64,000 nt of DNA. Source: Lysobacter capsici (GTDB taxonomy: Bacteria; Pseudomonadota; Gammaproteobacteria; Xanthomonadales; Xanthomonadaceae). A model generated the notes under the pieces. The model made no database searches, was not told the DNA's origin, and saw only the letters and a program-made list of their open reading frames with translations. Made by a program: the position numbers and the translations under genes. The stretch covers positions 1,674,001 to 1,738,000 of the forward strand of contig NZ_CP094357.1 of NCBI RefSeq assembly GCF_014779555.2, written 5' to 3'. Positions 1-64,000 of this stretch are shown one piece after another (within the stretch, counting starts at the first letter, position 1; every line of letters starts with the position of its first letter).

Positions 1-442
1 CGACCGCTTCGAACGCGGCCTGCAGGACTTTCACTTGCGGGCCCTTGCCGTGCTTGGCCACGTGGCCGATCAGTTCCCAGTTCAAATGGTCTTTGGTTTC
101 GGCCAACACCACGCATTCGCCGGCGACCAGTTCGGCCGCGGCCGGATCGCCCGCCGCCAATGCCATTTCCATCGCCTTGACCAGGGATTTGCCGATGTGG
201 CCGACCACCTTGCGTCCGGGCGTGGAGGTATCGGGATCGAGGCCGAGTTCCTGGAACACGTTCAACAGCACCTTGCGATGGGTGCGGGTTTCATCCAGAT
301 ACTCGGTCCATTCCTTGCGCAGGTCGTCGTTGACCGCGCACCGGATAGCGGTTTCGTACACCTGGATGCCGCCGAGTTCGGTTTCCAGTGCCTGATACAG
401 CAGTTCTTCGACTTGCGCGGAATCTTGTGCGTTCTTCGCCAT
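1..442 (-). CDS. Ferritin-like helical protein, 3' end cut by window edge
   Basis: The ATG lies at 442 on the minus strand with GAGGAG about seven bases upstream, and the frame stays open to the left edge, giving about 147 visible residues and no stop. There is no signal peptide or membrane segment, so the product should be cytoplasmic. The sequence is strongly helical, with paired acidic residues near positions 20 and 30 (TELGG..VYET), a THRK near 55 and a second acidic stretch (ECVVLAETKDHLNWEL) near 120, a spacing that resembles ferritin-like four-helix proteins. The family assignment is an inference; a metal site is not proven. The next genes also look stress related, so a general stress role is plausible. 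Confidence 0.75.
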   Translation of the reverse strand, partial: MAKNAQDSAQVEELLYQALETELGGIQVYETAIRCAVNDDLRKEWTEYLDETRTHRKVLLNVFQELGLDPDTSTPGRKVVGHIGKSLVKAMEMALAAGDPAAAELVAGECVVLAETKDHLNWELIGHVAKHGKGPQVKVLQAAFEAV

Positions 443-583
443 TGGAGTTCTCCTCAGAGCGCCTTATGACGCCGATGCGAAAACCTTAGGCGTCGTGGTA
501 TTTGATCGACGTGAAGTTCTAAGCGGCATGGTGAACGATTCAGCGGCGATTCGCGGGCGTCGACGACGATGCCGCGCGATGCA

Positions 584-1633
584 TCATCCGCGCGGTCCGC
601 CCATGACCGGCAACACCACGCCGTTGATGTAGGAGGCGGTCACCGGCGATGCGAGGAACACGTAAGCGGGAGAGATTTCCTCGGGCTGAGCGGGCCGGCC
701 CATGTCGCTGTCGGCGCCGAACTTCGCCACCTCCTCGGCCGATTTGTCGGCGGGATTGAGCGGCGTCCACACCGGACCTGGCGCGACCGCGTTCACGCGG
801 ATGCCGCGCGGCAGCAACTGGCTGGCGAGCGACAGAGTGAAGGCATGGATCGCGCCCTTGGTCGCCGAATAGTCCAGCAGTGCCTTGTGTCCGAACAGTC
901 CGGTCTCCGAGCCGGTGTTGATGATCGCCGAACCGTTGCCCATGTGCGGCAAGGCCGCGCGCGCCATGTGGAAGTAACCGGCGATGTTGGTCTGCAGGGT
1001 TTCCTGCAGATGTTCGTCGCTGAGGTCTTCCAACGCGTCGCAATGCGCCTGGAACGCGGCGTTGTTGACCAGGATGTCGAGCCGGCCGAAGGCGGCGACG
1101 GTTTGCGCGATCGCATCGTCGCAGAACGCCCGGTCGCGCACGTCGCCGCTGATCGCCAGGCTGCGCTGGCCTTCCTGGTCGATGAACATGCGGGTGTCCT
1201 GCGCGTCCTGATGTTCGTTGAGATAGACGATCGCCACGTCGGCGCCCTCGCGCGCGAACAGCACCGCCACCGCGCGGCCTATTCCGGAATCGCCGCCGGT
1301 GATCACGGCGACCTTGCCCTGCAGTTTTCCGCTGCCGCGATAATCCGGCGCCATGAATTTCGGCGCCGGGTTGAGCAGATGCTCGTGCCCGGGCTTGACT
1401 AGGTGCTGCTTAGGCAACGGGTTTTCCGGTTGCGCGCGTTCGCCGGCCTGCACCGCGGTTTTTTTCGCCGGCTTCGCCTGCTTGTCGGGCTTGCCCTGGT
1501 CGAGCGCGTCGACCTGGCGCTGGATCGCCTTCTGGCGGCGGACGGTCGCGCCCGCGCTGGTCCGAGAGGCGGAGTCCGATGGATTGTCTGTCGACGGAAT
1601 CGCGCGTTGACCCTCTACGTTCTTCTTGGCCAT
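584..1633 (-). CDS. SDR family oxidoreductase, YghA/YhdF-like
   Basis: A 349-residue short-chain dehydrogenase. After a charged, low-complexity N-terminal extension of about 90 residues (Lys, Pro and Gln rich) comes the NAD(P)-binding TGGDSGIGRA motif, then LVNNAA, a Ser in INTGSE and the YSATKGA active-site Tyr-Lys. The C-terminal NGVVLPVMGG is typical of the stress-linked glucose/ribitol dehydrogenase-like group represented by E. coli YghA; the substrate is unknown. An in-frame start 27 bases upstream exists, but AGGAGG sits just before the ATG at 1633 and decides for it. The extension before the Rossmann fold is usual for this subgroup. Confidence 0.88.
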   Translation of the reverse strand: MAKKNVEGQRAIPSTDNPSDSASRTSAGATVRRQKAIQRQVDALDQGKPDKQAKPAKKTAVQAGERAQPENPLPKQHLVKPGHEHLLNPAPKFMAPDYRGSGKLQGKVAVITGGDSGIGRAVAVLFAREGADVAIVYLNEHQDAQDTRMFIDQEGQRSLAISGDVRDRAFCDDAIAQTVAAFGRLDILVNNAAFQAHCDALEDLSDEHLQETLQTNIAGYFHMARAALPHMGNGSAIINTGSETGLFGHKALLDYSATKGAIHAFTLSLASQLLPRGIRVNAVAPGPVWTPLNPADKSAEEVAKFGADSDMGRPAQPEEISPAYVFLASPVTASYINGVVLPVMGGPRG

Positions 1634-1849
1634 GACGCCTCCTGCTGATGCGATCAACAAGGAACCTAAGCCAGCGTATCTTTCACCGACGTGAAATCCG
1701 CGATGAGCGATGGTGATGTCCTGGTTATGTCGTCGATTGAAGCTGTACGGTTAATGTCGAAGCCGATGAATGCGAAACAGTTCGCAGTCTTCGCGGTCGG
1801 CTAACGATGGGCCGTGCAGGTTTGAGTCATCCAACGGCAGGTGATTCCC

Positions 1850-2347
1850 ATGAAACAGCGCCGCGTCTACCGCACCGACGACATCGCCCAGGCCACGCGC
1901 GCGGTCGAGGCATTGCGGGCCCAGGGAATCGGCGACGACGATATTTCGCTGGTGGCCCGTTCGGATATCGAGTTGCAGAGCGTTCCCAACCGGCACAAGG
2001 AAGCCGACACCGACTTCATGCCGGCGGCGATCCGCGGCGCCGGCATCGGCGGCGCGACCGGTTTGCTGGCCGGTCTGGCCGCGACGGTCGTCACGCCGGT
2101 CGGCATCACCTTGGCGGGCGCGGCGGTGGTCGGCGCGGTTGGGGCGCTGGTCGGCACCTGGGCGTCGGCGCTCATGGGCGCGGCCTTGCCCGATCCGATC
2201 CGGCAGAAATTCGACGACGAGATCGCCGCCGGTCGCATTCTGGTGCTGGTCGATGCCGAATCGTCGGTGCACGAGCGCCTCGGCGATGCGTTGGCGAACG
2301 TCGGCGCGACGCTGCTGGACTATGACGCGCTTGCGTCTATGACGTGA
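1850..2347 (+). CDS. Gly/Ala-rich general-stress-type protein with hydrophobic centre
   Basis: 165 residues. The N-terminal third (VYRTDDIAQATRAVEALRAQGI) looks like a small alpha/beta domain as seen in proteins related to general stress protein 17M. The middle (about 65-120) is a long Gly/Ala/Val hydrophobic stretch with two glycine-zipper-like segments, and the C-terminal third returns to a soluble alpha/beta pattern (ILVLVDAE..HERLGDAL). A GTG nine bases upstream is possible, but the ATG at 1850 is better spaced from CAGGTG. The role is unknown; the hydrophobic centre suggests membrane association. It sits next to a stress-type SDR. Confidence 0.78.
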   Translation: MKQRRVYRTDDIAQATRAVEALRAQGIGDDDISLVARSDIELQSVPNRHKEADTDFMPAAIRGAGIGGATGLLAGLAATVVTPVGITLAGAAVVGAVGALVGTWASALMGAALPDPIRQKFDDEIAAGRILVLVDAESSVHERLGDALANVGATLLDYDALASMT

Positions 2348-2501
2348 GGCTGCGCGTGCTTGTCGCGTGTCCGGCTGCGAATGACGTTTCTTGCGTGCGT
2401 ATTGGAATCTTGTTCGAGCGGACATCCCACGGGAGGAAATGAATTGGCGCGAGCTCAGCCTTATCCGACGCGCCGATTGCGGGACAGGGAAATCTGACGG
2501 C

Positions 2502-2849
2502 ATGAGCGACGCTGCATCAGGCGCATTGTTCACGCCGGATCGACGTTATCTGATCGTGCGCGGCCGTCTGTGGCGCGCGGCCAATCCGGATCTGACCGAC
2601 AACGAGCGCGCGGCGCTCGTCGCCGAACTGATGGCGGCCCGTCGCGCGGTCAAGCACGACCGCGACGATCTCGTCGCGCTGGCGAAGGCGAGGCGGCGCG
2701 TGCATCTGGCCAAGGTCGCGCTCGGCGAGCGCGGGCCGGTGTGGTGGAGCGGCGGCGCGCCCGATATGAATCGCAAGCTGGTGGTCAATACGCCCTATGC
2801 GGCGTGGTTCGCGTCGTTGGCCGCGGGCATACCAGCGCAGCGCGATTGA
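2502..2849 (+). CDS. Conserved hypothetical protein (115 aa)
   Basis: A small soluble protein without signal peptide or membrane helix. It has an N-terminal beta-like part (RYLIVRGRLWRAANPDL), a helical charged middle (AALVAELMAARRAVK..) and a conserved-looking tail GPVWWSGGAPDMNRKLVVNTPYAAW. I know similar tails from unannotated proteobacterial proteins but no function. The frame is open from 2391; I chose the ATG at 2502 because the family-like sequence begins just after it, though its Shine-Dalgarno is weak. Confidence 0.7.
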   Translation: MSDAASGALFTPDRRYLIVRGRLWRAANPDLTDNERAALVAELMAARRAVKHDRDDLVALAKARRRVHLAKVALGERGPVWWSGGAPDMNRKLVVNTPYAAWFASLAAGIPAQRD

Positions 2850-2899
2850 GTCGGCGCGACACTGCTCGCGTATCGATCCCGGTCAAGCTCGAACCGTGG

Positions 2900-3178
2900 T
2901 CATGTTTCGCGTTTCCGACCGCGCTTACGCCTGACCATCATGATCTGACCGACGATGGCGGTGATCAGCACGCAGCTGTTGGTGACGATGAACACCCAGT
3001 TGCCGACCAGCACGCTGTAGACCACGAACCCGGCCGAAGCGGCGCATTGGCCCGCGAACAGCCACTTCGACACCGCCTGCGCGTCCTGATCGCGCGATTG
3101 GTCCTGCTTGACGATTTGCCTCAGCAGCGTCGCGATCAGGATTGCCGAAGCCAGCCAACCGATCCAATCGGGATTCAT
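2900..3178 (-). CDS. Small three-helix membrane protein, SemiSWEET/PQ-loop-like
   Basis: 92 residues with three hydrophobic segments (about 6-22, 42-60 and 64-84) and a basic C-terminal tail (RRKRGRKRE). The middle and last helices (YSVLVGNWVFIVTN) resemble half-transporters of the SemiSWEET/PQ-loop type, in which a helix ends in a conserved Asn and two three-helix units dimerise into a sugar pore. I do not see the canonical Pro-Gln pair, so the assignment is tentative. It lies just downstream of the nagA-like gene on the same strand, separated by 155 bases. Confidence 0.65.
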   Translation of the reverse strand: MNPDWIGWLASAILIATLLRQIVKQDQSRDQDAQAVSKWLFAGQCAASAGFVVYSVLVGNWVFIVTNSCVLITAIVGQIMMVRRKRGRKRET

Positions 3179-3333
3179 CGCGGGTCTTCCCTCTGCAGTG
3201 GCGGGCGTCGATTGGCTTCGCGCGTTTGCGGATCGAACGCGAAGCGGACGGCTTGCAGGGTAAACGCAGTTCTCGCCGGGCGCAGTGAACTTGAGTGCGA
3301 CTTCGAAGCAGGGATGCGATCGGCCTGAACCGG

Positions 3334-4440
3334 TCAGGAAAAAGCGACGGCGCGGCCGGCGACATGCACCTCGATGATGCGCAACTGCGGGTCCAGCACA
3401 ACGAAGTCGGCGCAGGCGCCAAGTTCAATGCGGCCGCGGTCGGACAGGCCCAGGTAGTCGGCGGGGAAGGTGGAAACGCGATGCGCGGCATCGGCGAGGT
3501 CCAGGCCGACCTCGACCAGATTGCGCAGCGCCTGGTCCATGGTCAATGCGCTGCCGGCGAGCGAACCGCTGGCCAGGCGCACGCAGCCCAGGCATTTGTG
3601 CACGCGCTGCGAACCCAGCGCGTATTCGCCGTCGGGCATGCCGGTCGCGGCGGTGGCGTCGGTGACCGCGTACAGGCGCGGAATCGCGCGCAGCGCGAGG
3701 CGGATCGCGCCGGGATGCACATGCTGCAGATCGGGGATCAATTCGGCGTACTCGGCATGCGCCAGCGCGGCCGCGGCGATGCCGGGCTTGTAGTGGTCGA
3801 CCCCGGTCATGCCGTTGAACAGATGAGTGAAGCCGGCCGCGCCGGCGCGCAGCGCGGCGACGCCATCCTCGTAGCTGCCGGCGCTGTGGCCGAGCTGGAC
3901 GCGGATGCCCATCGCGCTCAGCTGCGGGATCAACTCGTTGTGTGAGCCGATCTCCGGCGCCAGCGTCAGCACCTTGATCGGCGCCAGCGCGTGCAGGCGT
4001 TGCACCGATTCCAGGGTGGCTTCCACTGTCAGCGGCGGCTGCGCGCCGAGACGTTGCGGGCTGATGAAGGGGCCTTCCAGATGCACGCCGAGCACGCGCG
4101 CCGCATCCGGATCGGGTTCGGCGATGGCGGTGGCGAGCCCGCGCAGCGCGTGGACGATATCGGGCTCAGCCGCGGTCATGGTGGTGCCGAGCAGGGCGGT
4201 GGTGCCGTGGCGGACGTGCGCGCGCGCGACGGTGCGCGCGGCGTCGCCGCCCTGCATCAGGTCGACGCCGGCGGCGCCGTGCACATGCAGGTCGATGAAG
4301 CCGGGCAGAATGATAGTCTCGCCGATGTCGCCGTCGGCGACTTCTTCGATGGCGCGGATTTTCTGGTCGAAGCGGATGCGGCCGCGGCGCCAGCCTTCGG
4401 AAGTGAGGATCCGGCCTTGCAGATTGCGCAGTTCGGTCAC
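3334..4440 (-). CDS. nagA: N-acetylhexosamine-6-phosphate deacetylase (NagA/AgaA family)
   Basis: 368 residues. The amidohydrolase-fold metalloenzyme removes acetate from GlcNAc-6-P or GalNAc-6-P in the cytoplasm. Visible landmarks in order: LPGFIDLHVHG (metal HxH), HLEGPFISP (metal Glu), LGHSAGSYEDG (metal His), THLFNGM (metal His) and VTDATAATGMPDG (catalytic Asp). The start is a GTG whose bases overlap the TGA of the upstream regulator (GTGA at 4437-4440), so the two are translationally coupled. As last gene of an operon with agaS it is more likely to serve GalNAc-6-P than GlcNAc-6-P; sequence alone does not separate the two substrates. Confidence 0.92.
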   Translation of the reverse strand: MTELRNLQGRILTSEGWRRGRIRFDQKIRAIEEVADGDIGETIILPGFIDLHVHGAAGVDLMQGGDAARTVARAHVRHGTTALLGTTMTAAEPDIVHALRGLATAIAEPDPDAARVLGVHLEGPFISPQRLGAQPPLTVEATLESVQRLHALAPIKVLTLAPEIGSHNELIPQLSAMGIRVQLGHSAGSYEDGVAALRAGAAGFTHLFNGMTGVDHYKPGIAAAALAHAEYAELIPDLQHVHPGAIRLALRAIPRLYAVTDATAATGMPDGEYALGSQRVHKCLGCVRLASGSLAGSALTMDQALRNLVEVGLDLADAAHRVSTFPADYLGLSDRGRIELGACADFVVLDPQLRIIEVHVAGRAVAFS

Positions 4441-5219
4441 GGCGTCGCCTCGGCGATGATCACTTCGATGCCCAGTTGTTGCAGACCCTCGCGATAGCGG
4501 TCGTCGATGCCGGCGTCGGTGATGATGGCGTGGATCTGATCGAGACGGGCGATGCGGTGCAGGCTGACCCGGCCGAATTTCGAGGCGTCGGTCAGCACCA
4601 CGATGCGGCGCGCGTGTTCGACCATGCGATGGTTGAGCCGCGCCTCGGCTTCGTCGTGGGTGGTCAGGCCGAACTGCAGGTCCAGGCCGTCCACGCCGAG
4701 AAACAAGGTGTCGAAGCTGTAGGCATTGAGGCTGGCCTCGGCCTGGCTGCCTTGCAGCGACAGCGATTGCTTGCGCAGCACGCCGCCGCTGAGCAGCACG
4801 TCGACGCCGGGCGCGTTGGCGAGTTCCCAGGCGATGTTGAGGCCGTTGGTCATCACCGTGACATCGCGATGGCCGCGCAGATGGCGGGCCAGGGTCATGG
4901 TGGTCGAACCCGAGTCGATGATGATGTTGTCGCCGGCCTGCACCAGTTGCGCGGCGCGCGCGCCGATGCGCTCTTTCAGAGGCAGGTTCAGCGCGTCCTT
5001 CTCGTGGATGTCCTGTTCCTGCGGCGGCGTGCGCACCAGCGCGGCGCCGCCGTGGGTGCGGGTGGCCAGGCCCTGCGATTCGATATGGCTCAGGTCGGCG
5101 CGGATGGTCACCGCCGACACGCCGAAGCGCTCGACCAGCTCGGCCACCTGCACCGAGCCGAGCTCGATCAGGCATTGCAGGATCTGTTGCCGGCGGGCGC
5201 GGGTGTTGCGAATGGCCAT
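4437..5219 (-). CDS. agaR: DeoR family transcriptional regulator, AgaR-like
   Basis: 260 residues. An N-terminal DeoR winged helix (about 6-60: RQQILQCLIELGSVQVAELV, then VSAVTIRADLSHIE) is followed by a sugar-phosphate sensing domain with the DSGST-type phosphate loop (NIIIDSGSTTM, about 98-108). DeoR proteins of this group repress sugar operons and release DNA on binding the phosphorylated sugar. It is the fourth gene of the amino-sugar operon, 27 bases after the kbaZ-like gene and overlapping nagA by four bases. The CTTTCG repeats in the 8738-9071 intergenic region are the obvious candidate targets. The symbol is by context. Confidence 0.88.
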   Translation of the reverse strand: MAIRNTRARRQQILQCLIELGSVQVAELVERFGVSAVTIRADLSHIESQGLATRTHGGAALVRTPPQEQDIHEKDALNLPLKERIGARAAQLVQAGDNIIIDSGSTTMTLARHLRGHRDVTVMTNGLNIAWELANAPGVDVLLSGGVLRKQSLSLQGSQAEASLNAYSFDTLFLGVDGLDLQFGLTTHDEAEARLNHRMVEHARRIVVLTDASKFGRVSLHRIARLDQIHAIITDAGIDDRYREGLQQLGIEVIIAEATP

Positions 5220-5246
5220 CGGTGGGTCCGCGGTAAAGGTCGAAGA

Positions 5247-6569
5247 TTAGCCGTTCGCGGCGGCAGTGGCGCGGGATGCGCGCGCACCGGCCGTGTTCGC
5301 CGAGCAGGCGCGGGCGTATTCGTCCAGGCACAGGCCGATGCGATGGCGTACCAGCGCTTCGGGCGTGTTGGCCAGGGTGCCGGCGCGCACCGCGCGGTAT
5401 TGCTCGGGCAGGTGCTGGCTCAGCAGGAACAGCGGCGGCGCATGCGCGCGCAGGTTGTCGAACAGGCGTTGCACGGCGGCGATCAGGGCCGGTTCGCCCC
5501 AGTAATAACGGCAGCGATCGCTGAGTGCGTACAGCCGCAGCAGATGCAGTTCGCGTTCGTCGCCGTGGTAGTGCTGCCGCCAGTGGCGCGGGTTGTCGAG
5601 CATGCACTGCTCCAGCGCCTGCGGCAGATTCGAGCGTTGCTGCGGCGGCAACAGTTCGGCTTCGATCGCGGCCAGCGCGAACAGCGCTTCGCGATAGGCG
5701 AAGGTCGCGGCCGGGCCGACCTTGAGGATTGCGAAATGATCGCGCACCAGCGCGTGCAGGCCGTCCTCGCGCTGGTAGTCGGTGGAATGCGCTTCGAACA
5801 CGATGCGCGGCTGGCGTTCGAGAAAATCGGCCAGCGCTTGCGCGGCGACCGGATCGTAGTCGTGCACGCTGCTGTGATCGAAGTCGACACCGGGTTGCAC
5901 CACCATCGCGATCACCCGCTCCCAGGCCGGCGCCAGATCGGGCGCGGCGAAGGCGTCGCGGTGGATCGCCAAAGTCTGTTCGGCGGCCTGCGGCGTGGTC
6001 ACCGCCAGACCGCCGGCCAGCGAGGCTTCGCCGCCGGGCACCGGCACTTCGGTGCCGATCACGTACACCGGCGGCGGCAGGCCATGCGCGGCGGCGGTGC
6101 GTTCGGCGATGCGCGCAAGTTCGGCCGAACGCGCGGCGACGGTGGCGTCCGGCAGCGGGGTGGGGTCGTCGGCGCAGGACATGCTGCAGTCCAGATGGAT
6201 CTTGTGGAAACCGGCGGCGACATAGGCTTCGATCAGCACCCGCGCATGCGCCATGGCTTCCTCGGCCGGCCGTTTCTGCCACGCGTTCGGACCGAGATGA
6301 TCGCCGCCAAGCACCAGCCGGTCGGCCGGGAACTGTTCTTCGCGGGCCAACGCGAGCACGTAGTCGCGGTACTGCGGCGGGGTCATGCCGGTGTAGCCGC
6401 CGAACTGGTCGACCTGGTTGGAGGTCGCTTCGATCAGCAGCAAGGTGTCGTGACGGCGGGCCACGTCCATCGCGGCGCGCAGCACCAGTTCATTGCTGCA
6501 GCACACGCTGTACAGACCGACGTTGCGGCCCTGGCGGTGGGAGGCGATCAGCGATTGCACGGGCGACAT
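5247..6569 (-). CDS. kbaZ: KbaZ/GatZ family protein (tagatose-phosphate kinase or aldolase subunit)
   Basis: 440 residues with hallmarks of the GatZ/KbaZ family: VGLYSVCCSNELVL, IEATSNQVDQFGGYTGM, GGDHLGPN, KIHLDCSMSC and HSTDYQ. In enterobacteria these proteins are the non-catalytic partner of class II tagatose-1,6-bisphosphate aldolase; in Shewanella aga clusters the homologue AgaZ was proposed to be the tagatose-6-phosphate kinase. No catalytic KbaY/GatY partner lies in this window, which favours the kinase proposal here (inference). ATG at 6569 follows GGAG at proper spacing; the longer open frame to 6716 overlaps the kinase gene and lacks family sequence. A short Ala-rich tail follows the conserved part. 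Confidence 0.9.
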   Translation of the reverse strand: MSPVQSLIASHRQGRNVGLYSVCCSNELVLRAAMDVARRHDTLLLIEATSNQVDQFGGYTGMTPPQYRDYVLALAREEQFPADRLVLGGDHLGPNAWQKRPAEEAMAHARVLIEAYVAAGFHKIHLDCSMSCADDPTPLPDATVAARSAELARIAERTAAAHGLPPPVYVIGTEVPVPGGEASLAGGLAVTTPQAAEQTLAIHRDAFAAPDLAPAWERVIAMVVQPGVDFDHSSVHDYDPVAAQALADFLERQPRIVFEAHSTDYQREDGLHALVRDHFAILKVGPAATFAYREALFALAAIEAELLPPQQRSNLPQALEQCMLDNPRHWRQHYHGDERELHLLRLYALSDRCRYYWGEPALIAAVQRLFDNLRAHAPPLFLLSQHLPEQYRAVRAGTLANTPEALVRHRIGLCLDEYARACSANTAGARASRATAAANG

Positions 6570-6618
6570 GGCGAAACTCCAACGCGATTCGGGACGACTC
6601 GGTACGAGCCGGGAAAAC

Positions 6619-7560
6619 TCAGGACAACGTCGGCGCCCAGGCCAGCAACGCCGCGCCGCGCGCGCCGCCGGCGCCGCCGAAGCGCGGCGGCACGATCGGC
6701 GGCACCTGCACGCCATCGAACAGATGCGCGGCGACCGCCGCCGGCAACACGCCGTACAGCGGTGCGTGTTGCGACAGACCGCCGCCGAGCACGATCACGT
6801 GCGGATCCAGCACCAGCACCAGCTTGGCCAAACTGTGGCCGAGCAAATCCAGATGGATGGCCATGACTTCGCGCGCCCGCACATCGCCCGCGTCGGCCAG
6901 GGCGAGCACCGCGGCGGCATCGGCCGCTTCGCCGCCGAAATGACGGTGCAGCGCGACCAGACCGCTGCCCGAGACATAACGCTCGACGCAGCCGCGCAAA
7001 CCGCAGGCGCAATCCAGCACCGGCAACGCATAGCGCTGCAGCAGTTGCCCGGGCACGCTCCAGTGGCCCCATTCGCCGGCCAGGCCGTTGAAACCGGTCA
7101 CCAACCGACCGTGCAGGCAGTAGCCGCCGCCCGCGCCGGTGCCGAGGATCGCGCCGAACATGCTCGGATAACCCTCGGCGGCGCCGCCATGCGCTTCGGA
7201 CAAGGCGAAGCACTGCAGATCGTTGCCGAAGTGCAGCGGCCGCCGCAGCCGCGCCTGCAAGTCGGCGGCGACCTTCTGGCCGGTCAAGGCCGGCACGTTG
7301 GCGCTGAGCTGACGGCCGCTGCGCGGATCGCGCACGCCGGGCAGGGCGATGCCGATCGCGGCGTCGGCGAGTCCGAGTTCGGCGTCGGCCGCGGCGACCA
7401 GCGCTTCGAGCGCGGCCAGGAAACCCGGGTATTTGCCCTGCGGCGTGGCGATGCGCCGACGATGGCGCACTTCCAATGCGGCATCGCAGGCGACCAATTC
7501 GATCTTGGTGCCGCCGATGTCGATGCCGTAACAGATCGCGGAAGCGGCGGCGTCAGCCAT
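6619..7560 (-). CDS. ROK family amino-sugar kinase (probable GalNAc or GlcNAc kinase)
   Basis: 313 residues. The N-terminal phosphate motif GIDIGGTKIE (about 12-21), the GTGAGGGYCLHG loop (about 139-150) and the zinc-binding CACGLRGCVE cluster (about 184-193) identify a ROK sugar kinase, which uses ATP to phosphorylate a free hexose in the cytoplasm. ELAGEWGHW-like sequence (GLAGEWGHWSV) supplies the substrate His/Glu. The ATG overlaps the end of agaS by eight bases, so the two are co-translated. Context with agaS and a deacetylase points to GalNAc as substrate, analogous to AgaK; NagK activity on GlcNAc cannot be excluded from sequence. Confidence 0.9.
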   Translation of the reverse strand: MADAAASAICYGIDIGGTKIELVACDAALEVRHRRRIATPQGKYPGFLAALEALVAAADAELGLADAAIGIALPGVRDPRSGRQLSANVPALTGQKVAADLQARLRRPLHFGNDLQCFALSEAHGGAAEGYPSMFGAILGTGAGGGYCLHGRLVTGFNGLAGEWGHWSVPGQLLQRYALPVLDCACGLRGCVERYVSGSGLVALHRHFGGEAADAAAVLALADAGDVRAREVMAIHLDLLGHSLAKLVLVLDPHVIVLGGGLSQHAPLYGVLPAAVAAHLFDGVQVPPIVPPRFGGAGGARGAALLAWAPTLS

Positions 7561-8737
7561 GGTGAATGGTGACGCCCTTGACCACCCGGTTGACGGTGCC
7601 GTCCGGGAAGGGATTGTCGGGGGTCAGGCCGAGCGCGGCCGAACGCTGGAGCGCGTACATCTGCGCGAAGGTCAGCCAGACCGGCGCCAGCCAGCCGTCG
7701 GAAAACATGCCGTCGGCGAACGTGCTGTCGTGTTGCGGCGGCAGCCGCAGGCTGTAGTCGTCGCCGCCGCCGATGTCGGCATGCGGACCGATCGACAGCA
7801 CTTGCCCGGCGACGCCATCGCGGCGCAGTTCGTCGAGCAGATCGTGTTCGTAACGGCGCGCGAGCGCGTGATTGCTGCGCATCACCACCACCAGCGTTTC
7901 GCCGTCGAGCGTGGACTTGGGCCCGTGGCGAAACCCCAGCGGCGTATTGGCCAAGGCCAGGACGCGACCGGCGGTGAGTTCGAGCACCTTCAACGCGGCT
8001 TCGCGCGCCAGCGCTTCCAGCGGGCCGCTGGCCAGGTAGATCACGCGAGTGAACGGACGCTGCGCCAATGCCGCGACCGGCGCATCCCACTGCGCCAGAC
8101 CTTCGCGCGCGAGCTCGGCTAATTGTTGCAGGCGTTCGATCCGCCGCGGCCACGGCGCGCGGTCGAACACGCTCAGCGCGGCCAGCAGCATGCAGCTCAG
8201 GCTGCTGGTCATGGCGAAGGCGCGGTCGCAACTCGCCGCCGGCATCAGCACGGTGCAGGTGTCGTCGCGGCCGGCGCCGCGGCGGGCGAGTTCGCCCTGC
8301 GGATTGCAGGTGATGTCGAGAAAGCGCGCGTGTTCGACTTGCGCGCGCACCAGTTCGACCGCGGCCACGCTCTCCGGGCTGGAACCGCTGCGGCCGAACG
8401 ACACCAGCAGGGTCGGGCGGTCGCGCTGCAGGTACAGCGCCGGATGAGTCAGCAGATTGGTGGTATGCAGCGCGCGCACTTCGGCCGGCCATTGCGCGTT
8501 GATGGCGTCGGCGACCAGATCGGCGATGAAGCCCGAACTGCCGGCGCCGGTGAACAGCACGCGCTGGCGCGGGTCGTCGAGGCAGTCGCCGAGAAAGGCC
8601 TGCACGCGTTCGCGCGCCTGCGCCAGATCGCGGGCCAGTTCGTCCCACAACGCGGGTTGCTGGGCGATTTCGGCGGCGGTATCGGCTCCGCCCAGGCGCT
8701 GCCAGGCGGTCGAGTCGGGGAGCGGGGTGAGGTCCAT
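7553..8737 (-). CDS. agaS: AgaS, galactosamine-6-phosphate deaminase/isomerase (SIS domains)
   Basis: 394 residues with two sugar-isomerase (SIS) domains. The first has LFTGAGSSGFIAD (about 60-72) and VSFGRSGSSPESVA (about 112-125); the second has YLASGPLEALAREAALKVLE and PLGFRHGPKSTLDG. This layout matches AgaS, which turns GalN-6-P into tagatose-6-P and ammonia in the cytoplasm. It is the promoter-proximal gene of a five-gene minus-strand operon and begins about 40 bases from the first CTTTCG box. An AGGG Shine-Dalgarno precedes the ATG at seven bases. A glucosamine-6-P deaminase of similar fold (NagB-II) is the main alternative, but the HGPKSTLDG region fits AgaS better. Confidence 0.88.
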   Translation of the reverse strand: MDLTPLPDSTAWQRLGGADTAAEIAQQPALWDELARDLAQARERVQAFLGDCLDDPRQRVLFTGAGSSGFIADLVADAINAQWPAEVRALHTTNLLTHPALYLQRDRPTLLVSFGRSGSSPESVAAVELVRAQVEHARFLDITCNPQGELARRGAGRDDTCTVLMPAASCDRAFAMTSSLSCMLLAALSVFDRAPWPRRIERLQQLAELAREGLAQWDAPVAALAQRPFTRVIYLASGPLEALAREAALKVLELTAGRVLALANTPLGFRHGPKSTLDGETLVVVMRSNHALARRYEHDLLDELRRDGVAGQVLSIGPHADIGGGDDYSLRLPPQHDSTFADGMFSDGWLAPVWLTFAQMYALQRSAALGLTPDNPFPDGTVNRVVKGVTIHHG

Positions 8738-9071
8738 GGAGAATCCCTGTTGAGCGCGGTGACGATCTGCGTTTTCTTTCGGAAAGTCAATTATCGAAAG
8801 TAAAACAAAAGAAATAGGCCGGATGAGTTTGTTGTCGGAACCGGTTCGGAAAAAACGAAAGATCGGCTTGGATTTGCTTTCGTTGCGTGCTTAACAGGGG
8901 TTTTTGCCAGGTTTAGAAAGTATTGCATCGCACAATCTTTCGTTTTGCCCGATAAATTCTTCCTTTTTTCTTTCAATTCATTGACAGCTTTCGAATCACT
9001 GCCCTAGAGTCGGTCGCAACAGGTTTCGAATGCCCGCCGAGCGGGTCCTTGGGGGCAAGGTGATATTCCGC
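8738..9071. promoter_or_regulatory. Shared divergent control region with six CTTTCG boxes
   Basis: This 334-base AT-richer gap separates agaS from the GH31 gene. The hexamer CTTTCG occurs at 8776-8781, 8877-8882, 8937-8942 and 8988-8993, and as its complement CGAAAG at 8795-8800 and 8856-8861, with near matches at 8781-8786 (GGAAAG), 8915-8920 (AGAAAG) and 8970-8975 (CTTTCA). AgaR-type DeoR regulators are known to bind CTTTC-like repeats, so these are probable operators controlling both directions. That the repeats exist is seen directly; binding is inferred. Confidence 0.75.
8981..9010 (+). promoter_or_regulatory. Sigma-70 promoter for the GH31 gene
   Basis: A perfect TTGACA (-35, 8981-8986) and TAGAGT (-10, 9005-9010) are separated by 18 bases, about 60 bases before the GH31 start codon. 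One CTTTCG box (8988-8993) lies in the spacer, exactly where a repressor would block polymerase. Confidence 0.65.
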
Positions 9072-12000
9072 ATGCGTCGTCCGCGTCCGTCGATCGCGAT
9101 TCTTTCGAGCACGATTCTGGCCGCGCTGCTGGCGTCGCCGGCCGTGGCCGAGCCGGTCGGCAATCTGCGCGCGGTCCGCGCCGAGGCCGGCGCGACGCCG
9201 AGCTGGGAGCTGAGCACCGACACCGGCAGCGTGCTGCGTATCGAAGTGCTGGCGCAGGACATCGTGCGGGTGCAGGCCGGGCGCCGCGGCAAGCTGACGC
9301 CGGCGGGCGACAAGGCCGCGCCGATCGTGCTGCCGCAACCGACGGCGAAGGTCGACGCCACGTTGGAGGAAGACGCCGCCGAAGTGCGCGTGCGCACCGG
9401 CGCGCTGGTGCTGCACGTGCAACGGCAACCGTTGAAGCTGCGGCTGGAGCGGATCGATGGCGAACGCCGCACCGCGCTGTGGCAGGAACTGCAACCGCTG
9501 GACCTCGACGCGACCCAGAGCGTGCAGGTGCTGTCGTCGCAGGCCGACGAGGCGTTCTATGGCGGCGGCCAGCAGAACGGGCGTTACCAGTTCAAGGGCC
9601 GCGAACTGGAGGTCTCGTACTCCGGCGGCTGGGAAGAAGGCGACCGCCCGAGCCCGGCGCCGATGCTGCTGAGCTCGCGCGGCTGGGGCATGTTGCGCAA
9701 CACCTGGAGCGACGGCAGTTACGACCTGCGTCAGCCCGATCAATCCACCTTGCTGCATCGCGAAGATCGCTTCGACGTTTATTACTTCGTCGGCGAACTG
9801 CCGCGCCTGCTCGAACGCTACACCCTGCTGACCGGCCGTCCCGGCCTGTTGCCGCGCTGGGCGCTGTCGTACGGCGACGCCGATTGCTACAACGACGGCG
9901 ACAACGGCAAGAAGCCCGGGACCGTGCCCGAAGGCTGGCACGATGGCCCGACCGGCACCACGATCGATGTGGTCGAGAGCGTCGCGCGCCAGTATCGCGA
10001 ACACGACATGCCCGGCGGCTGGATCCTGCCCAACGACGGCTACGGCTGCGGCTACAAGCAATTGCCCGAAACGGTGAAGGGGCTAGCGAAATACGGCTTC
10101 CGCACCGGCCTGTGGACCGAGAACGGCGTCGACAAGATCGCCTGGGAAGTCGGCACCGCCGGCAGCCGGGTGCAGAAGCTCGACGTGGCCTGGACCGGCA
10201 AGGGCTATCAGTTCGCGATGGACGCCAATCAATCGGCGTTCAACGGCATCTTGCACAACTCCGATTCGCGCCCGTTCCTGTGGACGGTGATGGGCTGGGC
10301 CGGCATCCAGCGCTATGCGGTGGCCTGGACCGGCGATCAGAGCGCGAGCTGGGATTACATCCGCTGGCATGTGCCGACCCTGATCGGTTCGGGCCTGTCG
10401 GGCATGGCCTACGCCACCGGCGACGTCGATGCGATCTTCGGCGGCAGCGCCGAAACCTATACCCGCGATCTGCAATGGAAAGCCTTCACCCCGGTGCTGA
10501 TGGGCATGTCGGGTTGGTCGTCGAATGCGCGCAAGCATCCGTGGTGGTTCGACGAGCCGTATCGCAGCATCAATCGCGATTATCTGAAATTGAAGATGCG
10601 GCTGACGCCGTACATGTACGGCCTCGCGCACGATGCCGCGCAGACCGGCGCGCCGCCGGTGCGCGGGCTGATGTGGGATTACCCGCAAGACCCGCATGCG
10701 CGCGACGAGGCCTACAAGTACCAGTTCCTGCTCGGCCGCGATCTGCTGGTGGCGCCGGTCTATCGCAGCCAGGCCGCGAGCCGCGGCTGGCGGCGCGGTA
10801 TCCATCTGCCGGCCGGACGCTGGATCGATTACTGGGACGGACGCAGCGTGCAGGCCGGCGCCGCCGGGCGCGAACTCGATCGTCAAGTCGATCTCGCCAC
10901 GCTGCCGCTGTTCGTGCGTGCCGGCGCGATCGTGCCGATGCATCCGGCGATGCTGTTCGACGGCGAAAAGCCGCTCGACGAAATCACCTTCGACCTGTAT
11001 CCGCAGGGCGATTCGCAGTACACGCTGTACGAGGACGACGGCAATACGCGCCGCCATGAGCAAGGCGAGTCGAGCACCCAGCAGGTGCGCATGAGTGCGC
11101 CGGCGCAGGGCAGCGGCCCGGTGAATGTGCGGATCGATGCGGTGCAGGGCCAGTACCAGGGCCAGTTGCCGCAACGCCGCTACGGCTTGCGCGTGCTCAG
11201 CCGGCAGGCGCCGCGCGCGGTGTCGGTCGACGGTCGCGCATTGCCGAAGCTGGCCGATGCCGCAGCGCTTCAAGCCGCGACCGAAGGTTGGTATTTCGAT
11301 CCGGCCGAGCGCAAGGGCAGCGTGCATGTGCGTACCGCCGCGGTCGACATTCGCAAGCCGTTGCAGGTCGCGCTCGACATCGCCGTCGCCGCGGCGCCCG
11401 CCGACGATGCCTTCCCGGCCGCGCCGGCGCTCGGTCGCGCGCTGCCGGCCGACAGCTTGCTGGTGGTCAATCGTCCGGCCGAAGAACCCGGGCATGCGTT
11501 GGAAAATGCCTTCGACGACGATCCGGCGACGTGGTTCCGCAGCGTGCGCAATCAGGCCGTGCGTACCGGGGCGCACGAATGGACGGTTGGTTTCGGCGAA
11601 CGCAAGTTGATCGACGGCATCGAGATCGCGCCGCGCAACGACAAGAACTGGAAGCACGGCCAGGTCCGCGACTACGAGGTGTACCTGGGCGACAGCAACG
11701 GCGAATGGGGCGAACCGATCGCGCGCGGCCGTCTGCAGCTCAAGCAGGAAACGCAGCGCATCGATTTCCCCGCGCGCGCCGGCCGGCTGCTGCGCTTCCG
11801 CGTGCTCAGCGTGCAGAACCCCGAGGGCGACGGCGCATCGGCGACCGATCCGATGGTCACCGCTGCTCAAGGCAATGCGGCGCGCGCGGTCGATGCATTG
11901 CAGCCGCGCGATGTCGGCCCGATCGCGCTGTCGAGTTTCCACATCCTCGAACACCAGGAACCCGAGCGTCCGGCGCAGCAGCGCTATCTGTCCGAGCTGG

Positions 12001-12422
12001 CGTTGCCGGCCGCGTTGAAGAGTCAGGTGCATGCCGATCGCGCCTTCCGCGGCGACGACGCGCTGCGCATGAACGGTCTGCTGTTCCGCCGCGGGTTGGG
12101 CGTCGGCCCGGCCAGCCGCATCGATCTGCGTCTGCAAGGCCAGTGGCGATTGCTGCGCGCCGACCTCGGCATCGACGATGCCTGCCGCGCCGCCGGCGGC
12201 CTGCAGTTCCAGGTCTGGGGCGACGAGCGTCTGCTTTACGACAGCGGCTTGGTGAAGGCGCCGGGCGTGGTCAAGCCGGAGCTCGATATCCGCGGTCTGT
12301 CGACCTTGAGCCTGCGCACGCTCGGCGCGCAGGGCAGCCAACCCGCGCAGGTGTGCGCGAACTGGGCCAACGCCGTGCTGATCGGCCAGGAGGGCGACAG
12401 CGCCAGCGTGGTCGCGCCATGA
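9072..12422 (+). CDS. Secreted GH31 glycosidase with F5/8 and NPCBM domains, probable alpha-N-acetylgalactosaminidase
   Basis: 1116 residues. A signal peptide covers about 1-26 (ends SPAVAEP). A GH31 N-terminal beta-sandwich is followed by the (beta/alpha)8 barrel; KLDVAWTG at D371 is in the nucleophile position and AVAWTGDQS at D422 in the acid/base position, with LIGSGLSGMAYATGDVDAIF following as in GH31 enzymes. After the GH31 C-terminal sandwich come a discoidin-like F5/8 domain (about 793-925) and an NPCBM domain (about 970-1105). GH31 members with this C-terminal architecture include alpha-N-acetylgalactosaminidases. The start is the ATG at 9072, which gives a clean signal peptide; a longer frame from 9030 would not. 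Location beside aga genes and a CTTTCG operator supports GalNAc release; alpha-glucosidase or alpha-galactosidase activity is the alternative. Confidence 0.85.
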   Translation: MRRPRPSIAILSSTILAALLASPAVAEPVGNLRAVRAEAGATPSWELSTDTGSVLRIEVLAQDIVRVQAGRRGKLTPAGDKAAPIVLPQPTAKVDATLEEDAAEVRVRTGALVLHVQRQPLKLRLERIDGERRTALWQELQPLDLDATQSVQVLSSQADEAFYGGGQQNGRYQFKGRELEVSYSGGWEEGDRPSPAPMLLSSRGWGMLRNTWSDGSYDLRQPDQSTLLHREDRFDVYYFVGELPRLLERYTLLTGRPGLLPRWALSYGDADCYNDGDNGKKPGTVPEGWHDGPTGTTIDVVESVARQYREHDMPGGWILPNDGYGCGYKQLPETVKGLAKYGFRTGLWTENGVDKIAWEVGTAGSRVQKLDVAWTGKGYQFAMDANQSAFNGILHNSDSRPFLWTVMGWAGIQRYAVAWTGDQSASWDYIRWHVPTLIGSGLSGMAYATGDVDAIFGGSAETYTRDLQWKAFTPVLMGMSGWSSNARKHPWWFDEPYRSINRDYLKLKMRLTPYMYGLAHDAAQTGAPPVRGLMWDYPQDPHARDEAYKYQFLLGRDLLVAPVYRSQAASRGWRRGIHLPAGRWIDYWDGRSVQAGAAGRELDRQVDLATLPLFVRAGAIVPMHPAMLFDGEKPLDEITFDLYPQGDSQYTLYEDDGNTRRHEQGESSTQQVRMSAPAQGSGPVNVRIDAVQGQYQGQLPQRRYGLRVLSRQAPRAVSVDGRALPKLADAAALQAATEGWYFDPAERKGSVHVRTAAVDIRKPLQVALDIAVAAAPADDAFPAAPALGRALPADSLLVVNRPAEEPGHALENAFDDDPATWFRSVRNQAVRTGAHEWTVGFGERKLIDGIEIAPRNDKNWKHGQVRDYEVYLGDSNGEWGEPIARGRLQLKQETQRIDFPARAGRLLRFRVLSVQNPEGDGASATDPMVTAAQGNAARAVDALQPRDVGPIALSSFHILEHQEPERPAQQRYLSELALPAALKSQVHADRAFRGDDALRMNGLLFRRGLGVGPASRIDLRLQGQWRLLRADLGIDDACRAAGGLQFQVWGDERLLYDSGLVKAPGVVKPELDIRGLSTLSLRTLGAQGSQPAQVCANWANAVLIGQEGDSASVVAP

Positions 12423-12560
12423 ACCTTGCGAATCCCCAATCCCGAACACGCCCTCGAACACGCAACACAACCGCCGCACCGCACCCGCCAAACCCCGTCA
12501 GCAACGCCGAACCCGTAACCCCGAACCCGTAACACCGCTCCTCCCCCGCCCATACCGACT

Positions 12561-12576
12561 GCGGCCTTTTGGCCGC
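12561..12576 (+). terminator. Hairpin between GH31 and TonB receptor genes
   Basis: GCGGCC-TTTT-GGCCGC forms a perfect 6-bp stem within the 217-base gap. There is no following T run, so it may be a processing or attenuation hairpin rather than a true terminator; read-through into the receptor gene is possible. Confidence 0.35.
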
Positions 12577-12639
12577 GGCCCGGGATCGCTGTTGCCCTTC
12601 GTCCGCCATCCGCGCCGCAGTCCTGCCAGGAGAGTTCCG

Positions 12640-15600
12640 ATGTTGCCCGCAAGCCGCCGTACGCGCCGTCCACGCGCCAACCGCATCCCCGCCACCCCGT
12701 TGTCGCTGGCCCTGGCCGTCGCGCTGCTGGGTCATGTATCCCTCGCAGCCGCACAGGATGGCGCGGCCAGCACGGACAGCAAGGACAAGACCACCGAACT
12801 GTCGCGGGTGGAAGTCACCGGTTCCAACATCCGCCGCACCGATGTGGAAACCGCATCGCCGGTGCAGATCGTCAGCAAGCAGGACATCGAGAACATGGGC
12901 GCGCGCACCTTGTTGCAGGTGCTCGACAACCTGCCGGCCGCGCGCCCGGCGCAGCAGGATTCGCGCTCGCTGTTCACCGGGTCCGACGGCGCCTCGCAGG
13001 CCAATCTGCGCGGCCTCGGCGCGCAGGGCACGCTGGTGCTGTTGAACGGCCGGCGCCTGTCGTACTACGGCGCGCCGGCCGGGTTCCAGACCCAGTTCGT
13101 CAACATCGACGCGATTCCCGCCGCGGCGATCGAACGCATGGAAGTGCTGACCGACGGCGCCTCGGCGGTGTACGGCACCGACGCGGTGGCCGGCGTGATC
13201 AACGTGATCACCAAGCGCAATTACCAGGGCGCGGAGGTCAACCTGACCACCGACATGTCCTCGCGCATCGATTCCTACGGCGAGCATCAGGCCAGCATCA
13301 CCGCCGGCTTCGGCGACCTCGACGAAGACCGCTACAACGTCTACGCCTCGGTCAACCTGTACCGCCGCGACGCGATTCCGCTGAGCGATTTCTACGACAA
13401 GCGGCCCAAGCAGTACTACGTCAACAACCCGAACTACCTCAACAACCTGCGCCTGGGCACCGGCAGCAAGCCGGGCGTGTTCAACCCAGGCAGCTACTTC
13501 GCCTTCGACCCGGTCACAGGCCGGCGCGTGCAGGAAGCCGCGCCGGGCTGCAACAACGTGCTCACCACCGAAGCCGCGGGCCCGCGTTGCATCTGGCAGA
13601 CCTGGATGAACAACGAGATCGACGCCGGCGCCAAGTCCGAACGCAACACCGCCTACGTCAACGCGCATTTCCTGATCGGCGACAGCACCGAGGCCTTCGC
13701 CGAGGCGACCTATACCGACATCGACCTGCGCGCCAACGGCGGCACGCCGCGCGCCTACAACACCACCACCGGCAATCCGACCAGCTGGTTCTCGCGCAAC
13801 ACCGGCACCTCGGTCAATCAGTTCCTGTATCCCTTCCTCGGCCCGAACAACGAGTACAACCACGCCAGCCCGCAGCTCAGGGCGATGATGGGCGGCGTGG
13901 TGGGCCTGCAGTATCTGTTGCAGGACGCGGGCGCGAACTACTTCGGCCAGCGCAACACCGACAAGAGCTATCGCGCGCTCGGCGGCCTGCGCGGCGCCAT
14001 CGGCGACTGGAACTGGGAAACCGCGTTCGCCACCGCCGGCACCCACTCGACCACCTACCAGACCATCAACGTCAACCTGGAAGGCTTCGAGAAAGCGTTC
14101 GGCCCGTACACCACCGACCCGGGCACCGGCCGGGTGATCATCTCCGACCATCCGGCGTACAAGTTCGGTCAGATCAGCGACGCCAACGCGGCGCTGATCC
14201 GCGCGGCGTTCCCGACCTTCGACATCCAGTCCTGGACCCGCCTGCACACCCTCGACGGCAAGATCGAAGGCCCGCTGTTCAAGCTGCCGGCCGGCGAAGT
14301 GCGCGCGGCGTTCGGCTTCAACGTCAGCCGCGAGACCTTCTACACCCCGGGTAACGAAGACGCGGCCAACGGCCTGATCACCCAGCAGGGCGGTTCATGG
14401 TTCGACGGCAAGCGCAACACCTATGCGGTGTTCGCCGAGGCCGTCGCGCCGCTGACCGACAAGCTCGAACTCGACGCCGCGCTGCGCGTGGACAAGTACC
14501 CGAACTTCAGCGCCAACGTCGCGCCGAAGATCGGCCTGAAATATCAGGTGTTGCCGCAACTGCTGTTGCGCGGCACCTATTCGGAAGGCTTCCGCGCGCC
14601 GAGCCTGGCCGAGTCCGGCACCGGCGGCGTGTTCGCCCAGCTCGGCGGTTACCGCGACGAGGTCCGCTGCGACGAGACCAACGCCATCGCCAACCTGCTG
14701 CGTCAATCGCGCCGCAGCGGCGATGTGGACCTGGGCAATTCGCTGCTCAACGCCGACTGCAGCCGCACCGTGGCGCGCATGACCCAGCCCAATCAGGACC
14801 TCAAGCCGGAGAAGGCCAAGATCGGCACCCTGGGCTTCGTGTTCGAGCCGCTGGACTGGCTGTCGGTGTCGGCCGACTACTGGTTCATCTATCGCCGCAA
14901 CGAGATCGCCGCGCCGGACTACAGCAAGGACGAAGACATCCTGTCGTCGACGCGTTCGCCGATCACCGAGTCCGACCGCGCCGCGGTGGCCGCGCTGGCG
15001 GCGATGTGCGCCGATCCGGCCAGCGGCGTGAGCTGTCCGGGCGCGCTGCCGGGCTACAGCGTCGGCAACGTCGCCAGCGTCGTCGGCCAGTACAAGAACA
15101 AGGGCCGCACCCTGATCGACGGCTTCGACATCGATGCGCGCAGCCGCTTCTCGCTGGGCGAGTGGGGCAGCCTCAACATCGGCCTGGCCGCGACCATCGC
15201 GCGCCGCAATCAGGCCTATCTGGACGACGAGAACGGCTGGTACTACGGCAACACCGTGGGCTATTACGGCAATCCGCGTCTGCGCGCGACGATCAACGCC
15301 GACTGGAACTACCGCCAGGTGACCACCAGCTTCTTCGTGAACTACGTCGGCACCACCAAGTGGGCCTGGGAACGCATCGACGCGGAGGACAACAATCCGC
15401 AGACCTGCACCGCCGGTTACCTGCCGGTGGCCAAGGCCCAGTGCGACGGCGTGCCGTCGTGGTGGACGGCGAATCTGAGCCTGACCTGGCGTCCGACCGA
15501 AAAGCTCAACGTCGGCGTCACCGTCAAGAACCTGTTCGATCGTCTGCCGTTCTACGATCCCAACAGCTTCCTCGGCGATTCCAGCGACTACGCCAGCATC

Positions 15601-15642
15601 TTCGGCCGCAGCTACAGCTTCACGGTCGGCTACAAGTTCTGA
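12640..15642 (+). CDS. TonB-dependent outer-membrane receptor, probable oligosaccharide importer
   Basis: 1000 residues. A signal peptide with Arg-rich n-region covers about 1-42 (ends SLAAAQ). The plug begins at VEVTGSNIRRTDVETASPVQ and continues through NMGARTLLQVLDNLPA, VLLNGRRLSYYGAP and VLTDGASAVYGTDAVAGVINVIT; the barrel ends in SYSFTVGYKF with the terminal Phe needed for outer-membrane assembly. The GSNI(R)R plug is typical of carbohydrate-linked receptors in Xanthomonadaceae. It follows the GH31 gene on the same strand and is probably co-regulated, importing sugars released by that enzyme (inference). AGGAGA precedes the ATG at 12640; the frame upstream to 12592 begins with TTG and is less likely. 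Confidence 0.92.
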   Translation: MLPASRRTRRPRANRIPATPLSLALAVALLGHVSLAAAQDGAASTDSKDKTTELSRVEVTGSNIRRTDVETASPVQIVSKQDIENMGARTLLQVLDNLPAARPAQQDSRSLFTGSDGASQANLRGLGAQGTLVLLNGRRLSYYGAPAGFQTQFVNIDAIPAAAIERMEVLTDGASAVYGTDAVAGVINVITKRNYQGAEVNLTTDMSSRIDSYGEHQASITAGFGDLDEDRYNVYASVNLYRRDAIPLSDFYDKRPKQYYVNNPNYLNNLRLGTGSKPGVFNPGSYFAFDPVTGRRVQEAAPGCNNVLTTEAAGPRCIWQTWMNNEIDAGAKSERNTAYVNAHFLIGDSTEAFAEATYTDIDLRANGGTPRAYNTTTGNPTSWFSRNTGTSVNQFLYPFLGPNNEYNHASPQLRAMMGGVVGLQYLLQDAGANYFGQRNTDKSYRALGGLRGAIGDWNWETAFATAGTHSTTYQTINVNLEGFEKAFGPYTTDPGTGRVIISDHPAYKFGQISDANAALIRAAFPTFDIQSWTRLHTLDGKIEGPLFKLPAGEVRAAFGFNVSRETFYTPGNEDAANGLITQQGGSWFDGKRNTYAVFAEAVAPLTDKLELDAALRVDKYPNFSANVAPKIGLKYQVLPQLLLRGTYSEGFRAPSLAESGTGGVFAQLGGYRDEVRCDETNAIANLLRQSRRSGDVDLGNSLLNADCSRTVARMTQPNQDLKPEKAKIGTLGFVFEPLDWLSVSADYWFIYRRNEIAAPDYSKDEDILSSTRSPITESDRAAVAALAAMCADPASGVSCPGALPGYSVGNVASVVGQYKNKGRTLIDGFDIDARSRFSLGEWGSLNIGLAATIARRNQAYLDDENGWYYGNTVGYYGNPRLRATINADWNYRQVTTSFFVNYVGTTKWAWERIDAEDNNPQTCTAGYLPVAKAQCDGVPSWWTANLSLTWRPTEKLNVGVTVKNLFDRLPFYDPNSFLGDSSDYASIFGRSYSFTVGYKF

Positions 15643-15832
15643 CGGTCGCATCGCGCCGGCGATGTCGTCGGCGCGATCCTTGGGGTGTTCCATCGCTCGC
15701 GGCCGACGGGTCTGCGGCGCGGAGCATGGCGCCTGCGACTCTGCATCGCAGGCACGGCGTGGGCGATGGGACGATACTGGCGGCGGCGACGGTGCGCGGC
15801 TGCGCACCGGGCCGAAACCAGGAGTCCGGACC

Positions 15833-16378
15833 ATGTCGATTGCGCTGCATCGAGTGACCGACGTCGCGCCGCCGCCGCATTCGCGGGTGGCCGGCGCGTA
15901 CCCGTCGACGGATTTGTACGACGCCTATTCGATCGAGCTGCCGGACGAGGCGTCCGGCGATCCGGAAACCCTGGCGCGATTCGTGTTCGCGCGCAGCCCG
16001 GCCTGGATCGGCGGACTGATGCGCGTACGCGATGCGCTGGTGGCGGGGCTCGGCCTGAAGACCGCGCGGCGATTGCACCGGCTCGGCGCGAACGGCGGCG
16101 AGCGCGTCGGCATGTTCCGCATCTACGAACGGCAGCCCTCGGAGATCGTGCTGGGCGAAGACGACAAGCATCTGGATTTCAAGCTGTCGCTGCTGTGCCA
16201 GCCGCCCGGGGAGGCCGTCGCGCGGCGGCGATTGATCGTCTCGACCGCGGTGCATTGCCACAATCGCCTGGGCCGCGCGTATATCGCGGTGATCGCGCCG
16301 TTTCACCGGCTGATCGTGCGTTCCTGCCTGCGCCACGCCGCGCGCATCGGATGGCCGCCCCGACAGCCCGCGGGTTGA
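15833..16378 (+). CDS. DUF2867 family protein
   Basis: 181 residues, soluble, no signal peptide. The pattern DLYDAYSIELP, then FARSPAWIGGLMRVRDALV, GMFRIYER, DKHLDFKLSLL and a closing VHCHNRLGRAYIAVIAPFHRLIVRS matches the DUF2867 family, whose members sit within the SRPBCC-like fold class and have no assigned reaction. AGGAG lies eight bases before the ATG at 15833. It stands alone between the TonB receptor and the convergent thioesterase gene. Confidence 0.82.
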   Translation: MSIALHRVTDVAPPPHSRVAGAYPSTDLYDAYSIELPDEASGDPETLARFVFARSPAWIGGLMRVRDALVAGLGLKTARRLHRLGANGGERVGMFRIYERQPSEIVLGEDDKHLDFKLSLLCQPPGEAVARRRLIVSTAVHCHNRLGRAYIAVIAPFHRLIVRSCLRHAARIGWPPRQPAG

Positions 16379-16412
16379 GTGCGATAGCCCGGCCGCGGCG
16401 CGGCCGATGCGT

Positions 16413-17183
16413 TCAGCCCGGAACGGGCTCGGTCTGCGGCGCGCAGTGCGCGCGCACGAAGGCGTCCAGCTTGCGGGCGAAGCCGGGATTGGTGTTGATG
16501 AAAAAATGGCCGCCGGTCATCGCCGCGCGTTGCGCATCCGCGAACAGATCGCCCCAGGCGAACACGTCCTCGACCCGGGTTTCGTCCTGTTCTCCGGCCA
16601 GGATCAGCGCCGGGATCCGCGTCAGATCCGGATGCAGCGGCGGCAGGCGGAAGTTCTCGCCGAGGGCGAAATCGGCGCGCAGCGCGGGGAAGAACAGTTG
16701 CATGACCTCCGGGTCGTTGAGCAGTTCGCGCGGCGTGCCGTCGAGGCTGCGCAGCTTGGCCAGAAAGCGGTCGTCGGGCAGCTCGCTGACCCGCTCGCGC
16801 GGACGGTCCACGGTGGGCGAGCACTTGGCCGACAGCGCGATCGCGCGCGGCGCCGGCGCGCCCAGTTGCAGCAGGCGGTTGGCCGCGGAAAAAGCCATCA
16901 GCGCGCCGTTGCTGTGGCCGTACAGCAGGTAAGGCCGGTCGAGCAGCGGCAGCAGCTCGGGCAGCAGCTGCGTCAGCAGAGCGTCGATGTCGCGGATCAG
17001 CGGCTCGGCCATGCGCATGCCGCGTCCGGGCGGTTGCACGCACAACAGCTCGACCTGCGGGCTTAGCCATTTGCGCCAGGACGCGTACGAACTCGCGCTG
17101 CCTCCGGAGAAAGGAAACGCGAACAGGCGCAGGCGCGCGTGTTCGGAATTGCCGGATCGGACCAGCCAGGGCGAAGGTTTCAT
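16413..17183 (-). CDS. Type II thioesterase (GrsT/RifR-like)
   Basis: 256 residues, alpha/beta hydrolase. LFAFPFSGGSASSY near the N-terminus, the nucleophile elbow YGHSNGAL (Ser91), LILAGEQDE (acid region) and MTGGHFFIN (catalytic His) are those of stand-alone thioesterases that clear mis-primed carrier proteins in nonribosomal peptide or polyketide assembly. The usual elbow is GHSMG or GHSLG; here it is GHSNG. No NRPS or PKS gene lies in the window, so the partner is elsewhere or the enzyme acts on another acyl carrier. The start is uncertain: ATG at 17183 begins the family-like region but lacks a good Shine-Dalgarno; the frame is open to 17258. Confidence 0.85.
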   Translation of the reverse strand: MKPSPWLVRSGNSEHARLRLFAFPFSGGSASSYASWRKWLSPQVELLCVQPPGRGMRMAEPLIRDIDALLTQLLPELLPLLDRPYLLYGHSNGALMAFSAANRLLQLGAPAPRAIALSAKCSPTVDRPRERVSELPDDRFLAKLRSLDGTPRELLNDPEVMQLFFPALRADFALGENFRLPPLHPDLTRIPALILAGEQDETRVEDVFAWGDLFADAQRAAMTGGHFFINTNPGFARKLDAFVRAHCAPQTEPVPG

Positions 17184-17443
17184 GATGGCGCGCGCAGTGG
17201 AGTGGGGCGATGCGGACGCGCGCCGCGTCGCCGCACATTCGCGACGGACCCGGAGCACGATCGATCGGTGACGAATGTCGGCAAAGCCATGGCGTCATCG
17301 CGGCGATCGTCGCGATCCGCCACGCGCATCGACATCGACCGCGATTCTATGCGGTTCTTCATGACGAAGGCGCTCAGGCGGTCACGATCCCGGCGCCGCG
17401 GTCACCATCGCCCGCGTGACGGACGTCCCTCGGCGATAACCGC

Positions 17444-17473
17444 GGTGGGCGCCGCTTCGTGGCGCCGCCCACC
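17444..17473 (-). terminator. GC-rich hairpin after the GH16 gene
   Basis: GGTGGGC (17444-17450) pairs with GCCCACC (17467-17473), with further GCC/GGC pairs inside a TTCGT-containing loop, 30 bases past the GH16 stop on the minus strand. It has no T tract, so it is a weak intrinsic terminator at best. Confidence 0.4.
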
Positions 17474-17502
17474 GGGTCAGCTAACCTGGCAATTCGTCAT
17501 GC

Positions 17503-18651
17503 TCACAAGCGAGTGACGCGAATCCAGTTGATGTTCCAGCCGCCCTGTTGCGCGTAGACGCCGAGGTTGTACGTGCCCGCGTTGACGTTGACCGTGTGCG
17601 CGACGGTCTGCCAGTTCTGCCAGCCGCCGGTGGCCGGCACCTGCACCTGGCCCAGCACCGTGCCGCCGGCGTTGAGGTCGAGCGACAGCGCGCCGCCGCT
17701 GGGGCTCGCCACGCGATATTCGACCCGATAACTGCCGCCGCTGGGGAAGTTGACGTTGCTGTACGACAGCCAGTCGCCGGTGTCGATCCAGCCGACGTTG
17801 GAGCCGCCTTCCGAGCAGGCCTCCACCTGCACGCCGCTTTGCGCGGCGAAACTTTCGGCTTCCAGCGTCCGCGACCACGGGCTGCTGCCGCCGTCGTTGT
17901 AAACGCGCACGTAGTCCACGAGCATCTTCGCCGGCAACTTGCTTTCGTCGACGTTGAAGCCCGGCCAGTTGCCGCCGATGGCGAAGTTCAGCAGCAAGAA
18001 GAAGTCGCGATGGAACTCCTCGGTGCCGTTGACGCTGTTCTGGATGCTGGCTTCATGGAACTTGTTGCCGTCGACGTACCAGCGGATCGCGTTCGCGTCC
18101 CACTCGACCGAATACACATGCCAGTCGGTGACGCTGAGCAGGGTGTTGCCGCCGTACTGCGCGTAGTTGCCGTTGTGGTCGCGCCAGTGGATGGTGCCGT
18201 AGGTGCGGTCTTCGTTGTTGACGTGTTCCATGATGTCGATCTCGCCCGAGTCGGGCCAGCCGACCTGCGGCAGATTCGCGCCGAGCGCCCAGAACGCCGG
18301 CCATGCGCCCATGAACGAGGGCAGCTTCATCCGCGCTTCGATCTTGCCGTATTTGAAGTTGCGGATGCCCTGGGTCTTCATCCGCGCCGAGGTGTAGCGG
18401 AAGCCGCCGAAATCCTCGCGCCGGGCGTTGATGACCAGGGCGTTGTTCTCGATGCCGGCGTTCTCGCGCCGGTAGTACTCCAGCTCGTTATTGCCCCAGC
18501 CGCTGCTGCCGTTGCCGGTTTCGAACACCCAGTCCGGGCCGATCGATCCGTTGAACTCGTCGCTCCATACCAGTTGCCAGTTCTGCGCCCAGGCGCTGCC
18601 GGCGAACAGGGAAACGACGAGAAAAACCACGCCCTTCATCAACAGTTTCAT
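17503..18651 (-). CDS. Secreted GH16 beta-1,3-glucanase with C-terminal CBM6
   Basis: 382 residues. Signal peptide 1-22 (ends SAWAQ), GH16 catalytic domain about 24-251, a Ser-rich linker, and a CBM6 beta-sandwich about 261-382 (LEAESFAAQSG, then WIDTGDWLSYSNV). The catalytic signature GEIDIMEH places the nucleophile at E137, the helper Asp at D139 and the acid/base at E142. The presence of the extra Met (ExDxxE) marks the laminarinase rather than lichenase type. Such enzymes cut beta-1,3-glucan and help lysobacters lyse fungal walls. GAGGAG lies at good spacing before the ATG. The gene appears monocistronic. Confidence 0.94.
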   Translation of the reverse strand: MKLLMKGVVFLVVSLFAGSAWAQNWQLVWSDEFNGSIGPDWVFETGNGSSGWGNNELEYYRRENAGIENNALVINARREDFGGFRYTSARMKTQGIRNFKYGKIEARMKLPSFMGAWPAFWALGANLPQVGWPDSGEIDIMEHVNNEDRTYGTIHWRDHNGNYAQYGGNTLLSVTDWHVYSVEWDANAIRWYVDGNKFHEASIQNSVNGTEEFHRDFFLLLNFAIGGNWPGFNVDESKLPAKMLVDYVRVYNDGGSSPWSRTLEAESFAAQSGVQVEACSEGGSNVGWIDTGDWLSYSNVNFPSGGSYRVEYRVASPSGGALSLDLNAGGTVLGQVQVPATGGWQNWQTVAHTVNVNAGTYNLGVYAQQGGWNINWIRVTRL

Positions 18652-19117
18652 GCTGTCTTCTCCTCGTGGGGAAACATGGGAACCGCGTCACGCCGGCAAA
18701 CGGCGCGAAGCCGCGACTGCGCGTGGGCGACACCCGCGGAAACAATCCGGCATGCAGCGACGGCGCGAATCCGGTCCGTCCTCCAGCGACCGCGGCGCGG
18801 TCGCGGATGCGCTCGATCCTATGCGAGCGCATGAGCCCGCGCAGGGCGCTGCGCCACAGCTTTTTCGCTTTCGCGCGGATGCGTGACGCAGGCACGTTCG
18901 GTGCGTGAGGGCGATATGTCCGCGCCTGCGTCGATGGTTATGCGCAGGTTCAAGCGAGCATTTGCAGTGTCATGGTCGCGGCGGCGGGACAGTCGCGAGG
19001 ACTTTCGATGGCGACATGGGGAATGTCTTGTGTCGTCTCGTCGCGATCGCTTGAAGCCATTGGGTTGACTCGTATCCGATCGATCGACGCGATTGCTTCG
19101 ATCCGGCGCCGATCCGC
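18652..19117. other. Non-coding stretch upstream of the glucanase gene
   Basis: About 470 bases between the glucanase start and the hairpin at 19118. I see no open frame with coding character, no strong -35/-10 pair and no repeat. It should contain the glucanase promoter on the minus strand, which I could not place. Confidence 0.4.
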
Positions 19118-19158
19118 GGGCCGACCCGGGAGCTGATGCTCCGCTCCCGGGTCGGGCC
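19118..19158 (-). terminator. Long hairpin after the SDR gene
   Basis: Sixteen-base arms (19118-19133 and 19143-19158) pair with a single mismatch around a nine-base loop, 17 bases after the SDR stop on the minus strand. No T run follows, but stem strength makes a transcript-end or stabilising role likely. Confidence 0.5.
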
Positions 19159-19175
19159 ATTCCCGGGCGCCGCGC

Positions 19176-19931
19176 TCAATCCGGATTCATGGCCGCGAAG
19201 GTCTCTTCGTAGCGGCCGTCGCGCTCGGCCCATCTCCGCGCGCGGTCGCGTTCGACCAGCACCTCGCCTCGGGGATGATCTGCGCGCTCGAGCAACTGCA
19301 TCACCTCCGCCACGTAGACCTCGACCGGCGTGGCGCGCGGGTCCTCGGCCTGCTGTGGTCCGGTGAGCCGCGTGCGCACGTACGGCGGCGCGAGTTCCAG
19401 CACTTCGACCGGAACCTTGCGCAGCTGATGACGCAACGATTGCAGCCATGAGTGCACGAACGCCTTGCTCGCGCAGTAGGTCGGGAAGTCCGCGCGCGGT
19501 ACGAAGGCGAGGTTGGAACTGGTCGCCATGATCGTCGCGTTCGCCTGCCGTTTCAGCACCGGCAGCAGCGCCGCGATGACCCGCAGCACACCCAGGATGT
19601 TGGTCTGCACGATCGCCTGCGCATCGGCGGGATCCCAGTCGTCCGCGGCCAGATTCTCGCCGCGCGAAATGCCGGCGTTGGCGATGAGCGCATTGAGGTC
19701 GGGAAAGCGCGCGCGCACCTCGCTCGCGAACGAGGACAGCGAGGCTGGATCGTCGAGGTCGACGCATAGGCCGACCATGCCGGGACGGGCCGCGGTCATG
19801 CGGTCGAGCAGGGCGCGCCGTCTCCCGGCGACGATGACGCGGTTGCCGCGATCGTGAAACGCTTCGGCGAGTGCGCGGCCGATGCCGCTGGTGCCGCCGG
19901 TGATGAGCAGGGTGTTGCCGGTCGTTTTCAT
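19176..19931 (-). CDS. SDR family oxidoreductase, DltE-like
   Basis: 251 residues. LLITGGTSGIGRALAEAF is the NAD(P) glycine motif, followed by ALIANAGIS (NNAG equivalent), ATSSNLAF with the catalytic Ser and TYCASKAF with the Tyr-x3-Lys pair. The overall pattern, with VEVLELAPPYVRT after the active site, is that of the DltE-like subgroup of short-chain dehydrogenases; substrate unknown. The open frame runs 59 codons further upstream, but the family sequence begins at MKTTGNTLLITGG and a GAGG element precedes it. It is divergent from the helicase-like gene. Confidence 0.87.
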   Translation of the reverse strand: MKTTGNTLLITGGTSGIGRALAEAFHDRGNRVIVAGRRRALLDRMTAARPGMVGLCVDLDDPASLSSFASEVRARFPDLNALIANAGISRGENLAADDWDPADAQAIVQTNILGVLRVIAALLPVLKRQANATIMATSSNLAFVPRADFPTYCASKAFVHSWLQSLRHQLRKVPVEVLELAPPYVRTRLTGPQQAEDPRATPVEVYVAEVMQLLERADHPRGEVLVERDRARRWAERDGRYEETFAAMNPD

Positions 19932-20314
19932 GCTTGCCTCGTGTCGGGCCAGAGAGTGAGGAAAGGCCACGGCAAGCTCCGGAACGCGCCCACGGCGCTG
20001 TTCCGGCGAGACAGACAGCATCACCAGGAACCGTGCACCGCGAAGGTCTTGATCGGGCGAAGGCCCGCGGGGCAGGGAAGTGATGGCGTACCGTGGCACC
20101 TGTTGCATCGAGATCCCCTGCTGGGGCCCGCTCGACGAAGGGTGCGTTGGATGACGGTAACGCCTACGGCAGCGCCGTTGAGGCGACTGCGGGCGAAAGG
20201 CTAGGGTCGCCGGCCGCCGTCGTCAAGCGCGGACCGGTCCGCGGCCGCGATACTCGCGCGGAGTTTTCGTTTCCAGGCAATGCGCGCCGCGGCGGCCCCG
20301 CGCGCGCCTTCGTC
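19932..20314. other. Divergent gap between SDR and helicase-like genes
   Basis: 383 bases. Both flanking frames remain open into this region because of high GC, but the sequence lacks family similarity. I see no clear promoter or repeat. It must hold the promoters of both genes. Confidence 0.35.
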
Positions 20315-22345
20315 ATGGACAATGACGCAAACCGCGCCGAGCACCGCCCCGTGATCCCCAACACCACTCCGTACTACCTGCCGGTGACCCGCGAGGTCGC
20401 GCAGGCCTTCGTCGACGACGGGCGCCTGCCCGAGTCGTCGATAGAGCGCGCGGCGCTGTCGGTGATGCTGGTCCTGCTTGCGCAGGAATACTCCAACGCC
20501 GCGATCAGTCGCCTGATTTTCGAAACCCACGGCCTGATGACGGCGAGTTCGCCCGAGGTCGCCGCGGCGCATCTGGACGCGGGCCGGCGCGGCATCGCGG
20601 AACCGCAGCGCGCCGACGCGCTGGAGCGCCTGGCCGACAAGGGCGTGAATTTCGCCGACCCCGAGGACATGCAGCACGAGGCCTGGCGCGACGACGACGG
20701 CCGCTACGCGCATGCGTTCCAGGAGCGCTATCGCCAGCCGATGGACAGTTTCCAGATCGGTTTCGATCGCGCCGACCAGATCGACGAGCCGGCCACCGAC
20801 GCGGATATTCCCTACGACACGCCAGTCGCCGATGCCCAGACCGCGCCGCGCAGGACCCACCTGGTCATGGAGGGCACCCGCGATCAGGCCGTGGCCGCCC
20901 AGGTGATCGCGGCGGCGCCGGACGAACTGGTCAACCTCGACGCTTACGCCGGCACCGGCAAGACCCATCTGTTGCTGGCGATGGCCGGCGGGCTGACCGG
21001 CGGCATGACCTACCTGGCGCCGACCGTCGCGCATATCCACGGTTTCAAGATCCGCGCCGGCGGCGCCGCGGCGGGCATCCAGACCGTCACCCAGACCGTG
21101 CTGGCCAACGCGACCGCCGCGGCTCACGCCCGCGCCGCGCGCCTGCGCTGGGCGCCGCGGGTGATCAAGACCACCCAGAGCCTGACCGCCCAGACCAAGA
21201 TCGCCGGTGTCCCAAGCATCGACGCACGTCCGCCCGAGGCGGTGCTGGCGATCGTCCACAAGGCGCTGCGGGCTTGGTGCTACAGCGCGGCGCCGGCGCT
21301 GGGCCAGTTCCATTTCGCGCGCTATGTGCCGTATGCGGCGATCGACGCCAAGCGCTGGATCGAGATCGGCCACCGGGTGTGGGAGTGCATGTTCGCCGGG
21401 CTCGGAACCAACGACGCCGGCGCGGCCTTCGATATCAACACCGTGCATCTGGTCAAGTGGCTGGCGGTGCGCGGCGCGGCCGTTCCCGACGGCTACGGCA
21501 CCTTGCTCGTCGACGAAGCCCACGATCTGTCCGCGCCGTGGCGGGCCTTGCTGCAGGCGTATCGCCATGGCTGCGTGCTGATGGGCGATCCGTATCAGCG
21601 TTTGTTCGGCCATGTGCCCAGGGCGACCCAGGCCAAGACCATCGTGATGAGCCAGTCGGTGCGCATGGGCGTGCAGGCCGCGCCCTTGATCGACCAGACC
21701 CTCGCGGTGGCGCAGGAGCGCCTGATCGAGTTTCCGCTGATCGGCGCGCCCGATCGCTTGACCCGCCACCGGATCTACCGCAACCGCGACGAATTGCCCG
21801 GCCGCGCGCTGCGCGTGTTCGGCGGCGGCTGGGCCTTGCTGGAAGAGGCGCTGCGGATCAAGGCCGCGGGCGGCCGCTTCCGCCTGGTGCCGGCCTCGGC
21901 CGACGAAGTCGCCCGGCTGGCCCGGGCGGCGATTTCCCTGCACCTGGGCGGCGACACCTACGGGCGCCGCAGCCTGGGCGATTTCCGCTCGTGGCCTGCG
22001 TTTTCGCAGCATCTGGCCGATACCGGGCAGGGCTCGGTGGCGCGGATGATCGAACGCGGCTTCGGCGCCGACGATATCGACGCGTTGATGGCCGCGCAGG
22101 CCGAGCCGGGCAGCGAGCAGGTCACCCTTAGCCTGGTCCAGCACTGCAAGAACATGGAGGCCGATGCGGTGGTGCTGAGCCCGTGCTGCTATCTCGTGAA
22201 CCGCGACGGCGAACCGCATAGTCCGGTCCGCGCCGCCTACCTGGCCATGACCCGCGCGCGTTTCGAGGTGTGGACGCCGGGCGATGGCCTGGACCGGTTG
22301 AAGGATGCGCAGCGCGATTTCGAGGTGGGCGCGGTCAAGCCGTGA
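20315..22345 (+). CDS. Orphan superfamily 1 (UvrD/Fbh1-like) helicase or ATPase
   Basis: 676 residues. After about 205 residues of unrecognised N-terminal sequence come DAYAGTGKTHLLLAMA (Walker A), TLLVDEAHDLSAPW (Walker B), VLMGDPYQRLFG (motif III), MSQSVRMGVQAAPLI (motif IV, compare SFRFG in Fbh1-like helicases), TLSLVQHCKNMEADAVVL (motif V) and YLAMTRARFEVW (motif VI). All SF1A helicase landmarks are therefore present, although motif VI ends in AMTRAR rather than the common ALTRAK/R and motif IV has SVR for SFR. The protein may unwind DNA or be an ATP-driven motor of another kind. It is alone, between an SDR and the rml operon. The start is uncertain because no good Shine-Dalgarno is visible; a GTG at 20351 is an alternative. 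Confidence 0.78.
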   Translation: MDNDANRAEHRPVIPNTTPYYLPVTREVAQAFVDDGRLPESSIERAALSVMLVLLAQEYSNAAISRLIFETHGLMTASSPEVAAAHLDAGRRGIAEPQRADALERLADKGVNFADPEDMQHEAWRDDDGRYAHAFQERYRQPMDSFQIGFDRADQIDEPATDADIPYDTPVADAQTAPRRTHLVMEGTRDQAVAAQVIAAAPDELVNLDAYAGTGKTHLLLAMAGGLTGGMTYLAPTVAHIHGFKIRAGGAAAGIQTVTQTVLANATAAAHARAARLRWAPRVIKTTQSLTAQTKIAGVPSIDARPPEAVLAIVHKALRAWCYSAAPALGQFHFARYVPYAAIDAKRWIEIGHRVWECMFAGLGTNDAGAAFDINTVHLVKWLAVRGAAVPDGYGTLLVDEAHDLSAPWRALLQAYRHGCVLMGDPYQRLFGHVPRATQAKTIVMSQSVRMGVQAAPLIDQTLAVAQERLIEFPLIGAPDRLTRHRIYRNRDELPGRALRVFGGGWALLEEALRIKAAGGRFRLVPASADEVARLARAAISLHLGGDTYGRRSLGDFRSWPAFSQHLADTGQGSVARMIERGFGADDIDALMAAQAEPGSEQVTLSLVQHCKNMEADAVVLSPCCYLVNRDGEPHSPVRAAYLAMTRARFEVWTPGDGLDRLKDAQRDFEVGAVKP

Positions 22346-22745
22346 GCGCAGGCCGCGAGCGGCCGCTGCGGGTCGGCGGGGTCCAGTCGGGCCCGATCGT
22401 CGCGGATGGCCGGATCGGCAAAGCGCGCGGCGCTTTCCTATGCGACCGCACGGCATAAAACTGTGGCCGATTCGAGGATTTCATCTGTGCATCGCCGGGC
22501 TGGCTCGCGGTGGCGAAATGCCGTTTTTTTAGTTGATTTCGGCATGGAAGCTGTAGCGCAACTTATCGATGCGACCGTGTCGACGCCGGCCGCGGGGCGA
22601 TAGGCTTTACAATCGCGCGATTGTTCGGGCCGGCCGGTCAAGGTGAACAGGTTGCGGCGGTCGCGCACCGTTGCGCCGCGCGGGACGGGGCCTGGACCGG
22701 CTCAATCGAATTTCGCCAATCGATCATTTGTAAGGAGTGTCCTGA
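22346..22745 (+). promoter_or_regulatory. Upstream region of the rml operon
   Basis: 400 bases without a gene. A TACAAT -10-like box at 22608-22613 overlaps the palindrome AATCGCGCGATT (22611-22622); the matching -35 is poor. AAGGAG precedes the GTG of rmlB. The palindrome next to a -10 could be an operator, but this is speculative. Confidence 0.35.
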
Positions 22746-23798
22746 GTGCCCACTTGGCTTGTAACCGGCGGCGCCGGCTTCATTGGCGGTAATTTCGTCC
22801 TCGATGCGGTGCGGCGCGGAATCAAGGTCGTCAACCTCGACGTCCTGACCTACGCCGGCAATCTCGACACCCTCAGCGTTCTCGATGGCGATGCGCGTCA
22901 CATCTTCGTCCAGGGCGATATCGGCGATGCGGCCCTGCTCAAGCGCCTGCTGGCCGAGCACCGACCCGACGCGGTGATCAACTTCGCCGCCGAGAGCCAC
23001 GTCGACCGTTCCATCGACGGCCCGGCCGCGTTCGTGCAGACCAACGTGGTCGGCACCCTGAGCCTGCTCGAGCAGGTGCGCGATTACTGGAAGGCGCTCG
23101 ATGCGCCGGCGCGTGACGGCTTCCGCTTCCTGCACGTGTCGACCGACGAGGTCTACGGCTCGCTCGGCGACAGCGGCAAGTTCAGCGAGACCACGCCGTA
23201 CGCGCCCAACTCGCCGTACTCGGCGTCGAAGGCCGCGTCGGATCACCTGGTCCGCGCGTTCCATCACACCTACGGCCTGCCGGTGCTGACCACGAACTGC
23301 TCGAACAACTACGGGCCGTTCCAGTTTCCGGAAAAACTCATTCCGCTGATCATCGCCAAGGCCCTGGCCGGCGAGCCGCTGCCGGTCTACGGCGACGGCC
23401 TCAACGTGCGCGACTGGCTGTTCGTCGGCGATCACTGCTCGGCGATCGCGCGCGTGCTCGAAGCCGGCCGCGTCGGCGAGACCTACAACGTCGGCGGCGA
23501 CGCCGAGCGTCCCAACATCGTCGTGGTCCAGACCATCTGCGCGCTGCTCGATCAGCGCCGTCCGCTGGCCGACGGCCGCGCGCGCGAATCGCTGATCACC
23601 TACGTCAAGGACCGCCCGGGCCACGATCGCCGCTATGCGATCGACGCGTCCAAGCTCAAGAACGAACTGGGCTGGACCCCGACCCTGACCTTCGAACAAG
23701 GCATCGCCCGCACCGTCGACTGGTATCTGGACAACCAGCCATGGGTGCAGCGCGTGCTCGACGGCAGCTACCGGCTCGAACGCATCGGCCAGGCCTGA
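22746..23798 (+). CDS. rmlB: dTDP-glucose 4,6-dehydratase
   Basis: 350 residues; second step of dTDP-L-rhamnose synthesis, converting dTDP-glucose to the 4-keto-6-deoxy sugar in the cytoplasm. The NAD-binding [30 protein letters not shown] (catalytic Thr-Asp-Glu) and [11 protein letters not shown] (Tyr-x3-Lys) are intact, as is [18 protein letters not shown]. The start is GTG behind AAGGAG. First gene of rmlBACD; 24 bases separate it from rmlA. Rhamnose in this group feeds lipopolysaccharide and exopolysaccharide. Confidence 0.97.
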
Positions 23799-23822
23799 GC
23801 CCGGCCCACTGAGGAGTTAGGC

Positions 23823-24707
23823 ATGAACCGCAAGGGCATCATCCTCGCCGGCGGCTCCGGCACGCGGCTGTATCCGCTGACCCAGAGCATCAGCAAACAG
23901 CTGTTGCCGGTGTACGACAAGCCGATGATCTATTACCCGCTCAGCGTGTTGATGCTGGCGGGCATCCGCGAAGTGCTGATCATCAATACCCCGCACGAGC
24001 AGGCGCTGTTCAAGACCCTGCTCGGCGACGGTTCGCGCTGGGGGATGAAGATCGAATACGCGCAGCAGCCCAGCCCGGACGGACTGGCGCAGGCGTATCT
24101 GATCGGCCGCGAGTTCCTCGCCGGCCAGCCCAGCTGTCTGGTGCTGGGCGACAACATCTTCCACGGTCCGGGCCTGACCGCGATGCTCAAGCGCGCCGAT
24201 CAGCGCGAGCACGGCGCGACCGTGTTCGGCTATTGGGTGCGCGATCCGGAGCGCTACGGCGTGGCCGAGTTCGACGCCGACCGCAAGGTCATCGGGCTGG
24301 AGGAAAAACCGCTCAAGCCGCGTTCGAACTACGCCGTCACCGGCCTGTATTTCTACGACGGCCGCGCCAGCGACTTCGCCGCGACCTTGAAACCCTCGGC
24401 GCGCGGCGAGCTGGAGATCACCGATCTCAATCGCCTGTATTTGGACGAAGGTTCGCTGCATCTGGAACAGCTCGGCCGCGGTTATGCCTGGCTCGACACC
24501 GGCACACATCAATCGTTGCTGGAAGCGTCCAACTTCATCGAAACCATCGAAGCGCGCCAGGGCCTGCGCATCTGCTGTCCGGAAGAGATCGCCTGGAACA
24601 ACGGCTGGATCGATAACGCGCAACTGAGCGAACTGGCCCGGCCGCTGGCCAAGAACGGCTACGGCCAATACCTGCTCGGCCTGGCCGAGCGCGGCTTCGT
24701 GCCCTGA
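23823..24707 (+). CDS. rmlA: Glucose-1-phosphate thymidylyltransferase
   Basis: 294 residues. The N-terminal nucleotidyltransferase signature [16 protein letters not shown], then [18 protein letters not shown], and [11 protein letters not shown] with the metal-binding Asp mark RmlA, which joins dTTP and glucose-1-phosphate to start the pathway and is normally feedback-inhibited by dTDP-rhamnose. Length matches the family. A GAGGAG-type site lies six bases before the ATG. Ten bases separate its stop from rmlC. Confidence 0.97.
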
Positions 24708-24717
24708 GGAAACCGTT

Positions 24718-25275
24718 TTGAAGATCATCGAAACCGATCTGCCGGGCTGTCTGATCGTCGAACCGCAGGTGTTCGGCGACGCGCGTGGGTATTTCTACGA
24801 ATCGTTCAATCACGACAAACTGGCGGCGGTGGGGCTGAAGCCGAATTTCGTCCAGGGCAACGTCTCGTCCTCGGCGCGCGGCGTGCTGCGGGGCGTGCAT
24901 TACCAGTGGCCTAATCCGCAGGGCAAGTACGTGTCGGTGATCGAAGGCGAAGTGTGGGACGTCGCGGTCGACATCCGTCGCGGTTCGCCTCACTTCGGCC
25001 GTTGGACCGCTGTGGTGTTGAGCGAAGAGAACAAGCGTCATTTCTGGATTCCCGAAGGCTTCGCCCACGGTTTCGCGGTGCTCAGCGAACGCGCGGTGTT
25101 CAGTTATCTGTGCACGAATACCTACGACGCCAAGGCCGATGCCGGCGTGCGCTGGGACGATCCGGATCTGGCGATCGACTGGCCGATCAGCGAGCCCTCG
25201 CTGTCGGCCAAGGACACCAACGCGCCTTGGCTCAAGGACATCGCCGAAGAGCGGTTGCCGGTGTACATGCCATGA
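24718..25275 (+). CDS. rmlC: dTDP-4-dehydrorhamnose 3,5-epimerase
   Basis: 185 residues of the RmlC cupin family. FVQGNVSSSARGVLRGVHYQ carries the active-site His, KYVSVIEGEVWDVAVDIRRGSP the core strands and FWIPEGFAHGFAVLS the conserved proline-containing loop with a second His. It performs the double epimerisation before final reduction. It begins with TTG just after GAGGAAA; no ATG fits the conserved N-terminus. Its end overlaps or abuts rmlD. Confidence 0.95.
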   Translation: MKIIETDLPGCLIVEPQVFGDARGYFYESFNHDKLAAVGLKPNFVQGNVSSSARGVLRGVHYQWPNPQGKYVSVIEGEVWDVAVDIRRGSPHFGRWTAVVLSEENKRHFWIPEGFAHGFAVLSERAVFSYLCTNTYDAKADAGVRWDDPDLAIDWPISEPSLSAKDTNAPWLKDIAEERLPVYMP

Positions 25276-25286
25276 CAGGGCCGGCC

Positions 25287-26189
25287 ATGAAGCTGTTGCT
25301 GCTCGGCGGCGACGGCCAGGTCGGTTTCGAATTGCGCCGTTCGCTGGCGCCGCTGGGCGAGGTCGTCGTCACCACTCGCGGCGGGACGCTGGCCGACGGC
25401 GGCGCCTGCGAAGCGCTGGATCTGACCCAGATCGACACGATCGAGCCGCTGCTGCGACGCGTGCGCCCCGACTACGTGGTCAACGCCACCGCCTACACCG
25501 CGGTGGATCGCGCCGAAACCGAACGCGAACTCGCCTTCATCGTCAACGCGCAGGCGCCGGGCCGGCTGGCCGAGCTGTGCGCGGCCGACGGCATCGGGCT
25601 GGTGCATTACTCGACCGACTACGTGTTCGACGGCAGCGGCACCCGGCCTTACCTCGACACCGACCCGACCGGCCCGCTCGGCGCTTACGGTCAGAGCAAA
25701 CTCGCCGGCGAACAGGCGATCGGCGCCAGCGGCGCGCGTCATCTGATCCTGCGCACCGCCTGGGTCTACGCCACCCGCGGCGGCAACTTCCTGCGCACCA
25801 TGCTGCGCCTGGGCGCCGAGCGCGAAGAGTTGCGCGTGGTCGCCGACCAGCACGGTTCGCCGACCCCGGCCTGGCTGCTGGCCGATGCGGCCGCGCAAGT
25901 GCTGGGGCAGGGCATCGCCGAATCGGGCGTGCGCCACCTGGTCGCCGCCGGCCAGACCAGCTGGCACGGTTTCGCCGAGGCGATCTTCGACGAAGCCCAC
26001 GCGCGCGGCCTGATCGAACGCAAGCCGCGGGTGCTGCCGATCACCACCGCCGAGTACCCGACCCCGGCCCGCCGTCCGGCCTATTCGGTGCTCGACAGCC
26101 GCCATCTGCAGGCCGAGTACGGCCTGACGATTCCGGACTGGCGCGAGGCCTTGCGCACGACCCTGGATCGCGACAGGCTGGGCGCGTAA
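25287..26189 (+). CDS. rmlD: dTDP-4-dehydrorhamnose reductase
   Basis: 300 residues. KLLLLGGDGQVGFELRRSL is the nucleotide-binding start, followed by VVNATAYTAVDRAE, HYSTDYVFDG (catalytic Thr) and YGQSKLAGEQ (Tyr-x3-Lys); the middle LRTAWVYATRGGNF is family-typical. It reduces the 4-keto group to give dTDP-L-rhamnose. The ATG at 25272 overlaps the rmlC stop (ATGA) and is an alternative start adding five residues; I prefer 25287 because family members begin right at this strand. Confidence 0.94.
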   Translation: MKLLLLGGDGQVGFELRRSLAPLGEVVVTTRGGTLADGGACEALDLTQIDTIEPLLRRVRPDYVVNATAYTAVDRAETERELAFIVNAQAPGRLAELCAADGIGLVHYSTDYVFDGSGTRPYLDTDPTGPLGAYGQSKLAGEQAIGASGARHLILRTAWVYATRGGNFLRTMLRLGAEREELRVVADQHGSPTPAWLLADAAAQVLGQGIAESGVRHLVAAGQTSWHGFAEAIFDEAHARGLIERKPRVLPITTAEYPTPARRPAYSVLDSRHLQAEYGLTIPDWREALRTTLDRDRLGA

Positions 26190-26225
26190 ACCCCGCCCGC
26201 GCCCGCGCCGCCTACCTGGGCCCCC

Positions 26226-26254
26226 TGTAGGAGCGGCGCAAGCCGCGACCGCGA
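26226..26254 (+). repeat. Single arm of the GTAGGAGCGGCGC palindromic repeat
   Basis: One copy of the interspersed repeat found elsewhere at 28610-28678, 35155-35761 and 37159-37243. Here only one arm is present, 36 bases after rmlD. The remainder of the 297-base gap up to the peptidase gene shows no other feature. Confidence 0.7.
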
Positions 26255-26486
26255 ACCCGCCACCGCGACGAAACCCCGCCCACCCGCCGCGCGCCGCGCC
26301 ATCGCCGATTGTGCCGCCCCCGTCCTCCTGCCTATGATCGCCGCGTCGCGGATGCGACGGCGGTCGCGGGTCCGGGGAGGACGCGGCGGTCGGGATTCGC
26401 CGCGCGCACCTTCGCGTACGGTGGATGCACAGGGACTTCGCCGCCTCACGGTTGCGATCGAATCGATACGGTCACAGGGGACCACC

Positions 26487-28505
26487 ATGAACCATCTGCG
26501 ATGCGCGCTGCTGCTGGCGGGCGTGCTTACGGCCGCCGCCGCCACGTCCGCGTTTGCGGCCACCGAATCGGCCGGCGCCGCCACCGTCGATGTCGACGCC
26601 TTCGTCAAGGCCGACACCTTCAGCGACATCAAGCTGTCGCCGACCGGCGAGTTCTACGCCGCCTCGGTGCCGATGGGCGATGAAACCGGCCTGGTGATCT
26701 TCACCCGCACCGACATGAAGATGGCCGGCTCGTTCCGGCTCGGCAAGAACAACCACGTCGCCGATTTCGATTGGGTCAGCCCGACCCGGCTGCTGATCAG
26801 CATGGCGCAGAAACTCGGTTCGCGCGACGAGCCGATCCCGACCGGCGAGATCTACGCGATCAACGCCAACGGCACCGGCGTCGACGTGCTGGTCGGTTAC
26901 CGCCTGCAGGTCAACAACACCGGCACCCGCATCCAGCCCAAGAAGGTGGAAGCGGTGGCCGCGTACCTGGTCGACGACCTACCGGACGACGACAAGCGCG
27001 TGGTGATCTCTGTGCAGCAGTTCAGCGCCGACGCCTACACCCGCGCCGAGCATCTGGACGTGTTCAGCGGCCGCCGCAACGCGATCACCATCGCGCCGGT
27101 GCGCAACGCCGACTACTACACCGACAACGCCGGCGTGGTCCGCTTCGCGCTCGGCTACGGCACCGACTACGTGCGCAAGCTGTTCTATCGCGGCAACGAC
27201 AAGGCCGATTGGGAACTGCTGCGCTCGGACGATGACGACGAGGGCATGGACATCCCGATCGGCTTCTCCGCCGACAACGTCACCGCGTATTTCCGCAGCG
27301 AACAGGCCCAGGGCCCCGACGCGATCGTCGCTTACGACACGGTGGCCAAGACCCGCAAGGAACTGCTGCGCGACAAGGTCGCCGACCCGGCGCGGATCAT
27401 CTACAAGCTGCGCAGCCACGTGCCGGTCGGGGTGTTCTATTACGACGGCAAGCCGCGCACCGAGTTCTTCGACAAGACCTCGCCCGAAGCGCGCCAGTAC
27501 CGCAGTCTGGAAGCGGCGTTCGCCGGCGATGCGGTGCGCATCACCTCGCAGACCGACGACGGCAAGCTGGCGCTGGTGCAGGTCTGGAACGACCGCAATC
27601 CCGGCGACGTGTACCTGTTCGACAACGAAAGCAAGCATGCCGCGCATGCGGTCAGCCGGCGCGCCTGGTTCGATCCAGCCAAGACCGCGCCGGTGCGCGC
27701 GATCACGCTCAAGGCGCGCGATGGCCTGAGCCTGTCGGGCCTGTTGACCACGCCCAACGGCAGCAGCGGCAAGTCGTTGCCGCTGGTGGTGATGCCGCAC
27801 GGCGGTCCGTTCGAGATCCAGGACATGTGGCACTTCGACGACGACCCGCAGTTGCTCGCGGCCGCCGGTTACGCGGTGCTGCAGCTCAATTTTCGCGGCT
27901 CGGGCGGTTACGGCCGCGCGTTCCTGCACGCGGGCAAGCGCGAGTGGGGCGGCAAGATGCAGGACGATCTGACCGACGCGACGCGCTGGGCGATCGAGCA
28001 GGGCATCGCCGATCCCTCGCGCATCTGCCTGTACGGCGCCAGCTACGGCGGCTACGCCTCGCTGATGGGCGTGGCCAAGGAACCGACCCTGTACAAGTGC
28101 GCGGCCGGCTATGTCGGCGTGTACGACCTGCCGATGATGCACACCACCGGCGACGTGCAAAAGCGCGGCTCGGGCGAAAGCTATCTGCGCAGCTGGCTCG
28201 GCCCGCCGGAGACGCTCGACAAGGTCTCGCCCACGCGTCTGGCCGACCGGATCAAGGTGCCGGTGTTCCTCGCCGCGGGCGGCGAAGACCAGCGCGCGCC
28301 GCAGGCGCACAGCGAGAAGATGGAGAAAGCGCTGCGTCAGGCCGGGGTGCCGGTGGAGACGCTGTACTACAAGACCGAAGGCCATGGCTTCTACGAGGAA
28401 GCGCACAAGCGCGAGTTCTATTCGCGGTTGCTGGCGTTTTTGTCGCGGTCGTTGGGCGGCAAGACCGCGGCGCCGGCCAAGGTTGAGGCGGCGGGGAAGA
28501 AATGA
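26487..28505 (+). CDS. Secreted S9 family peptidase (prolyl oligopeptidase fold)
   Basis: 672 residues. Signal peptide about 1-25 (ends SAFAAT). The N-terminal part is a beta-propeller of repeated blades (IKLSPTGEFYAAS, ADFDWVSPTRLLIS). The C-terminal alpha/beta hydrolase domain has GASYGGYAS (Ser519), GGEDQRAP (Asp601) and TEGHGFYEE (His633) as catalytic triad, plus VVMPHGGP for the oxyanion region. Such enzymes cut short peptides, often after proline or alanine, in the periplasm. The tail is Ala/Lys rich. It lies at one end of a peptide-transport region. Confidence 0.92.
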   Translation: MNHLRCALLLAGVLTAAAATSAFAATESAGAATVDVDAFVKADTFSDIKLSPTGEFYAASVPMGDETGLVIFTRTDMKMAGSFRLGKNNHVADFDWVSPTRLLISMAQKLGSRDEPIPTGEIYAINANGTGVDVLVGYRLQVNNTGTRIQPKKVEAVAAYLVDDLPDDDKRVVISVQQFSADAYTRAEHLDVFSGRRNAITIAPVRNADYYTDNAGVVRFALGYGTDYVRKLFYRGNDKADWELLRSDDDDEGMDIPIGFSADNVTAYFRSEQAQGPDAIVAYDTVAKTRKELLRDKVADPARIIYKLRSHVPVGVFYYDGKPRTEFFDKTSPEARQYRSLEAAFAGDAVRITSQTDDGKLALVQVWNDRNPGDVYLFDNESKHAAHAVSRRAWFDPAKTAPVRAITLKARDGLSLSGLLTTPNGSSGKSLPLVVMPHGGPFEIQDMWHFDDDPQLLAAAGYAVLQLNFRGSGGYGRAFLHAGKREWGGKMQDDLTDATRWAIEQGIADPSRICLYGASYGGYASLMGVAKEPTLYKCAAGYVGVYDLPMMHTTGDVQKRGSGESYLRSWLGPPETLDKVSPTRLADRIKVPVFLAAGGEDQRAPQAHSEKMEKALRQAGVPVETLYYKTEGHGFYEEAHKREFYSRLLAFLSRSLGGKTAAPAKVEAAGKK

Positions 28506-28609
28506 TTTCGGTTGTAGGCCGTAAGCCGTGAGCGATAGGCGGTAAGTCGCGGAACGGGCCGCGCGATCGGCGACGGCGCGGGTGAAGGTGGTTTCGTCGT
28601 GGTTGCGGA

Positions 28610-28678
28610 TTCGCGGTCGCGGCTCGCGCCGCTCCTACAGCTAGCCCATGTAGGAGCGGCGCGAGCCGCGACCGCGAC
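28610..28678. repeat. Inverted pair of the GTAGGAGCGGCGC repeat
   Basis: A minus-oriented arm (28610-28639) and a plus-oriented arm (28649-28678) face each other around a ten-base spacer. The pair can form a stem of about 28 bases in a transcript. It lies between the S9 peptidase and the terminator at 28682. Confidence 0.8.
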
Positions 28679-28681
28679 AAT

Positions 28682-28713
28682 AAAAAAACGGCGCCGCCCG
28701 GCGCCGTTTTCGT
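28682..28713. terminator. Bidirectional intrinsic terminator
   Basis: AAAACGGCGCC (28685-28695), loop GCCC, GGCGCCGTTTT (28700-28710): a perfect 11-bp stem with A tract on one side and T tract on the other, placed between the convergent S9 peptidase and POT transporter genes. Confidence 0.85.
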
Positions 28714-28725
28714 TCTACAAAATCC

Positions 28726-28765
28726 GAATCCCGAATCCCGAATCCCGAATCCCGAATCCCGAATC
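28726..28765. repeat. Heptanucleotide array (GAATCCC)n
   Basis: Five perfect GAATCCC units (28726-28760) and a diverged sixth. It lies ten bases beyond the stop of the minus-strand POT gene, so the POT transcript would carry GGGATTC repeats with five regularly spaced GGG runs. A longer array of the same family is at 41026-41123. Confidence 0.9.
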
Positions 28766-28775
28766 GCGGCACCAA

Positions 28776-30566
28776 TCACTTCAACCCGTGCATCCACCGC
28801 TTAAGCAACGGCGCCAACAACAAAAACAGCACGCCCGACCCGATCCCCAACCACATCAGCATCGAGAACAGTTCGCCGTACTTGACCGAAGCCGCCGCCA
28901 TATCGATCGCACCGCCTTCGGGAATCTCGACCGACGCGATCTTCGCGAACTGCGCCGCCAGCACTTCCGAAAACGCGGTCGCCAGCCAGAACGCGCCCAT
29001 CATCAGCCCGACCACGCGCGCGACCGACAGCTGGGTCACCGCCGACAGGCCGATCGGCGACAGGCACATCTCGCCGACTTCGAGAATGAAATACGCCGCG
29101 ACCAGATACCACACGCTGGCCATCTCGCCGCCGCCGGACACCTTGGCCGCGGCCATCAGCGGCAGGAACGACAGGCCGGCGAAGATCAGGCCCAGCGACA
29201 TCGTCAGCGGCTTGCTCGGGTTGCGGCCCTTGCGCGCCAGCCACGGCCACAACCACGAGAACAACGGCGCCAGCACCACGATGAAGAACGCGCCCAGATA
29301 CGTCAGCGAACCGGCGGTCTGCGGCACCAGCACCACGTCGTGCGCGGTCGCCAGGGCCAGGCCGAGGGTCAACACGCCGACCAGCGCCTTGGCCAGACCG
29401 TCGCGGCCGCGATCGCTGGCGGTCAGCGCGGCGATCATCAGCGGCGGGCTCAGCGCCATCGAGAACAGCGACCACGGCAACGTCGGCGAATACTGGCCCA
29501 GCGCCATGCCGAACATGTCCTTGGTCATCAGCCGGTCGTTGAACGTCACCCACGAGCCGTAGGTCTGCTCGTACAGGGTGAAGAAGATCAGCACCGCGAA
29601 GATCAGGATCACCAGCGCGAGCATGCGTTCGCGTTCGACCCGGTCGCAGCCGCGCGCGATGAAGCCGAAGAACCAGATCAGGAACACCAGCAAGGTCGCG
29701 AGCATGATCCCCAGCGCGGCGGTGAAACTCAGGCTGCCGATGGCGAGGGTGACCTGCGAGGCGACCTGGATCGTGCCCCACAGCACCAGCACGCCGAGCG
29801 CGGTGCCCAGATAGATCCACAGCTCGCGCGACAGCCTGAAAGCGGCCGGGCCGACTTTCTCGCGCAGCCTGGCTGGTTCGGCCGGCTCGGCGTGGCCGTG
29901 CAGATAGCGCTGGCCCCACAGGAACATCGCCAGGCCCGCGATCATGCCGATGCCGGCCGCGCCGAAGCCGTATTTCCAGCCGTAGGTTTCGCCGAGGAAG
30001 GCGCAGATCAGCGCCGAGAACAGCGCGCCGACGTTGATGCCGGCGTAGAACAGGGTGAAGCCCGAGTCGCGGCGCGGATCGTCGAGCGCGTACAGCTTGC
30101 CGACGATGGTCGAGATGTTCGGCTTGAGGAACCCCACGCCGCCGATGATCAGCGCCAGCGACAGGTAGAACACCTGCAGCGCGGTTTCGTCGCGCACCAC
30201 CACGCCGTTGACCAGCTTCGCCGCGTGGCCCTCGTAGGCCATGCCCAGGTGGCCGAGCACCAGCAGCACGCCGCCGAGCACCACCGCCTTGCGCATGCCC
30301 AGGTAGCGATCGGCCAGCAGGCCGCCGATCACCGGCACCGCGTAGACCAGGCCGCCGTAGGCGCCGATCAGGTCGTAGCCGGCGTCGTCGCCGAACAGGT
30401 GGTACTTCAGCAAGTACAGCAGCAGCAGCGCTTTCATTCCGTAGAACGAAAAGCGCTCCCACATCTCGGTGAAGAAGCACACGTACAGGCCCTTGGGGTG
30501 GCCGAGGAAGTCGTTGCCGCGGGGCGCGGCGGGCGCCGGGGTCGACAGGGTGCTGGCTGCGGGCAC
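28776..30566 (-). CDS. POT family proton-dependent oligopeptide transporter
   Basis: 596 residues, about 14 membrane helices. FFTEMWERFSFYGMKALLLLY is the ExxERF proton-coupling signature of helix 1, and FYAGINVGALFSALICAFLGE is the second PTR2 signature. The protein imports di- and tripeptides across the inner membrane. The start is GTG at 30566 with AAGGGA upstream; the frame continues to 30638 without family sequence. Divergent from the OPT transporter and convergent with an S9 peptidase, it fits a peptide-use locus. Confidence 0.94.
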   Translation of the reverse strand: MPAASTLSTPAPAAPRGNDFLGHPKGLYVCFFTEMWERFSFYGMKALLLLYLLKYHLFGDDAGYDLIGAYGGLVYAVPVIGGLLADRYLGMRKAVVLGGVLLVLGHLGMAYEGHAAKLVNGVVVRDETALQVFYLSLALIIGGVGFLKPNISTIVGKLYALDDPRRDSGFTLFYAGINVGALFSALICAFLGETYGWKYGFGAAGIGMIAGLAMFLWGQRYLHGHAEPAEPARLREKVGPAAFRLSRELWIYLGTALGVLVLWGTIQVASQVTLAIGSLSFTAALGIMLATLLVFLIWFFGFIARGCDRVERERMLALVILIFAVLIFFTLYEQTYGSWVTFNDRLMTKDMFGMALGQYSPTLPWSLFSMALSPPLMIAALTASDRGRDGLAKALVGVLTLGLALATAHDVVLVPQTAGSLTYLGAFFIVVLAPLFSWLWPWLARKGRNPSKPLTMSLGLIFAGLSFLPLMAAAKVSGGGEMASVWYLVAAYFILEVGEMCLSPIGLSAVTQLSVARVVGLMMGAFWLATAFSEVLAAQFAKIASVEIPEGGAIDMAAASVKYGELFSMLMWLGIGSGVLFLLLAPLLKRWMHGLK

Positions 30567-30631
30567 GAGTGGATTCCCTTCGGTCCGGGAGCGGGCCGGG
30601 ACGCGGAGTATAGGGTTATGGACGATAGCGG

Positions 30632-30680
30632 CCCTCATCCGGCCTGTCGGCCACCTTCTCCCGCAGGCGGGGTGAGGGGC
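30632..30680. repeat. Interspersed CCTCATCCGGCC/CCTTCTCCCGC repeat, copy 1
   Basis: CCCTCATCCGGCC, then GGCCACCTTCTCCCGC, then GGGGTGAGGGG. The same element in opposite orientation is at 43952-44001. It is a common intergenic repeat in proteobacteria, made of nested short palindromes. Confidence 0.65.
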
Positions 30681-30716
30681 CGCGCTTGCGAGCCACTGGC
30701 TCGCGCGGCACCGAAC

Positions 30717-30739
30717 GCCCGAACGCTATGCGTTCGGGC
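30717..30739. other. Perfect hairpin in POT/OPT control region
   Basis: GCCCGAACGC-TAT-GCGTTCGGGC, a 10-bp stem with three-base loop, 217 bases before the OPT start. Could be an attenuator, operator or terminator of a leader transcript. Confidence 0.5.
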
Positions 30740-30955
30740 CGGGAGGTTGGAGTCGCCCCCATCCACCGTTACCACTTTCCCCAGCCAAATCCGGAAAAAC
30801 CCCGCATTTGCCCAATCCCGCCTTTTGCCGCACTGCACTTTTACAGCGGCCCGCGGCGGATGCGATCATCGGCGGATTGCGTGGCGCCCGGCCCCTGGCG
30901 GCCGGGTCCGCCCATACACCGCCGCACTGCCCGATCACCCGCGATGGAGACGCCG

Positions 30956-32902
30956 ATGGCCTCGTCCGCACAACCGCAATTGACCCTCCGAGCCGTCCTG
31001 CTATCCGTCTTCCTGGCGGTGATCCTGGCTGCAGCCAATGCCTACCTGGGCCTGTTCGCCGGCCTCACCATCGCCACCGCGATCCCCGCCGCCGTGATCT
31101 CGATGGGCGTGCTGCGCCTGCTCGGCGGCGGCACGATCCTGGAAAACAACATCGTCCAGACCGGCGCCTCGGCCGGCTCCTCGATCGCCGCCGGCGTGAT
31201 CTTCACGATCCCGGCGCTGGTCATCCTGGGCTACTGGCAGGACTTCCGTTACTCCTGGGTGCTCGCGATCGCCGGCCTGGGCGGCCTGCTCGGCGTGCTG
31301 TTCTCGGTGCCGCTGCGCCGGTCGATGATCGTCGAAGACCCGCTGCCCTTCCCGGAAGGCAAGGCCGCGGCCGAAGTGCTCAAGGCCGGCGAAAACCCCG
31401 GCCCGGGCCTGAAGATCCTCGGCCTGGCCGGCGGCATCGGCGCGCTGGTCAAGCTCGCCGCCGAAAGCGGCATGCGCCTGATCCCCGACAACGCCATCGC
31501 CTCGGGCTGGCTGGGCAAGTACCTGGGCTTCATGGGCACCAACCTGTCGCCGGCGCTGCTCGGCGTGGGCTACATCGTCGGCCTCAACGTCGGCATCGTG
31601 GTGCTGTCGGGCAGCGTGCTGTCGTGGCAGTTCGCGATTCCGATCTATCACGCCTTCTTCCTCAACTCCGATCCCGAACTCGCCGCGCGCATCGTCGACG
31701 GCAGCGCCGAGCAGATCGGCCGCGCGATCTGGTCGGCCAAGGTGCGCTATCTGGGCGTGGGCACGATGCTGATCGGCGGCGTGTGGACCTTGTTCTCGCT
31801 GCGCAAGTCGCTGCTGTCGGGCGTCAAGAGCGGTCTGGCCGCGGCGCGCAAGGGCACCAGCGGCGTGGTCGCCGAAACCGATCGCGACCTGCCGATGAAG
31901 TGGATGCTGATCGCGCTGGTCGCGTTCGTGATGCCGCTGCTGCTGCTGTATCAGGCCATCGTCGGCAACTGGTTCGTCAGCGTGCCGATGACCATCATCA
32001 TGATCGTCGCCGGTTTTCTGTTCGTGTCGGTGTCGGCCTACCTGGCCGGCCTGATCGGTTCGTCCAACAACCCGGTTTCGGGCATCACCATCTCGACCAT
32101 CCTGTTCGCCTCGGCGGTGCTGGTGCTGATGCTCGGCCGCGACTCGCCGATCGGCGCCGTCGCCGCGATCATGATCGGCGCGGTGGTGTGCTGCGCGGCG
32201 GCGGTCGGCGGCGACAATCTGCAGGATCTCAAGGCCGGTTACATCGTCGGCGCGACGCCGTGGAAGCAGCAGCTCATGCTCGGCATCGGCACGTTCTCGT
32301 GCGCGCTGATCATGGCGCCGATCCTCAACCTGCTCGCCGCGGCCTACGGCATCGGCGCGCCGACGCCGGAGCATCCGAATTCGCTGGCCGCGCCGCAGGC
32401 AACGCTGATGGCGTCGGTCGCCAAGGGCATGTTCGGCGGCGAACTGCCGTGGACGATGATCGGCATCGGCGCCGGCATCGGCGTGGTCATCATCGCCTTC
32501 GACGAATGGCTCAAGTCGCGCAAGTTCAAGTTCCGCGTGCCGGTGCTGGCCGCGGCGATCGGCATCTACCTGCCGCTGGAACTGATGGTGCCGATCTTCC
32601 TCGGCGGCCTGCTGTCGCACATCGTCGGCCGCCGTCGCGGCCTGACCAAGCACAGCGACGAAGCCGAGGTCGATCGCGTGCATCGTCCCGGTACCTTGTT
32701 CGCGGCCGGCCTGATCACGGGTGAAGCGCTGATGGGTATCGCGATCGCGTTCCCGATCGTGATCTCGACCCGCGCCGACGTGCTGGCGCTGCCCGAGCGG
32801 TTCCACTTCGGCGCCGGTATCGGCCTGCTGGTGCTCGCGGCGGTGGTGTGGCTGTTCTACCGCAGCAGCCGCAACGCGCCGGTGCCCGCGCCGAGCGCCT
32901 GA
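30956..32902 (+). CDS. OPT family oligopeptide transporter
   Basis: 648 residues with about 15 membrane helices. LSVFLAVILAAANAYLGLFAGLTIATAIPAAV at the N-terminus, the ENNIVQTGASAGSSIAAGVIF loop, LPFPEGKAAAEVL and SSNNPVSGITI are characteristic of the bacterial OPT family, which brings peptides or peptide-metal complexes into the cytoplasm. GGAGA lies five bases before the ATG at 30956; an ATG twelve bases earlier has no Shine-Dalgarno. It is followed by an intrinsic terminator and then a second S9 peptidase gene. Confidence 0.94.
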   Translation: MASSAQPQLTLRAVLLSVFLAVILAAANAYLGLFAGLTIATAIPAAVISMGVLRLLGGGTILENNIVQTGASAGSSIAAGVIFTIPALVILGYWQDFRYSWVLAIAGLGGLLGVLFSVPLRRSMIVEDPLPFPEGKAAAEVLKAGENPGPGLKILGLAGGIGALVKLAAESGMRLIPDNAIASGWLGKYLGFMGTNLSPALLGVGYIVGLNVGIVVLSGSVLSWQFAIPIYHAFFLNSDPELAARIVDGSAEQIGRAIWSAKVRYLGVGTMLIGGVWTLFSLRKSLLSGVKSGLAAARKGTSGVVAETDRDLPMKWMLIALVAFVMPLLLLYQAIVGNWFVSVPMTIIMIVAGFLFVSVSAYLAGLIGSSNNPVSGITISTILFASAVLVLMLGRDSPIGAVAAIMIGAVVCCAAAVGGDNLQDLKAGYIVGATPWKQQLMLGIGTFSCALIMAPILNLLAAAYGIGAPTPEHPNSLAAPQATLMASVAKGMFGGELPWTMIGIGAGIGVVIIAFDEWLKSRKFKFRVPVLAAAIGIYLPLELMVPIFLGGLLSHIVGRRRGLTKHSDEAEVDRVHRPGTLFAAGLITGEALMGIAIAFPIVISTRADVLALPERFHFGAGIGLLVLAAVVWLFYRSSRNAPVPAPSA

Positions 32903-32911
32903 TCCCTGCGA

Positions 32912-32940
32912 CGGCCCGGCGCGATGCCGGGCCGTTCCTG
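32912..32940 (+). terminator. Intrinsic terminator after the OPT gene
   Basis: CGGCCCGGC (32912-32920), loop GCGAT, GCCGGGCCG (32926-32934), then TTCCTGTTTCTG. Perfect nine-base stem and a T-rich tail. Confidence 0.8.
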
Positions 32941-32989
32941 TTTCTGTCGCGTGCTCGCGCACGCCTTCGATAACGCTAGAGGTTTCGCC

Positions 32990-35071
32990 ATGACGCCACG
33001 CCACGCACTCCTGCCGATGGCCCTGCTGCTGGCCTGCGCATCCGCGCCGGCCCTGTCCCTCACGCCGCCGCTCGCGCGCGGCCTGGAAGTGCGCGACCTG
33101 GCCGCGATGGACCGGTTCTCTTCGCCGACCCTGTCGCCCGACGGCCGCCAACTGGTGTTCGCCAAGCGCGTGGTCGATTTCGGCGCCAACAAGTCCTCGA
33201 CCTCGCTGTGGATCGAAGACCTGTTCGCGCGCGATGCGGCGCCGCCCAAGCGCTTGACCCCGGACGGCTGGAACGTCAATTCGCCGGCGTTTTCCGCCGA
33301 CGGCAAGACCGTGTACTTCCTCAGCAGCAAGGGCGGCAGCTCGCAGCTGTATTCGCTGCCGCTGAGCGGCGGCACGCCCAAGCAGGTCACCGCGTTCGAC
33401 GGCGACGTCGGCGGTTTCCAGCTCTCGCCCGACGGCAAGCGCGTGGCGTTCAACGCCGAGGCCTATGTCGATTGCGCGGCCGACCTGGCCTGCAGCAAGA
33501 AGAAGCTCGACGCGGCCGAGAAGAGCAAGGTCAGCGGCAAGGTGTTCGACCGCATGTTCGTGCGCCACTGGGATACCTGGAACGACGGCCGCCTTAACCG
33601 CCTGTTCGTGACCGATCTGCCTGCGGCCGGCAAGACCGTCAACAGCGCCAAGCTGGTCAGCGGCGAAGTGATCGGCGACGTGCCCTCGCGTCCGTTCGGC
33701 GACAGCAGCGAATACACCTGGTCGCCCGACAGCCAGTCGCTGGTGTTCAGCGCGCGCGCGGCCGATGCGAAGGAACCGTGGTCGACCAATTTCGACCTGT
33801 ACCTGGTCGGCGCCGACGGCGGCGCGGCCAGGAACCTGACCGCGTCGAACCCGGCCTGGGACACCGGCGCGGTGTTCGGCAAGGACGGCAAGACCTTGTA
33901 CTACCGCGCGATGAAGCGCCCGGGTTTCGAAGCGGATCGTTTCGGCCTGTTCGAACTCGACCTGGCCAGCGGCAAGGCGCGCGAGATCGCGCCGCAGTGG
34001 GATCGTTCGGCCAGCGGCATCGTGCTGTCCGACGACGGCAAGACCATCTACACCACCGCCGAGGACCTGGGCCGGCAGCCGCTGTTCGGCGTCGACATCG
34101 CCAGCGGCAAGGCGAGCGAGCTGATCGCCGACGGCACCGTCGGTTCGCCGGTGCTGGCCGGCAAGACGTTTGCGTTCACCCGCAACAGCCTCAAGAGCGG
34201 CGACCAGATCTTCGTCGGCGGCCTCGACGGCGCGCCGCAGCGCGCGATCACCCCGAGCGCTAGCGAACTGCTGCCGGGCGTGAAGTTCGGCGAGGCCGAA
34301 CAGTTCGAGTTCAAGGGCTGGAACGGCGACACCGTGCATGGCTACGTGGTCAAGCCGTGGAATTACCAGGAAGGCCAGAAGTACCCGGTCGCGTTCCTGA
34401 TCCACGGCGGCCCGCAGGGCAGCTTCGGCGACGGCTGGAGCTATCGCTGGAACCCGCAGACCTACACCGGCCAGGGCTATGCGGTGGTCATGATCGACTT
34501 CCACGGCTCCACCGGTTACGGCCAGGCCTTCACCGATGCGATCAGCCAGCATTGGGGCGACCGTCCGCTGGAAGACCTGCAGAAGGGCTGGGCCGCGGCG
34601 CAGAAGAAGTATTCCTTCCTCAACGGCGACAAGGCCTGCGCGCTGGGCGCGTCGTACGGCGGCTTCATGGTCAACTGGATCGCCGGCAACTGGCAGCAAC
34701 CGTGGAAGTGCCTGGTCAGCCACGACGGCGTGTTCGACCAGCGCATGATGGGTTACGCGACCGAAGAGCTGTGGTTCACCGAGTGGGAGCAGGGCGGTAC
34801 GCCGTTCGATGTTCCGAAAAACTACGAGAAGTTCAATCCGGTCAATCACGTCAAGGACTGGAAGGTGCCGATGCTGGTGATCCATGGCCAGCTCGATTAC
34901 CGCATCCCGGTCGAACAGGGCCTGGGCGTGTTCACCGCCTTGCAGCGTCAGGGCATCGAGTCCAAGTTCCTGTACTTCCCGGACGAGAACCACTGGGTGC
35001 TCAAGCCGCAGAACAGCGTGCTGTGGCACGACACGGTCAATGGTTGGCTGAAGCAGCACATCGGTCAGTAA
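32990..35071 (+). CDS. Secreted S9 family peptidase (DPP/acylaminoacyl-peptidase type)
   Basis: 693 residues. Signal peptide about 1-23 (ends APALSL). An N-terminal propeller with LSPDGRQLVF-type blade repeats precedes an alpha/beta hydrolase domain with LGASYGGFMV (Ser555), HGQLDYRIP (Asp636) and DENHWVL (His668). LIHGGPQGSFGDGWSYRWNPQ is typical of the acylaminoacyl/dipeptidyl peptidase group. It should cleave oligopeptides in the periplasm, supplying substrates for the adjacent transporters. AGAGG precedes the ATG at 32990. Confidence 0.93.
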   Translation: MTPRHALLPMALLLACASAPALSLTPPLARGLEVRDLAAMDRFSSPTLSPDGRQLVFAKRVVDFGANKSSTSLWIEDLFARDAAPPKRLTPDGWNVNSPAFSADGKTVYFLSSKGGSSQLYSLPLSGGTPKQVTAFDGDVGGFQLSPDGKRVAFNAEAYVDCAADLACSKKKLDAAEKSKVSGKVFDRMFVRHWDTWNDGRLNRLFVTDLPAAGKTVNSAKLVSGEVIGDVPSRPFGDSSEYTWSPDSQSLVFSARAADAKEPWSTNFDLYLVGADGGAARNLTASNPAWDTGAVFGKDGKTLYYRAMKRPGFEADRFGLFELDLASGKAREIAPQWDRSASGIVLSDDGKTIYTTAEDLGRQPLFGVDIASGKASELIADGTVGSPVLAGKTFAFTRNSLKSGDQIFVGGLDGAPQRAITPSASELLPGVKFGEAEQFEFKGWNGDTVHGYVVKPWNYQEGQKYPVAFLIHGGPQGSFGDGWSYRWNPQTYTGQGYAVVMIDFHGSTGYGQAFTDAISQHWGDRPLEDLQKGWAAAQKKYSFLNGDKACALGASYGGFMVNWIAGNWQQPWKCLVSHDGVFDQRMMGYATEELWFTEWEQGGTPFDVPKNYEKFNPVNHVKDWKVPMLVIHGQLDYRIPVEQGLGVFTALQRQGIESKFLYFPDENHWVLKPQNSVLWHDTVNGWLKQHIGQ

Positions 35072-35095
35072 GCGCCCGCACCGCGCCGTTCCCGC

Positions 35096-35119
35096 GAAGG
35101 CCGCCCACGGGCGGCCTTC
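35096..35119 (+). terminator. Terminator-like hairpin after the second S9 peptidase
   Basis: GAAGGCCGCCC (35096-35106) pairs with GGGCGGCCTTC (35109-35119), 25 bases past the stop, followed by GTCGTTGTGG. Strong stem, weak T tract. Confidence 0.65.
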
Positions 35120-35154
35120 GTCGTTGTGGGGCATATGCGTGGCTTCGATCCCCA

Positions 35155-35762
35155 CTGTAGGAGCGGCGCGAGCCGCGACCGCGAAACCTCAGATGCGTCG
35201 TAACTGCGATGCCGCGATCGCGGCTCACGCCTCTCCTTCAGGGGGCTATCGTCGCAACGATGGAAGAACGACAGCTGCGCCGCGTTGGGCGCCGTTTCCC
35301 GCGAGGGTTGCGCCTTGTCCGGTTCCGACTGTAGGAGCGGCGCGAGCCGCGACCGCGAAACTCGCTTGCGTCGTAACTGCGATGCCGCGGTCGCGGCTCA
35401 CGCCGCTCCTACAGGGGGCTATTGTCGCAACGATGGAAGGACGACAGCTGTGCCGCGTTGCGCGCCGTTTCCCGCGAGGGTTGTGCGTTGTCCGGTTCCG
35501 ACTGTAGGAGCGGCGTGAGCCGCGACCGCGACACCTCATATGCGTCGTATGTGTGAGGTCGCGGTCGCGGCTCACGCCGCTCCTGCAGGGGCTATCGTGG
35601 TAACGATGGAAGGACGACAGCTGCGCCGCGTTGGGCGCCGTTTCCCGCGAGGGTTGCGCCTTGTCCGGTTCCGACTGTAGGAGCGGCGTAAGCCGCGACC
35701 GCGAAACCTCAAATGCGTCGTATGCGCGATGCCGCGATCGCGGCTCACGCCGCTCCTACAGG
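35155..35762. repeat. 3.5-copy tandem array of a 173-bp unit
   Basis: Units start at 35155, 35329, 35502 and 35675, with periods 174, 173 and 173 bases; the last is a half copy of about 87 bases. Each unit has a hairpin half (CTGTAGGAGCGGCG arm, about 30-base loop, facing CGCCGCTCCTACAG arm) and a spacer half that begins GGGGCTAT and ends TTGTCCGGTTCCGA. Unit 1 has a decayed right arm (CTCTCCTTCA). No gene lies inside. Together with the 129 bases after it, this makes up the 819-base gap between the peptidase and the DUF819 gene. Confidence 0.9.
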
Positions 35763-35890
35763 AGGCGGCCGTGGCAACGACATGCGGCAACCGTTTCGCC
35801 ACCTGAACTCGCGGCATCACCCCACCGGCCCTTGCCCCGTCCGGTCGATCCGAAGTAAAAGCGATCACACCAACGCACGAGACACCCGGC

Positions 35891-37150
35891 ATGCCCGAAA
35901 CCGCCCACACGGCGCTCATCAGCAACGACATCGTCGTCCTCGGCCTGATCGCCGCCACCCTGGGCCTGGTGTTCTGGACCTCGTCGAAGCAGACCGGCTT
36001 CTGGAAAAAGTTCTACACCTTCGTGCCGGCGCTGCTGCTGTGCTATTTCATCCCGGGCATCTACAACACCGTCGGCCTGGTCGACGGCGAAAACACCAAG
36101 CTCTACAACCCGGTCGCCAGCCGCGTGCTGCTGCCGGCGGCGCTGGTGCTGCTGACCCTGACCATCGACCTCAAGGGCGTGCTCAAGCTCGGCCCCAAGC
36201 TGCTGCTGATGTACGCGGTGTCCTCGCTCAGCGTGATGCTCGGCGCGATCGTCGCCTTCGTCGCGATGCGCGCGTTCCATCCCGAAACCGTGTCCGGCGA
36301 CACCTGGGGGGGCATGGCGGCTCTGGCCGGCAGCTGGATCGGCGGCGGCGCCAACATGCTGGCGATGAAGGAGATCTTCCAGGTCGATGCGACCACCTTC
36401 GGCCAGTTCGCCGTGGTCGACGTCGGCGTGGGCTACGTGTGGATGGCGGTGCTGATCTTCCTCGCCAGCCGCGCCAAGCAGATCGACGAGCGCAGCGGCG
36501 CCGACACCTCGGGCATCGAGGAACTCAAGCAGCGCATCGAAAGTTTCCAGGCTCAGCACCAGCGCATCGCCAGCCTGACCGATCTGGCGATGATCATCGG
36601 CATCGCCTTCGGCGTGGTCGGCCTGGCGCATGCGATCGCCACGCCGCTGTCGGGCTGGTTCGCCGCGAACGTGTCGTGGGCGCGCACGGTCAGCCTGCAC
36701 GAACCGTTCTTCTGGGTGGTCGCGGTATCGACCTTCGCCGGCCTGGCACTGAGCTTCACCCGCGCGCGCGAACTCGAAGGCGCGGGCGCGTCGAAGATCG
36801 GCAGTCTGCTGCTGTATTTCCTGATCGCCTGCATCGGCTTGCAGATGGATATTCTGGCCTTGCTCGACAAACCGTGGCTGTTCGCGCTGGGCCTGATCTG
36901 GATCAGCGTGCATATCGCGATCCTGTGGGGCGTCGGCCGCTTGCTGCGGGTGCCGTTCTTCTATTTCGCGATCGGCTCGCAGAGCAACATCGGCGGCCCG
37001 GCTTCGGCGCCGGTGGTGGCGTCGGCGTTCCATCCGTCGCTGGCGCCGGTGGGCGCGTTGCTGGGTACGCTGGGTTACGCGACCGGGACGGGATTGGCGT
37101 ACATCGTCGGCATCACCTTGCGTTCGCTCGCGGGCGCTGCGCCTGCCTGA
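35891..37150 (+). CDS. DUF819 family integral membrane protein
   Basis: 419 residues with about 11 membrane helices. LVFWTSSKQTGFWKKFYTFVPALLLCYFIPG and GMAALAGSWIGGGANMLAMKE are hallmark segments of DUF819 (YjcL-like), a family in the cation:proton antiporter-related fold whose substrate is not established; the C-terminal IGSQSNIGGPASAPVVASAF is the matching second half of an inverted repeat, suggesting a secondary transporter. The gene is bracketed by palindromic repeats on both sides (35155-35762 and 37159-37243). Confidence 0.9.
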   Translation: MPETAHTALISNDIVVLGLIAATLGLVFWTSSKQTGFWKKFYTFVPALLLCYFIPGIYNTVGLVDGENTKLYNPVASRVLLPAALVLLTLTIDLKGVLKLGPKLLLMYAVSSLSVMLGAIVAFVAMRAFHPETVSGDTWGGMAALAGSWIGGGANMLAMKEIFQVDATTFGQFAVVDVGVGYVWMAVLIFLASRAKQIDERSGADTSGIEELKQRIESFQAQHQRIASLTDLAMIIGIAFGVVGLAHAIATPLSGWFAANVSWARTVSLHEPFFWVVAVSTFAGLALSFTRARELEGAGASKIGSLLLYFLIACIGLQMDILALLDKPWLFALGLIWISVHIAILWGVGRLLRVPFFYFAIGSQSNIGGPASAPVVASAFHPSLAPVGALLGTLGYATGTGLAYIVGITLRSLAGAAPA

Positions 37151-37158
37151 AGTCCGAC

Positions 37159-37243
37159 TGTAGGAGCGGCGCGAGCCGCGACCGCGACATCGCGCATACG
37201 ACGCACGTGATGTTTCGCGGTCGCCGCTTGCGCCGCTCCTACA
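37159..37243. repeat. Inverted pair of the GTAGGAGCGGCGC repeat
   Basis: Plus arm 37159-37188, about 27-base loop (CATCGCGCATACGACGCACG inside), minus arm 37216-37243. The right arm differs slightly (CGCTTGCGCC). It lies between the DUF819 and SUKH-like genes and is the hairpin half-unit of the 35155 array without the spacer half. Confidence 0.85.
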
Positions 37244-37283
37244 TCTCGCTTGTCCGCAACCTCATTGCTTCTGACCTACAGCC

Positions 37284-37955
37284 ATGACCTACGAGTCGTT
37301 AGCCGCACGCACCGGTATCCCCCTGCCACCGACGTTCGCCCGCCTGATCGCCGACGGCAAGACCCGCTACGGCGAAAATCTCGACGATTGGAAGGCGAAC
37401 TGGAGCGACTACACCCTGCGCGCGCAGCCGCTGCTTTCGTGCGCCTACGATCTGGAATGGATCGGTCCGGAGCAGGCCGAAGAGATCGCCGAGGCCTGGC
37501 TCAATCCGGGTTTTCAGCACGCGCGCGCATTCGTGCCGTTCGCGATTTCCGGCGCCGGCGATGCCTATTGCCTGATGACGACCGCCGCGGGCACGATCGC
37601 GGTCGCACTGGTCTGGCACGATCGCGACGACAGCGCGATAGAAACGGCGTCGTTCGAACATTTCGTTTTCACCAAACTGGTGGAGAGTGCCGCCGATTTC
37701 GAACACCTGCTGGACGATTTTTCGCCCGCTCAGGCGCGCGAGTGCGTCCTGGCCAATATGCGAGCCGCTGCCGCGTATCTGCCCGCGAACTTGAATCACG
37801 CCCTGGCGGCGTTGATCTCGTCGCAACTGCCGGATGACGAAAGCGATAGCGCCATGATCTCGCAGGTGACAGCGCAAGCGGCTTTCGGCGTGCTGCCTGC
37901 ATTCGCGCAGGAGCGCTTTGCGGTGGTGCCGCGCTGGCACTGCAATGAGCGTTGA
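37284..37955 (+). CDS. SMI1/KNR4 (SUKH)-like protein
   Basis: 223 residues, soluble. LPPTFARLIADGKTRYG near the start, then FVPFAISGAGDAYCLMTT and IAVALVWHDRDDSAIETASF, reproduce the SUKH pattern of an N-terminal helix pair, a central GDAYCL strand-turn and a following strand with VALVWHD. SUKH proteins often serve as immunity proteins against secreted toxins, but many stand alone, and no toxin gene is next to this one. The C-terminal 80 residues are helical and unassigned. Confidence 0.72.
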   Translation: MTYESLAARTGIPLPPTFARLIADGKTRYGENLDDWKANWSDYTLRAQPLLSCAYDLEWIGPEQAEEIAEAWLNPGFQHARAFVPFAISGAGDAYCLMTTAAGTIAVALVWHDRDDSAIETASFEHFVFTKLVESAADFEHLLDDFSPAQARECVLANMRAAAAYLPANLNHALAALISSQLPDDESDSAMISQVTAQAAFGVLPAFAQERFAVVPRWHCNER

Positions 37956-38032
37956 TGCGCGGGGCGTTGGCGCTTGATCGTCGTACGCCATGATGCCGAC
38001 GGCCATCGAGTGCATCGATAATCGCGCAAAAC

Positions 38033-38058
38033 AAAGGCCGCCCTCGGGCGGCCTTTCG
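38033..38058. terminator. Bidirectional terminator between SUKH-like gene and ybdD
   Basis: AAAGGCCGCCC (38033-38043), TC, GGGCGGCCTTT (38046-38056): a perfect 11-bp stem flanked by A and T residues, between convergent genes. Confidence 0.8.
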
Positions 38059-38078
38059 TCATCCACGTGCCTGTGCGT

Positions 38079-38300
38079 TCAACAACATCCGATCCGCCCG
38101 CCGCCATAGCGCGCATCCTGCCGCTGGCGAAAGAACGTCGCGTAATCCGGGATCGGCCGCTCGGGATGTTTCTCCATCATGTGCCGGACATAGTTGTCGT
38201 AGTCCGGCACGCCGCAGCACAGCCGCGCGGTCTGCACCAGGCGGCGCCAGGTGCGCTTGTATAACTGATATTGGCTGGCGGGTACGAGTGCGGTGCCCAT
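38079..38300 (-). CDS. ybdD: YbdD/YjiX family protein
   Basis: 73 residues. The pattern WRRLVQTARLCCGVPDYDNYVRHM, then HPERPIPDYATFFRQRQDARYGGG, is that of the YbdD/YjiX family of very small soluble proteins almost always encoded directly after cstA or btsT. In E. coli YbdD/YjiX are needed for full activity of the partner transporter. The start is two bases after the cstA stop, so translation is probably coupled. The Cys pair at the C-terminus (IGCC) is unusual for the parts of the family I recall. Confidence 0.92.
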   Translation of the reverse strand: MGTALVPASQYQLYKRTWRRLVQTARLCCGVPDYDNYVRHMMEKHPERPIPDYATFFRQRQDARYGGGRIGCC

Positions 38301-38301
38301 G

Positions 38302-40374
38302 TCAGTGGTCCGCCATCTGCGCGGGCGTCATCGTCACGTACGGCGATTCGCGATCGCTGCGCTGCGGATTGGCGCGCGCCTTGAGGATCGCGCCGATCGC
38401 GTACACCAGCACCGAGAACACCACGAACAGGAACAGCAGGGTCAGGCCGGTGTTGACGTAGCTGTTGACCATGATCTGCTGCATCTGCTCGATGCTCTTG
38501 GCCGGCGCGACCACTTCGCCCTTGGCGATCGCGTCCTGGTACTTGTGCGCCTGGGCGAGGAAGCCGACCGACGGGTTGCTGTGGAAGATCTTGATGAAAC
38601 CCGCGGCGGTGGTGCAGATCAGCAGCCACGCGGTCGGCAGCATGGTGACCCAGGCGTAGCGATCGCGTTTCATCTTGAACAGCACCACCGTGCACAGCAT
38701 CAACGCGATGCCGGCGAGCATCTGGTTGGCGATGCCGAACAACGGCCACAAGGTGTTGATGCCGCCGAGCGGATCGACCACGCCCTGATACAGGAAGTAA
38801 CCCCACAACGCGACGCAGCCGCCGGTGGCGAGCAGGTTCGGGCCCCAGGCCTCGGTGCGGCGCAGCGCCGGCACGAAGCTGCCGAGCAGGTCCTGCAGCA
38901 TGAAGCGGCCGGCGCGGGTGCCGGCATCGACCGCGGTCAGGATGAACAAGGCTTCGAACAGGATCGCGAAGTGATACCAGAACGCCATCGTGTTCTCGCC
39001 CGGCAACACGTTGTGCAGGATCTGGGCGATGCCGACCGCGAGCGTCGGCGCGCCGCCGGCGCGGGCGAGGATGGTGTGTTCGCCGATGTCCTTGGCCGTG
39101 GTCTCGAGCATTTCCGGGGTGACGCTGAAGCCCCAGCCGCTTATCGTCTGCGCGACCGCGTGCACGTCGGTGCCGACCAGGGCGGCGGGACTGTTCATCG
39201 CGAAGTACACGCCCGGCTCGATCACCGAGGCGGCCACCAGCGCCATGATCGCGACGAAGGATTCCATCAGCATGCCGCCGTAGCCGATGTAGCGCATGTG
39301 GCCTTCATTGGCGAGCAGCTTGGGCGTGGTGCCCGAGGAGATCAGCGCATGGAAACCCGACACCGCGCCGCAGGCGATGGTGATGAACAGGAACGGGAAC
39401 AGCCCGCCTTTCCACACCGGGCCGGTGCCGTCGGTGAACTGGGTCAGCGCCGGCATGCGCAGGTCGGGCATCACGATCACGATGCCGATCGCCAGCGCGA
39501 TGATGGTGCCGATCTTCAAGAACGTGGACAGATAATCGCGCGGCGCCAGCACCAGCCACACCGGCAACACCGCGGCGACGAAGCCGTAGCCGATCAGCAT
39601 CCAGGTGATCTGGGTGCCGGTGAAGGTGAAGCGCGGGCCCCACACCGGATCGGCCGCGATCACCCCGCCGTACCAGATCGCCGCGAGCAGCAGGATCAGG
39701 CCGACCACCGAGATTTCGCCGATCTTGCCCGGGCGGATGTAGCGCATGTACACGCCCATCATCACCGCGATCGGCAAGGTCGCCATCACCGTGAACATGC
39801 CCCACGGACTTTCCGCGAGCGCCTTGACCACGATCATCGCCAGCACCGCGAGGATGATGATCATGATCAGGAACGCGCCGAACAGGGCGATGGTGCCGGG
39901 GATGCGGCCCATCTCCTCGCGCACCAGATCGCCGAGCGAACGGCCGTTGCGGCGGCTGGAGACGAACAGGACCATGAAGTCCTGCACCGCGCCGGCCAGG
40001 ACCACGCCGACGATCAGCCACAGCAGCCCGGGCAGGTAGCCCATCTGCGCGGCGAGCACCGGCCCGACCAGCGGCCCGGCGCCGGCGATCGCGGCGAAGT
40101 GGTGGCCGAACAGCACGTGCTTGTTGGTCGGGACGTAGTCCAGGCCGTCGTTGTTGAGGACCGCGGGCGTGGCCCGGGTCGTATCGATCTGCATCACCTT
40201 GTTGGCGATGAACAGGGAGTAGTAGCGGTACGCGACCAGATAGATCGACACCGCCGCGACCACGATCCACAGCGCGTTGATGTGTTCGCCGCGCCGCAGC
40301 GCGATCGTGCCGAGGCAGAACGCCCCGAGAACTGCCAGGGCCGCCCAGCCCACCTTGCCGATGCCACCTTTCAT
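38302..40374 (-). CDS. cstA: Carbon starvation protein A (pyruvate/peptide transporter)
   Basis: 690 residues with about 17 membrane helices. FGHHFAAIAGAGPLVGPVLAAQMGY, GYLPGLLWLIVGVVLAGAVQDF and GSFVPALRRTEAWGPN-like segments are typical of CstA/BtsT. The family takes up pyruvate and possibly peptides under carbon starvation. GGGAGG lies well placed before the ATG. With ybdD it forms a two-gene unit; it ends at a shared terminator with the convergent SUKH-like gene. Transport of pyruvate is the best characterised role of the family; peptide use fits this neighbourhood. Confidence 0.95.
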   Translation of the reverse strand: MKGGIGKVGWAALAVLGAFCLGTIALRRGEHINALWIVVAAVSIYLVAYRYYSLFIANKVMQIDTTRATPAVLNNDGLDYVPTNKHVLFGHHFAAIAGAGPLVGPVLAAQMGYLPGLLWLIVGVVLAGAVQDFMVLFVSSRRNGRSLGDLVREEMGRIPGTIALFGAFLIMIIILAVLAMIVVKALAESPWGMFTVMATLPIAVMMGVYMRYIRPGKIGEISVVGLILLLAAIWYGGVIAADPVWGPRFTFTGTQITWMLIGYGFVAAVLPVWLVLAPRDYLSTFLKIGTIIALAIGIVIVMPDLRMPALTQFTDGTGPVWKGGLFPFLFITIACGAVSGFHALISSGTTPKLLANEGHMRYIGYGGMLMESFVAIMALVAASVIEPGVYFAMNSPAALVGTDVHAVAQTISGWGFSVTPEMLETTAKDIGEHTILARAGGAPTLAVGIAQILHNVLPGENTMAFWYHFAILFEALFILTAVDAGTRAGRFMLQDLLGSFVPALRRTEAWGPNLLATGGCVALWGYFLYQGVVDPLGGINTLWPLFGIANQMLAGIALMLCTVVLFKMKRDRYAWVTMLPTAWLLICTTAAGFIKIFHSNPSVGFLAQAHKYQDAIAKGEVVAPAKSIEQMQQIMVNSYVNTGLTLLFLFVVFSVLVYAIGAILKARANPQRSDRESPYVTMTPAQMADH

Positions 40375-40562
40375 GACGACCCTCCCGGTTTTTCAACTAC
40401 CGAAGCGTCGCCCCTGCGTCCAGGCGGGTCAATGCGCAGTGCGGCAAAGCGGCACTAATTGGGCTGATACTTTGGTCTTAGGTGGGAGGTTCGGGGCCGT
40501 TTGAGGAGATGCGGGAAGCTGCCGCCTTCGCCTTCGCCTTCGCCTACGCTGTTCGCCGTTGC

Positions 40563-41010
40563 TGTTCCCCCCTTTGGAAAAGGGGGGCAGGGGGGATTCG
40601 CTTTTTACTTCAACAGCTGCATCGCCCTGATGGAAAAGCAAATCCCCCGGCGCATTGGATTTCTTTCGGCGCACACAGCGGCGCAGGCGCCAGCCCCCTT
40701 TTTCAAAGGGGGCGAATTCCAAGAGGGCGAATTGACGAGGGGCGATCTACTCAGCGATCGACATCAGCCGGAGACATCAACAAGCGATTGCCGTTGCTTT
40801 TCCCGCTTTGGAAAAGGGGGCAGGGGGGATTCGCTTTCAGCTCGACAACTGCATCGCCCCGATCGAAAAGCGAATCCCCCGGCGCATTGGATTCCTTTCG
40901 GCGGACACAGCGGCGCAGGCGCCAGCCCCCTTTTGCAAAGTGGGCTAATTGACGAGGTGGGATCTACTCAGCGATCGGCGTCAAACGGGGACGTCGGGAA
41001 GCGACAACAG
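40563..41010. repeat. Tandem duplication of a 220-233-base element
   Basis: Copy 1 is about 40563-40790 and copy 2 about 40797-41010. Each has CTTTGGAAAAGGGGG-CAGGGGGGATTCGC, a middle with GGCGCATTGGATTYCTTTCGGCG and a right end GGCGCCAGCCCCCTTTTNCAAAG..., so each copy is bounded by facing CCCCTTT/AAAGGGG palindromes. Offset between copies is 233 bases on the left and about 217 on the right, showing internal deletion. It resembles a MITE-type or REP-type element; no transposase is nearby. Confidence 0.8.
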
Positions 41011-41025
41011 CCTCAAGCTCGATCC

Positions 41026-41123
41026 GATTCCCGATTCCCGATTCCCGATTCCCGATTCCCGATTCCCGAATCCCGAATCCCGAATCCCAAATCCCAAATC
41101 CCAAATCCCAAATCCCAAATCCC
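41026..41123. repeat. Fourteen-unit heptanucleotide array
   Basis: Exactly 14 units of seven bases in order: six GATTCCC, three GAATCCC and five AAATCCC, with no interruption. The last unit ends four bases before the corA stop (minus strand), so the corA transcript continues into GGGATTT/GGGATTC repeats with 14 evenly spaced GGG runs. Confidence 0.95.
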
Positions 41124-41127
41124 GGCC

Positions 41128-42120
41128 TCAAAGCCACTTAGCCCGCTTGAACCCCACATACAACACCACGCAAGTCAGCGCGATCACCCCGACCAGAATG
41201 CCGTAGCTCCACTGGCCTTCAAGCTCCGGCATGTACTTGAAGTTCATGCCATACCAACTGGTGATCAGTGTCGGCGCGGCCAGCAGCGCGGCCCAGGCGC
41301 CCAGGCGCTTGACGGTCTCGCCCTGGCGCACGGTGACCAGCGACAGGTTCACGCTGACCGCGGCGGTCAGCATCTCGCGCAGGGTGTCGGTGGTTTCGTT
41401 GATGCGCACGGCGTGATCGAGCACGTCGCGGAAATACAGCTGGATCTCCTCGTCGATCAGCCCGCCGCGCGAACGCGCGAGCTGGCCCAGGATGTCCTGC
41501 AGCGGCGCCACCGCCATCCGCAGCCGGGTCAGTTCGCGCTTGAGGTCGTACAGTTCCTGCACGGTCTCCTTGCTGAAATCCTCGGCGAAGATGTCCTTTT
41601 CCAGCTCGTTGAGCTCCTGGGTGAAGCCCTCGACGATCGGCATGAAATTGTCGACCACGCTGTCGAACACCGCGTACAGCGCCGCGCCCGGTCCGTGTTC
41701 GAGCAGGTCCGGCTCGCGCTCCATGCGCGCGCGCGCGGCCTTGTAGCTGATCGAGGCGCCGTGGCGCACGGTGACCAGATAGCGCGGACCGACGAACATA
41801 TGCGTCTCGCCGAAGCGGATGCGGTTGTCGATCTTCTGCGCGGTGTGGATGGCGACGAACAGCGAGTTGCCATAGGACTCGATCTTCGGCCGCTGATGCG
41901 CGTTGTGCGCGTCCTCGACCGCGAGGTCGTGCAGGCAGAACTCCTCCTGCAGTTTTTCCAGGATGCCTTCATCGGGCTCGTACAGGCCGACCCAGACGAA
42001 GCTGCCGTCGTCGACCGCGAGCACGTCGCTGATCGCGTCCAGGCTGATGTCGCGGCGGGTTCCGTCGCGGCCGTAGGCCGCGCAGTTGATGACGCATTGG
42101 GGCAGGGCGGGATCTTTCAT
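41128..42120 (-). CDS. corA: CorA family magnesium/cobalt transporter
   Basis: 330 residues. A long N-terminal cytoplasmic domain (alpha/beta then helical, about 1-270) precedes two membrane helices. SWYGMNFKYMPE carries the GMN selectivity motif at the end of the first helix, and the chain ends with the basic FKRAKWL typical of CorA. It forms a pentameric channel for Mg2+ or Co2+. The Shine-Dalgarno is weak. Its stop is followed at once by the heptamer array. Confidence 0.94.
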   Translation of the reverse strand: MKDPALPQCVINCAAYGRDGTRRDISLDAISDVLAVDDGSFVWVGLYEPDEGILEKLQEEFCLHDLAVEDAHNAHQRPKIESYGNSLFVAIHTAQKIDNRIRFGETHMFVGPRYLVTVRHGASISYKAARARMEREPDLLEHGPGAALYAVFDSVVDNFMPIVEGFTQELNELEKDIFAEDFSKETVQELYDLKRELTRLRMAVAPLQDILGQLARSRGGLIDEEIQLYFRDVLDHAVRINETTDTLREMLTAAVSVNLSLVTVRQGETVKRLGAWAALLAAPTLITSWYGMNFKYMPELEGQWSYGILVGVIALTCVVLYVGFKRAKWL

Positions 42121-42159
42121 CCCCGAATCGTGCCCGCGCGCGGCGGCAGCGGCAAGCCG

Positions 42160-43491
42160 TCAGGCCAGTCGCAATCGGGCGGCCTTGCGGAAGCCCAGCC
42201 ACAGGCCCGTGTGGATCGGCAGCCACAGGGCGATCCAGTGCGCGTTGCGCTGCGGATACACCGGCAGCCAGTACATGAACAACGCCGCCAGCGAGCTCAG
42301 CGCGACCAGCGCGGTCAGCCACACGAACACCGGCCCGGTCTCGCGCCCGCGCAGCGCGCGCAAACCGCCGAACCACAGCAGCAGGCACAGCGGATTGAAC
42401 AGCAGCAGGTTGCGGTTGGCCCAGATGTAGTTGTGGTTGGTGTCGACCCAGGCATAGACCAATACCGCGCCGATCAGCCCGAGCACGCCCCACAGCGGCA
42501 GCGCGACGACGGCGAGCACGCGCGGGCTGCGGTCGCCGATCCAGGCCAGCGCCGCGCCCAGCACCAGGCCGGTCAGCGCCCATGGCCACCACGGCAGCGG
42601 GGTGGCTTCGGGGTCGGGCGAGATCTGATGCGGCAGCAACTGGCGTTCCTCGGCCACCAGCGGCCGGCCTTCGTTGTTCTTGACCTCGCGCAGGGCCGCG
42701 GCGAGGCGGCCGGGCACGTAGGACTCGGCCCACACCGGCACCGGTTTGTCCGCTTCCGGACCCATCATCACGTCCAGCACCAGCCACATCCACGGCTCGG
42801 GCTTGGACAGGCGCAGCGCCTCGCTGCGCAGGGTATTGCCGTGCGAGCGGCCTTCGATCTGGCGCCGCAGCCCGCCGCCGAGCGCGGTGTCGATGGCGTC
42901 GCGCACGCGGGTGGCGCAGTTGTCGTCGAAGTACTGATAGCGGTAGTAGGAATTTTCCGGCAGCGCGTTGACCCGCAGCGCTTCGGCGATCTCGCGCGCC
43001 TGCGCGGGGGTGAGATCGAGCCACTGCACCGACACGCCGCGGCCTTCCAGCCCGTACTGGCCGATGTCGGCCTCGAACGGCAGCGCGAGCAGGCGATAGC
43101 GCATATCGTTGCGGATGAAGCGCGGCACGAAGTCGGGCTCGCTCGGGTCGAAGTAGCCGAAGTTGTAGGAGATCGCCTTGTCGGTGTTCGGGTCGAGCAC
43201 CACCAGCGCGTCGTGGCCGAAGCGCGACCAGAACTCCTGGCCCGGCTGCATGGTGACCATGCCCACGCGCGGCGGCTGCGGTCCGGTCGGCCGGGGTGCC
43301 GCCGCGGGGTTCGAATCGGAGGGCGTCGGATCGGCCGGCTTGTGCTCAGCCGGGTTCGAATCGCCGGACTTCGACTCCATGGCTTTCGCCGCGGCCGTGG
43401 GCGCGTCGGCCGCGGCGGCGAGGGTCACGCTGGAAAGCGACAGCAACAGGGCCAGGGCGAACAGCCGGACGACACGGGGCAGGAAGGTCAC
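42160..43491 (-). CDS. DUF4105 (Lnb N-terminal-like) membrane protein
   Basis: 443 residues starting with GTG. Signal peptide about 1-27, then a Pro/Ala/Asp low-complexity stretch (about 28-75), then a DUF4105 domain with WSRFGHDALVVLD (His) and QYFDDNCATRVRDAID (Cys), the pair conserved in papain-like Lnb proteins, and four to five membrane helices in the last 150 residues. Lnb of Enterococcus transfers an acyl chain within lipoproteins; whether this protein does so is unknown. It lies 39 bases upstream of corA on the same strand and is likely co-transcribed. Start codon is uncertain. Confidence 0.85.
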   Translation of the reverse strand: MTFLPRVVRLFALALLLSLSSVTLAAAADAPTAAAKAMESKSGDSNPAEHKPADPTPSDSNPAAAPRPTGPQPPRVGMVTMQPGQEFWSRFGHDALVVLDPNTDKAISYNFGYFDPSEPDFVPRFIRNDMRYRLLALPFEADIGQYGLEGRGVSVQWLDLTPAQAREIAEALRVNALPENSYYRYQYFDDNCATRVRDAIDTALGGGLRRQIEGRSHGNTLRSEALRLSKPEPWMWLVLDVMMGPEADKPVPVWAESYVPGRLAAALREVKNNEGRPLVAEERQLLPHQISPDPEATPLPWWPWALTGLVLGAALAWIGDRSPRVLAVVALPLWGVLGLIGAVLVYAWVDTNHNYIWANRNLLLFNPLCLLLWFGGLRALRGRETGPVFVWLTALVALSSLAALFMYWLPVYPQRNAHWIALWLPIHTGLWLGFRKAARLRLA

Positions 43492-44130
43492 GAGGGGCTG
43501 AGTCCGGCAGGGCGGGTGGCGGCCATTGTAAACAGCCGGTCGGGGTGTGCCGTGGCTGGAGTGGGGATTTGGAGTGCCGTCGCGTGTGACGATCTTCTGC
43601 CCCCCAGGCAGATGCGCTATCAGGCCTGGGCATCGCCGGCCCGGTTGGGTCGGCTCAGCAGGGCGCTCATGGCGAGCAAGGCCGGCGACACAGGCCGGCA
43701 GTCGTGGTCATCGACTCCTTCGTAGCGACCCGGCGCGACGAATCGTGTCGATTCGTCTCTGCCTGCTGGACGAAGTGGGTGCCGTACAGGCGACCCAGCA
43801 CCCCGACATGGCCGGCGGCACTCAGGTTGCTCGCCCAGGCCCGCACGGCTTTGCGAGGCCGGCGGTCGCCATAAGCGAGCCGGCTTCAGCGGCGCCGACA
43901 ACGACGCAGCCCGACCGCCGAGAACGAAACCCAGGGACGATCATTCGACACGCCCTTCTCCCGCAAGCGGGAGAAGGTGGCCCGAAGGGCCGGATGAGGG
44001 CGCGCGGCCTACGATTCGCCGCGGGTCCACCCTGCCAGATCTGATGCAAGTGCGCGCCGGCTTCAACGCGTCGAATTCAACCCGCGTAAGGACCGAGCCC
44101 GATAACCGCGACCCGCGCCGCGGCATCCCC
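43492..44130. other. 639-base gap without a gene
   Basis: Several open frames exist but none has coding character. The only recognisable feature is a copy of the CCTTCTCCCGC repeat (43952-44001). An 18-base stretch near 43795 nearly matches the 3' end of corC at about 44142, which may reflect an old duplication. Confidence 0.5.
43952..44001. repeat. Interspersed CCTTCTCCCGC/GGCCGGATGAGGG repeat, copy 2
   Basis: CCCTTCTCCCGCAAGCGGGA, then AGAAGGTGGCCCGAAGGGCC, then GGATGAGGGCG. It contains two nested perfect palindromes (CTTCTCCCGC/GCGGGAGAAG and GGCCC/GGGCC) and is the reverse of the copy at 30632. Confidence 0.75.
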
Positions 44131-45000
44131 TCACAAACTGCCCAACACCCCGACATGGAACGCATGCACGCGCCGCGCATCGGCGCTGGCCACGCGGAAC
44201 ACGAAGCGGTCCAGGGTCAGTTCCTCGCCGGCCTCGGGCAGGTGCCCGATCGCCGCGGTCACCAGACCGCCGATGGTGTCGTACTCGTCGTCGTCGAAAT
44301 CCGCGCCGAAGCGTTCGTTGAAATCGTCGATCGGGGTCAACGCATCGACCACGTACTGACCGTCGGCCTGGGCCGCGATCAAGGCATCGGGATTCTCGGC
44401 TTCGTCGTGCTCGTCGTCGATCTCGCCGACGATCTGTTCCAGCACGTCCTCGATCGTGAGCAGGCCGGCGACGCCGCCGTGCTCGTCGATCACGATTGCC
44501 ATGTGATTGCGCGACTGGCGGAACTCGCGCAGCAGCACGTCCAGGCGCTTGGACTCGGGAATCAGCACCGCCGGTCGCAGCAACTCGTGAATCGTGCCTG
44601 GACCGTTGTCGGCGACCACGCCGCGCAGCAGGTCCTTGGCCAGCAGGATGCCGAGGATCTCGTCCTTGTCCTCGCCATGCACCGGGAAGCGCGAATGACC
44701 GGACTCGACCACCATCTTCATCAGGTCGAGGAACTTGGCCTCGGCCGGCAGCGCGACCATCTGCGAACGCGGGATCATCACATCGCCGACGGTGAGGTCG
44801 GACACGGCGATCGCGCCTTCCATCATGCGCAAGGTGTCGGCGGCGATCAGCCCGTCGGATTGCGCATCGCGCAACAACTCGACCAGATCTTCGCGGGAAC
44901 TGGGTTCGCCCGACAGCGCGGAGCTGATGCGGTCGAGCCAGGAGCGCCGTTTCTCGTGGTGTTCCGGCGGGTGGGTGCTACTACTGTCGTCCTCGGACAT
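44131..45000 (-). CDS. corC: CorC/HlyC family CBS-domain protein
   Basis: 289 residues, soluble. After a charged N-terminus come DVMIPRSQMVALP, two CBS domains (about 70-190, with GHSRFPVHGEDKDEILGILLAKDLL and NHMAIVIDEHGGVAGLLTIEDVLEQIVGEI) and a C-terminal CorC_HlyC domain (about 205-289, DFNERFGADFDDDEYDTIGGLV). YbeX/CorC is linked to Mg2+/Co2+ resistance and ribosome metabolism. In many proteobacteria it follows phoH and ybeY directly; here those genes lie 10 kb away in the same orientation with a pilus cluster between. Confidence 0.94.
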   Translation of the reverse strand: MSEDDSSSTHPPEHHEKRRSWLDRISSALSGEPSSREDLVELLRDAQSDGLIAADTLRMMEGAIAVSDLTVGDVMIPRSQMVALPAEAKFLDLMKMVVESGHSRFPVHGEDKDEILGILLAKDLLRGVVADNGPGTIHELLRPAVLIPESKRLDVLLREFRQSRNHMAIVIDEHGGVAGLLTIEDVLEQIVGEIDDEHDEAENPDALIAAQADGQYVVDALTPIDDFNERFGADFDDDEYDTIGGLVTAAIGHLPEAGEELTLDRFVFRVASADARRVHAFHVGVLGSL

Positions 45001-45537
45001 TCGGTTCTTGGCTGCGACCCTCGGGGGGAGGGCGTATGGGCCGCAGTTTAACCTGGACCCGGTTCAGGTGGTGGAACGAATGGTTCCGCCAGGCCGGGTG
45101 GCTTCTTCCTGAATAGGCAATCACAGCACAGTCTGCGAGGGTGAACGCAGTTTTGGAGAGGCTGGAGCGAGAAGGGCGGGCACAGATCCCTATATCGGCC
45201 GATTACAGGTGGCTTTCGGGCGTATGGAGTTGGCACTCGACACCGGCACCATCGCCGGCATCACTTTTCGGACGTGAGGCGGATATCGGGTTTTCTAGAG
45301 AGCGCAATTCGTCGCCCGATATGGCACGGGATGATGAATCCTTACCCGCTCAAGTTCGTCCTGCATTTTCGAAAGGTGGCACACGAAATCTAATCCTGGA
45401 TCATTCCATGTGATGTTTTTACGTTCGATACAAGCCCGGTTTTCCGCTTGCCCTCGTCGATATGCCGCTTATCGGCATGGCTGTCCTCTAATCCGGCTCC
45501 GCGGAGATGTGTTCCTCAGGGGAACGTGGAAGCGGAA
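45001..45537. other. Gap between corC and the minor-pilin cluster
   Basis: 537 bases, with more A/T than the sequence to its left. A 90-codon frame at 45141-45413 has no recognisable features and I do not call it. It should hold the corC promoter on the minus strand and a promoter for the first fimT-like gene on the plus strand. Confidence 0.45.
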
Positions 45538-46065
45538 ATGCATACTGGTCATGTCGGCGGCTTTACCGCAATCGAACTATTGGTCGGCGTCGCGCTTATC
45601 GGAATTCTGGCGGCGTTCGCGGTGCCGGGCATGCGCGAGGCATGGAATTCCAATCGCGTTGCGGTATCGGCCAATGAACTGGTCGCCGCGGTCAGCCTCG
45701 CTCGCAATATAGGATTCCGTAACTCGCACGGTGGCTATGTCTGCGCCAGTATCGACGGAGCGAGTTGCAGCAAAGACTGGAGCGACGGCTGGATCGTTTG
45801 GGCCGATCGCGACGGCGATGGGATGCCTTCCACCGTCGAGGTGTTGCGTCAGGTATCGGCCCCGGGTCGAATCGAAATCATGGCGACCGGGATGTCCGGT
45901 GGAGGCAGCGTGCTGGCCTTCGATGAGCGCGGCCGCCTTGTGGGGGCCGCGTCGCCCAGTTTCACCCTCAAGCCGGCGACATGTACGCCTGGCGCGGAAA
46001 ACGTGCGCAAGATCGTGGTGAGCAGGGTCGGACGAGTCCAGCTGGGTCGTGACGTCTGCATTTGA
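45538..46065 (+). CDS. fimT: FimT/GspH-type minor pseudopilin (first copy)
   Basis: 175 residues. A nine-residue leader ends at the prepilin peptidase site GGFTAIELLVGVALIG (Glu at +5), followed by a hydrophobic helix and a globular domain typical of GspH/FimT. The domain contains CASIDGASCSKDWSDGWIVW, then ADRDGDGM, a Cys pair plus acidic loop shared with the two other fimT-like genes here. FimT proteins prime type IV pili and can bind DNA in natural transformation. GGAAGCGGAA precedes the ATG; the frame upstream to 45448 is unlikely. Confidence 0.87.
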   Translation: MHTGHVGGFTAIELLVGVALIGILAAFAVPGMREAWNSNRVAVSANELVAAVSLARNIGFRNSHGGYVCASIDGASCSKDWSDGWIVWADRDGDGMPSTVEVLRQVSAPGRIEIMATGMSGGGSVLAFDERGRLVGAASPSFTLKPATCTPGAENVRKIVVSRVGRVQLGRDVCI

Positions 46066-46248
46066 GCCGGCCAACGAAAAAAACGGATGCCGCGACGAAA
46101 ACGCCGATGACGATTGATTGCCATCCCCAAGATCTCGCCGACCGGGTCGATTGTGCTTGCGATGTCGGGTCGTTGTTAGCTCCATCAGTTCCTCAGGGCG
46201 TCGGATGTGCGCGACGGACGTCGGTGCCGGTGCCAGATCTGCATGCGC

Positions 46249-46776
46249 TTAAATACAGAGCCGATCGCTGTCGCTGGTGATTTTGGCGGCACGGAATCGC
46301 CCCGTGTTCGAAAGCATCAGCTGCCCGATCGCGTTGTGTCGGCGCGAGCAGAGCGTGAAAGTGACATTGGTTCCGGCGCTGTCGCCTTGCGGTTGAAAGA
46401 CGATGCGCTTGCGACCTTCCGTGCTGTATAGCCGCAAACCGCCGGCGACCGGTTCGAAGCGACGGATGACGATGTCACGGCCGCCAAACCGCCGATCGTT
46501 GTCGAGGTCGGCGAAGACCAGCCAACCTCGGCTCCAGTCCGGCGCTTCTTCGCAGTCGCCGGTCTCATTCACAGGGCAGATGACGGTGGCGCTTCCGCTC
46601 GCCACCGCATGACGCGTCGCTGTCAGAAAGCTCTCTCCCAACTGGGTTTGCGCATGGGCGACGTGGGCGCGATCGACGATCCGGCCCAGCGCCGGTAGCG
46701 CGAACCCCAGCACGAGCGTGGCGATCATGAGCGCCACCACCACTTCGATAAGAGACAGTCCTCGTATCCGCCGCAT
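46249..46776 (-). CDS. fimT: FimT/GspH-type minor pseudopilin (second copy, opposite strand)
   Basis: 175 residues. Leader MRRIRG is cut before LSLIEVVVALMIATLVLGF (Glu at +5). The C-terminal domain has CPVNETGDCEEAPDWSRGWL, then VFADLDNDRRFGG, and ends DSDRLCI, much like the first copy (GRDVCI). The gene converges with the first fimT and diverges from the third. AAGGA is correctly spaced for the ATG at 46776 rather than the ATG at 46782. As a single inverted gene it needs its own promoter in the 46777-47210 gap. Confidence 0.86.
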   Translation of the reverse strand: MRRIRGLSLIEVVVALMIATLVLGFALPALGRIVDRAHVAHAQTQLGESFLTATRHAVASGSATVICPVNETGDCEEAPDWSRGWLVFADLDNDRRFGGRDIVIRRFEPVAGGLRLYSTEGRKRIVFQPQGDSAGTNVTFTLCSRRHNAIGQLMLSNTGRFRAAKITSDSDRLCI

Positions 46777-47210
46777 GTGCATTCCTTTGCATGTGAGAGA
46801 GCGGCAGAGTGGCAGGCTGGATCGGACGCGAGAACCGGATGATGCCCCGAACTTGTATCGGAGTACGCCGACGTGGCGTTGGGAGTTCTCCGATACGAAT
46901 TGAGCGAGAGAACGAAGCGATCCCGTGCGCCATGAATCGGCCGAAATCGAGTGTATTTCTATGTATGTTATGTGCCTGCTGTGCCGCTAGGCACTTGGAA
47001 ATAAAGTTGGCGCCGATCGATAAGATTTGACGTCGATCGACGCCATAAAAGCCTCGTGTGCTGCTATCAAATCTTTATTGCTGATTGCGATCACATCAAT
47101 TGTGTATCGCTCGCCGTTTGCCCGAACCCTTGAACCGTTCGTCCCTCGAAAGATAGTGATTCGCGTCGAGTCGCCGTTAACTTCCACACGAAGTTAGTCA
47201 GGGGCTCGCC
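46777..47210. promoter_or_regulatory. Divergent region between fimT copies 2 and 3
   Basis: 434 bases, noticeably A/T-richer than the rest of the window (runs such as TATTTCTATGTATGTTATG near 46955-46975). It must contain promoters in both directions. I see no clear consensus pair, no sigma-54 site and no coding frame. Confidence 0.45.
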
Positions 47211-47768
47211 ATGAAATCGAAGCGTTCCGCCGGATTCACATTGCTGGAGTTGATCGTCGCGGTGACCGTGGCGGCGATCATGTTGGCCATGGCCGTGCCC
47301 AGTCTGGTTTCCACGATCAATCGCAACCGACTCAGTGGAACCGCCAACGAACTGGTCGCCTCGTTGCAGTACGCGCGCCTGGAAGCCATCAAGCGCAACG
47401 CCAGCGTCGAAGTGTGCCGAAGCGCCGATCAAAGCACTTGCAGCAGCGGCTCCGGGCCCTGGGCCGCCTGGATCGTGGTCGTCCCCGATGGCGACGGCAA
47501 CGGCACGGCCAACGATTCGCGGGTGCTTCAGTCGTTCCAGGTGAAATCGCCGGTCGAAGTCCGCAGCGCGGTCGGCAACGGCAAATTCACCTATCGGCCG
47601 GATGGCTTTGCCCGGGCCAGCGATACGCCGCGCGGCGCTTTCCTCAACACCAGTTTCGACATTTGCATCGCGACCAGTTACCCGGCGGAGAACCTGCGCC
47701 GCGTGCGGCTGATTTCCGGTGGACGCGTCGCGACCGACTCCCTCGACGGCAATGGACGGTGCAGTTGA
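47211..47768 (+). CDS. fimT: FimT/GspH-type minor pseudopilin (third copy)
   Basis: 185 residues. Leader MKSKRSAG precedes FTLLELIVAVTVAAIMLAMA (Glu at +5). The domain contains VEVCRSADQSTC, then WAAWIVVVPDGDGNGTANDS and closes GGRVATDSLDGNGRCS. This copy is closest to classical FimT (NRNRLSGTANELVASLQYARLEAIKRN). It is first of a tightly packed plus-strand run fimT-pilV-pilW-pilX-pilY1-pilE; only one base separates its stop from the pilV start. Confidence 0.9.
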   Translation: MKSKRSAGFTLLELIVAVTVAAIMLAMAVPSLVSTINRNRLSGTANELVASLQYARLEAIKRNASVEVCRSADQSTCSSGSGPWAAWIVVVPDGDGNGTANDSRVLQSFQVKSPVEVRSAVGNGKFTYRPDGFARASDTPRGAFLNTSFDICIATSYPAENLRRVRLISGGRVATDSLDGNGRCS

Positions 47769-47769
47769 C

Positions 47770-48297
47770 ATGCGCACACGAGAATCGAAAAGAAACGGAT
47801 CGACGAAACCTGCGGTGGCTCGGTCCTTGCGGCGCCGGCAGACCGGCGTCGGTCTGGTCGAAATTCTGGTCGCGGTGCTGGTGCTGGGTTTCGGCCTTCT
47901 GGGCGTGGCCGCGATGCAGAGCCTTGCGTTGAGGAACAGTCAAAGTTCCATGCAGCGCAGTCAGGCCGTCGTGCAGGCCTATGCCATCGTCGATTCGATG
48001 CGCGCCAACGCCGCGGAGGCCAAGAAAGGGGCCTACAACATGGCCGCGCCGCGCTGCGCGAATGGCGTGATACCCAAGCCCGATTCGACCGCGACCCTGG
48101 CCGTCGCCGACCAGGCGGCATGGATGCAGGGCTTGGCCGCGAGTTTGGGCGCGCGCGATTCGACCTGTGGCCAGGTGACTTGCGACAGCGCCGGCCTGTG
48201 CACGGTCAGCGTGCGTTGGGACGATACGCGGGGCGGCACCGCCGGCGGCGAATCGAACGCGGATAAATTGACCTACACCTTGCAGGTACGGCTATGA
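47770..48297 (+). CDS. pilV: Type IV pilus modification protein PilV
   Basis: 175 residues. A long basic leader (about 24 residues, ending RRRQTG) precedes VGLVEILVAVLVLGFGLLGVA with Glu at +5; AMQSLALRNSQSSMQRSQA is the PilV-typical helix continuation. The C-terminal part is a small beta domain with a Cys pair (STCGQVTCDSAGLC). PilV is a minor pilin at the pilus tip complex with PilW, PilX, FimU/T and PilY1. Its stop overlaps the pilW start by four bases (ATGA). Confidence 0.9.
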   Translation: MRTRESKRNGSTKPAVARSLRRRQTGVGLVEILVAVLVLGFGLLGVAAMQSLALRNSQSSMQRSQAVVQAYAIVDSMRANAAEAKKGAYNMAAPRCANGVIPKPDSTATLAVADQAAWMQGLAASLGARDSTCGQVTCDSAGLCTVSVRWDDTRGGTAGGESNADKLTYTLQVRL

Positions 48298-49316
48298 GCG
48301 GTCCCTCGTATCGCGCAGGCATGGCACGCCGTGCATCGGGCTTCAGTGTGATCGAACTGATGATCGCCCTGGTGCTCGGATTGCTGTTGACGATGGGGGC
48401 GCTGTCGATCTTCCTGTCCGGGCGGGCCGCCTTTCGTACGACTGAAGATCTGTCGCGAGTGCAGGAAGCGGGACGCATCGCCTTCGAATTGATGGCCAGG
48501 GATGTGCGCGAAGCCGGTGGAAACCATTGCGCGTCCACGATTCGTCTCGGCAACGTGGTGACGGAGCGGGACAACGCATTCTGGAGGAACTGGAACAACA
48601 GCCTGACTGGCGTCAGCGGCTCAACCGCATTCGCCACGCCCGCGTTCGGATTCGGCAGCGCCGCTGGCGGCAGGGTGTCGGGAACGGACGGTCTGGAAAT
48701 TCATTCCACGGAAGATCTCGGCCTGTATCTCACCGCGCCGATGGCCGCCAAGGACTCCGATCTGACGGTCAGCGCCGTTCCCTCGGACGTCAAGGCCAAT
48801 GACGTGCTGATGGTCTGCGATTTCCGCCTCGCTTCTCTGTTCAAGGCGACCAGTGTGGGCGCGAATTCGATCGCGCATGGAAGCGGCGGCAACTGCAGCA
48901 CCGGCTTCAGTCGCGAAACTGCTTTGCTGTGCAAGGACGATGCGGCGATTCCCGATACGTCCTGGCATCGGTACGGCGCCAGCGCGACCGTCGTCAGGCC
49001 TCATCTGGTGCGCTGGTTCATCGGCAACAACGACAGCGGGAGCAAGTCGCTGTTTCGCGCGGTAGTCGATTCCAAGGGAATTCAATCGACGCCGGATGAA
49101 GTGGCCGAGGGCGTGAGCCAGATGGCCCTGACCTATCTGGTGAATGGTCGAACCGACTATCAGCCCGCGTCGTCGATCGCCGCCGCCGACTGGGCCAAGG
49201 TCAAGGCCGCGCGCGTGGTGTTGACGCTTGAAAGCGAGCGCAAAAGCGGCATTGGCAACGAAAGCATCAGCCGCAGCGTCACCGCGGTGCTGGCCATGCG
49301 CAATCGAAACCTGTGA
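48294..49316 (+). CDS. pilW: Minor pilin PilW
   Basis: 340 residues. The leader MSGPSYRAGMARRASG is cut before FSVIELMIALVLGLLLTMGA (Glu at +5). The sequence EAGRIAFELMARDVREAGGN after the helix is the PilW signature, followed by a beta-rich globular domain with several Cys and a closing VVLTLESERKSGIGNESISRSVTAVLAMRNRNL. It is translationally coupled to pilV. PilW is part of the tip-priming complex of type IV pili. Confidence 0.92.
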   Translation: MSGPSYRAGMARRASGFSVIELMIALVLGLLLTMGALSIFLSGRAAFRTTEDLSRVQEAGRIAFELMARDVREAGGNHCASTIRLGNVVTERDNAFWRNWNNSLTGVSGSTAFATPAFGFGSAAGGRVSGTDGLEIHSTEDLGLYLTAPMAAKDSDLTVSAVPSDVKANDVLMVCDFRLASLFKATSVGANSIAHGSGGNCSTGFSRETALLCKDDAAIPDTSWHRYGASATVVRPHLVRWFIGNNDSGSKSLFRAVVDSKGIQSTPDEVAEGVSQMALTYLVNGRTDYQPASSIAAADWAKVKAARVVLTLESERKSGIGNESISRSVTAVLAMRNRNL

Positions 49317-49327
49317 GGAGCATCGTC

Positions 49328-49918
49328 ATGTCGTCACGCCGAACTTCGTTCGCCGTACGTTCCAGTCAGAAAGGCGCCGCCTTGGCCGTGATCATGATCA
49401 TGCTGCTGGTCATGATGTTGCTCGGGCTGGCCATATTGCGCAGCACCATGCTTGAAGAGCGAATGAGCGCCGGCATGTACGACCGCGGCATCGCGTTCGA
49501 GTTGGCCGAGCGCGCATTGCGCGAAGGCGAGCAGTCGGTGGATGCGGCGGTAAAAAACGGCAACCCGATCGGCAGAGACTGCTCCGTGCCCACCACGGCC
49601 TGCCCTACGACTCCAGCCGATACGTATATCGGTGGCGGCAGCGCATGCGCCGACGCTTCCGGGGTCGGCTGCTGGGCCAACGCCAGCGTCGGTGATTCCA
49701 AAGTGCCTGCCGCGGGTACGCCGCAGTACTACGTCGAATTCATGGGGCGGCGTACCAGTGCCGACGACATGGGCGATGTCAACGGCAATCCGTACGAACC
49801 TGGAAGCGTGCCGCAGGCCACGGCCGCGTTTTATCGCGTAACCGCGCGCAGCCACGATCCATCCAAAGTTTCCGATCGCGCTGTCGTGGTCTTGCAGTCC
49901 ACCTTGATGAGCTACTGA
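49328..49918 (+). CDS. pilX: Minor pilin PilX
   Basis: 196 residues. Leader of about 17 residues ending SSQK, then GAALAVIMIMLLVMMLLGLAIL, which as in other PilX proteins has no Glu at +5. RSTMLEERMSAGMYDRGIAFELAERALREGE is the PilX N-terminal helix signature. The domain has a Cys-rich middle (CSVPTTACPTTP..). GAGGAG decides for ATG 49328; a GTG at 49313 overlapping the pilW stop is less likely. Confidence 0.9.
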   Translation: MSSRRTSFAVRSSQKGAALAVIMIMLLVMMLLGLAILRSTMLEERMSAGMYDRGIAFELAERALREGEQSVDAAVKNGNPIGRDCSVPTTACPTTPADTYIGGGSACADASGVGCWANASVGDSKVPAAGTPQYYVEFMGRRTSADDMGDVNGNPYEPGSVPQATAAFYRVTARSHDPSKVSDRAVVVLQSTLMSY

Positions 49919-49982
49919 CATGAGACTGCGACTACTCGGCGAAATATCTGAACCCAATACGCGTCCGCTCGGGAGCAAGAGC

Positions 49983-52900
49983 ATGAGATCTTTCGGTAAG
50001 CGTTGCATCGGGCGTGTTCGCGATATGGCGCCGCGAATGGCCGCCGTCCTCATTGGCATGTTGGCCGCGCTGAGCGCGACGCCGGCGGTGTCGGAGGTGC
50101 CGATCCAGTCCAGGCCGTTGGCGCTGGGTAACGACGTGCCCAACAATCTTGTATTGGTGCCCTCGGTCGAGTATCCCACTGTCAACGCCAAGGCCAACTT
50201 CACCATGGTCGGTGGCGCAGACGTTTACAATGCGAGCATCACGTATGTGGGTTATTTCGATTCCGCCAAGTGTTACAAATACAATTTCGCTACCAACGAG
50301 AAAGATCGATTTTTCGAACCGATTGGGGTAACCGCTAATCACCAGTGCTCCGGGGCGCTAAAGCAGTGGAGCGGAAACTTCCTGAACTGGGCCGTTACTC
50401 AGACCATCGACCCGTTCCGTAAGGCGCTGACAGGTGGCTATCGCGTTCGCGACACTGCCACCCAGGTCTGGCTTGAAAAGGCGAGGCACGACAATAACGA
50501 CTACGGCAAGGATTTCTTCCCGGATGTGGGGATTCCAGCATCCGAGATTCAAAGCGTGTTTCCTGCCAGCGCTGAATGGCCGTTGCGCATGAAGGTGCGT
50601 AACCTGGGCAACAAGATGCGCTTCACGCGGGATGGTTCCGGCGACGTCGACGGCAATGCGGTTTCTTATAATCCCGCCACGCACGCTCTCAGCGGCAAAG
50701 CCGGTTCAGCCGCCGACAAGACGGTGTATGAGGTAAGCGTGCGGGTCGCTGTCTGCGTCAATTCGGGTGCGGTAAAGCCCGAGGCGAATTGCAAGCAATA
50801 TGGGAACACGTGGAAGCCGGAAGGCCTAATTCAGAAATATAACGACAAATTGCGTTTCAGCATATTCGGTTATTTGAACGACTCCAGTCCAGATCGCGAC
50901 GGCGGCGTCCTTCGGGCCAGGCAGAAGTACGTTGGGCCGTATAGCTACGATCCCGTGGCGGGGCCGAAAGACAACCCCAATAAAGAGTGGGATCCCATCA
51001 CCGGTATACAGCTTGGCACTTATAATAACCCGGATCCGGTTGACGCAACGGCGACCAATACTCGTAACAACACCAGCGTCGTAGTCAATAGCGGTGTTAT
51101 CAATTATCTCAACAAGTTCGCGCAGACCACCACCAACGACGCCAAGGGGGCGGATAACGTCAGCGAGCTTTACTATGCGGCGGTGCGGTACTTCAGGGGG
51201 CAGGACAATGTTCCCGAATACACCACTATCCCGGCCGGGCAGGCGGCCAAACAGACCGACCTGTTTCCGGTGATCACCGACTGGGTCAATCCGGTCCAGT
51301 ATCAGTGCCAGCGCAACGTGGCGGTCGGCATCGGCGATACCTATACCCATCTGGATAGAAATCTGCCTGGGTCGACGAAGAAGGATTCGGCTCCGGCCAT
51401 GCCGCCGAAGGTGGCGGCGGATACGATGGTCAACGTCGAGACCGCGCTAGGGAATTTGTTTCGGTTGGAAGGTATTGATAAATCGCTTGCCGACAAGTTC
51501 AATCCCGGTGGCAACGTCAATTCAGGTTTCATAGCCGGACTCGCGTATTACTCCCACACCAAGGACATGCAGCCGAACATGCCCGGAATGCAGACCTTAA
51601 GTACCTATTGGGTCGATGTTCTTCCTTTTAAGGTGGTGGTGAGGCGCGAAGATAATCAGTACTACCTCGCGACGAAATACGGCGGCTTCGATGTGCCGGC
51701 GGGATTTGATCCGGATACGCGCGTCGATCCACTCCCGGATGCTCTGTGGACGGATGGCGACAAGGTCGGGCTCGCCAATCAGGTGAATGAGAAGCGTCCG
51801 CGTAATTTCTACGTTGCCTATCAGGCCGAACAGATGGTGTCCGGTCTGACCCGAGCCTTTGAAAGCGCCGGCGCCGATCGCCGCGGCGCGGCCGCGGGTC
51901 TCGGCACCAATGGCGCGACCTTGGAGCAGGGTGCGACGATCTATTCGCCGACCTACTTCAATGACTGGCACGGCGATCTGACGTCGTACCGTATCGACCC
52001 GGTGACCAAGGCGAACATCCCGGTCTGGACGGCAGGAGCGGTCGTACCTGCGCCGGCTGCCCGGAAGATATTCGCCAACAGCGACGGCTATCGGGAATTC
52101 CGGTACGACCTGTTGTCGGCTGCCGACAAGACCAACCTCGGGAGCGGTAGCTTCTCGGGTGCGACCGCGGCCGACGTTGTGGATTACCTGCGCGGAGTAC
52201 GAACCAAGGAAGTCTCCAATGGCGGCCCCTTGCGCAATCGCGGTGGCGTGCTGGGCGATTTCGTCAATTCGTCGCCGGTCTATGTCGGCAAGCCCTCGCC
52301 GAATCAGTACAGCTACGCGACCTTTACCGGCGGTGGCAAGGCGTATAACGACTTCGCCGCTGCCAAGGCAACGCGCACGCCGCTGGTTTATGTCGGCGGC
52401 AATGACGGCATGTTGCACGCATTCAATGCGGCCACGGGCGTGGAGGCGTATGCCTTCGTGCCCGCCGCGGCCCTCAGTATCCCGGGTGGCCTGACCGGGT
52501 ACGCGACGCCCGGCTATCCGCATCGCTATTTCGTGGACGGTGAGCTCACGGTAGCCGACGTCTACCTGGACGGCGCCTGGAAGACCGTGCTGGTAGGGAC
52601 CATGGGGCGCGGCGGCAAGGGGGTTTTCGCGCTCGACATCACCGATCCGGGCGACATTAAATTCCTTTGGGAAAAGTACGGAACGCAGGTTCCGAGCCTT
52701 GGCAACAACTTGGGCAAGCCGGTGATCGCGCAGACGGCCAATGGCGTGTGGCGGGTCCTGCTGGGCAACGGTCCCAATAGCGCGGACGGAAAGTCGCAGT
52801 TGGTGACCTTGGATGTAGGTACGGGCGCCGTGAGCGCGATTGATACCGGGGTCGGTTCCGACAATGGATTGTCGGGTGTGCGGACCTGGGATTCCAACGC

Positions 52901-53747
52901 AGACGGCTTCATCGACAGTGCTTATGCCGGTGACTTCAAGGGCAATTTGTGGAAGTTCAGCAATATCGGCACTGGAACCGCCAGCGCGGCTGTCCTTTTC
53001 CGCGCGACGGATTCGGGCGGGAACGCACAGGCAATCACCGCCACTCCGTTGGTCGGCCGCAAGCCGGACTCCTTGGAAACATGGGTGTTTTTCGGCACCG
53101 GGCGGTTTCTGGGTGGCGCCGACCTCAGCGACAAGTCGGTTCAGACCTGGTACGGCATCAGGGATACCGGAACCTTGGTGACCGCCGCGAACCTCGCTAC
53201 TCGCACGATCGAGTACGAGGGGCCGCTCAAGGATAAAGATGGCAAGGATGTTGAAGTCCGCGTGATATCGGCTTCGAAGGAAGGCGATATGACCGGAAAG
53301 TTGGGCTGGAAGCTCGACCTGGTCACGCCCGCCGGTACCGCGATGGGTGAGCGGATGGTGGTTCCCAACCTGTTCGATGGCAACCGCCTGCTGGGCATCA
53401 GTCGGATTCCGAACAATAGCGATCCGTGCAACGTCGGCGGCAATGGTTGGTTGATGGAAATCGATCCGTTCACCGGCGGACGCATCGACTCCGGCATCTT
53501 CGACATCAACGGCGACGGAGTAATCGACAACAAGGATGCCGTGGCGGGCACGGGGGACAATCCTTCCAGGTATCCGTCCGGAAAGCGTACCGACGGCTCG
53601 TTGAATCCGGTCGTCATCATTCCCGGCAAGAACGGCAACTTGATCGAGGGCTCCAACCAAGACGACAAGATCGAAGGTGTGCCGACACCGGTCACTGGAT
53701 TGGGCGCCAAGCGGGTCGCGTGGCGAGAAATCCTGCGGGACGGATAG
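49983..53747 (+). CDS. pilY1: Type IV pilus tip adhesin/assembly protein PilY1
   Basis: 1254 residues. A signal peptide with a basic n-region covers about 1-37 (ends TPAVSEV). The first 600 residues are a divergent N-terminal region in which I do not find a MIDAS (DxSxS) von Willebrand motif. The C-terminal half is the PilY1 beta-propeller (LVYVGGNDGMLHAFNAATGVEAYAF, GTMGRGGKGVFALDITDPG). Two calcium-loop sequences are present: DSNADGFID at 970-978 and DINGDGVIDNKD at 1174-1185. PilY1 sits at the pilus tip and controls extension, adhesion and surface sensing. GGGAGC precedes ATG 49983; an ATG at 49920, just after pilX, would add 21 residues before the signal peptide. Confidence 0.93.
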   Translation: MRSFGKRCIGRVRDMAPRMAAVLIGMLAALSATPAVSEVPIQSRPLALGNDVPNNLVLVPSVEYPTVNAKANFTMVGGADVYNASITYVGYFDSAKCYKYNFATNEKDRFFEPIGVTANHQCSGALKQWSGNFLNWAVTQTIDPFRKALTGGYRVRDTATQVWLEKARHDNNDYGKDFFPDVGIPASEIQSVFPASAEWPLRMKVRNLGNKMRFTRDGSGDVDGNAVSYNPATHALSGKAGSAADKTVYEVSVRVAVCVNSGAVKPEANCKQYGNTWKPEGLIQKYNDKLRFSIFGYLNDSSPDRDGGVLRARQKYVGPYSYDPVAGPKDNPNKEWDPITGIQLGTYNNPDPVDATATNTRNNTSVVVNSGVINYLNKFAQTTTNDAKGADNVSELYYAAVRYFRGQDNVPEYTTIPAGQAAKQTDLFPVITDWVNPVQYQCQRNVAVGIGDTYTHLDRNLPGSTKKDSAPAMPPKVAADTMVNVETALGNLFRLEGIDKSLADKFNPGGNVNSGFIAGLAYYSHTKDMQPNMPGMQTLSTYWVDVLPFKVVVRREDNQYYLATKYGGFDVPAGFDPDTRVDPLPDALWTDGDKVGLANQVNEKRPRNFYVAYQAEQMVSGLTRAFESAGADRRGAAAGLGTNGATLEQGATIYSPTYFNDWHGDLTSYRIDPVTKANIPVWTAGAVVPAPAARKIFANSDGYREFRYDLLSAADKTNLGSGSFSGATAADVVDYLRGVRTKEVSNGGPLRNRGGVLGDFVNSSPVYVGKPSPNQYSYATFTGGGKAYNDFAAAKATRTPLVYVGGNDGMLHAFNAATGVEAYAFVPAAALSIPGGLTGYATPGYPHRYFVDGELTVADVYLDGAWKTVLVGTMGRGGKGVFALDITDPGDIKFLWEKYGTQVPSLGNNLGKPVIAQTANGVWRVLLGNGPNSADGKSQLVTLDVGTGAVSAIDTGVGSDNGLSGVRTWDSNADGFIDSAYAGDFKGNLWKFSNIGTGTASAAVLFRATDSGGNAQAITATPLVGRKPDSLETWVFFGTGRFLGGADLSDKSVQTWYGIRDTGTLVTAANLATRTIEYEGPLKDKDGKDVEVRVISASKEGDMTGKLGWKLDLVTPAGTAMGERMVVPNLFDGNRLLGISRIPNNSDPCNVGGNGWLMEIDPFTGGRIDSGIFDINGDGVIDNKDAVAGTGDNPSRYPSGKRTDGSLNPVVIIPGKNGNLIEGSNQDDKIEGVPTPVTGLGAKRVAWREILRDG

Positions 53748-53798
53748 TGCTAGGCGGGATCGATCTGCATGAAGTTGTCGTCTTTCAGGGGAACTGCT

Positions 53799-54206
53799 GT
53801 GTCAAATCGTAAATGCTCGGGTTTTACGCTCATCGAGTTGATGATCGTCGTTGCCATAGTGGCGATTCTCGCAGGGCTCGCTTACTCGTCCTATCAGGCC
53901 CAAGTGATCAAGTCGCGCCGTGCCACCGCCACGGCGTGCCTGATGGGGCAGGTGCAGTACATGGAGCGGTATTACACGACCAGGTTCACCTACACCGGCG
54001 CGACGGTGCCGGCCGGTGGCTGCGTCACCGAGCTCAACGGCTTCTACACGTTTGGCAGCGTCATCGCCGCGACGTCTTACACCTTGACCGCGACCCCGGC
54101 CGGGGCGCAGGCCAGTGGCGATGGAAAATGCATGACGATGTCGATCAACGACAAGGGGGTTAAGGCCAAGTCCGGAACAGCAACGAATGTGCTCGATTGC
54201 TGGTGA
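53799..54206 (+). CDS. pilE: Type IV pilin-like protein PilE
   Basis: 135 residues. Leader MSNRKCSG is cut before FTLIELMIVVAIVAILAGLAY (Glu at +5). The globular part, with QVQYMERYYTTRFTYTGA and a closing Cys loop (GKCMTMSINDKGVKAKSGTA..DCW), is the PilE type found at the end of minor-pilin operons. AGGGGA is well spaced before the GTG at 53799; an ATG at 53769 in the same frame would give an 18-residue leader and remains possible. Confidence 0.9.
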   Translation: MSNRKCSGFTLIELMIVVAIVAILAGLAYSSYQAQVIKSRRATATACLMGQVQYMERYYTTRFTYTGATVPAGGCVTELNGFYTFGSVIAATSYTLTATPAGAQASGDGKCMTMSINDKGVKAKSGTATNVLDCW

Positions 54207-54373
54207 GCGACGACATGGCTGATGCGGAGCCGTCGACGACGACTTCGCCAATTCCTACAAGACAGGCGGCGGAAATCCGATTTCCGTCGCTTGTAGCTGG
54301 ATCTAATATTGCTCAGTGCCGATAGATGTTGGCCAAAACGATCGATAACTATTATTCAAGGATGAGGATACGC

Positions 54374-54874
54374 ATGCGTAAGTCGAATGTTCTTTTGCGC
54401 GCAGCCGTGGCGCTCACTATGGCGATTGCAGCACCTTCGATGGCCATGGCCGCCAACGCGACGCAGGCAGCCGAATATGTAGAAGTAGGCAGTTATTTGA
54501 CCGATGACGCCGAGATCAATGCCTGGTACGAAATGCAGTACCACCTGCGCGAAAACTTCGACGACATCTGCGGCGACACGTTCTGCGAGGGCGATTACAG
54601 CAACATCTATGCGCTGCGGTTCAGATGCTCGGTCGAGCAATTCAGCGGCGTGCTCGGGCGCTGCGTGTGGGTGTTCGCGGCGAGCAACGAGGAGGTCGAT
54701 CCGGCCACCGGCAAGATCCAGGTGACGCCGAAGATCTGGCGCTGCCGTAGTCCGCTGGCACCCGGGACCACGGTATCGGCCCTGCTGGGCGCGTTGGCCG
54801 GCGAGCGGCCTTTGTACGCGAAGTTGCCGGGGACGTCGGTGTCCATTTACGACGGGCTGATCGACTGCTTGTGA
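54374..54874 (+). CDS. Unrecognised exported Cys-rich protein
   Basis: 166 residues with a clear signal peptide (about 1-27, ends SMAMAA). The mature part has six Cys (DDICGDTFCEGD, FRCSVEQ, GRCVWV, WRCRSP and the penultimate IDCL), enough for three disulfides, so an oxidised extracytoplasmic location is likely. I do not recognise the family. GAGGA precedes the ATG at 54374; the open frame starts earlier at 54326. It lies 167 bases after pilE and before a hairpin, so it may be the last gene of the pilus unit. Confidence 0.75.
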   Translation: MRKSNVLLRAAVALTMAIAAPSMAMAANATQAAEYVEVGSYLTDDAEINAWYEMQYHLRENFDDICGDTFCEGDYSNIYALRFRCSVEQFSGVLGRCVWVFAASNEEVDPATGKIQVTPKIWRCRSPLAPGTTVSALLGALAGERPLYAKLPGTSVSIYDGLIDCL

Positions 54875-54918
54875 TTGCGGTGGCAGATCGCTGCGGCTGA
54901 CGCGGCTGCCTGTGAGTA

Positions 54919-54938
54919 ATGCCTCGTCGGCGAGGCAT
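54919..54938 (+). terminator. Hairpin after the Cys-rich exported protein gene
   Basis: ATGCCTCG-TCGG-CGAGGCAT, a perfect 8-bp stem with a stable-type tetraloop, 45 bases after the stop. No T tract follows. The remaining sequence up to 55168 shows nothing further. Confidence 0.5.
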
Positions 54939-55168
54939 CATCGAAGGCGTGGTGTTCTTGCTGTCGAGCCGCGATTCGATCCGTGGCTGCACGGGTTTTC
55001 GGGCGCCACCGCGGTTCTCTCAGGCGATGCTTGAGATGAATCGTCGCGTCATCGACTTCGCGTATCGAGGGCTTCCGGCGATTCGAAGCCGCTTGCGCGA
55101 ACCGGATCAGAACCCGATTCGCGTTCGCCTACCAGTCCCGCAGCACCGATCGATCCGCCAGTCGTCGA

Positions 55169-55651
55169 TCACTCTTCCAGATAAGGATCCGCGATCCCCA
55201 GCGAAGCCAGGATCTCGCGCTCCAGTTGCTCCATGCACTCAGCTTCGCGCTCGTCCTCGTGATCCCAGCCGAGCAGGTGCAGGGTGCCGTGCACGGTCAG
55301 GTGCGCGTAGTGATCGTTGAGCGGCTTTTTCTGCTCGCGCGCTTCGCGCACGACCACCGGCGCGCAGATCACCAGGTCGCCGAGCAACGGCAGCTTGACG
55401 CCCTTCGGCAGGCCTTCGGGCAGGTCGGCGGGGAAGCTCAGCACATTGGTGGCGTAGTCGCGGTCGCGGTAGTGGCGGTTGAGCGAACGGCCTTCCTTGG
55501 TGCCGACGATGCGGATCGCCAGGTCGGCTTCGCGGATGCGGCCTTTCAACGCGGCGGCGACCCACTTGCGGAAACTGTTCGCCGCCGGCAGGCCCTTGCG
55601 CGGCAGGGCGTAGCTGACGGCGACATCGAGACGGACGGGACCTTGGGTCAT
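55169..55651 (-). CDS. ybeY: Endoribonuclease YbeY, rRNA maturation factor
   Basis: 160 residues. The zinc-binding signature [15 protein letters not shown] (about 115-129) with HGxLHLxGxDH is complete, and [14 protein letters not shown] and the TNVLSFPAD region are family-typical. YbeY takes part in 16S rRNA 3'-end processing and ribosome quality control. The ATG at 55651 begins the conserved part; a GTG twelve bases upstream is an alternative. It follows phoH on the same strand with a 191-base gap, and its usual next neighbour corC is 10 kb away. Confidence 0.94.
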
Positions 55652-55856
55652 CGTGGTACTCACTGCGGTGCGGGCTGATGGGGGAGACGCAACGCTAAGG
55701 GTTCATCGGTAGTGCACTGCGCGGCTGATCGCGGGATCGGGCGGCGGCCGTTACGGTCGCGTGGCGCTCGCACCGACGACGGTCCGGGCCGTACCAGCGC
55801 AAACACCGGCGCCAGTGCCAGCACGGAACGCTGGCGCGACGCCGACCCCGCACCGA

Positions 55857-56843
55857 TCAGGCGGCCGGCCCGGTCTGCGCGTCCTTCGCATCGCGCGCGT
55901 CGTAGGCGCTCACGATGCGTGCGACCAGCGGATGGCGGACCACGTCCTTGGCTTCGAAGAAGGTGAAGCTGATTCCGTTGACGTTGCGCAACACCTCGAG
56001 GGCGTCTTTCAATCCCGACTTGATGTGCTTGGGCAGGTCGCCCTGAGTCATGTCGCCGGTGACGACCGCGGTGCTGCCGTAGCCGATGCGGGTCAGGAAC
56101 ATCTTCATCTGTTCGATGGTGGTGTTCTGCGCTTCGTCGAGGATCACATAGGCATCGTTGAGCGTGCGCCCGCGCATGTAGGCCAGCGGCGCGATCTCGA
56201 TGACGTTGCGTTCCAGCAGCTTGACCACCTTCTCGACCCCGAGCATCTCGTACAGCGCGTCGTACAGCGGGCGCAGGTAGGGGTCGACTTTCTGGGTGAG
56301 GTCGCCCGGCAGGAAGCCGAGCTTTTCGCCGGCCTCGACCGCGGGGCGCACCAGGATCAGGCGCTGCACCCGCGATTCGTTGAGCGCTTCGACCGCGCTG
56401 GCGACGGCGAGAAAGGTCTTGCCGGTACCGGCCGGGCCGATGCCGAAGTTGATGTCGTGGGTGGCGATCGCATGCAGGTACTTGGCCTGATTGACGCCGC
56501 GGCCGCGGATGGTGCCGCGCTTGACCCGGATCGCGACCTCCTGCGGCTCGATGTCCTGCGCCACCAGTTGCTCGGCGCCGGTTTCGGTCAGGGCCAGATG
56601 GATCGCGCTTTCGTCGAGGGTTTCCTCGGCGGCGTCCTTCCACAGCCGGCGCAGCAGCTTCTCGGCCTCGCCGACCACGCGCTCGGGGCCGTCGATGCGG
56701 AATATGTTGCCGCGATTGGCGATTTCCACGCCCAGGCGCAGTTCGATCATGCGCAGATGCGCGTCGAACGGTCCGCTGAGGTTGGCCAGGCGTTCGCTGT
56801 CGGCGGGATCGAGAGTGAATTCGGAAACGGTTCGGGCAGACAT
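55857..56843 (-). CDS. phoH: PhoH family ATPase (YbeZ)
   Basis: 328 residues. An N-terminal KH-like region (about 20-75, with [20 protein letters not shown]) precedes the PhoH ATPase domain: [15 protein letters not shown] (Walker A, about 135), [29 protein letters not shown] (Walker B) and [11 protein letters not shown] (sensor). YbeZ pairs with YbeY in RNA processing. The start at 56843 is preferred because MSART begins the family sequence, though the Shine-Dalgarno is poor; the frame continues nine codons upstream. Confidence 0.93.
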
Positions 56844-57004
56844 ATACAAAGCGTAAGCAGATTCGAGCACGCAATGCGCGCCGGGGCGTCACAGCTTGCG
56901 CCTGTCGGGGCGTTTTCGCAAAGCCGCGCGGGTCGTTGCGGCCGGCCCTGGGCGGATGCAAAGCATGCCGGCGGGCGCGATGCCGGGCCGACGACGCGCC
57001 GGTG

Positions 57005-57247
57005 TCAGCCGCGCGGCGGGCGGCCTTCGCGCCAGGCCCGCCAGATCCGCAGCGCGCCCATCAGGGTCAGCAGGATCGAGCCGATCAGCCACAGCAGGGT
57101 GATCGCATCGGCGTCGAACGGTCCGTGGCGGGTGGCGCGCATCCACGAGCGCACCAGGCCGAGCAGGCCCAGGCCGAGGAACCAGAAACCGATCGCGCCG
57201 CGGGAAAACAGGCCGGGCGGAGTCGAGGGGGTGGGGGTGTCGGGCAT
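57005..57247 (-). CDS. Small two-helix membrane protein
   Basis: 80 residues. A Pro/Thr-rich N-terminus is followed by two hydrophobic segments (about 20-34 and 50-68) joined by RSWMRATRHGPFDADAIT and a basic tail (WRAWREGRPPRG). No family recognised. The in-frame ATG nine codons upstream is an alternative start. It lies between phoH and the PAP2 gene on the same strand. Confidence 0.55.
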   Translation of the reverse strand: MPDTPTPSTPPGLFSRGAIGFWFLGLGLLGLVRSWMRATRHGPFDADAITLLWLIGSILLTLMGALRIWRAWREGRPPRG

Positions 57248-57328
57248 GAGGCTTTCTTCGGTGAGCGGCGGCATGGGCCACGGTCGGGGCGACTATCGGA
57301 CTACCCGTGGGCGCGGATCGGGCGAAGC

Positions 57329-57982
57329 TCAGGAGCACCCAGTTCGCCACAGCGGCCTGCCCGCGAGCAAGAGGCCGAGCGTCGCAGTCGCCAGGCCGCC
57401 GGCGATGTCCCAGACATAATGCTGGCCGGTGGTGATCACGCTGGGCGTCAGCACGACGAGCGCCGACCAGGCCCAGGGCCGCAGCCGCGGATACTGCGCG
57501 GCGAACCCGGCCGCGGCCACCACGGGGATGGTGATGTGGCCCGACGGAAAGCAGTTGTTGACCCCGTCGAGCGCGTGCAGGCAACGCCAGGCGGCTTCGG
57601 TCAGCGGGTCCAGCCCCTGCGGCACCGGCGGACGCGCGATTCGGGTCGGCCACAGCAGCCATATCGCGGCGTCGAGCCCGATCGCGACGACGTAGGCGTG
57701 TAGCGTCGCCAGCAGATAGCGGCGCTCGCGAATCGCCAGGACCAGCGCCGGGCCGGCCAGCAGCAACAGCCAGTACGGCCAGATCGTCCACGCCGGCCGG
57801 CCCAGCGCGTGGTCGAGCGCGGTGTACGGCAACAGCCGCGGTTCGCTCAGCGGATAGGCGTTGATGCCCAGGTAAAGCGCGGTGTTGATCGCCATCGCGA
57901 TCAGCACGATGGCGATGCGACGCGACAGCGCGACCGTGTCGATGCCGGCGGCGGCGCGGGTGCGGACATCGGTGGCGAGCAT
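57329..57982 (-). CDS. PAP2 family phosphatase (inositolphosphotransferase-like)
   Basis: 217 residues with six membrane helices. The PAP2 motifs are NCFPSGHITIPVV (about 142-154) and SVITTGQHYVWDIAGG (about 181-196), giving the two catalytic His and the Asp of the vanadium-peroxidase-like site. The first motif (KxxxxxxRP) is represented weakly by WPTRIARPPVP. Such proteins remove phosphate from lipid phosphates on the periplasmic face. The reading start is consistent with helix 1. The role in this strain is unknown. Confidence 0.86.
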   Translation of the reverse strand: MLATDVRTRAAAGIDTVALSRRIAIVLIAMAINTALYLGINAYPLSEPRLLPYTALDHALGRPAWTIWPYWLLLLAGPALVLAIRERRYLLATLHAYVVAIGLDAAIWLLWPTRIARPPVPQGLDPLTEAAWRCLHALDGVNNCFPSGHITIPVVAAAGFAAQYPRLRPWAWSALVVLTPSVITTGQHYVWDIAGGLATATLGLLLAGRPLWRTGCS

Positions 57983-58479
57983 CTGCGGTGTTCGGTCCGG
58001 CGGCGATTTATCCGCTCAGCATGGTCGATGCGGGCATGGCGACGCCAGTGTCGCGGCGTCGTTGCGCAGCGATGCCGTTGTCGGCGAGGCCCGATTCTTA
58101 AGCAGGCTTCACGCGCGGCGCCTTTCGCGCGCAGGCCGATGAAGTTACGGCTCGGTGCAATCGCCGATGCGGACGCGGCCATCCGATTGCGCCATCACAA
58201 TGCATTCGGACGCGAAGCCGCGCTGGGCGCTTTTGCGCCAGCGGCAAGGCTTTGCCGATACTTTTCGCCCAGGAACGATGAAGCATCGACACGGGCGGAA
58301 CGAAAAACGTCGAGCGTGAAGCCACTCCCTCAACAGGTTTCGCGATCGCCAGGAGATGCGAAGCCTCGCTTCACGTTCCCAGACACCACCGATCGAGTCA
58401 TGCCACCACCGCCGACCTGATTCAGGATTCCCGCCCCATATCGGCAAATGCCCCGCACTGGCTCATACTGCCGGCGCAC
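57983..58479. other. Gap between PAP2 and OleA-like genes
   Basis: 497 bases. No open frame with coding character, no repeat and no clear terminator. The PAP2 promoter (minus) and the promoter of the plus-strand operon at 58480 should both lie here. Confidence 0.4.
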
Positions 58480-59571
58480 ATGGATACCGACTCGAAGGAC
58501 ACGGCGCGCGCGCGCGCCGATCAAGAACACGGCGCGCAGCGCAGACGCGTCTTGGCGCATGGCCCGGGCCCCGACCTGGATTGGCGCGTGCGCATCGCCG
58601 GCCTGGGCCGTTATCTGCCGCAGCGCCGCGTCGCCAGCGCCGAGATCGAGCAGCGCGTCGGCCTGCCCGCGGGCTGGGCGCTGCACAACAGCGGCGTCGC
58701 GTTTCGCCATTGGGCGCAGCCCGAACACGAGCGCGCCAGCTGGATGGGCGCGCAGGCCGCGCGCATGGCCTGCGAGCAAGCCGGCATCGCGGTCGGCGAC
58801 GTGGATCTGATCGTTAATGCTTCAGGTTCCGCCGAACGCGCGATTCCCGACGGCGGGCCGCTGCTGCAACGCGAGCTCGGCCTCGGCCGTTCCGGCATTC
58901 CCGCCTTGTCGGTGCATGCGACCTGCCTGAGTTTCGTCGCCGCGCTGGAACTGGCGGCCGAACGCATCCATCACGGCCGGATCGAGCGCGCGTTGATCGT
59001 CAGCAGCGAAATCGCCTCGGTCGGCCTGGATTTCGACAGCCCCGAGGTCTGCACCCTGTTCGGCGACGGCGCGGCCGCGGCGGTGCTCGAACGCGCGCCC
59101 GACGACAGCCCCAGCCGCATCCACCGCATCGCCTGGCGCACGATGGGCGAGGGCGTGGAAATCACCACCCTGCGCGGCGGCGGCAGTTGGCGTCCGCCGT
59201 TGGGACCGCTGACCACTCCGGCCGACGCGGTGTTCTCGATGCAGGGACAGGCCGCGCTGCGTAGCGGCATCCGCCTGGTCCCGTACGTGATGCGCCAACT
59301 CGGCCTGGACGATCGCGCCGCGCGCGATGGCTTGCGCTGGGTCGCCGCGCATCAGGCCAGCCGCGCCGCGCTCGATGTGATCGCGCAGATCGGTTTCGAA
59401 CACGCGCGCATGGTCAATACGCTCGAACACACCGGCAATTGCATCGCCGCGTCGATTCCGTTGGCGCTGGAGCAGGGCGTGCGCGAAGGCACGATCCGCC
59501 GCGGCGAACCCGGGGTCTTGCTCGGCACCGGCGCCGGCTTGTCCGGTGTCGGCCTGACGATGACCTACTGA
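58480..59571 (+). CDS. 3-oxoacyl-ACP synthase III-like / OleA-like condensing enzyme
   Basis: 363 residues, thiolase fold. An unusual charged N-terminal extension of about 35 residues precedes VRIAGLGRYLPQRRV. The catalytic triad is visible: Cys149 (VHATCLSFVAAL), His291 (VAAHQAS) and Asn320 (EHTGNCIAASIP). The Glu between H and the loop and the absence of malonyl-ACP contact sequence cannot settle whether it is FabH-like or OleA-like (head-to-head condensation of acyl-CoAs). An operon with an OleD-like dehydrogenase favours OleA-type chemistry. No strong Shine-Dalgarno is visible before the ATG. Confidence 0.85.
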   Translation: MDTDSKDTARARADQEHGAQRRRVLAHGPGPDLDWRVRIAGLGRYLPQRRVASAEIEQRVGLPAGWALHNSGVAFRHWAQPEHERASWMGAQAARMACEQAGIAVGDVDLIVNASGSAERAIPDGGPLLQRELGLGRSGIPALSVHATCLSFVAALELAAERIHHGRIERALIVSSEIASVGLDFDSPEVCTLFGDGAAAAVLERAPDDSPSRIHRIAWRTMGEGVEITTLRGGGSWRPPLGPLTTPADAVFSMQGQAALRSGIRLVPYVMRQLGLDDRAARDGLRWVAAHQASRAALDVIAQIGFEHARMVNTLEHTGNCIAASIPLALEQGVREGTIRRGEPGVLLGTGAGLSGVGLTMTY

Positions 59572-59646
59572 CGCCATGACGACCGGCGTTGCGATGCGGT
59601 CGATGCCTGCGACGCGGATGTTGCGCGACGGCGCGGGCGATCGCGC

Positions 59647-60663
59647 ATGAGCACGCAGCGCATCGTCGTCACCGGCGCGACCGGTTTTCTCGGCGGCGCG
59701 CTCGTGCGCCATCTGCTCGCCACGCGCCCGTGGACCCAGGTGGTCGGCCTCGGCCGCGACCTGGAGCGCGGCCGCGCGCTGCAGGCGCAGGGCATCGAAT
59801 TCCTCGCCGTCGACCTCACCGACGAAGGCGCCGTGCATCGCGCCCTGCGCGGCGCCGACACCGTGGTGCATTCGGCCGCCTTGTCGAGCCCGTGGGGCCG
59901 GCGCGAGGCCTTCGTCGCGGCGAACATCGACGCCACCGATCATGTCGTGACCGCCTGCATCGCGCGGCAAGTGCGGCGCCTGGTGCATATCTCCACGCCG
60001 GGCATCTACCACGACGGCCAACCGCACCACGGCATCCGCGAAGACCACCCGCTGCCGGCGCGCGCGGTCAACGATTACGCCGCGACCAAGCTGATCGCCG
60101 AACGCCGCCTGTTCGAACGTTGCGCCGTCGGCGGGGTATCGGCGCTGGCGCTGCGGCCGCGCGCGATCTTCGGCCCCGGCGACAGCGCGATCCTGCCGCG
60201 CATCGCGCAGGCATTGCGCAGCGGCCGTTTGCGCCGGATCGGCGCGGACGATTGCACGGTCGACCTGAGCTATATCGACAACGTGGTCGATGCGGTCGTG
60301 CTGGCGATGGACGCGTCGTGGCGCTTGAACGGCCGCGTCTACAACATCAGCAACGGCGAACCGGTCGCGATCTGGGACGTGATCGACCGGCTCGCCGATG
60401 CCTTGTCGCTGCCGCGTCCGCGCAAGCGCATGCCCAAGCCGGTCGCGCTGGCATTGGCCAGCACGGTGGAAGCCTTCTATCGCCGCTTCAAACCCGACAG
60501 CGAGCCGCCGCTGCTGCGTTACGGCATCGAATTGCTGAGCGTCGACATGACTTTGGACATCACCCGCGCCCGCGACGAGCTGGGGTATCGTCCGCGCGTG
60601 AGCATGGACGAGGCCCTCAACAAAACCCTGAGCGAACTGGCGCGCGCCGAGGCACGCCGGTGA
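59647..60663 (+). CDS. NAD-dependent epimerase/dehydratase, OleD-like
   Basis: 338 residues, extended SDR. IVVTGATGFLGGALVRHLL is the nucleotide-binding motif; VVHSAALSSPWGRREAF and a substrate-proximal VNDYAATKLIAE carry the catalytic Tyr-x3-Lys. DLSYIDNVVDAVVLAM and the C-terminal MTLDITRARDELGYRP are typical of 3-beta-hydroxysteroid dehydrogenase-like/OleD proteins, which reduce a beta-keto acid made by OleA. The gene starts 75 bases after the condensing enzyme and overlaps the following hydrolase by four bases. Confidence 0.88.
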   Translation: MSTQRIVVTGATGFLGGALVRHLLATRPWTQVVGLGRDLERGRALQAQGIEFLAVDLTDEGAVHRALRGADTVVHSAALSSPWGRREAFVAANIDATDHVVTACIARQVRRLVHISTPGIYHDGQPHHGIREDHPLPARAVNDYAATKLIAERRLFERCAVGGVSALALRPRAIFGPGDSAILPRIAQALRSGRLRRIGADDCTVDLSYIDNVVDAVVLAMDASWRLNGRVYNISNGEPVAIWDVIDRLADALSLPRPRKRMPKPVALALASTVEAFYRRFKPDSEPPLLRYGIELLSVDMTLDITRARDELGYRPRVSMDEALNKTLSELARAEARR

Positions 60664-61571
60664 GCGGCGAGGTCGCGTTGACCCTGGCCGCCTCCGGCCA
60701 CAGTTGCGCCGACCCGCGTCATCTGGGTTTCGAGGCCGGGCCGGCGATGCGGTTTCCCGCCGGCTGGGCGTTGATCGAACATCCGGTGCAGGGCGCGATT
60801 TTGTTCGACTGCGGCTACGGCCCGAGCGCGCGCGCCGCGATGCGCGGCGGCCTGCGCTGGATCTACCGGCGCGCGATCCACGCCTGTTCGTCCGCGCACA
60901 CCGATGCCGGGCAGTTGCTGCGCCAGCGCGGCATCGACGCCGGGCAGGTGCGGCTGGTCGTGATCAGCCATTTCCATCCCGACCATATCGGCGGGCTAGA
61001 TCAATTCCGTCGCGCGCGTTTCGTCGCTCATGCCGACGCCTGGAACCATCTGCGCGAACTGAGTTGGTTCGGCCTGCTGCATGCGCAGATCTGGAAGGAA
61101 CTGCTGCCGGACGATTTCGCCGCGCGCCTGCAATTGCTCGACGAACACGGCCGCCGTCCGTTGCCGGTGGACTGGAGCGGGCTGGGCGAGGGCTGGGATC
61201 TGTTCGGCGACGGCAGCCTGCACGTGGTCGCCTTGCCCGGGCATGCGCGCGGCCAGATCGGCCTGGCCGTGCGCACCGGCGATGGCGAGCGCGTGGTGCT
61301 GGCCGCCGATGCGTTCTGGCGGCGCGAGCAGCTCGACCGCGAGCAAGCCTTGCCGTGGCTGACCCAGCGGCTGGCGATGGACGATGCGACGGCCTACCTC
61401 GACACCGTGCGTCGGCTCGCCCGGTTCCGCGACAGCCACCCCGGCGCCTGGGTGATCCCCTCGCATTGCGCCGACACTCTGGCCGCGTGGCGGCAGCGGC
61501 ATCCGTCGGCGGTGCTGGATCAGGCCACGGGCGAGGACGATCTGGCGGCGCAAGAGATCGCGACCGGCTGA
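60660..61571 (+). CDS. MBL-fold metallo-hydrolase
   Basis: 303 residues. The GTG start overlaps the epimerase TGA. The zinc motif is VVISHFHPDHIGGL (HxHxDH, about 101-114), followed by VVALPGHARGQIGL and LAADAFW (metal Asp) and a closing PSHCADTL (metal His). It therefore should bind two metals and hydrolyse an ester, thioester or lactone. In this operon it could release or recycle an acyl thioester, but that is inference. The N-terminal segment LTLAASGHSCADPRHLGFEAGPAM is not a signal peptide. Confidence 0.9.
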   Translation: MSGEVALTLAASGHSCADPRHLGFEAGPAMRFPAGWALIEHPVQGAILFDCGYGPSARAAMRGGLRWIYRRAIHACSSAHTDAGQLLRQRGIDAGQVRLVVISHFHPDHIGGLDQFRRARFVAHADAWNHLRELSWFGLLHAQIWKELLPDDFAARLQLLDEHGRRPLPVDWSGLGEGWDLFGDGSLHVVALPGHARGQIGLAVRTGDGERVVLAADAFWRREQLDREQALPWLTQRLAMDDATAYLDTVRRLARFRDSHPGAWVIPSHCADTLAAWRQRHPSAVLDQATGEDDLAAQEIATG

Positions 61572-61663
61572 CATGGCCGATGCCCGGCACGGTCGTCGAG
61601 GCCCAGCGTTCGATGAATCAGGCGGCGGGCCGGCCGACCGCTCATCGGCTCCCGCTTGCGAAC

Positions 61664-61681
61664 TAATTAATCATTGAATTA
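61664..61681. promoter_or_regulatory. Candidate TetR operator
   Basis: TAATT (61664-61668) and AATTA (61677-61681) form an inverted repeat with an eight-base spacer, within a short A/T island directly before the TetR-type gene. A regulator of this class usually represses itself from such a site; this is inferred from position and symmetry only. Confidence 0.5.
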
Positions 61682-61691
61682 AATATGGCGC

Positions 61692-62375
61692 ATGGATTCC
61701 CCGACCCCCACCAAGCGTGGCCGCCCGCGTAAGACCGCCGCGCCCAAGCGCGCGCCCGGGCGCCCGGCCGCGGCCGACAATCCCGATTTGCGCGCGCGCC
61801 TGCTCGATGCCGCGATCGCCTGCTACGTCCGCCACGGCATCGCCGCGACCTCGCTGCGCGCGATCGCCACCGAGGCCGGGGTCAACCCGGCCCTGTTGCA
61901 CTACTACTTCGGCGATAAACAGCAATTGCAGGACGCGGTCAGCAGCGAGCGCCTGGTGCCGGTGTTCCTGAGCCTGCGCGATGGCCTGATGGGCGAGGGC
62001 AAGGACGTGTTCGACCTGATCGGCGGTTTCGTCGCAGGCATCGGCCGCATCGTCGCCCTGCATCCGTGGCTGCCGTCGTTGTGGGTGCGCGAGGTGCTGT
62101 GCGAAGGCGGCGCGTTGCGCGAAAGCGTCCTGTTCCGGCAGATCGGCCCGGTGCTGCCGCGGATGATGGCCAAGCGCTTCGCCCAGGCTCAGGCCGAGGG
62201 CCGGATCAACGCCGATCTGGACCCGCGCCTGCTGATGGTCAGCCTGATCGGGCTGACTTTGTTTCCGGCCGCGAGCGCGCCGATCTGGCGGCATATGTTC
62301 GACGCGGACGATCTCGATCTGGAAGCCCAGCGCCGGCATGCGCTGGCCTTGCTCGACCGGGGTTTGACGCCATGA
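61692..62375 (+). CDS. TetR family regulator, CecR (YbiH)-like
   Basis: 227 residues. A Lys/Pro/Arg-rich N-terminal tail (about 1-32, possible DNA clamp) precedes the helix-turn-helix (ATSLRAIATEAGVNPALLHYYF, about 54-75) and a helical ligand domain. The C-terminus (LMVSLIGLTLFPAASAP) fits the DUF1956-type domain of CecR. It is first of an operon with a periplasmic adaptor and an ABC ATPase; CecR in E. coli controls the ybhGFSR efflux genes in the same order. The next ATG overlaps its stop. Confidence 0.86.
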   Translation: MDSPTPTKRGRPRKTAAPKRAPGRPAAADNPDLRARLLDAAIACYVRHGIAATSLRAIATEAGVNPALLHYYFGDKQQLQDAVSSERLVPVFLSLRDGLMGEGKDVFDLIGGFVAGIGRIVALHPWLPSLWVREVLCEGGALRESVLFRQIGPVLPRMMAKRFAQAQAEGRINADLDPRLLMVSLIGLTLFPAASAPIWRHMFDADDLDLEAQRRHALALLDRGLTP

Positions 62376-62392
62376 CAGGCGAGGGCGATCGC

Positions 62393-63412
62393 ATGAAAAC
62401 GAAGCTTGTTGCACAAGCCGGCCCGGTTGATTCGGCGCGAATGTCGCATCGCCCGGGCGCAACGACGAAGACCTGGCTGCTGGTATCGTTCGCCGCGCTA
62501 TCGCTCGCGGCCTGCGGCAAACACGAACCGCAGGCGCTGGGCACGCTGGAATGGGATCGGGTGACCCTGCCCGCGCCGGCCGCGGAAAAAATCGTCCGCA
62601 TCGATGTGCGCGAAGGGCAACGGGTCAAGGCCGGCACGCGCGTGCTGCAGCTCGAACTCGACCGCACCCGTTCGCAATTGAACGCTGCCCAGGCGCAGGC
62701 GCGCCAATCGGCCGACGCGCTGGCCGAACTCGAAGCCGGCCCGCGCAGCGAAACCATCGCCCAGGCGCGCGCCAACCTCGCCGCCGCGCAGGCGCAGCAG
62801 CGCGACGCCAGCGCGTACTACGCGCGCGTGCAACCGCTCGGCCGAAGGCAATTGATCGCCGCTGCCGAGGTCGATCGCGCCCGCGCCGCCGCCGGCAACG
62901 CGCAGGCGCAGGTAGGCGTCGCCCAGGCCGCGTTGCTCGAACTCGAACACGGCACCCGCCGCGAACAGATCGCGCAGGGCCAATCCGCGCTCGCCGCCGC
63001 GCAGGCGCAAGCGCAGGTGCAGGCGGTGACGTTCGGCAAACTCGACGTGCTCGCGCCGCGCGACGGCGTGGTCGACAGCCTGCCGTACAAGCTCGGCGAT
63101 CAGGCGCCGGTCGGTTCGCCGCTGGCGGTGATGCTGGTCGGCGCGCGCCCGTATGCGCGCGTGTACGTGCCCGAGCCGATCCGCCAGGACGTGCGCGTGG
63201 GCACCCAGGCGCGGGTCTACATCGAAGGCCGCGAGCAGGCGTGGAACGGCCGCGTGCGGATGATCCGCAGCGAATCCAGTTTCACCCCGTACTACGCATT
63301 GACCGGCGAAGACGCCGCGCGCCTGAGTTATCTGGCCGAGGTCGAACTGAGCGACGCGAAATCCGCCGATCTGCCGGCCGGCTTGCCGGTGCGGGTCGAG
63401 TTCGCGCGATGA
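62393..63412 (+). CDS. HlyD/YbhG-type membrane fusion lipoprotein
   Basis: 339 residues. A hydrophobic segment ending in lipobox SLAAC (Cys about residue 42) suggests a lipoprotein anchored in the inner membrane; the start at 62393 has GAGGG upstream, but an ATG at 62441 would give a shorter, more usual n-region. A biotinyl-lipoyl half (VRIDVREGQRVKAGTRVLQL), a long coiled-coil hairpin with AQAQARQS..ANLAAAQAQQRD repeats and a second half-motif (DVLAPRDGVVDSLPYKLGDQ) follow. It would link the ABC pump to an outer-membrane channel. Confidence 0.88.
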   Translation: MKTKLVAQAGPVDSARMSHRPGATTKTWLLVSFAALSLAACGKHEPQALGTLEWDRVTLPAPAAEKIVRIDVREGQRVKAGTRVLQLELDRTRSQLNAAQAQARQSADALAELEAGPRSETIAQARANLAAAQAQQRDASAYYARVQPLGRRQLIAAAEVDRARAAAGNAQAQVGVAQAALLELEHGTRREQIAQGQSALAAAQAQAQVQAVTFGKLDVLAPRDGVVDSLPYKLGDQAPVGSPLAVMLVGARPYARVYVPEPIRQDVRVGTQARVYIEGREQAWNGRVRMIRSESSFTPYYALTGEDAARLSYLAEVELSDAKSADLPAGLPVRVEFAR

Positions 63413-64000
63413 GCGACGCCGCGCTCGCCGACTCGGACCGCATGCAGGCCGCCGCCGATCAAGCGCCCGCGATCAAGGCGCGCGGCATGAGCAAGCAGTT
63501 CGGCGAATTGCGCGCGGTCGACGATGTCGACCTGACCGTGCCGCGCGCCTGCGTGTACGGCTTCCTCGGCCCGAACGGCTCGGGCAAATCGACCACGATC
63601 CGCATGCTGTGCGGTTTGTTGACGCCGAGCGCGGGCGAGATCGAAGTGCTCGGCCTGAAGATTCCCGAACAGGCCGAAGCGCTGCGCCGGCGCATCGGCT
63701 ATATGACCCAGAAGTTCTCGCTGTTCGAAGACCTCACCGTGCGCGAGAACCTGGAATTCCTCGCCGCCGTGCAGGACATCCCGAAGGCGAAAGCGCGCCA
63801 GCGCATCGACGAACTGGTCGAGCAATACCATTTTTCCGATCGCCAGAAACAGCTCGCCGGCACCATGAGCGGCGGCCAGAAGCAGCGCCTCGCCCTGGCC
63901 GGCGCGGTGATCCACGGCCCCGAATTGTTGTTTCTGGACGAACCGACCAGCGCGGTCGATCCCGAGTCGCGCCGCGATTTCTGGGAGAAGCTGTTCGAAC
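63409..64000 (+). CDS. ABC exporter ATP-binding protein, YbhF-like, 3' end cut by window edge
   Basis: About 197 residues are visible. An N-terminal 20-residue tail precedes GFLGPNGSGKSTTIRML (Walker A, about 49-65), YMTQKFSLFEDLTV (Q-loop), TMSGGQKQRLALAGAV (signature) and LLFLDEPTSAVDPESRR (Walker B with D-loop). The start overlaps the stop of the HlyD gene (ATGA). YbhF carries two ATPase domains, so a second one probably lies beyond the edge with two permease genes. Confidence 0.92.
   Translation, partial: MSDAALADSDRMQAAADQAPAIKARGMSKQFGELRAVDDVDLTVPRACVYGFLGPNGSGKSTTIRMLCGLLTPSAGEIEVLGLKIPEQAEALRRRIGYMTQKFSLFEDLTVRENLEFLAAVQDIPKAKARQRIDELVEQYHFSDRQKQLAGTMSGGQKQRLALAGAVIHGPELLFLDEPTSAVDPESRRDFWEKLFE

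Follow-up and report, generated by a model that had tools for sequence, protein, structure and literature searches.

The aga/gam cluster of E. coli comprises AgaR, AgaS, a deacetylase, a PTS and the KbaY-KbaZ pair, and AgaS converts galactosamine-6-phosphate into tagatose-6-phosphate in the aga pathway. The experimental paper on the Shewanella aga pathway is reportedly that of Leyn and colleagues from 2012, which is also said to be the source of the CTTTC-type operator motif of AgaR. The components described for Shewanella are AgaK, AgaA-II, AgaS, AgaP, the TonB-dependent omp-Aga and AgaO (PMC2996990). The role of KbaZ/GatZ proteins is unsettled: the family model TIGR02810 describes a non-catalytic aldolase subunit, a kinase is proposed in a 2025 review (PMC12118421) and in the names of the solved chains 2fiq and 3txv, and an epimerase is favoured in a 2025 study (PMC11907403). 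According to PMC11907403, gatZ or kbaZ led E. coli cells to form tagatose from glucose even without gatY and kbaY, and expression of fbaA, gatY or kbaY did not restore tagatose formation. GatZ and KbaZ of E. coli were reported there as fructose-6-phosphate/tagatose-6-phosphate epimerases, GatZ was modelled as a zinc enzyme akin to class II aldolases, and earlier work was cited that found higher tagatose-bisphosphate aldolase activity with gatZ.

A stretch of 64,000 nucleotides from Lysobacter capsici (NZ_CP094357.1, positions 1,674,001 to 1,738,000; hereafter the window) was analysed, with genes named to about 18 kb, frames listed to 22 kb and the remainder searched by tblastn with the locus proteins. 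The original prediction of a minus-strand operon (agaS, ROK kinase, kbaZ, agaR and nagA) opposite genes for a secreted enzyme of family GH31 and for a TonB-dependent receptor was confirmed, as all seven genes were open frames that matched their named families in profile searches. Within the operon, agaS and the ROK kinase gene overlapped by 8 bp, agaR and nagA also overlapped, and neighbours otherwise overlapped or nearly abutted. The five-gene operon adjoined the GH31 and receptor genes in 19 of 20 relative loci checked (the exception was L027), which argues against a chance arrangement. Among the 80 closest loci from GTDB genomes, 58 carried the entire gene set together with a sugar permease and a GH109 α-N-acetylgalactosaminidase; a GH109 gene lay within the fetched locus of 66 relatives, and that of L072 matched the solved α-N-acetylgalactosaminidase 2ixa with 515 bits. 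The pairing of aga genes with a GH31 enzyme and a receptor had been regarded as an unusual, integrated version of the pathway. That view was ruled out by the 80 closest loci, in which the arrangement was common, and in Shewanella, too, a TonB receptor accompanies the aga genes (PMC2996990).

The GH31 gene (9072..12422, plus strand) encoded a protein with F5/8 and NPCBM domains. A longer version of its frame opened at 9030, and a signal-peptide-like stretch beginning at 9072 marks the probable start on reading of the sequence. Among solved proteins, the best matches were 6m76, 7f7r and 7f7q of the Enterococcus faecalis α-N-acetylgalactosaminidase (376, 374 and 372 bits), followed by the next protein at 169 bits; the aligned stretch covered residues 139-759. 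Two Asp residues serve as catalytic nucleophile and acid/base in the GH31 family. Asp385 aligned with the residue altered in 7f7r and 7f7q and Asp436 with the second Asp, and both were invariant across 13 sequences, so that the predicted catalytic pair is kept. Subfamily GH31_18 has so far only α-GalNAc-active members according to PMC13096917, and the Lysobacter protein is predicted to be a secreted α-N-acetylgalactosaminidase. The TonB-dependent receptor gene (12592..15642, plus strand) matched PF07715 and PF00593, and its signal-peptide-like stretch likewise suggests, on reading, a probable start at 12640.

On the minus strand, the nagA/agaA-like N-acetylhexosamine-6-phosphate deacetylase (3334..4440, with a GTG start at 4440) reached 228.4 bits against TIGR00221 (cut-off 225.65), and the ROK sugar kinase (6619..7560, minus strand) matched PF00480. 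The nearest solved relatives of both were GlcNAc enzymes, those of the kinase being GlcNAc kinases. The best-matching family of the agaS product (7553..8737, minus strand) was TIGR02815, with 403.6 bits, below the cut-off of 529.2. Its best solved relatives were the AgaS-type chains 3odp, 3c3j and 3i0z (243-277 bits), and glucosamine-6-phosphate synthase or deaminase chains gave at most 49.5 bits. These matches suggest a putative galactosamine-6-phosphate deaminase/isomerase, and the ROK protein is a candidate GalNAc kinase (agaK). Tagatose-6-phosphate had been predicted as the intermediate, and the presence of a putative AgaS supports this part of the interpretation.

The product of agaR (4437..5219, minus strand), a DeoR-family repressor, scored 332 bits against the AgaR equivalog NF040755 (cut-off 260). 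The divergent control region (8738..9071) contained nine CTTTC-type boxes in 334 bases. For this motif, fixed before counting, none of 500 dinucleotide shuffles reached that number, and it was the highest among the 334-base stretches of the window scanned in 10-base steps. Related control regions behaved similarly: the gap was testable in 72 of 80, and in 71 of these 72 at most 5% of 100 shuffles reached the observed count. Furthermore, CTTTC was the most enriched among the listed five-mers in the 72 related regions. The CTTTC/GAAAG boxes are therefore putative AgaR operators that would control the locus.

The kbaZ/gatZ gene (5247..6569, minus strand, start at 6569) stood without kbaY. Its product scored 602.6 bits against TIGR02810 (cut-off 568.8), and its nearest solved relatives were 2fiq (417 bits) and 3txv. 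The class II aldolase family PF01116 (KbaY/GatY) had no match in a profile search of the L. capsici genome, which indicates that KbaY is missing, and the LacD-type family PF01791 had none either; the same searches were positive in 11 and 13 of 14 control genomes, respectively. The genome thus seems to lack the aldolase usually assigned to the last step. Of 26 genomes in which KbaZ matched strongly, 25 likewise had no PF01116 match above the cut-off; 23 of the 26 belong to one family and are hence not independent, and in G034 a PF01116 match of 20.1 bits fell under the cut-off. All seven positions corresponding to GatZ C20, E44, D87, H88, E171, H257 and K279, which derive from models and not from mutants in PMC11907403, were kept in the alignment. 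A KbaZ match occurred in 101 of 106 loci (some places were fetched twice, and the partial match of L069 stops short of four residues), and none altered any of the seven.

Taken together, the locus is likely to be an AgaR-controlled α-GalNAc utilisation locus in which KbaZ would epimerise tagatose-6-phosphate to fructose-6-phosphate and thereby bypass tagatose-1,6-bisphosphate. Protein families, gene order, conservation, boxes and the two unmatched aldolase families were read from the sequence, and the enzymatic steps, AgaR control and the epimerase role are our interpretation of them. The secreted GH31 enzyme would free α-linked GalNAc, for which mucin-type glycans, named in the original prediction, and fungal galactosaminogalactan are candidate sources, and the receptor would take up GalNAc or a small glycan across the outer membrane. 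In the cytoplasm, the ROK kinase would form GalNAc-6-phosphate, the nagA-like enzyme would deacetylate it to galactosamine-6-phosphate, and AgaS would yield tagatose-6-phosphate and ammonia. Epimerisation at C4 by KbaZ, acting without a KbaY partner, would then give fructose-6-phosphate, an entry to central metabolism that would avoid tagatose-1,6-bisphosphate. The original prediction had called the locus complete-looking, and completeness within the window was ruled out: neither the permease of the relatives (tblastn) nor a class II aldolase had a match there, the permease had no ortholog in the L. capsici genome (best match 34.6 bits), and the tagatose-bisphosphate aldolase families were unmatched. 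An inner-membrane carrier of a different kind may be encoded elsewhere, including in the part of the window searched by tblastn. To the left of the window, a partly annotated stretch (L071) encodes DctM and DctP of a TRAP transporter as well as a PfkB kinase, neither of them assigned to the locus.

A classical route would have PfkB or PFK phosphorylate tagatose-6-phosphate and the class I fructose-bisphosphate aldolase cleave tagatose-1,6-bisphosphate, with KbaZ a leftover or accessory protein. In profile searches, the genome held one PFK and one class I fructose-bisphosphate aldolase besides eight PfkB matches; PMC11907403 names PfkB of E. coli as a tagatose-6-phosphate kinase, and PMC12118421 draws the pathway through the bisphosphate. 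However, a leftover should decay, whereas the active-site residues were kept in the tested homologs and KbaZ was present in 75 of the 80 closest loci, with a class II aldolase in none of the 80 fetched stretches; we regard this route as rather unlikely. It is very improbable that KbaZ itself is the tagatose-6-phosphate kinase supplying the class I aldolase. This function has been proposed for AgaZ (PMC12118421), and 2fiq and 3txv bear a kinase name, but kinase families were unmatched in the profile searches of KbaZ, and the zinc-enzyme model and epimerase activity reported for GatZ (PMC11907403) speak against it.

A locus devoted to GlcNAc or a galacto-glycan would agree with the GlcNAc-type solved relatives of the kinase and deacetylase. 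Nevertheless, the AgaR and AgaS families, the GH31 enzyme closest to an α-N-acetylgalactosaminidase and the GH109 genes of the relatives indicate GalNAc, and the genome held a distinct GlcNAc-type gene set elsewhere (nagA-2, a NagB-II-like protein below its cut-off and a GntR regulator), which makes this reading very improbable. The predicted substrate, α-GalNAc, is thus supported, and its scavenging by the locus is well supported by the sequence comparisons. The epimerase remains the preferred role for KbaZ.

In some relatives, GH109 adjoined an oxidative amino-sugar cassette resembling Ong (OngB-, OngC-, OngD- and OngR-like genes), and in two relatives the GH31 and receptor genes also lay beside such a cassette. 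Its parts were an SDR, a D-aminoacylase-type deacetylase, a D-serine-deaminase-type enzyme, RidA, an RpiR regulator, a DGOK kinase and a KDPGal aldolase; one genome (G005, locus L179) had all parts except a 397-residue protein. L027 had flanking genes in common with the GH109 region of the L. capsici genome. This ruled out an exchange of cassettes at a single position as the explanation for L027 and L072; instead, the GH31 and receptor genes appear to have been relocated to the GH109/oxidative site. The location of GH109 and GH31 beside the cassette hints at a second GalNAc route, although homologs of the 397-residue protein occurred in several chitin-named genera and the substrate of the cassette may be GlcNAc. 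Tentatively, Lysobacter may have two GalNAc modules behind one α-N-acetylgalactosaminidase/receptor front end. A phosphorylating module would lead to fructose-6-phosphate with KbaZ as a stand-alone 4-epimerase, and an oxidative, Ong-like module would lead to pyruvate and glyceraldehyde-3-phosphate; tagatose-1,6-bisphosphate would occur in neither.

A genome with KbaZ in a GalNAc operon and the class II aldolase unmatched offers a clean natural test of the KbaZ role. The lone KbaZ suggests a shorter GalNAc route to ordinary sugar metabolism; if it is an epimerase, GalNAc maps drawn via tagatose-1,6-bisphosphate would have to be extended by another branch, and the annotation of many aga loci would change. 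These loci also supply α-N-acetylgalactosaminidases of two families, GH31 and GH109. Among the matches listed for the open-licence literature, no account was recognised of this locus in Lysobacter or Stenotrophomonas, of GalNAc use via KbaZ epimerisation or of an oxidative GalNAc pathway.

Compared with the E. coli aga/gam cluster, the Lysobacter locus shares AgaR, a putative AgaS, KbaZ and the deacetylase, but lacks the PTS and KbaY and adds a glycosidase and a receptor. It resembles the Shewanella pathway in the putative AgaS, its own TonB receptor and a kinase, with a permease in the relatives, in place of a PTS (PMC2996990), and differs in the GH31 glycosidase (also GH109 in relatives) and in the unmatched tagatose-bisphosphate aldolase families of the genome. 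The GH31 enzyme is like the GH31_18 enzyme of E. faecalis over residues 139-759 and at both catalytic Asp residues, whereas here F5/8 and NPCBM domains follow downstream and the hosts are Gram-negative bacteria. The Bacteroides thetaiotaomicron PUL BT4240-50 similarly unites an α-N-acetylgalactosaminidase (GH109) with GalNAc metabolism, including a GalNAc kinase, in a single locus, but that kinase is of the APH type and thought to act at O1 of GalNAc, and agaS is unmentioned in the accessible part of the source (PMC11992087). The cassette beside the relatives' GH109 is similar to the ong cluster for oxidative chitin use (PMC9537276) in its OngB-, OngC-, OngD- and OngR-like genes; in contrast, its kinase and aldolase are galacto-type (DGOK and KDPGal aldolase), and α-N-acetylgalactosaminidases replace the GH20 OngA. 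Finally, KbaZ belongs to the GatZ/KbaZ family, like the tagatose-6-phosphate 4-epimerases of Agrobacterium and Sinorhizobium and GatZ and KbaZ of E. coli, and keeps the seven GatZ residues; those enzymes come from work on galactitol and tagatose (PMC11907403), whereas the Lysobacter protein would serve in GalNAc use.

The seven genes of the original prediction were found to have open frames in the order claimed, on a genome consisting of one contig of 6.24 Mb (window at G000:C1:1674001-1738000, own genome and its contig). Their family matches were AgaS, ROK, KbaZ/GatZ, AgaR, NagA, GH31 (with F5/8 and NPCBM domains) and TonB-dependent receptor. The top three solved relatives of the GH31 enzyme were the E. 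faecalis GH31 α-N-acetylgalactosaminidase and two of its variants (376, 374 and 372 bits, residues 139-759), and the next-ranked solved protein scored 169 bits. In the printed alignments, the variants differed from the first chain at the residue aligned with Asp385, and the second conserved Asp of the E. faecalis enzyme aligned with Asp436. Both residues were invariant among 13 aligned GH31 sequences, and we take them to be the GH31 nucleophile and acid/base, respectively. According to PMC13096917, every member of subfamily GH31_18 known so far is α-GalNAc-active. Searches of 20 genomes of the genus, own genome counted, gave a GH31 match in each, split into two pieces in G006. The G006 gene is spread over two reading frames (L072:11313-14667), which could reflect an assembly error or a pseudogene. 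The identity of the locus as an α-GalNAc locus of known kind is well supported.

The five-gene operon lay beside GH31 and the receptor in 19 of 20 relative loci fetched, the exception being L027. A GTDB genome scan with an alignment (A1) as query yielded 242 loci, of which the best 80 form the nearest part of the family; a gene was scored as present when its match reached 45% coverage and an identity floor of 50-60%, wherever it lay within the DNA fetched (up to 10 kb per side). The full set of kbaZ, agaS, ROK, agaR, nagA, Sugar_tr permease, receptor and GH109 (a second α-GalNAcase family) was carried by 58 of these 80 loci; therefore, the arrangement, originally predicted to be unusual, is common in its group. 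Among the same 80, agaS, ROK and agaR were each found in 76 loci, followed by kbaZ (75), the receptor (71), nagA (69), GH109 (66) and the permease (61). The remaining 22 lacked one or more genes, and some fetched stretches ended at contig ends (L104, L117, L143). The main genera, going by record titles, were Lysobacter, Stenotrophomonas, Pseudoxanthomonas, Luteimonas, Thermomonas, Duganella, Massilia, Janthinobacterium and Rugamonas; we take L134, labelled Bacillus subtilis, as a mislabel. Six loci (L129, L131, L136, L137, L138 and L147) contained agaR, kbaZ, ROK and agaS, with no recognised nagA or permease within the fetched stretch. Some Burkholderiales encode a secreted-looking protein near the locus (L164:21462-22772, L159:8632-9960, L152:8718-10025); the L164 copy matched DUF3472/DUF5077 and the solved 4qhw, and the other two were assigned by look alone.

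The permease adjoins nagA in L035-L040, L065 and L066; a search for it in the own genome gave nothing better than brief, generic MFS matches, the top one at 34.6 bits, and the own GH109 sits away from the locus at C1:5324613. The last step of the pathway is plausibly changed in a testable way. Neither the class II aldolase family PF01116 nor PF01791 had a match in the own genome; of 14 control genomes, 11 were positive for the first and 13 for the second in the same searches. One class I aldolase (a 347-residue open frame ending in TGA), one PFK and eight PfkB matches were found. KbaZ itself is rare: among 377 genomes of the class, PF08013 was matched in 8. PF01116 was searched in 29 genomes, 26 of them with a strong KbaZ match (>390 bits), and 25 of the 26 were without it above the cut-off: 23 from the own family and two from another (G177, G392). 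G034, of the own family, had a match below the cut-off, and G333 was the one strong-KbaZ genome also having PF01116. Outside the 26, G160 combined PF01116 with a weak PF08013 match, and G349 had weak PF08013 and no PF01116. The aga-type loci of G177 and G392 (L067, L068) contain KbaZ, and neither genome gave a PF01116 match at all; they constitute a second KbaZ-alone lineage. PTS genes were present in L067, the one locus on which PTS families were checked. With three class II aldolases as tblastn queries, none was found in the best 80 loci.

The GatZ active-site residues placed from models (PMC11907403) were all kept in the own KbaZ, and no covered one was changed in the 101 loci, of 106 compared, that had a KbaZ match. 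The same paper reports that gatZ deletion abolished tagatose formation, that gatZ or kbaZ expression together with a phosphatase restored it, and that either gene sufficed for tagatose production in strains lacking both gatY and kbaY. The paper further calls PfkB a tagatose-6-P kinase and refers to work in which aldolase activity was raised by gatZ, and a review (PMC12118421) routes GalNAc via tagatose-1,6-bisphosphate, citing AgaZ as a proposed kinase. We infer that KbaZ here most likely epimerises tagatose-6-P to fructose-6-P.

The motif CTTTC, fixed before counting, is reportedly the AgaR box described by Leyn in 2012. The 334-base gap between agaS and GH31 contained CTTTC/GAAAG nine times, the top count of all stretches scanned (mean 0.41), and none of 500 shuffles of the gap (mean 1.68) reached nine. 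Across the related gaps within length and match limits (72 of 80), the mean was 6.75 versus 1.44 in shuffles; in 71 of them at most 5% of 100 shuffles reached the count, the loci being related and so not independent. Of the five-mers occurring over 60 times in these non-independent gaps, CTTTC also showed the strongest enrichment. Where the aga operon is absent from the site, as in L072 and L027, each of the four spacers before GH109 and GH31 contained one or two boxes.

Putative GlcNAc genes are kept apart from the GalNAc locus in the own genome: around C1:152.7 kb (L070), a second nagA (37% identical) is grouped with genes for a GntR-type regulator and a NagB-II-like protein (339 bits against a cut-off of 430). 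Of two relatives, G007 had no KbaZ match and G006 carries KbaZ elsewhere, in an aga locus of another make-up. This locus (L074:2234-11716) comprises an AgaR-like protein just under the cut-off, the melibiase-type (PF02065) enzyme, KbaZ, AgaS and, by look only, a probable TonB receptor.

In G006 and G007, GH109 followed by GH31 and the receptor faces a cassette operon, whose families, determined on the G006 copies, are a 397-residue protein, an SDR, a D-serine-deaminase-like enzyme, an RpiR regulator, a D-aminoacylase-like enzyme, a DGOK kinase and a KDPGal aldolase. This Ong-like cassette accompanies GH109, GH31 and the receptor at L072:1826-11091 (G006), where a RidA gene precedes GH109, and at L027:10582-19360; at L179:1507-10093 (G005) it occurs with GH109, without GH31 and the 397-residue gene. 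The 397-residue protein (L072:7802-8992) had no Pfam or NCBIfam match, and its homologs occur in Lysobacter, Chitiniphilus, Chitinimonas, Massilia and Undibacterium. Of the GH109 loci in 24 genomes, ten were compared (L088-L097, one being G006 itself), and in every one GH109 has one or more cassette genes as neighbours. In L034-L040, by contrast, GH109 is part of the aga locus surroundings, on the far side of the receptor. The own GH109 adjoins a D-serine-deaminase-like gene (L178:9323-12357; C1:5324.3-5327.4 kb), an apparent remnant of the oxidative cassette, and no other cassette genes were found within 19 kb around it. The position of GH109, or of GH31 and receptor, beside the cassette in relatives supports GalNAc as the probable sugar common to aga locus and cassette, and suggests a putative oxidative route in these relatives. 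By gene type, the cassette corresponds to OngB, OngC, OngD and OngR, described for the oxidative use of chitin (PMC9537276), with a kinase and an aldolase of galacto type.
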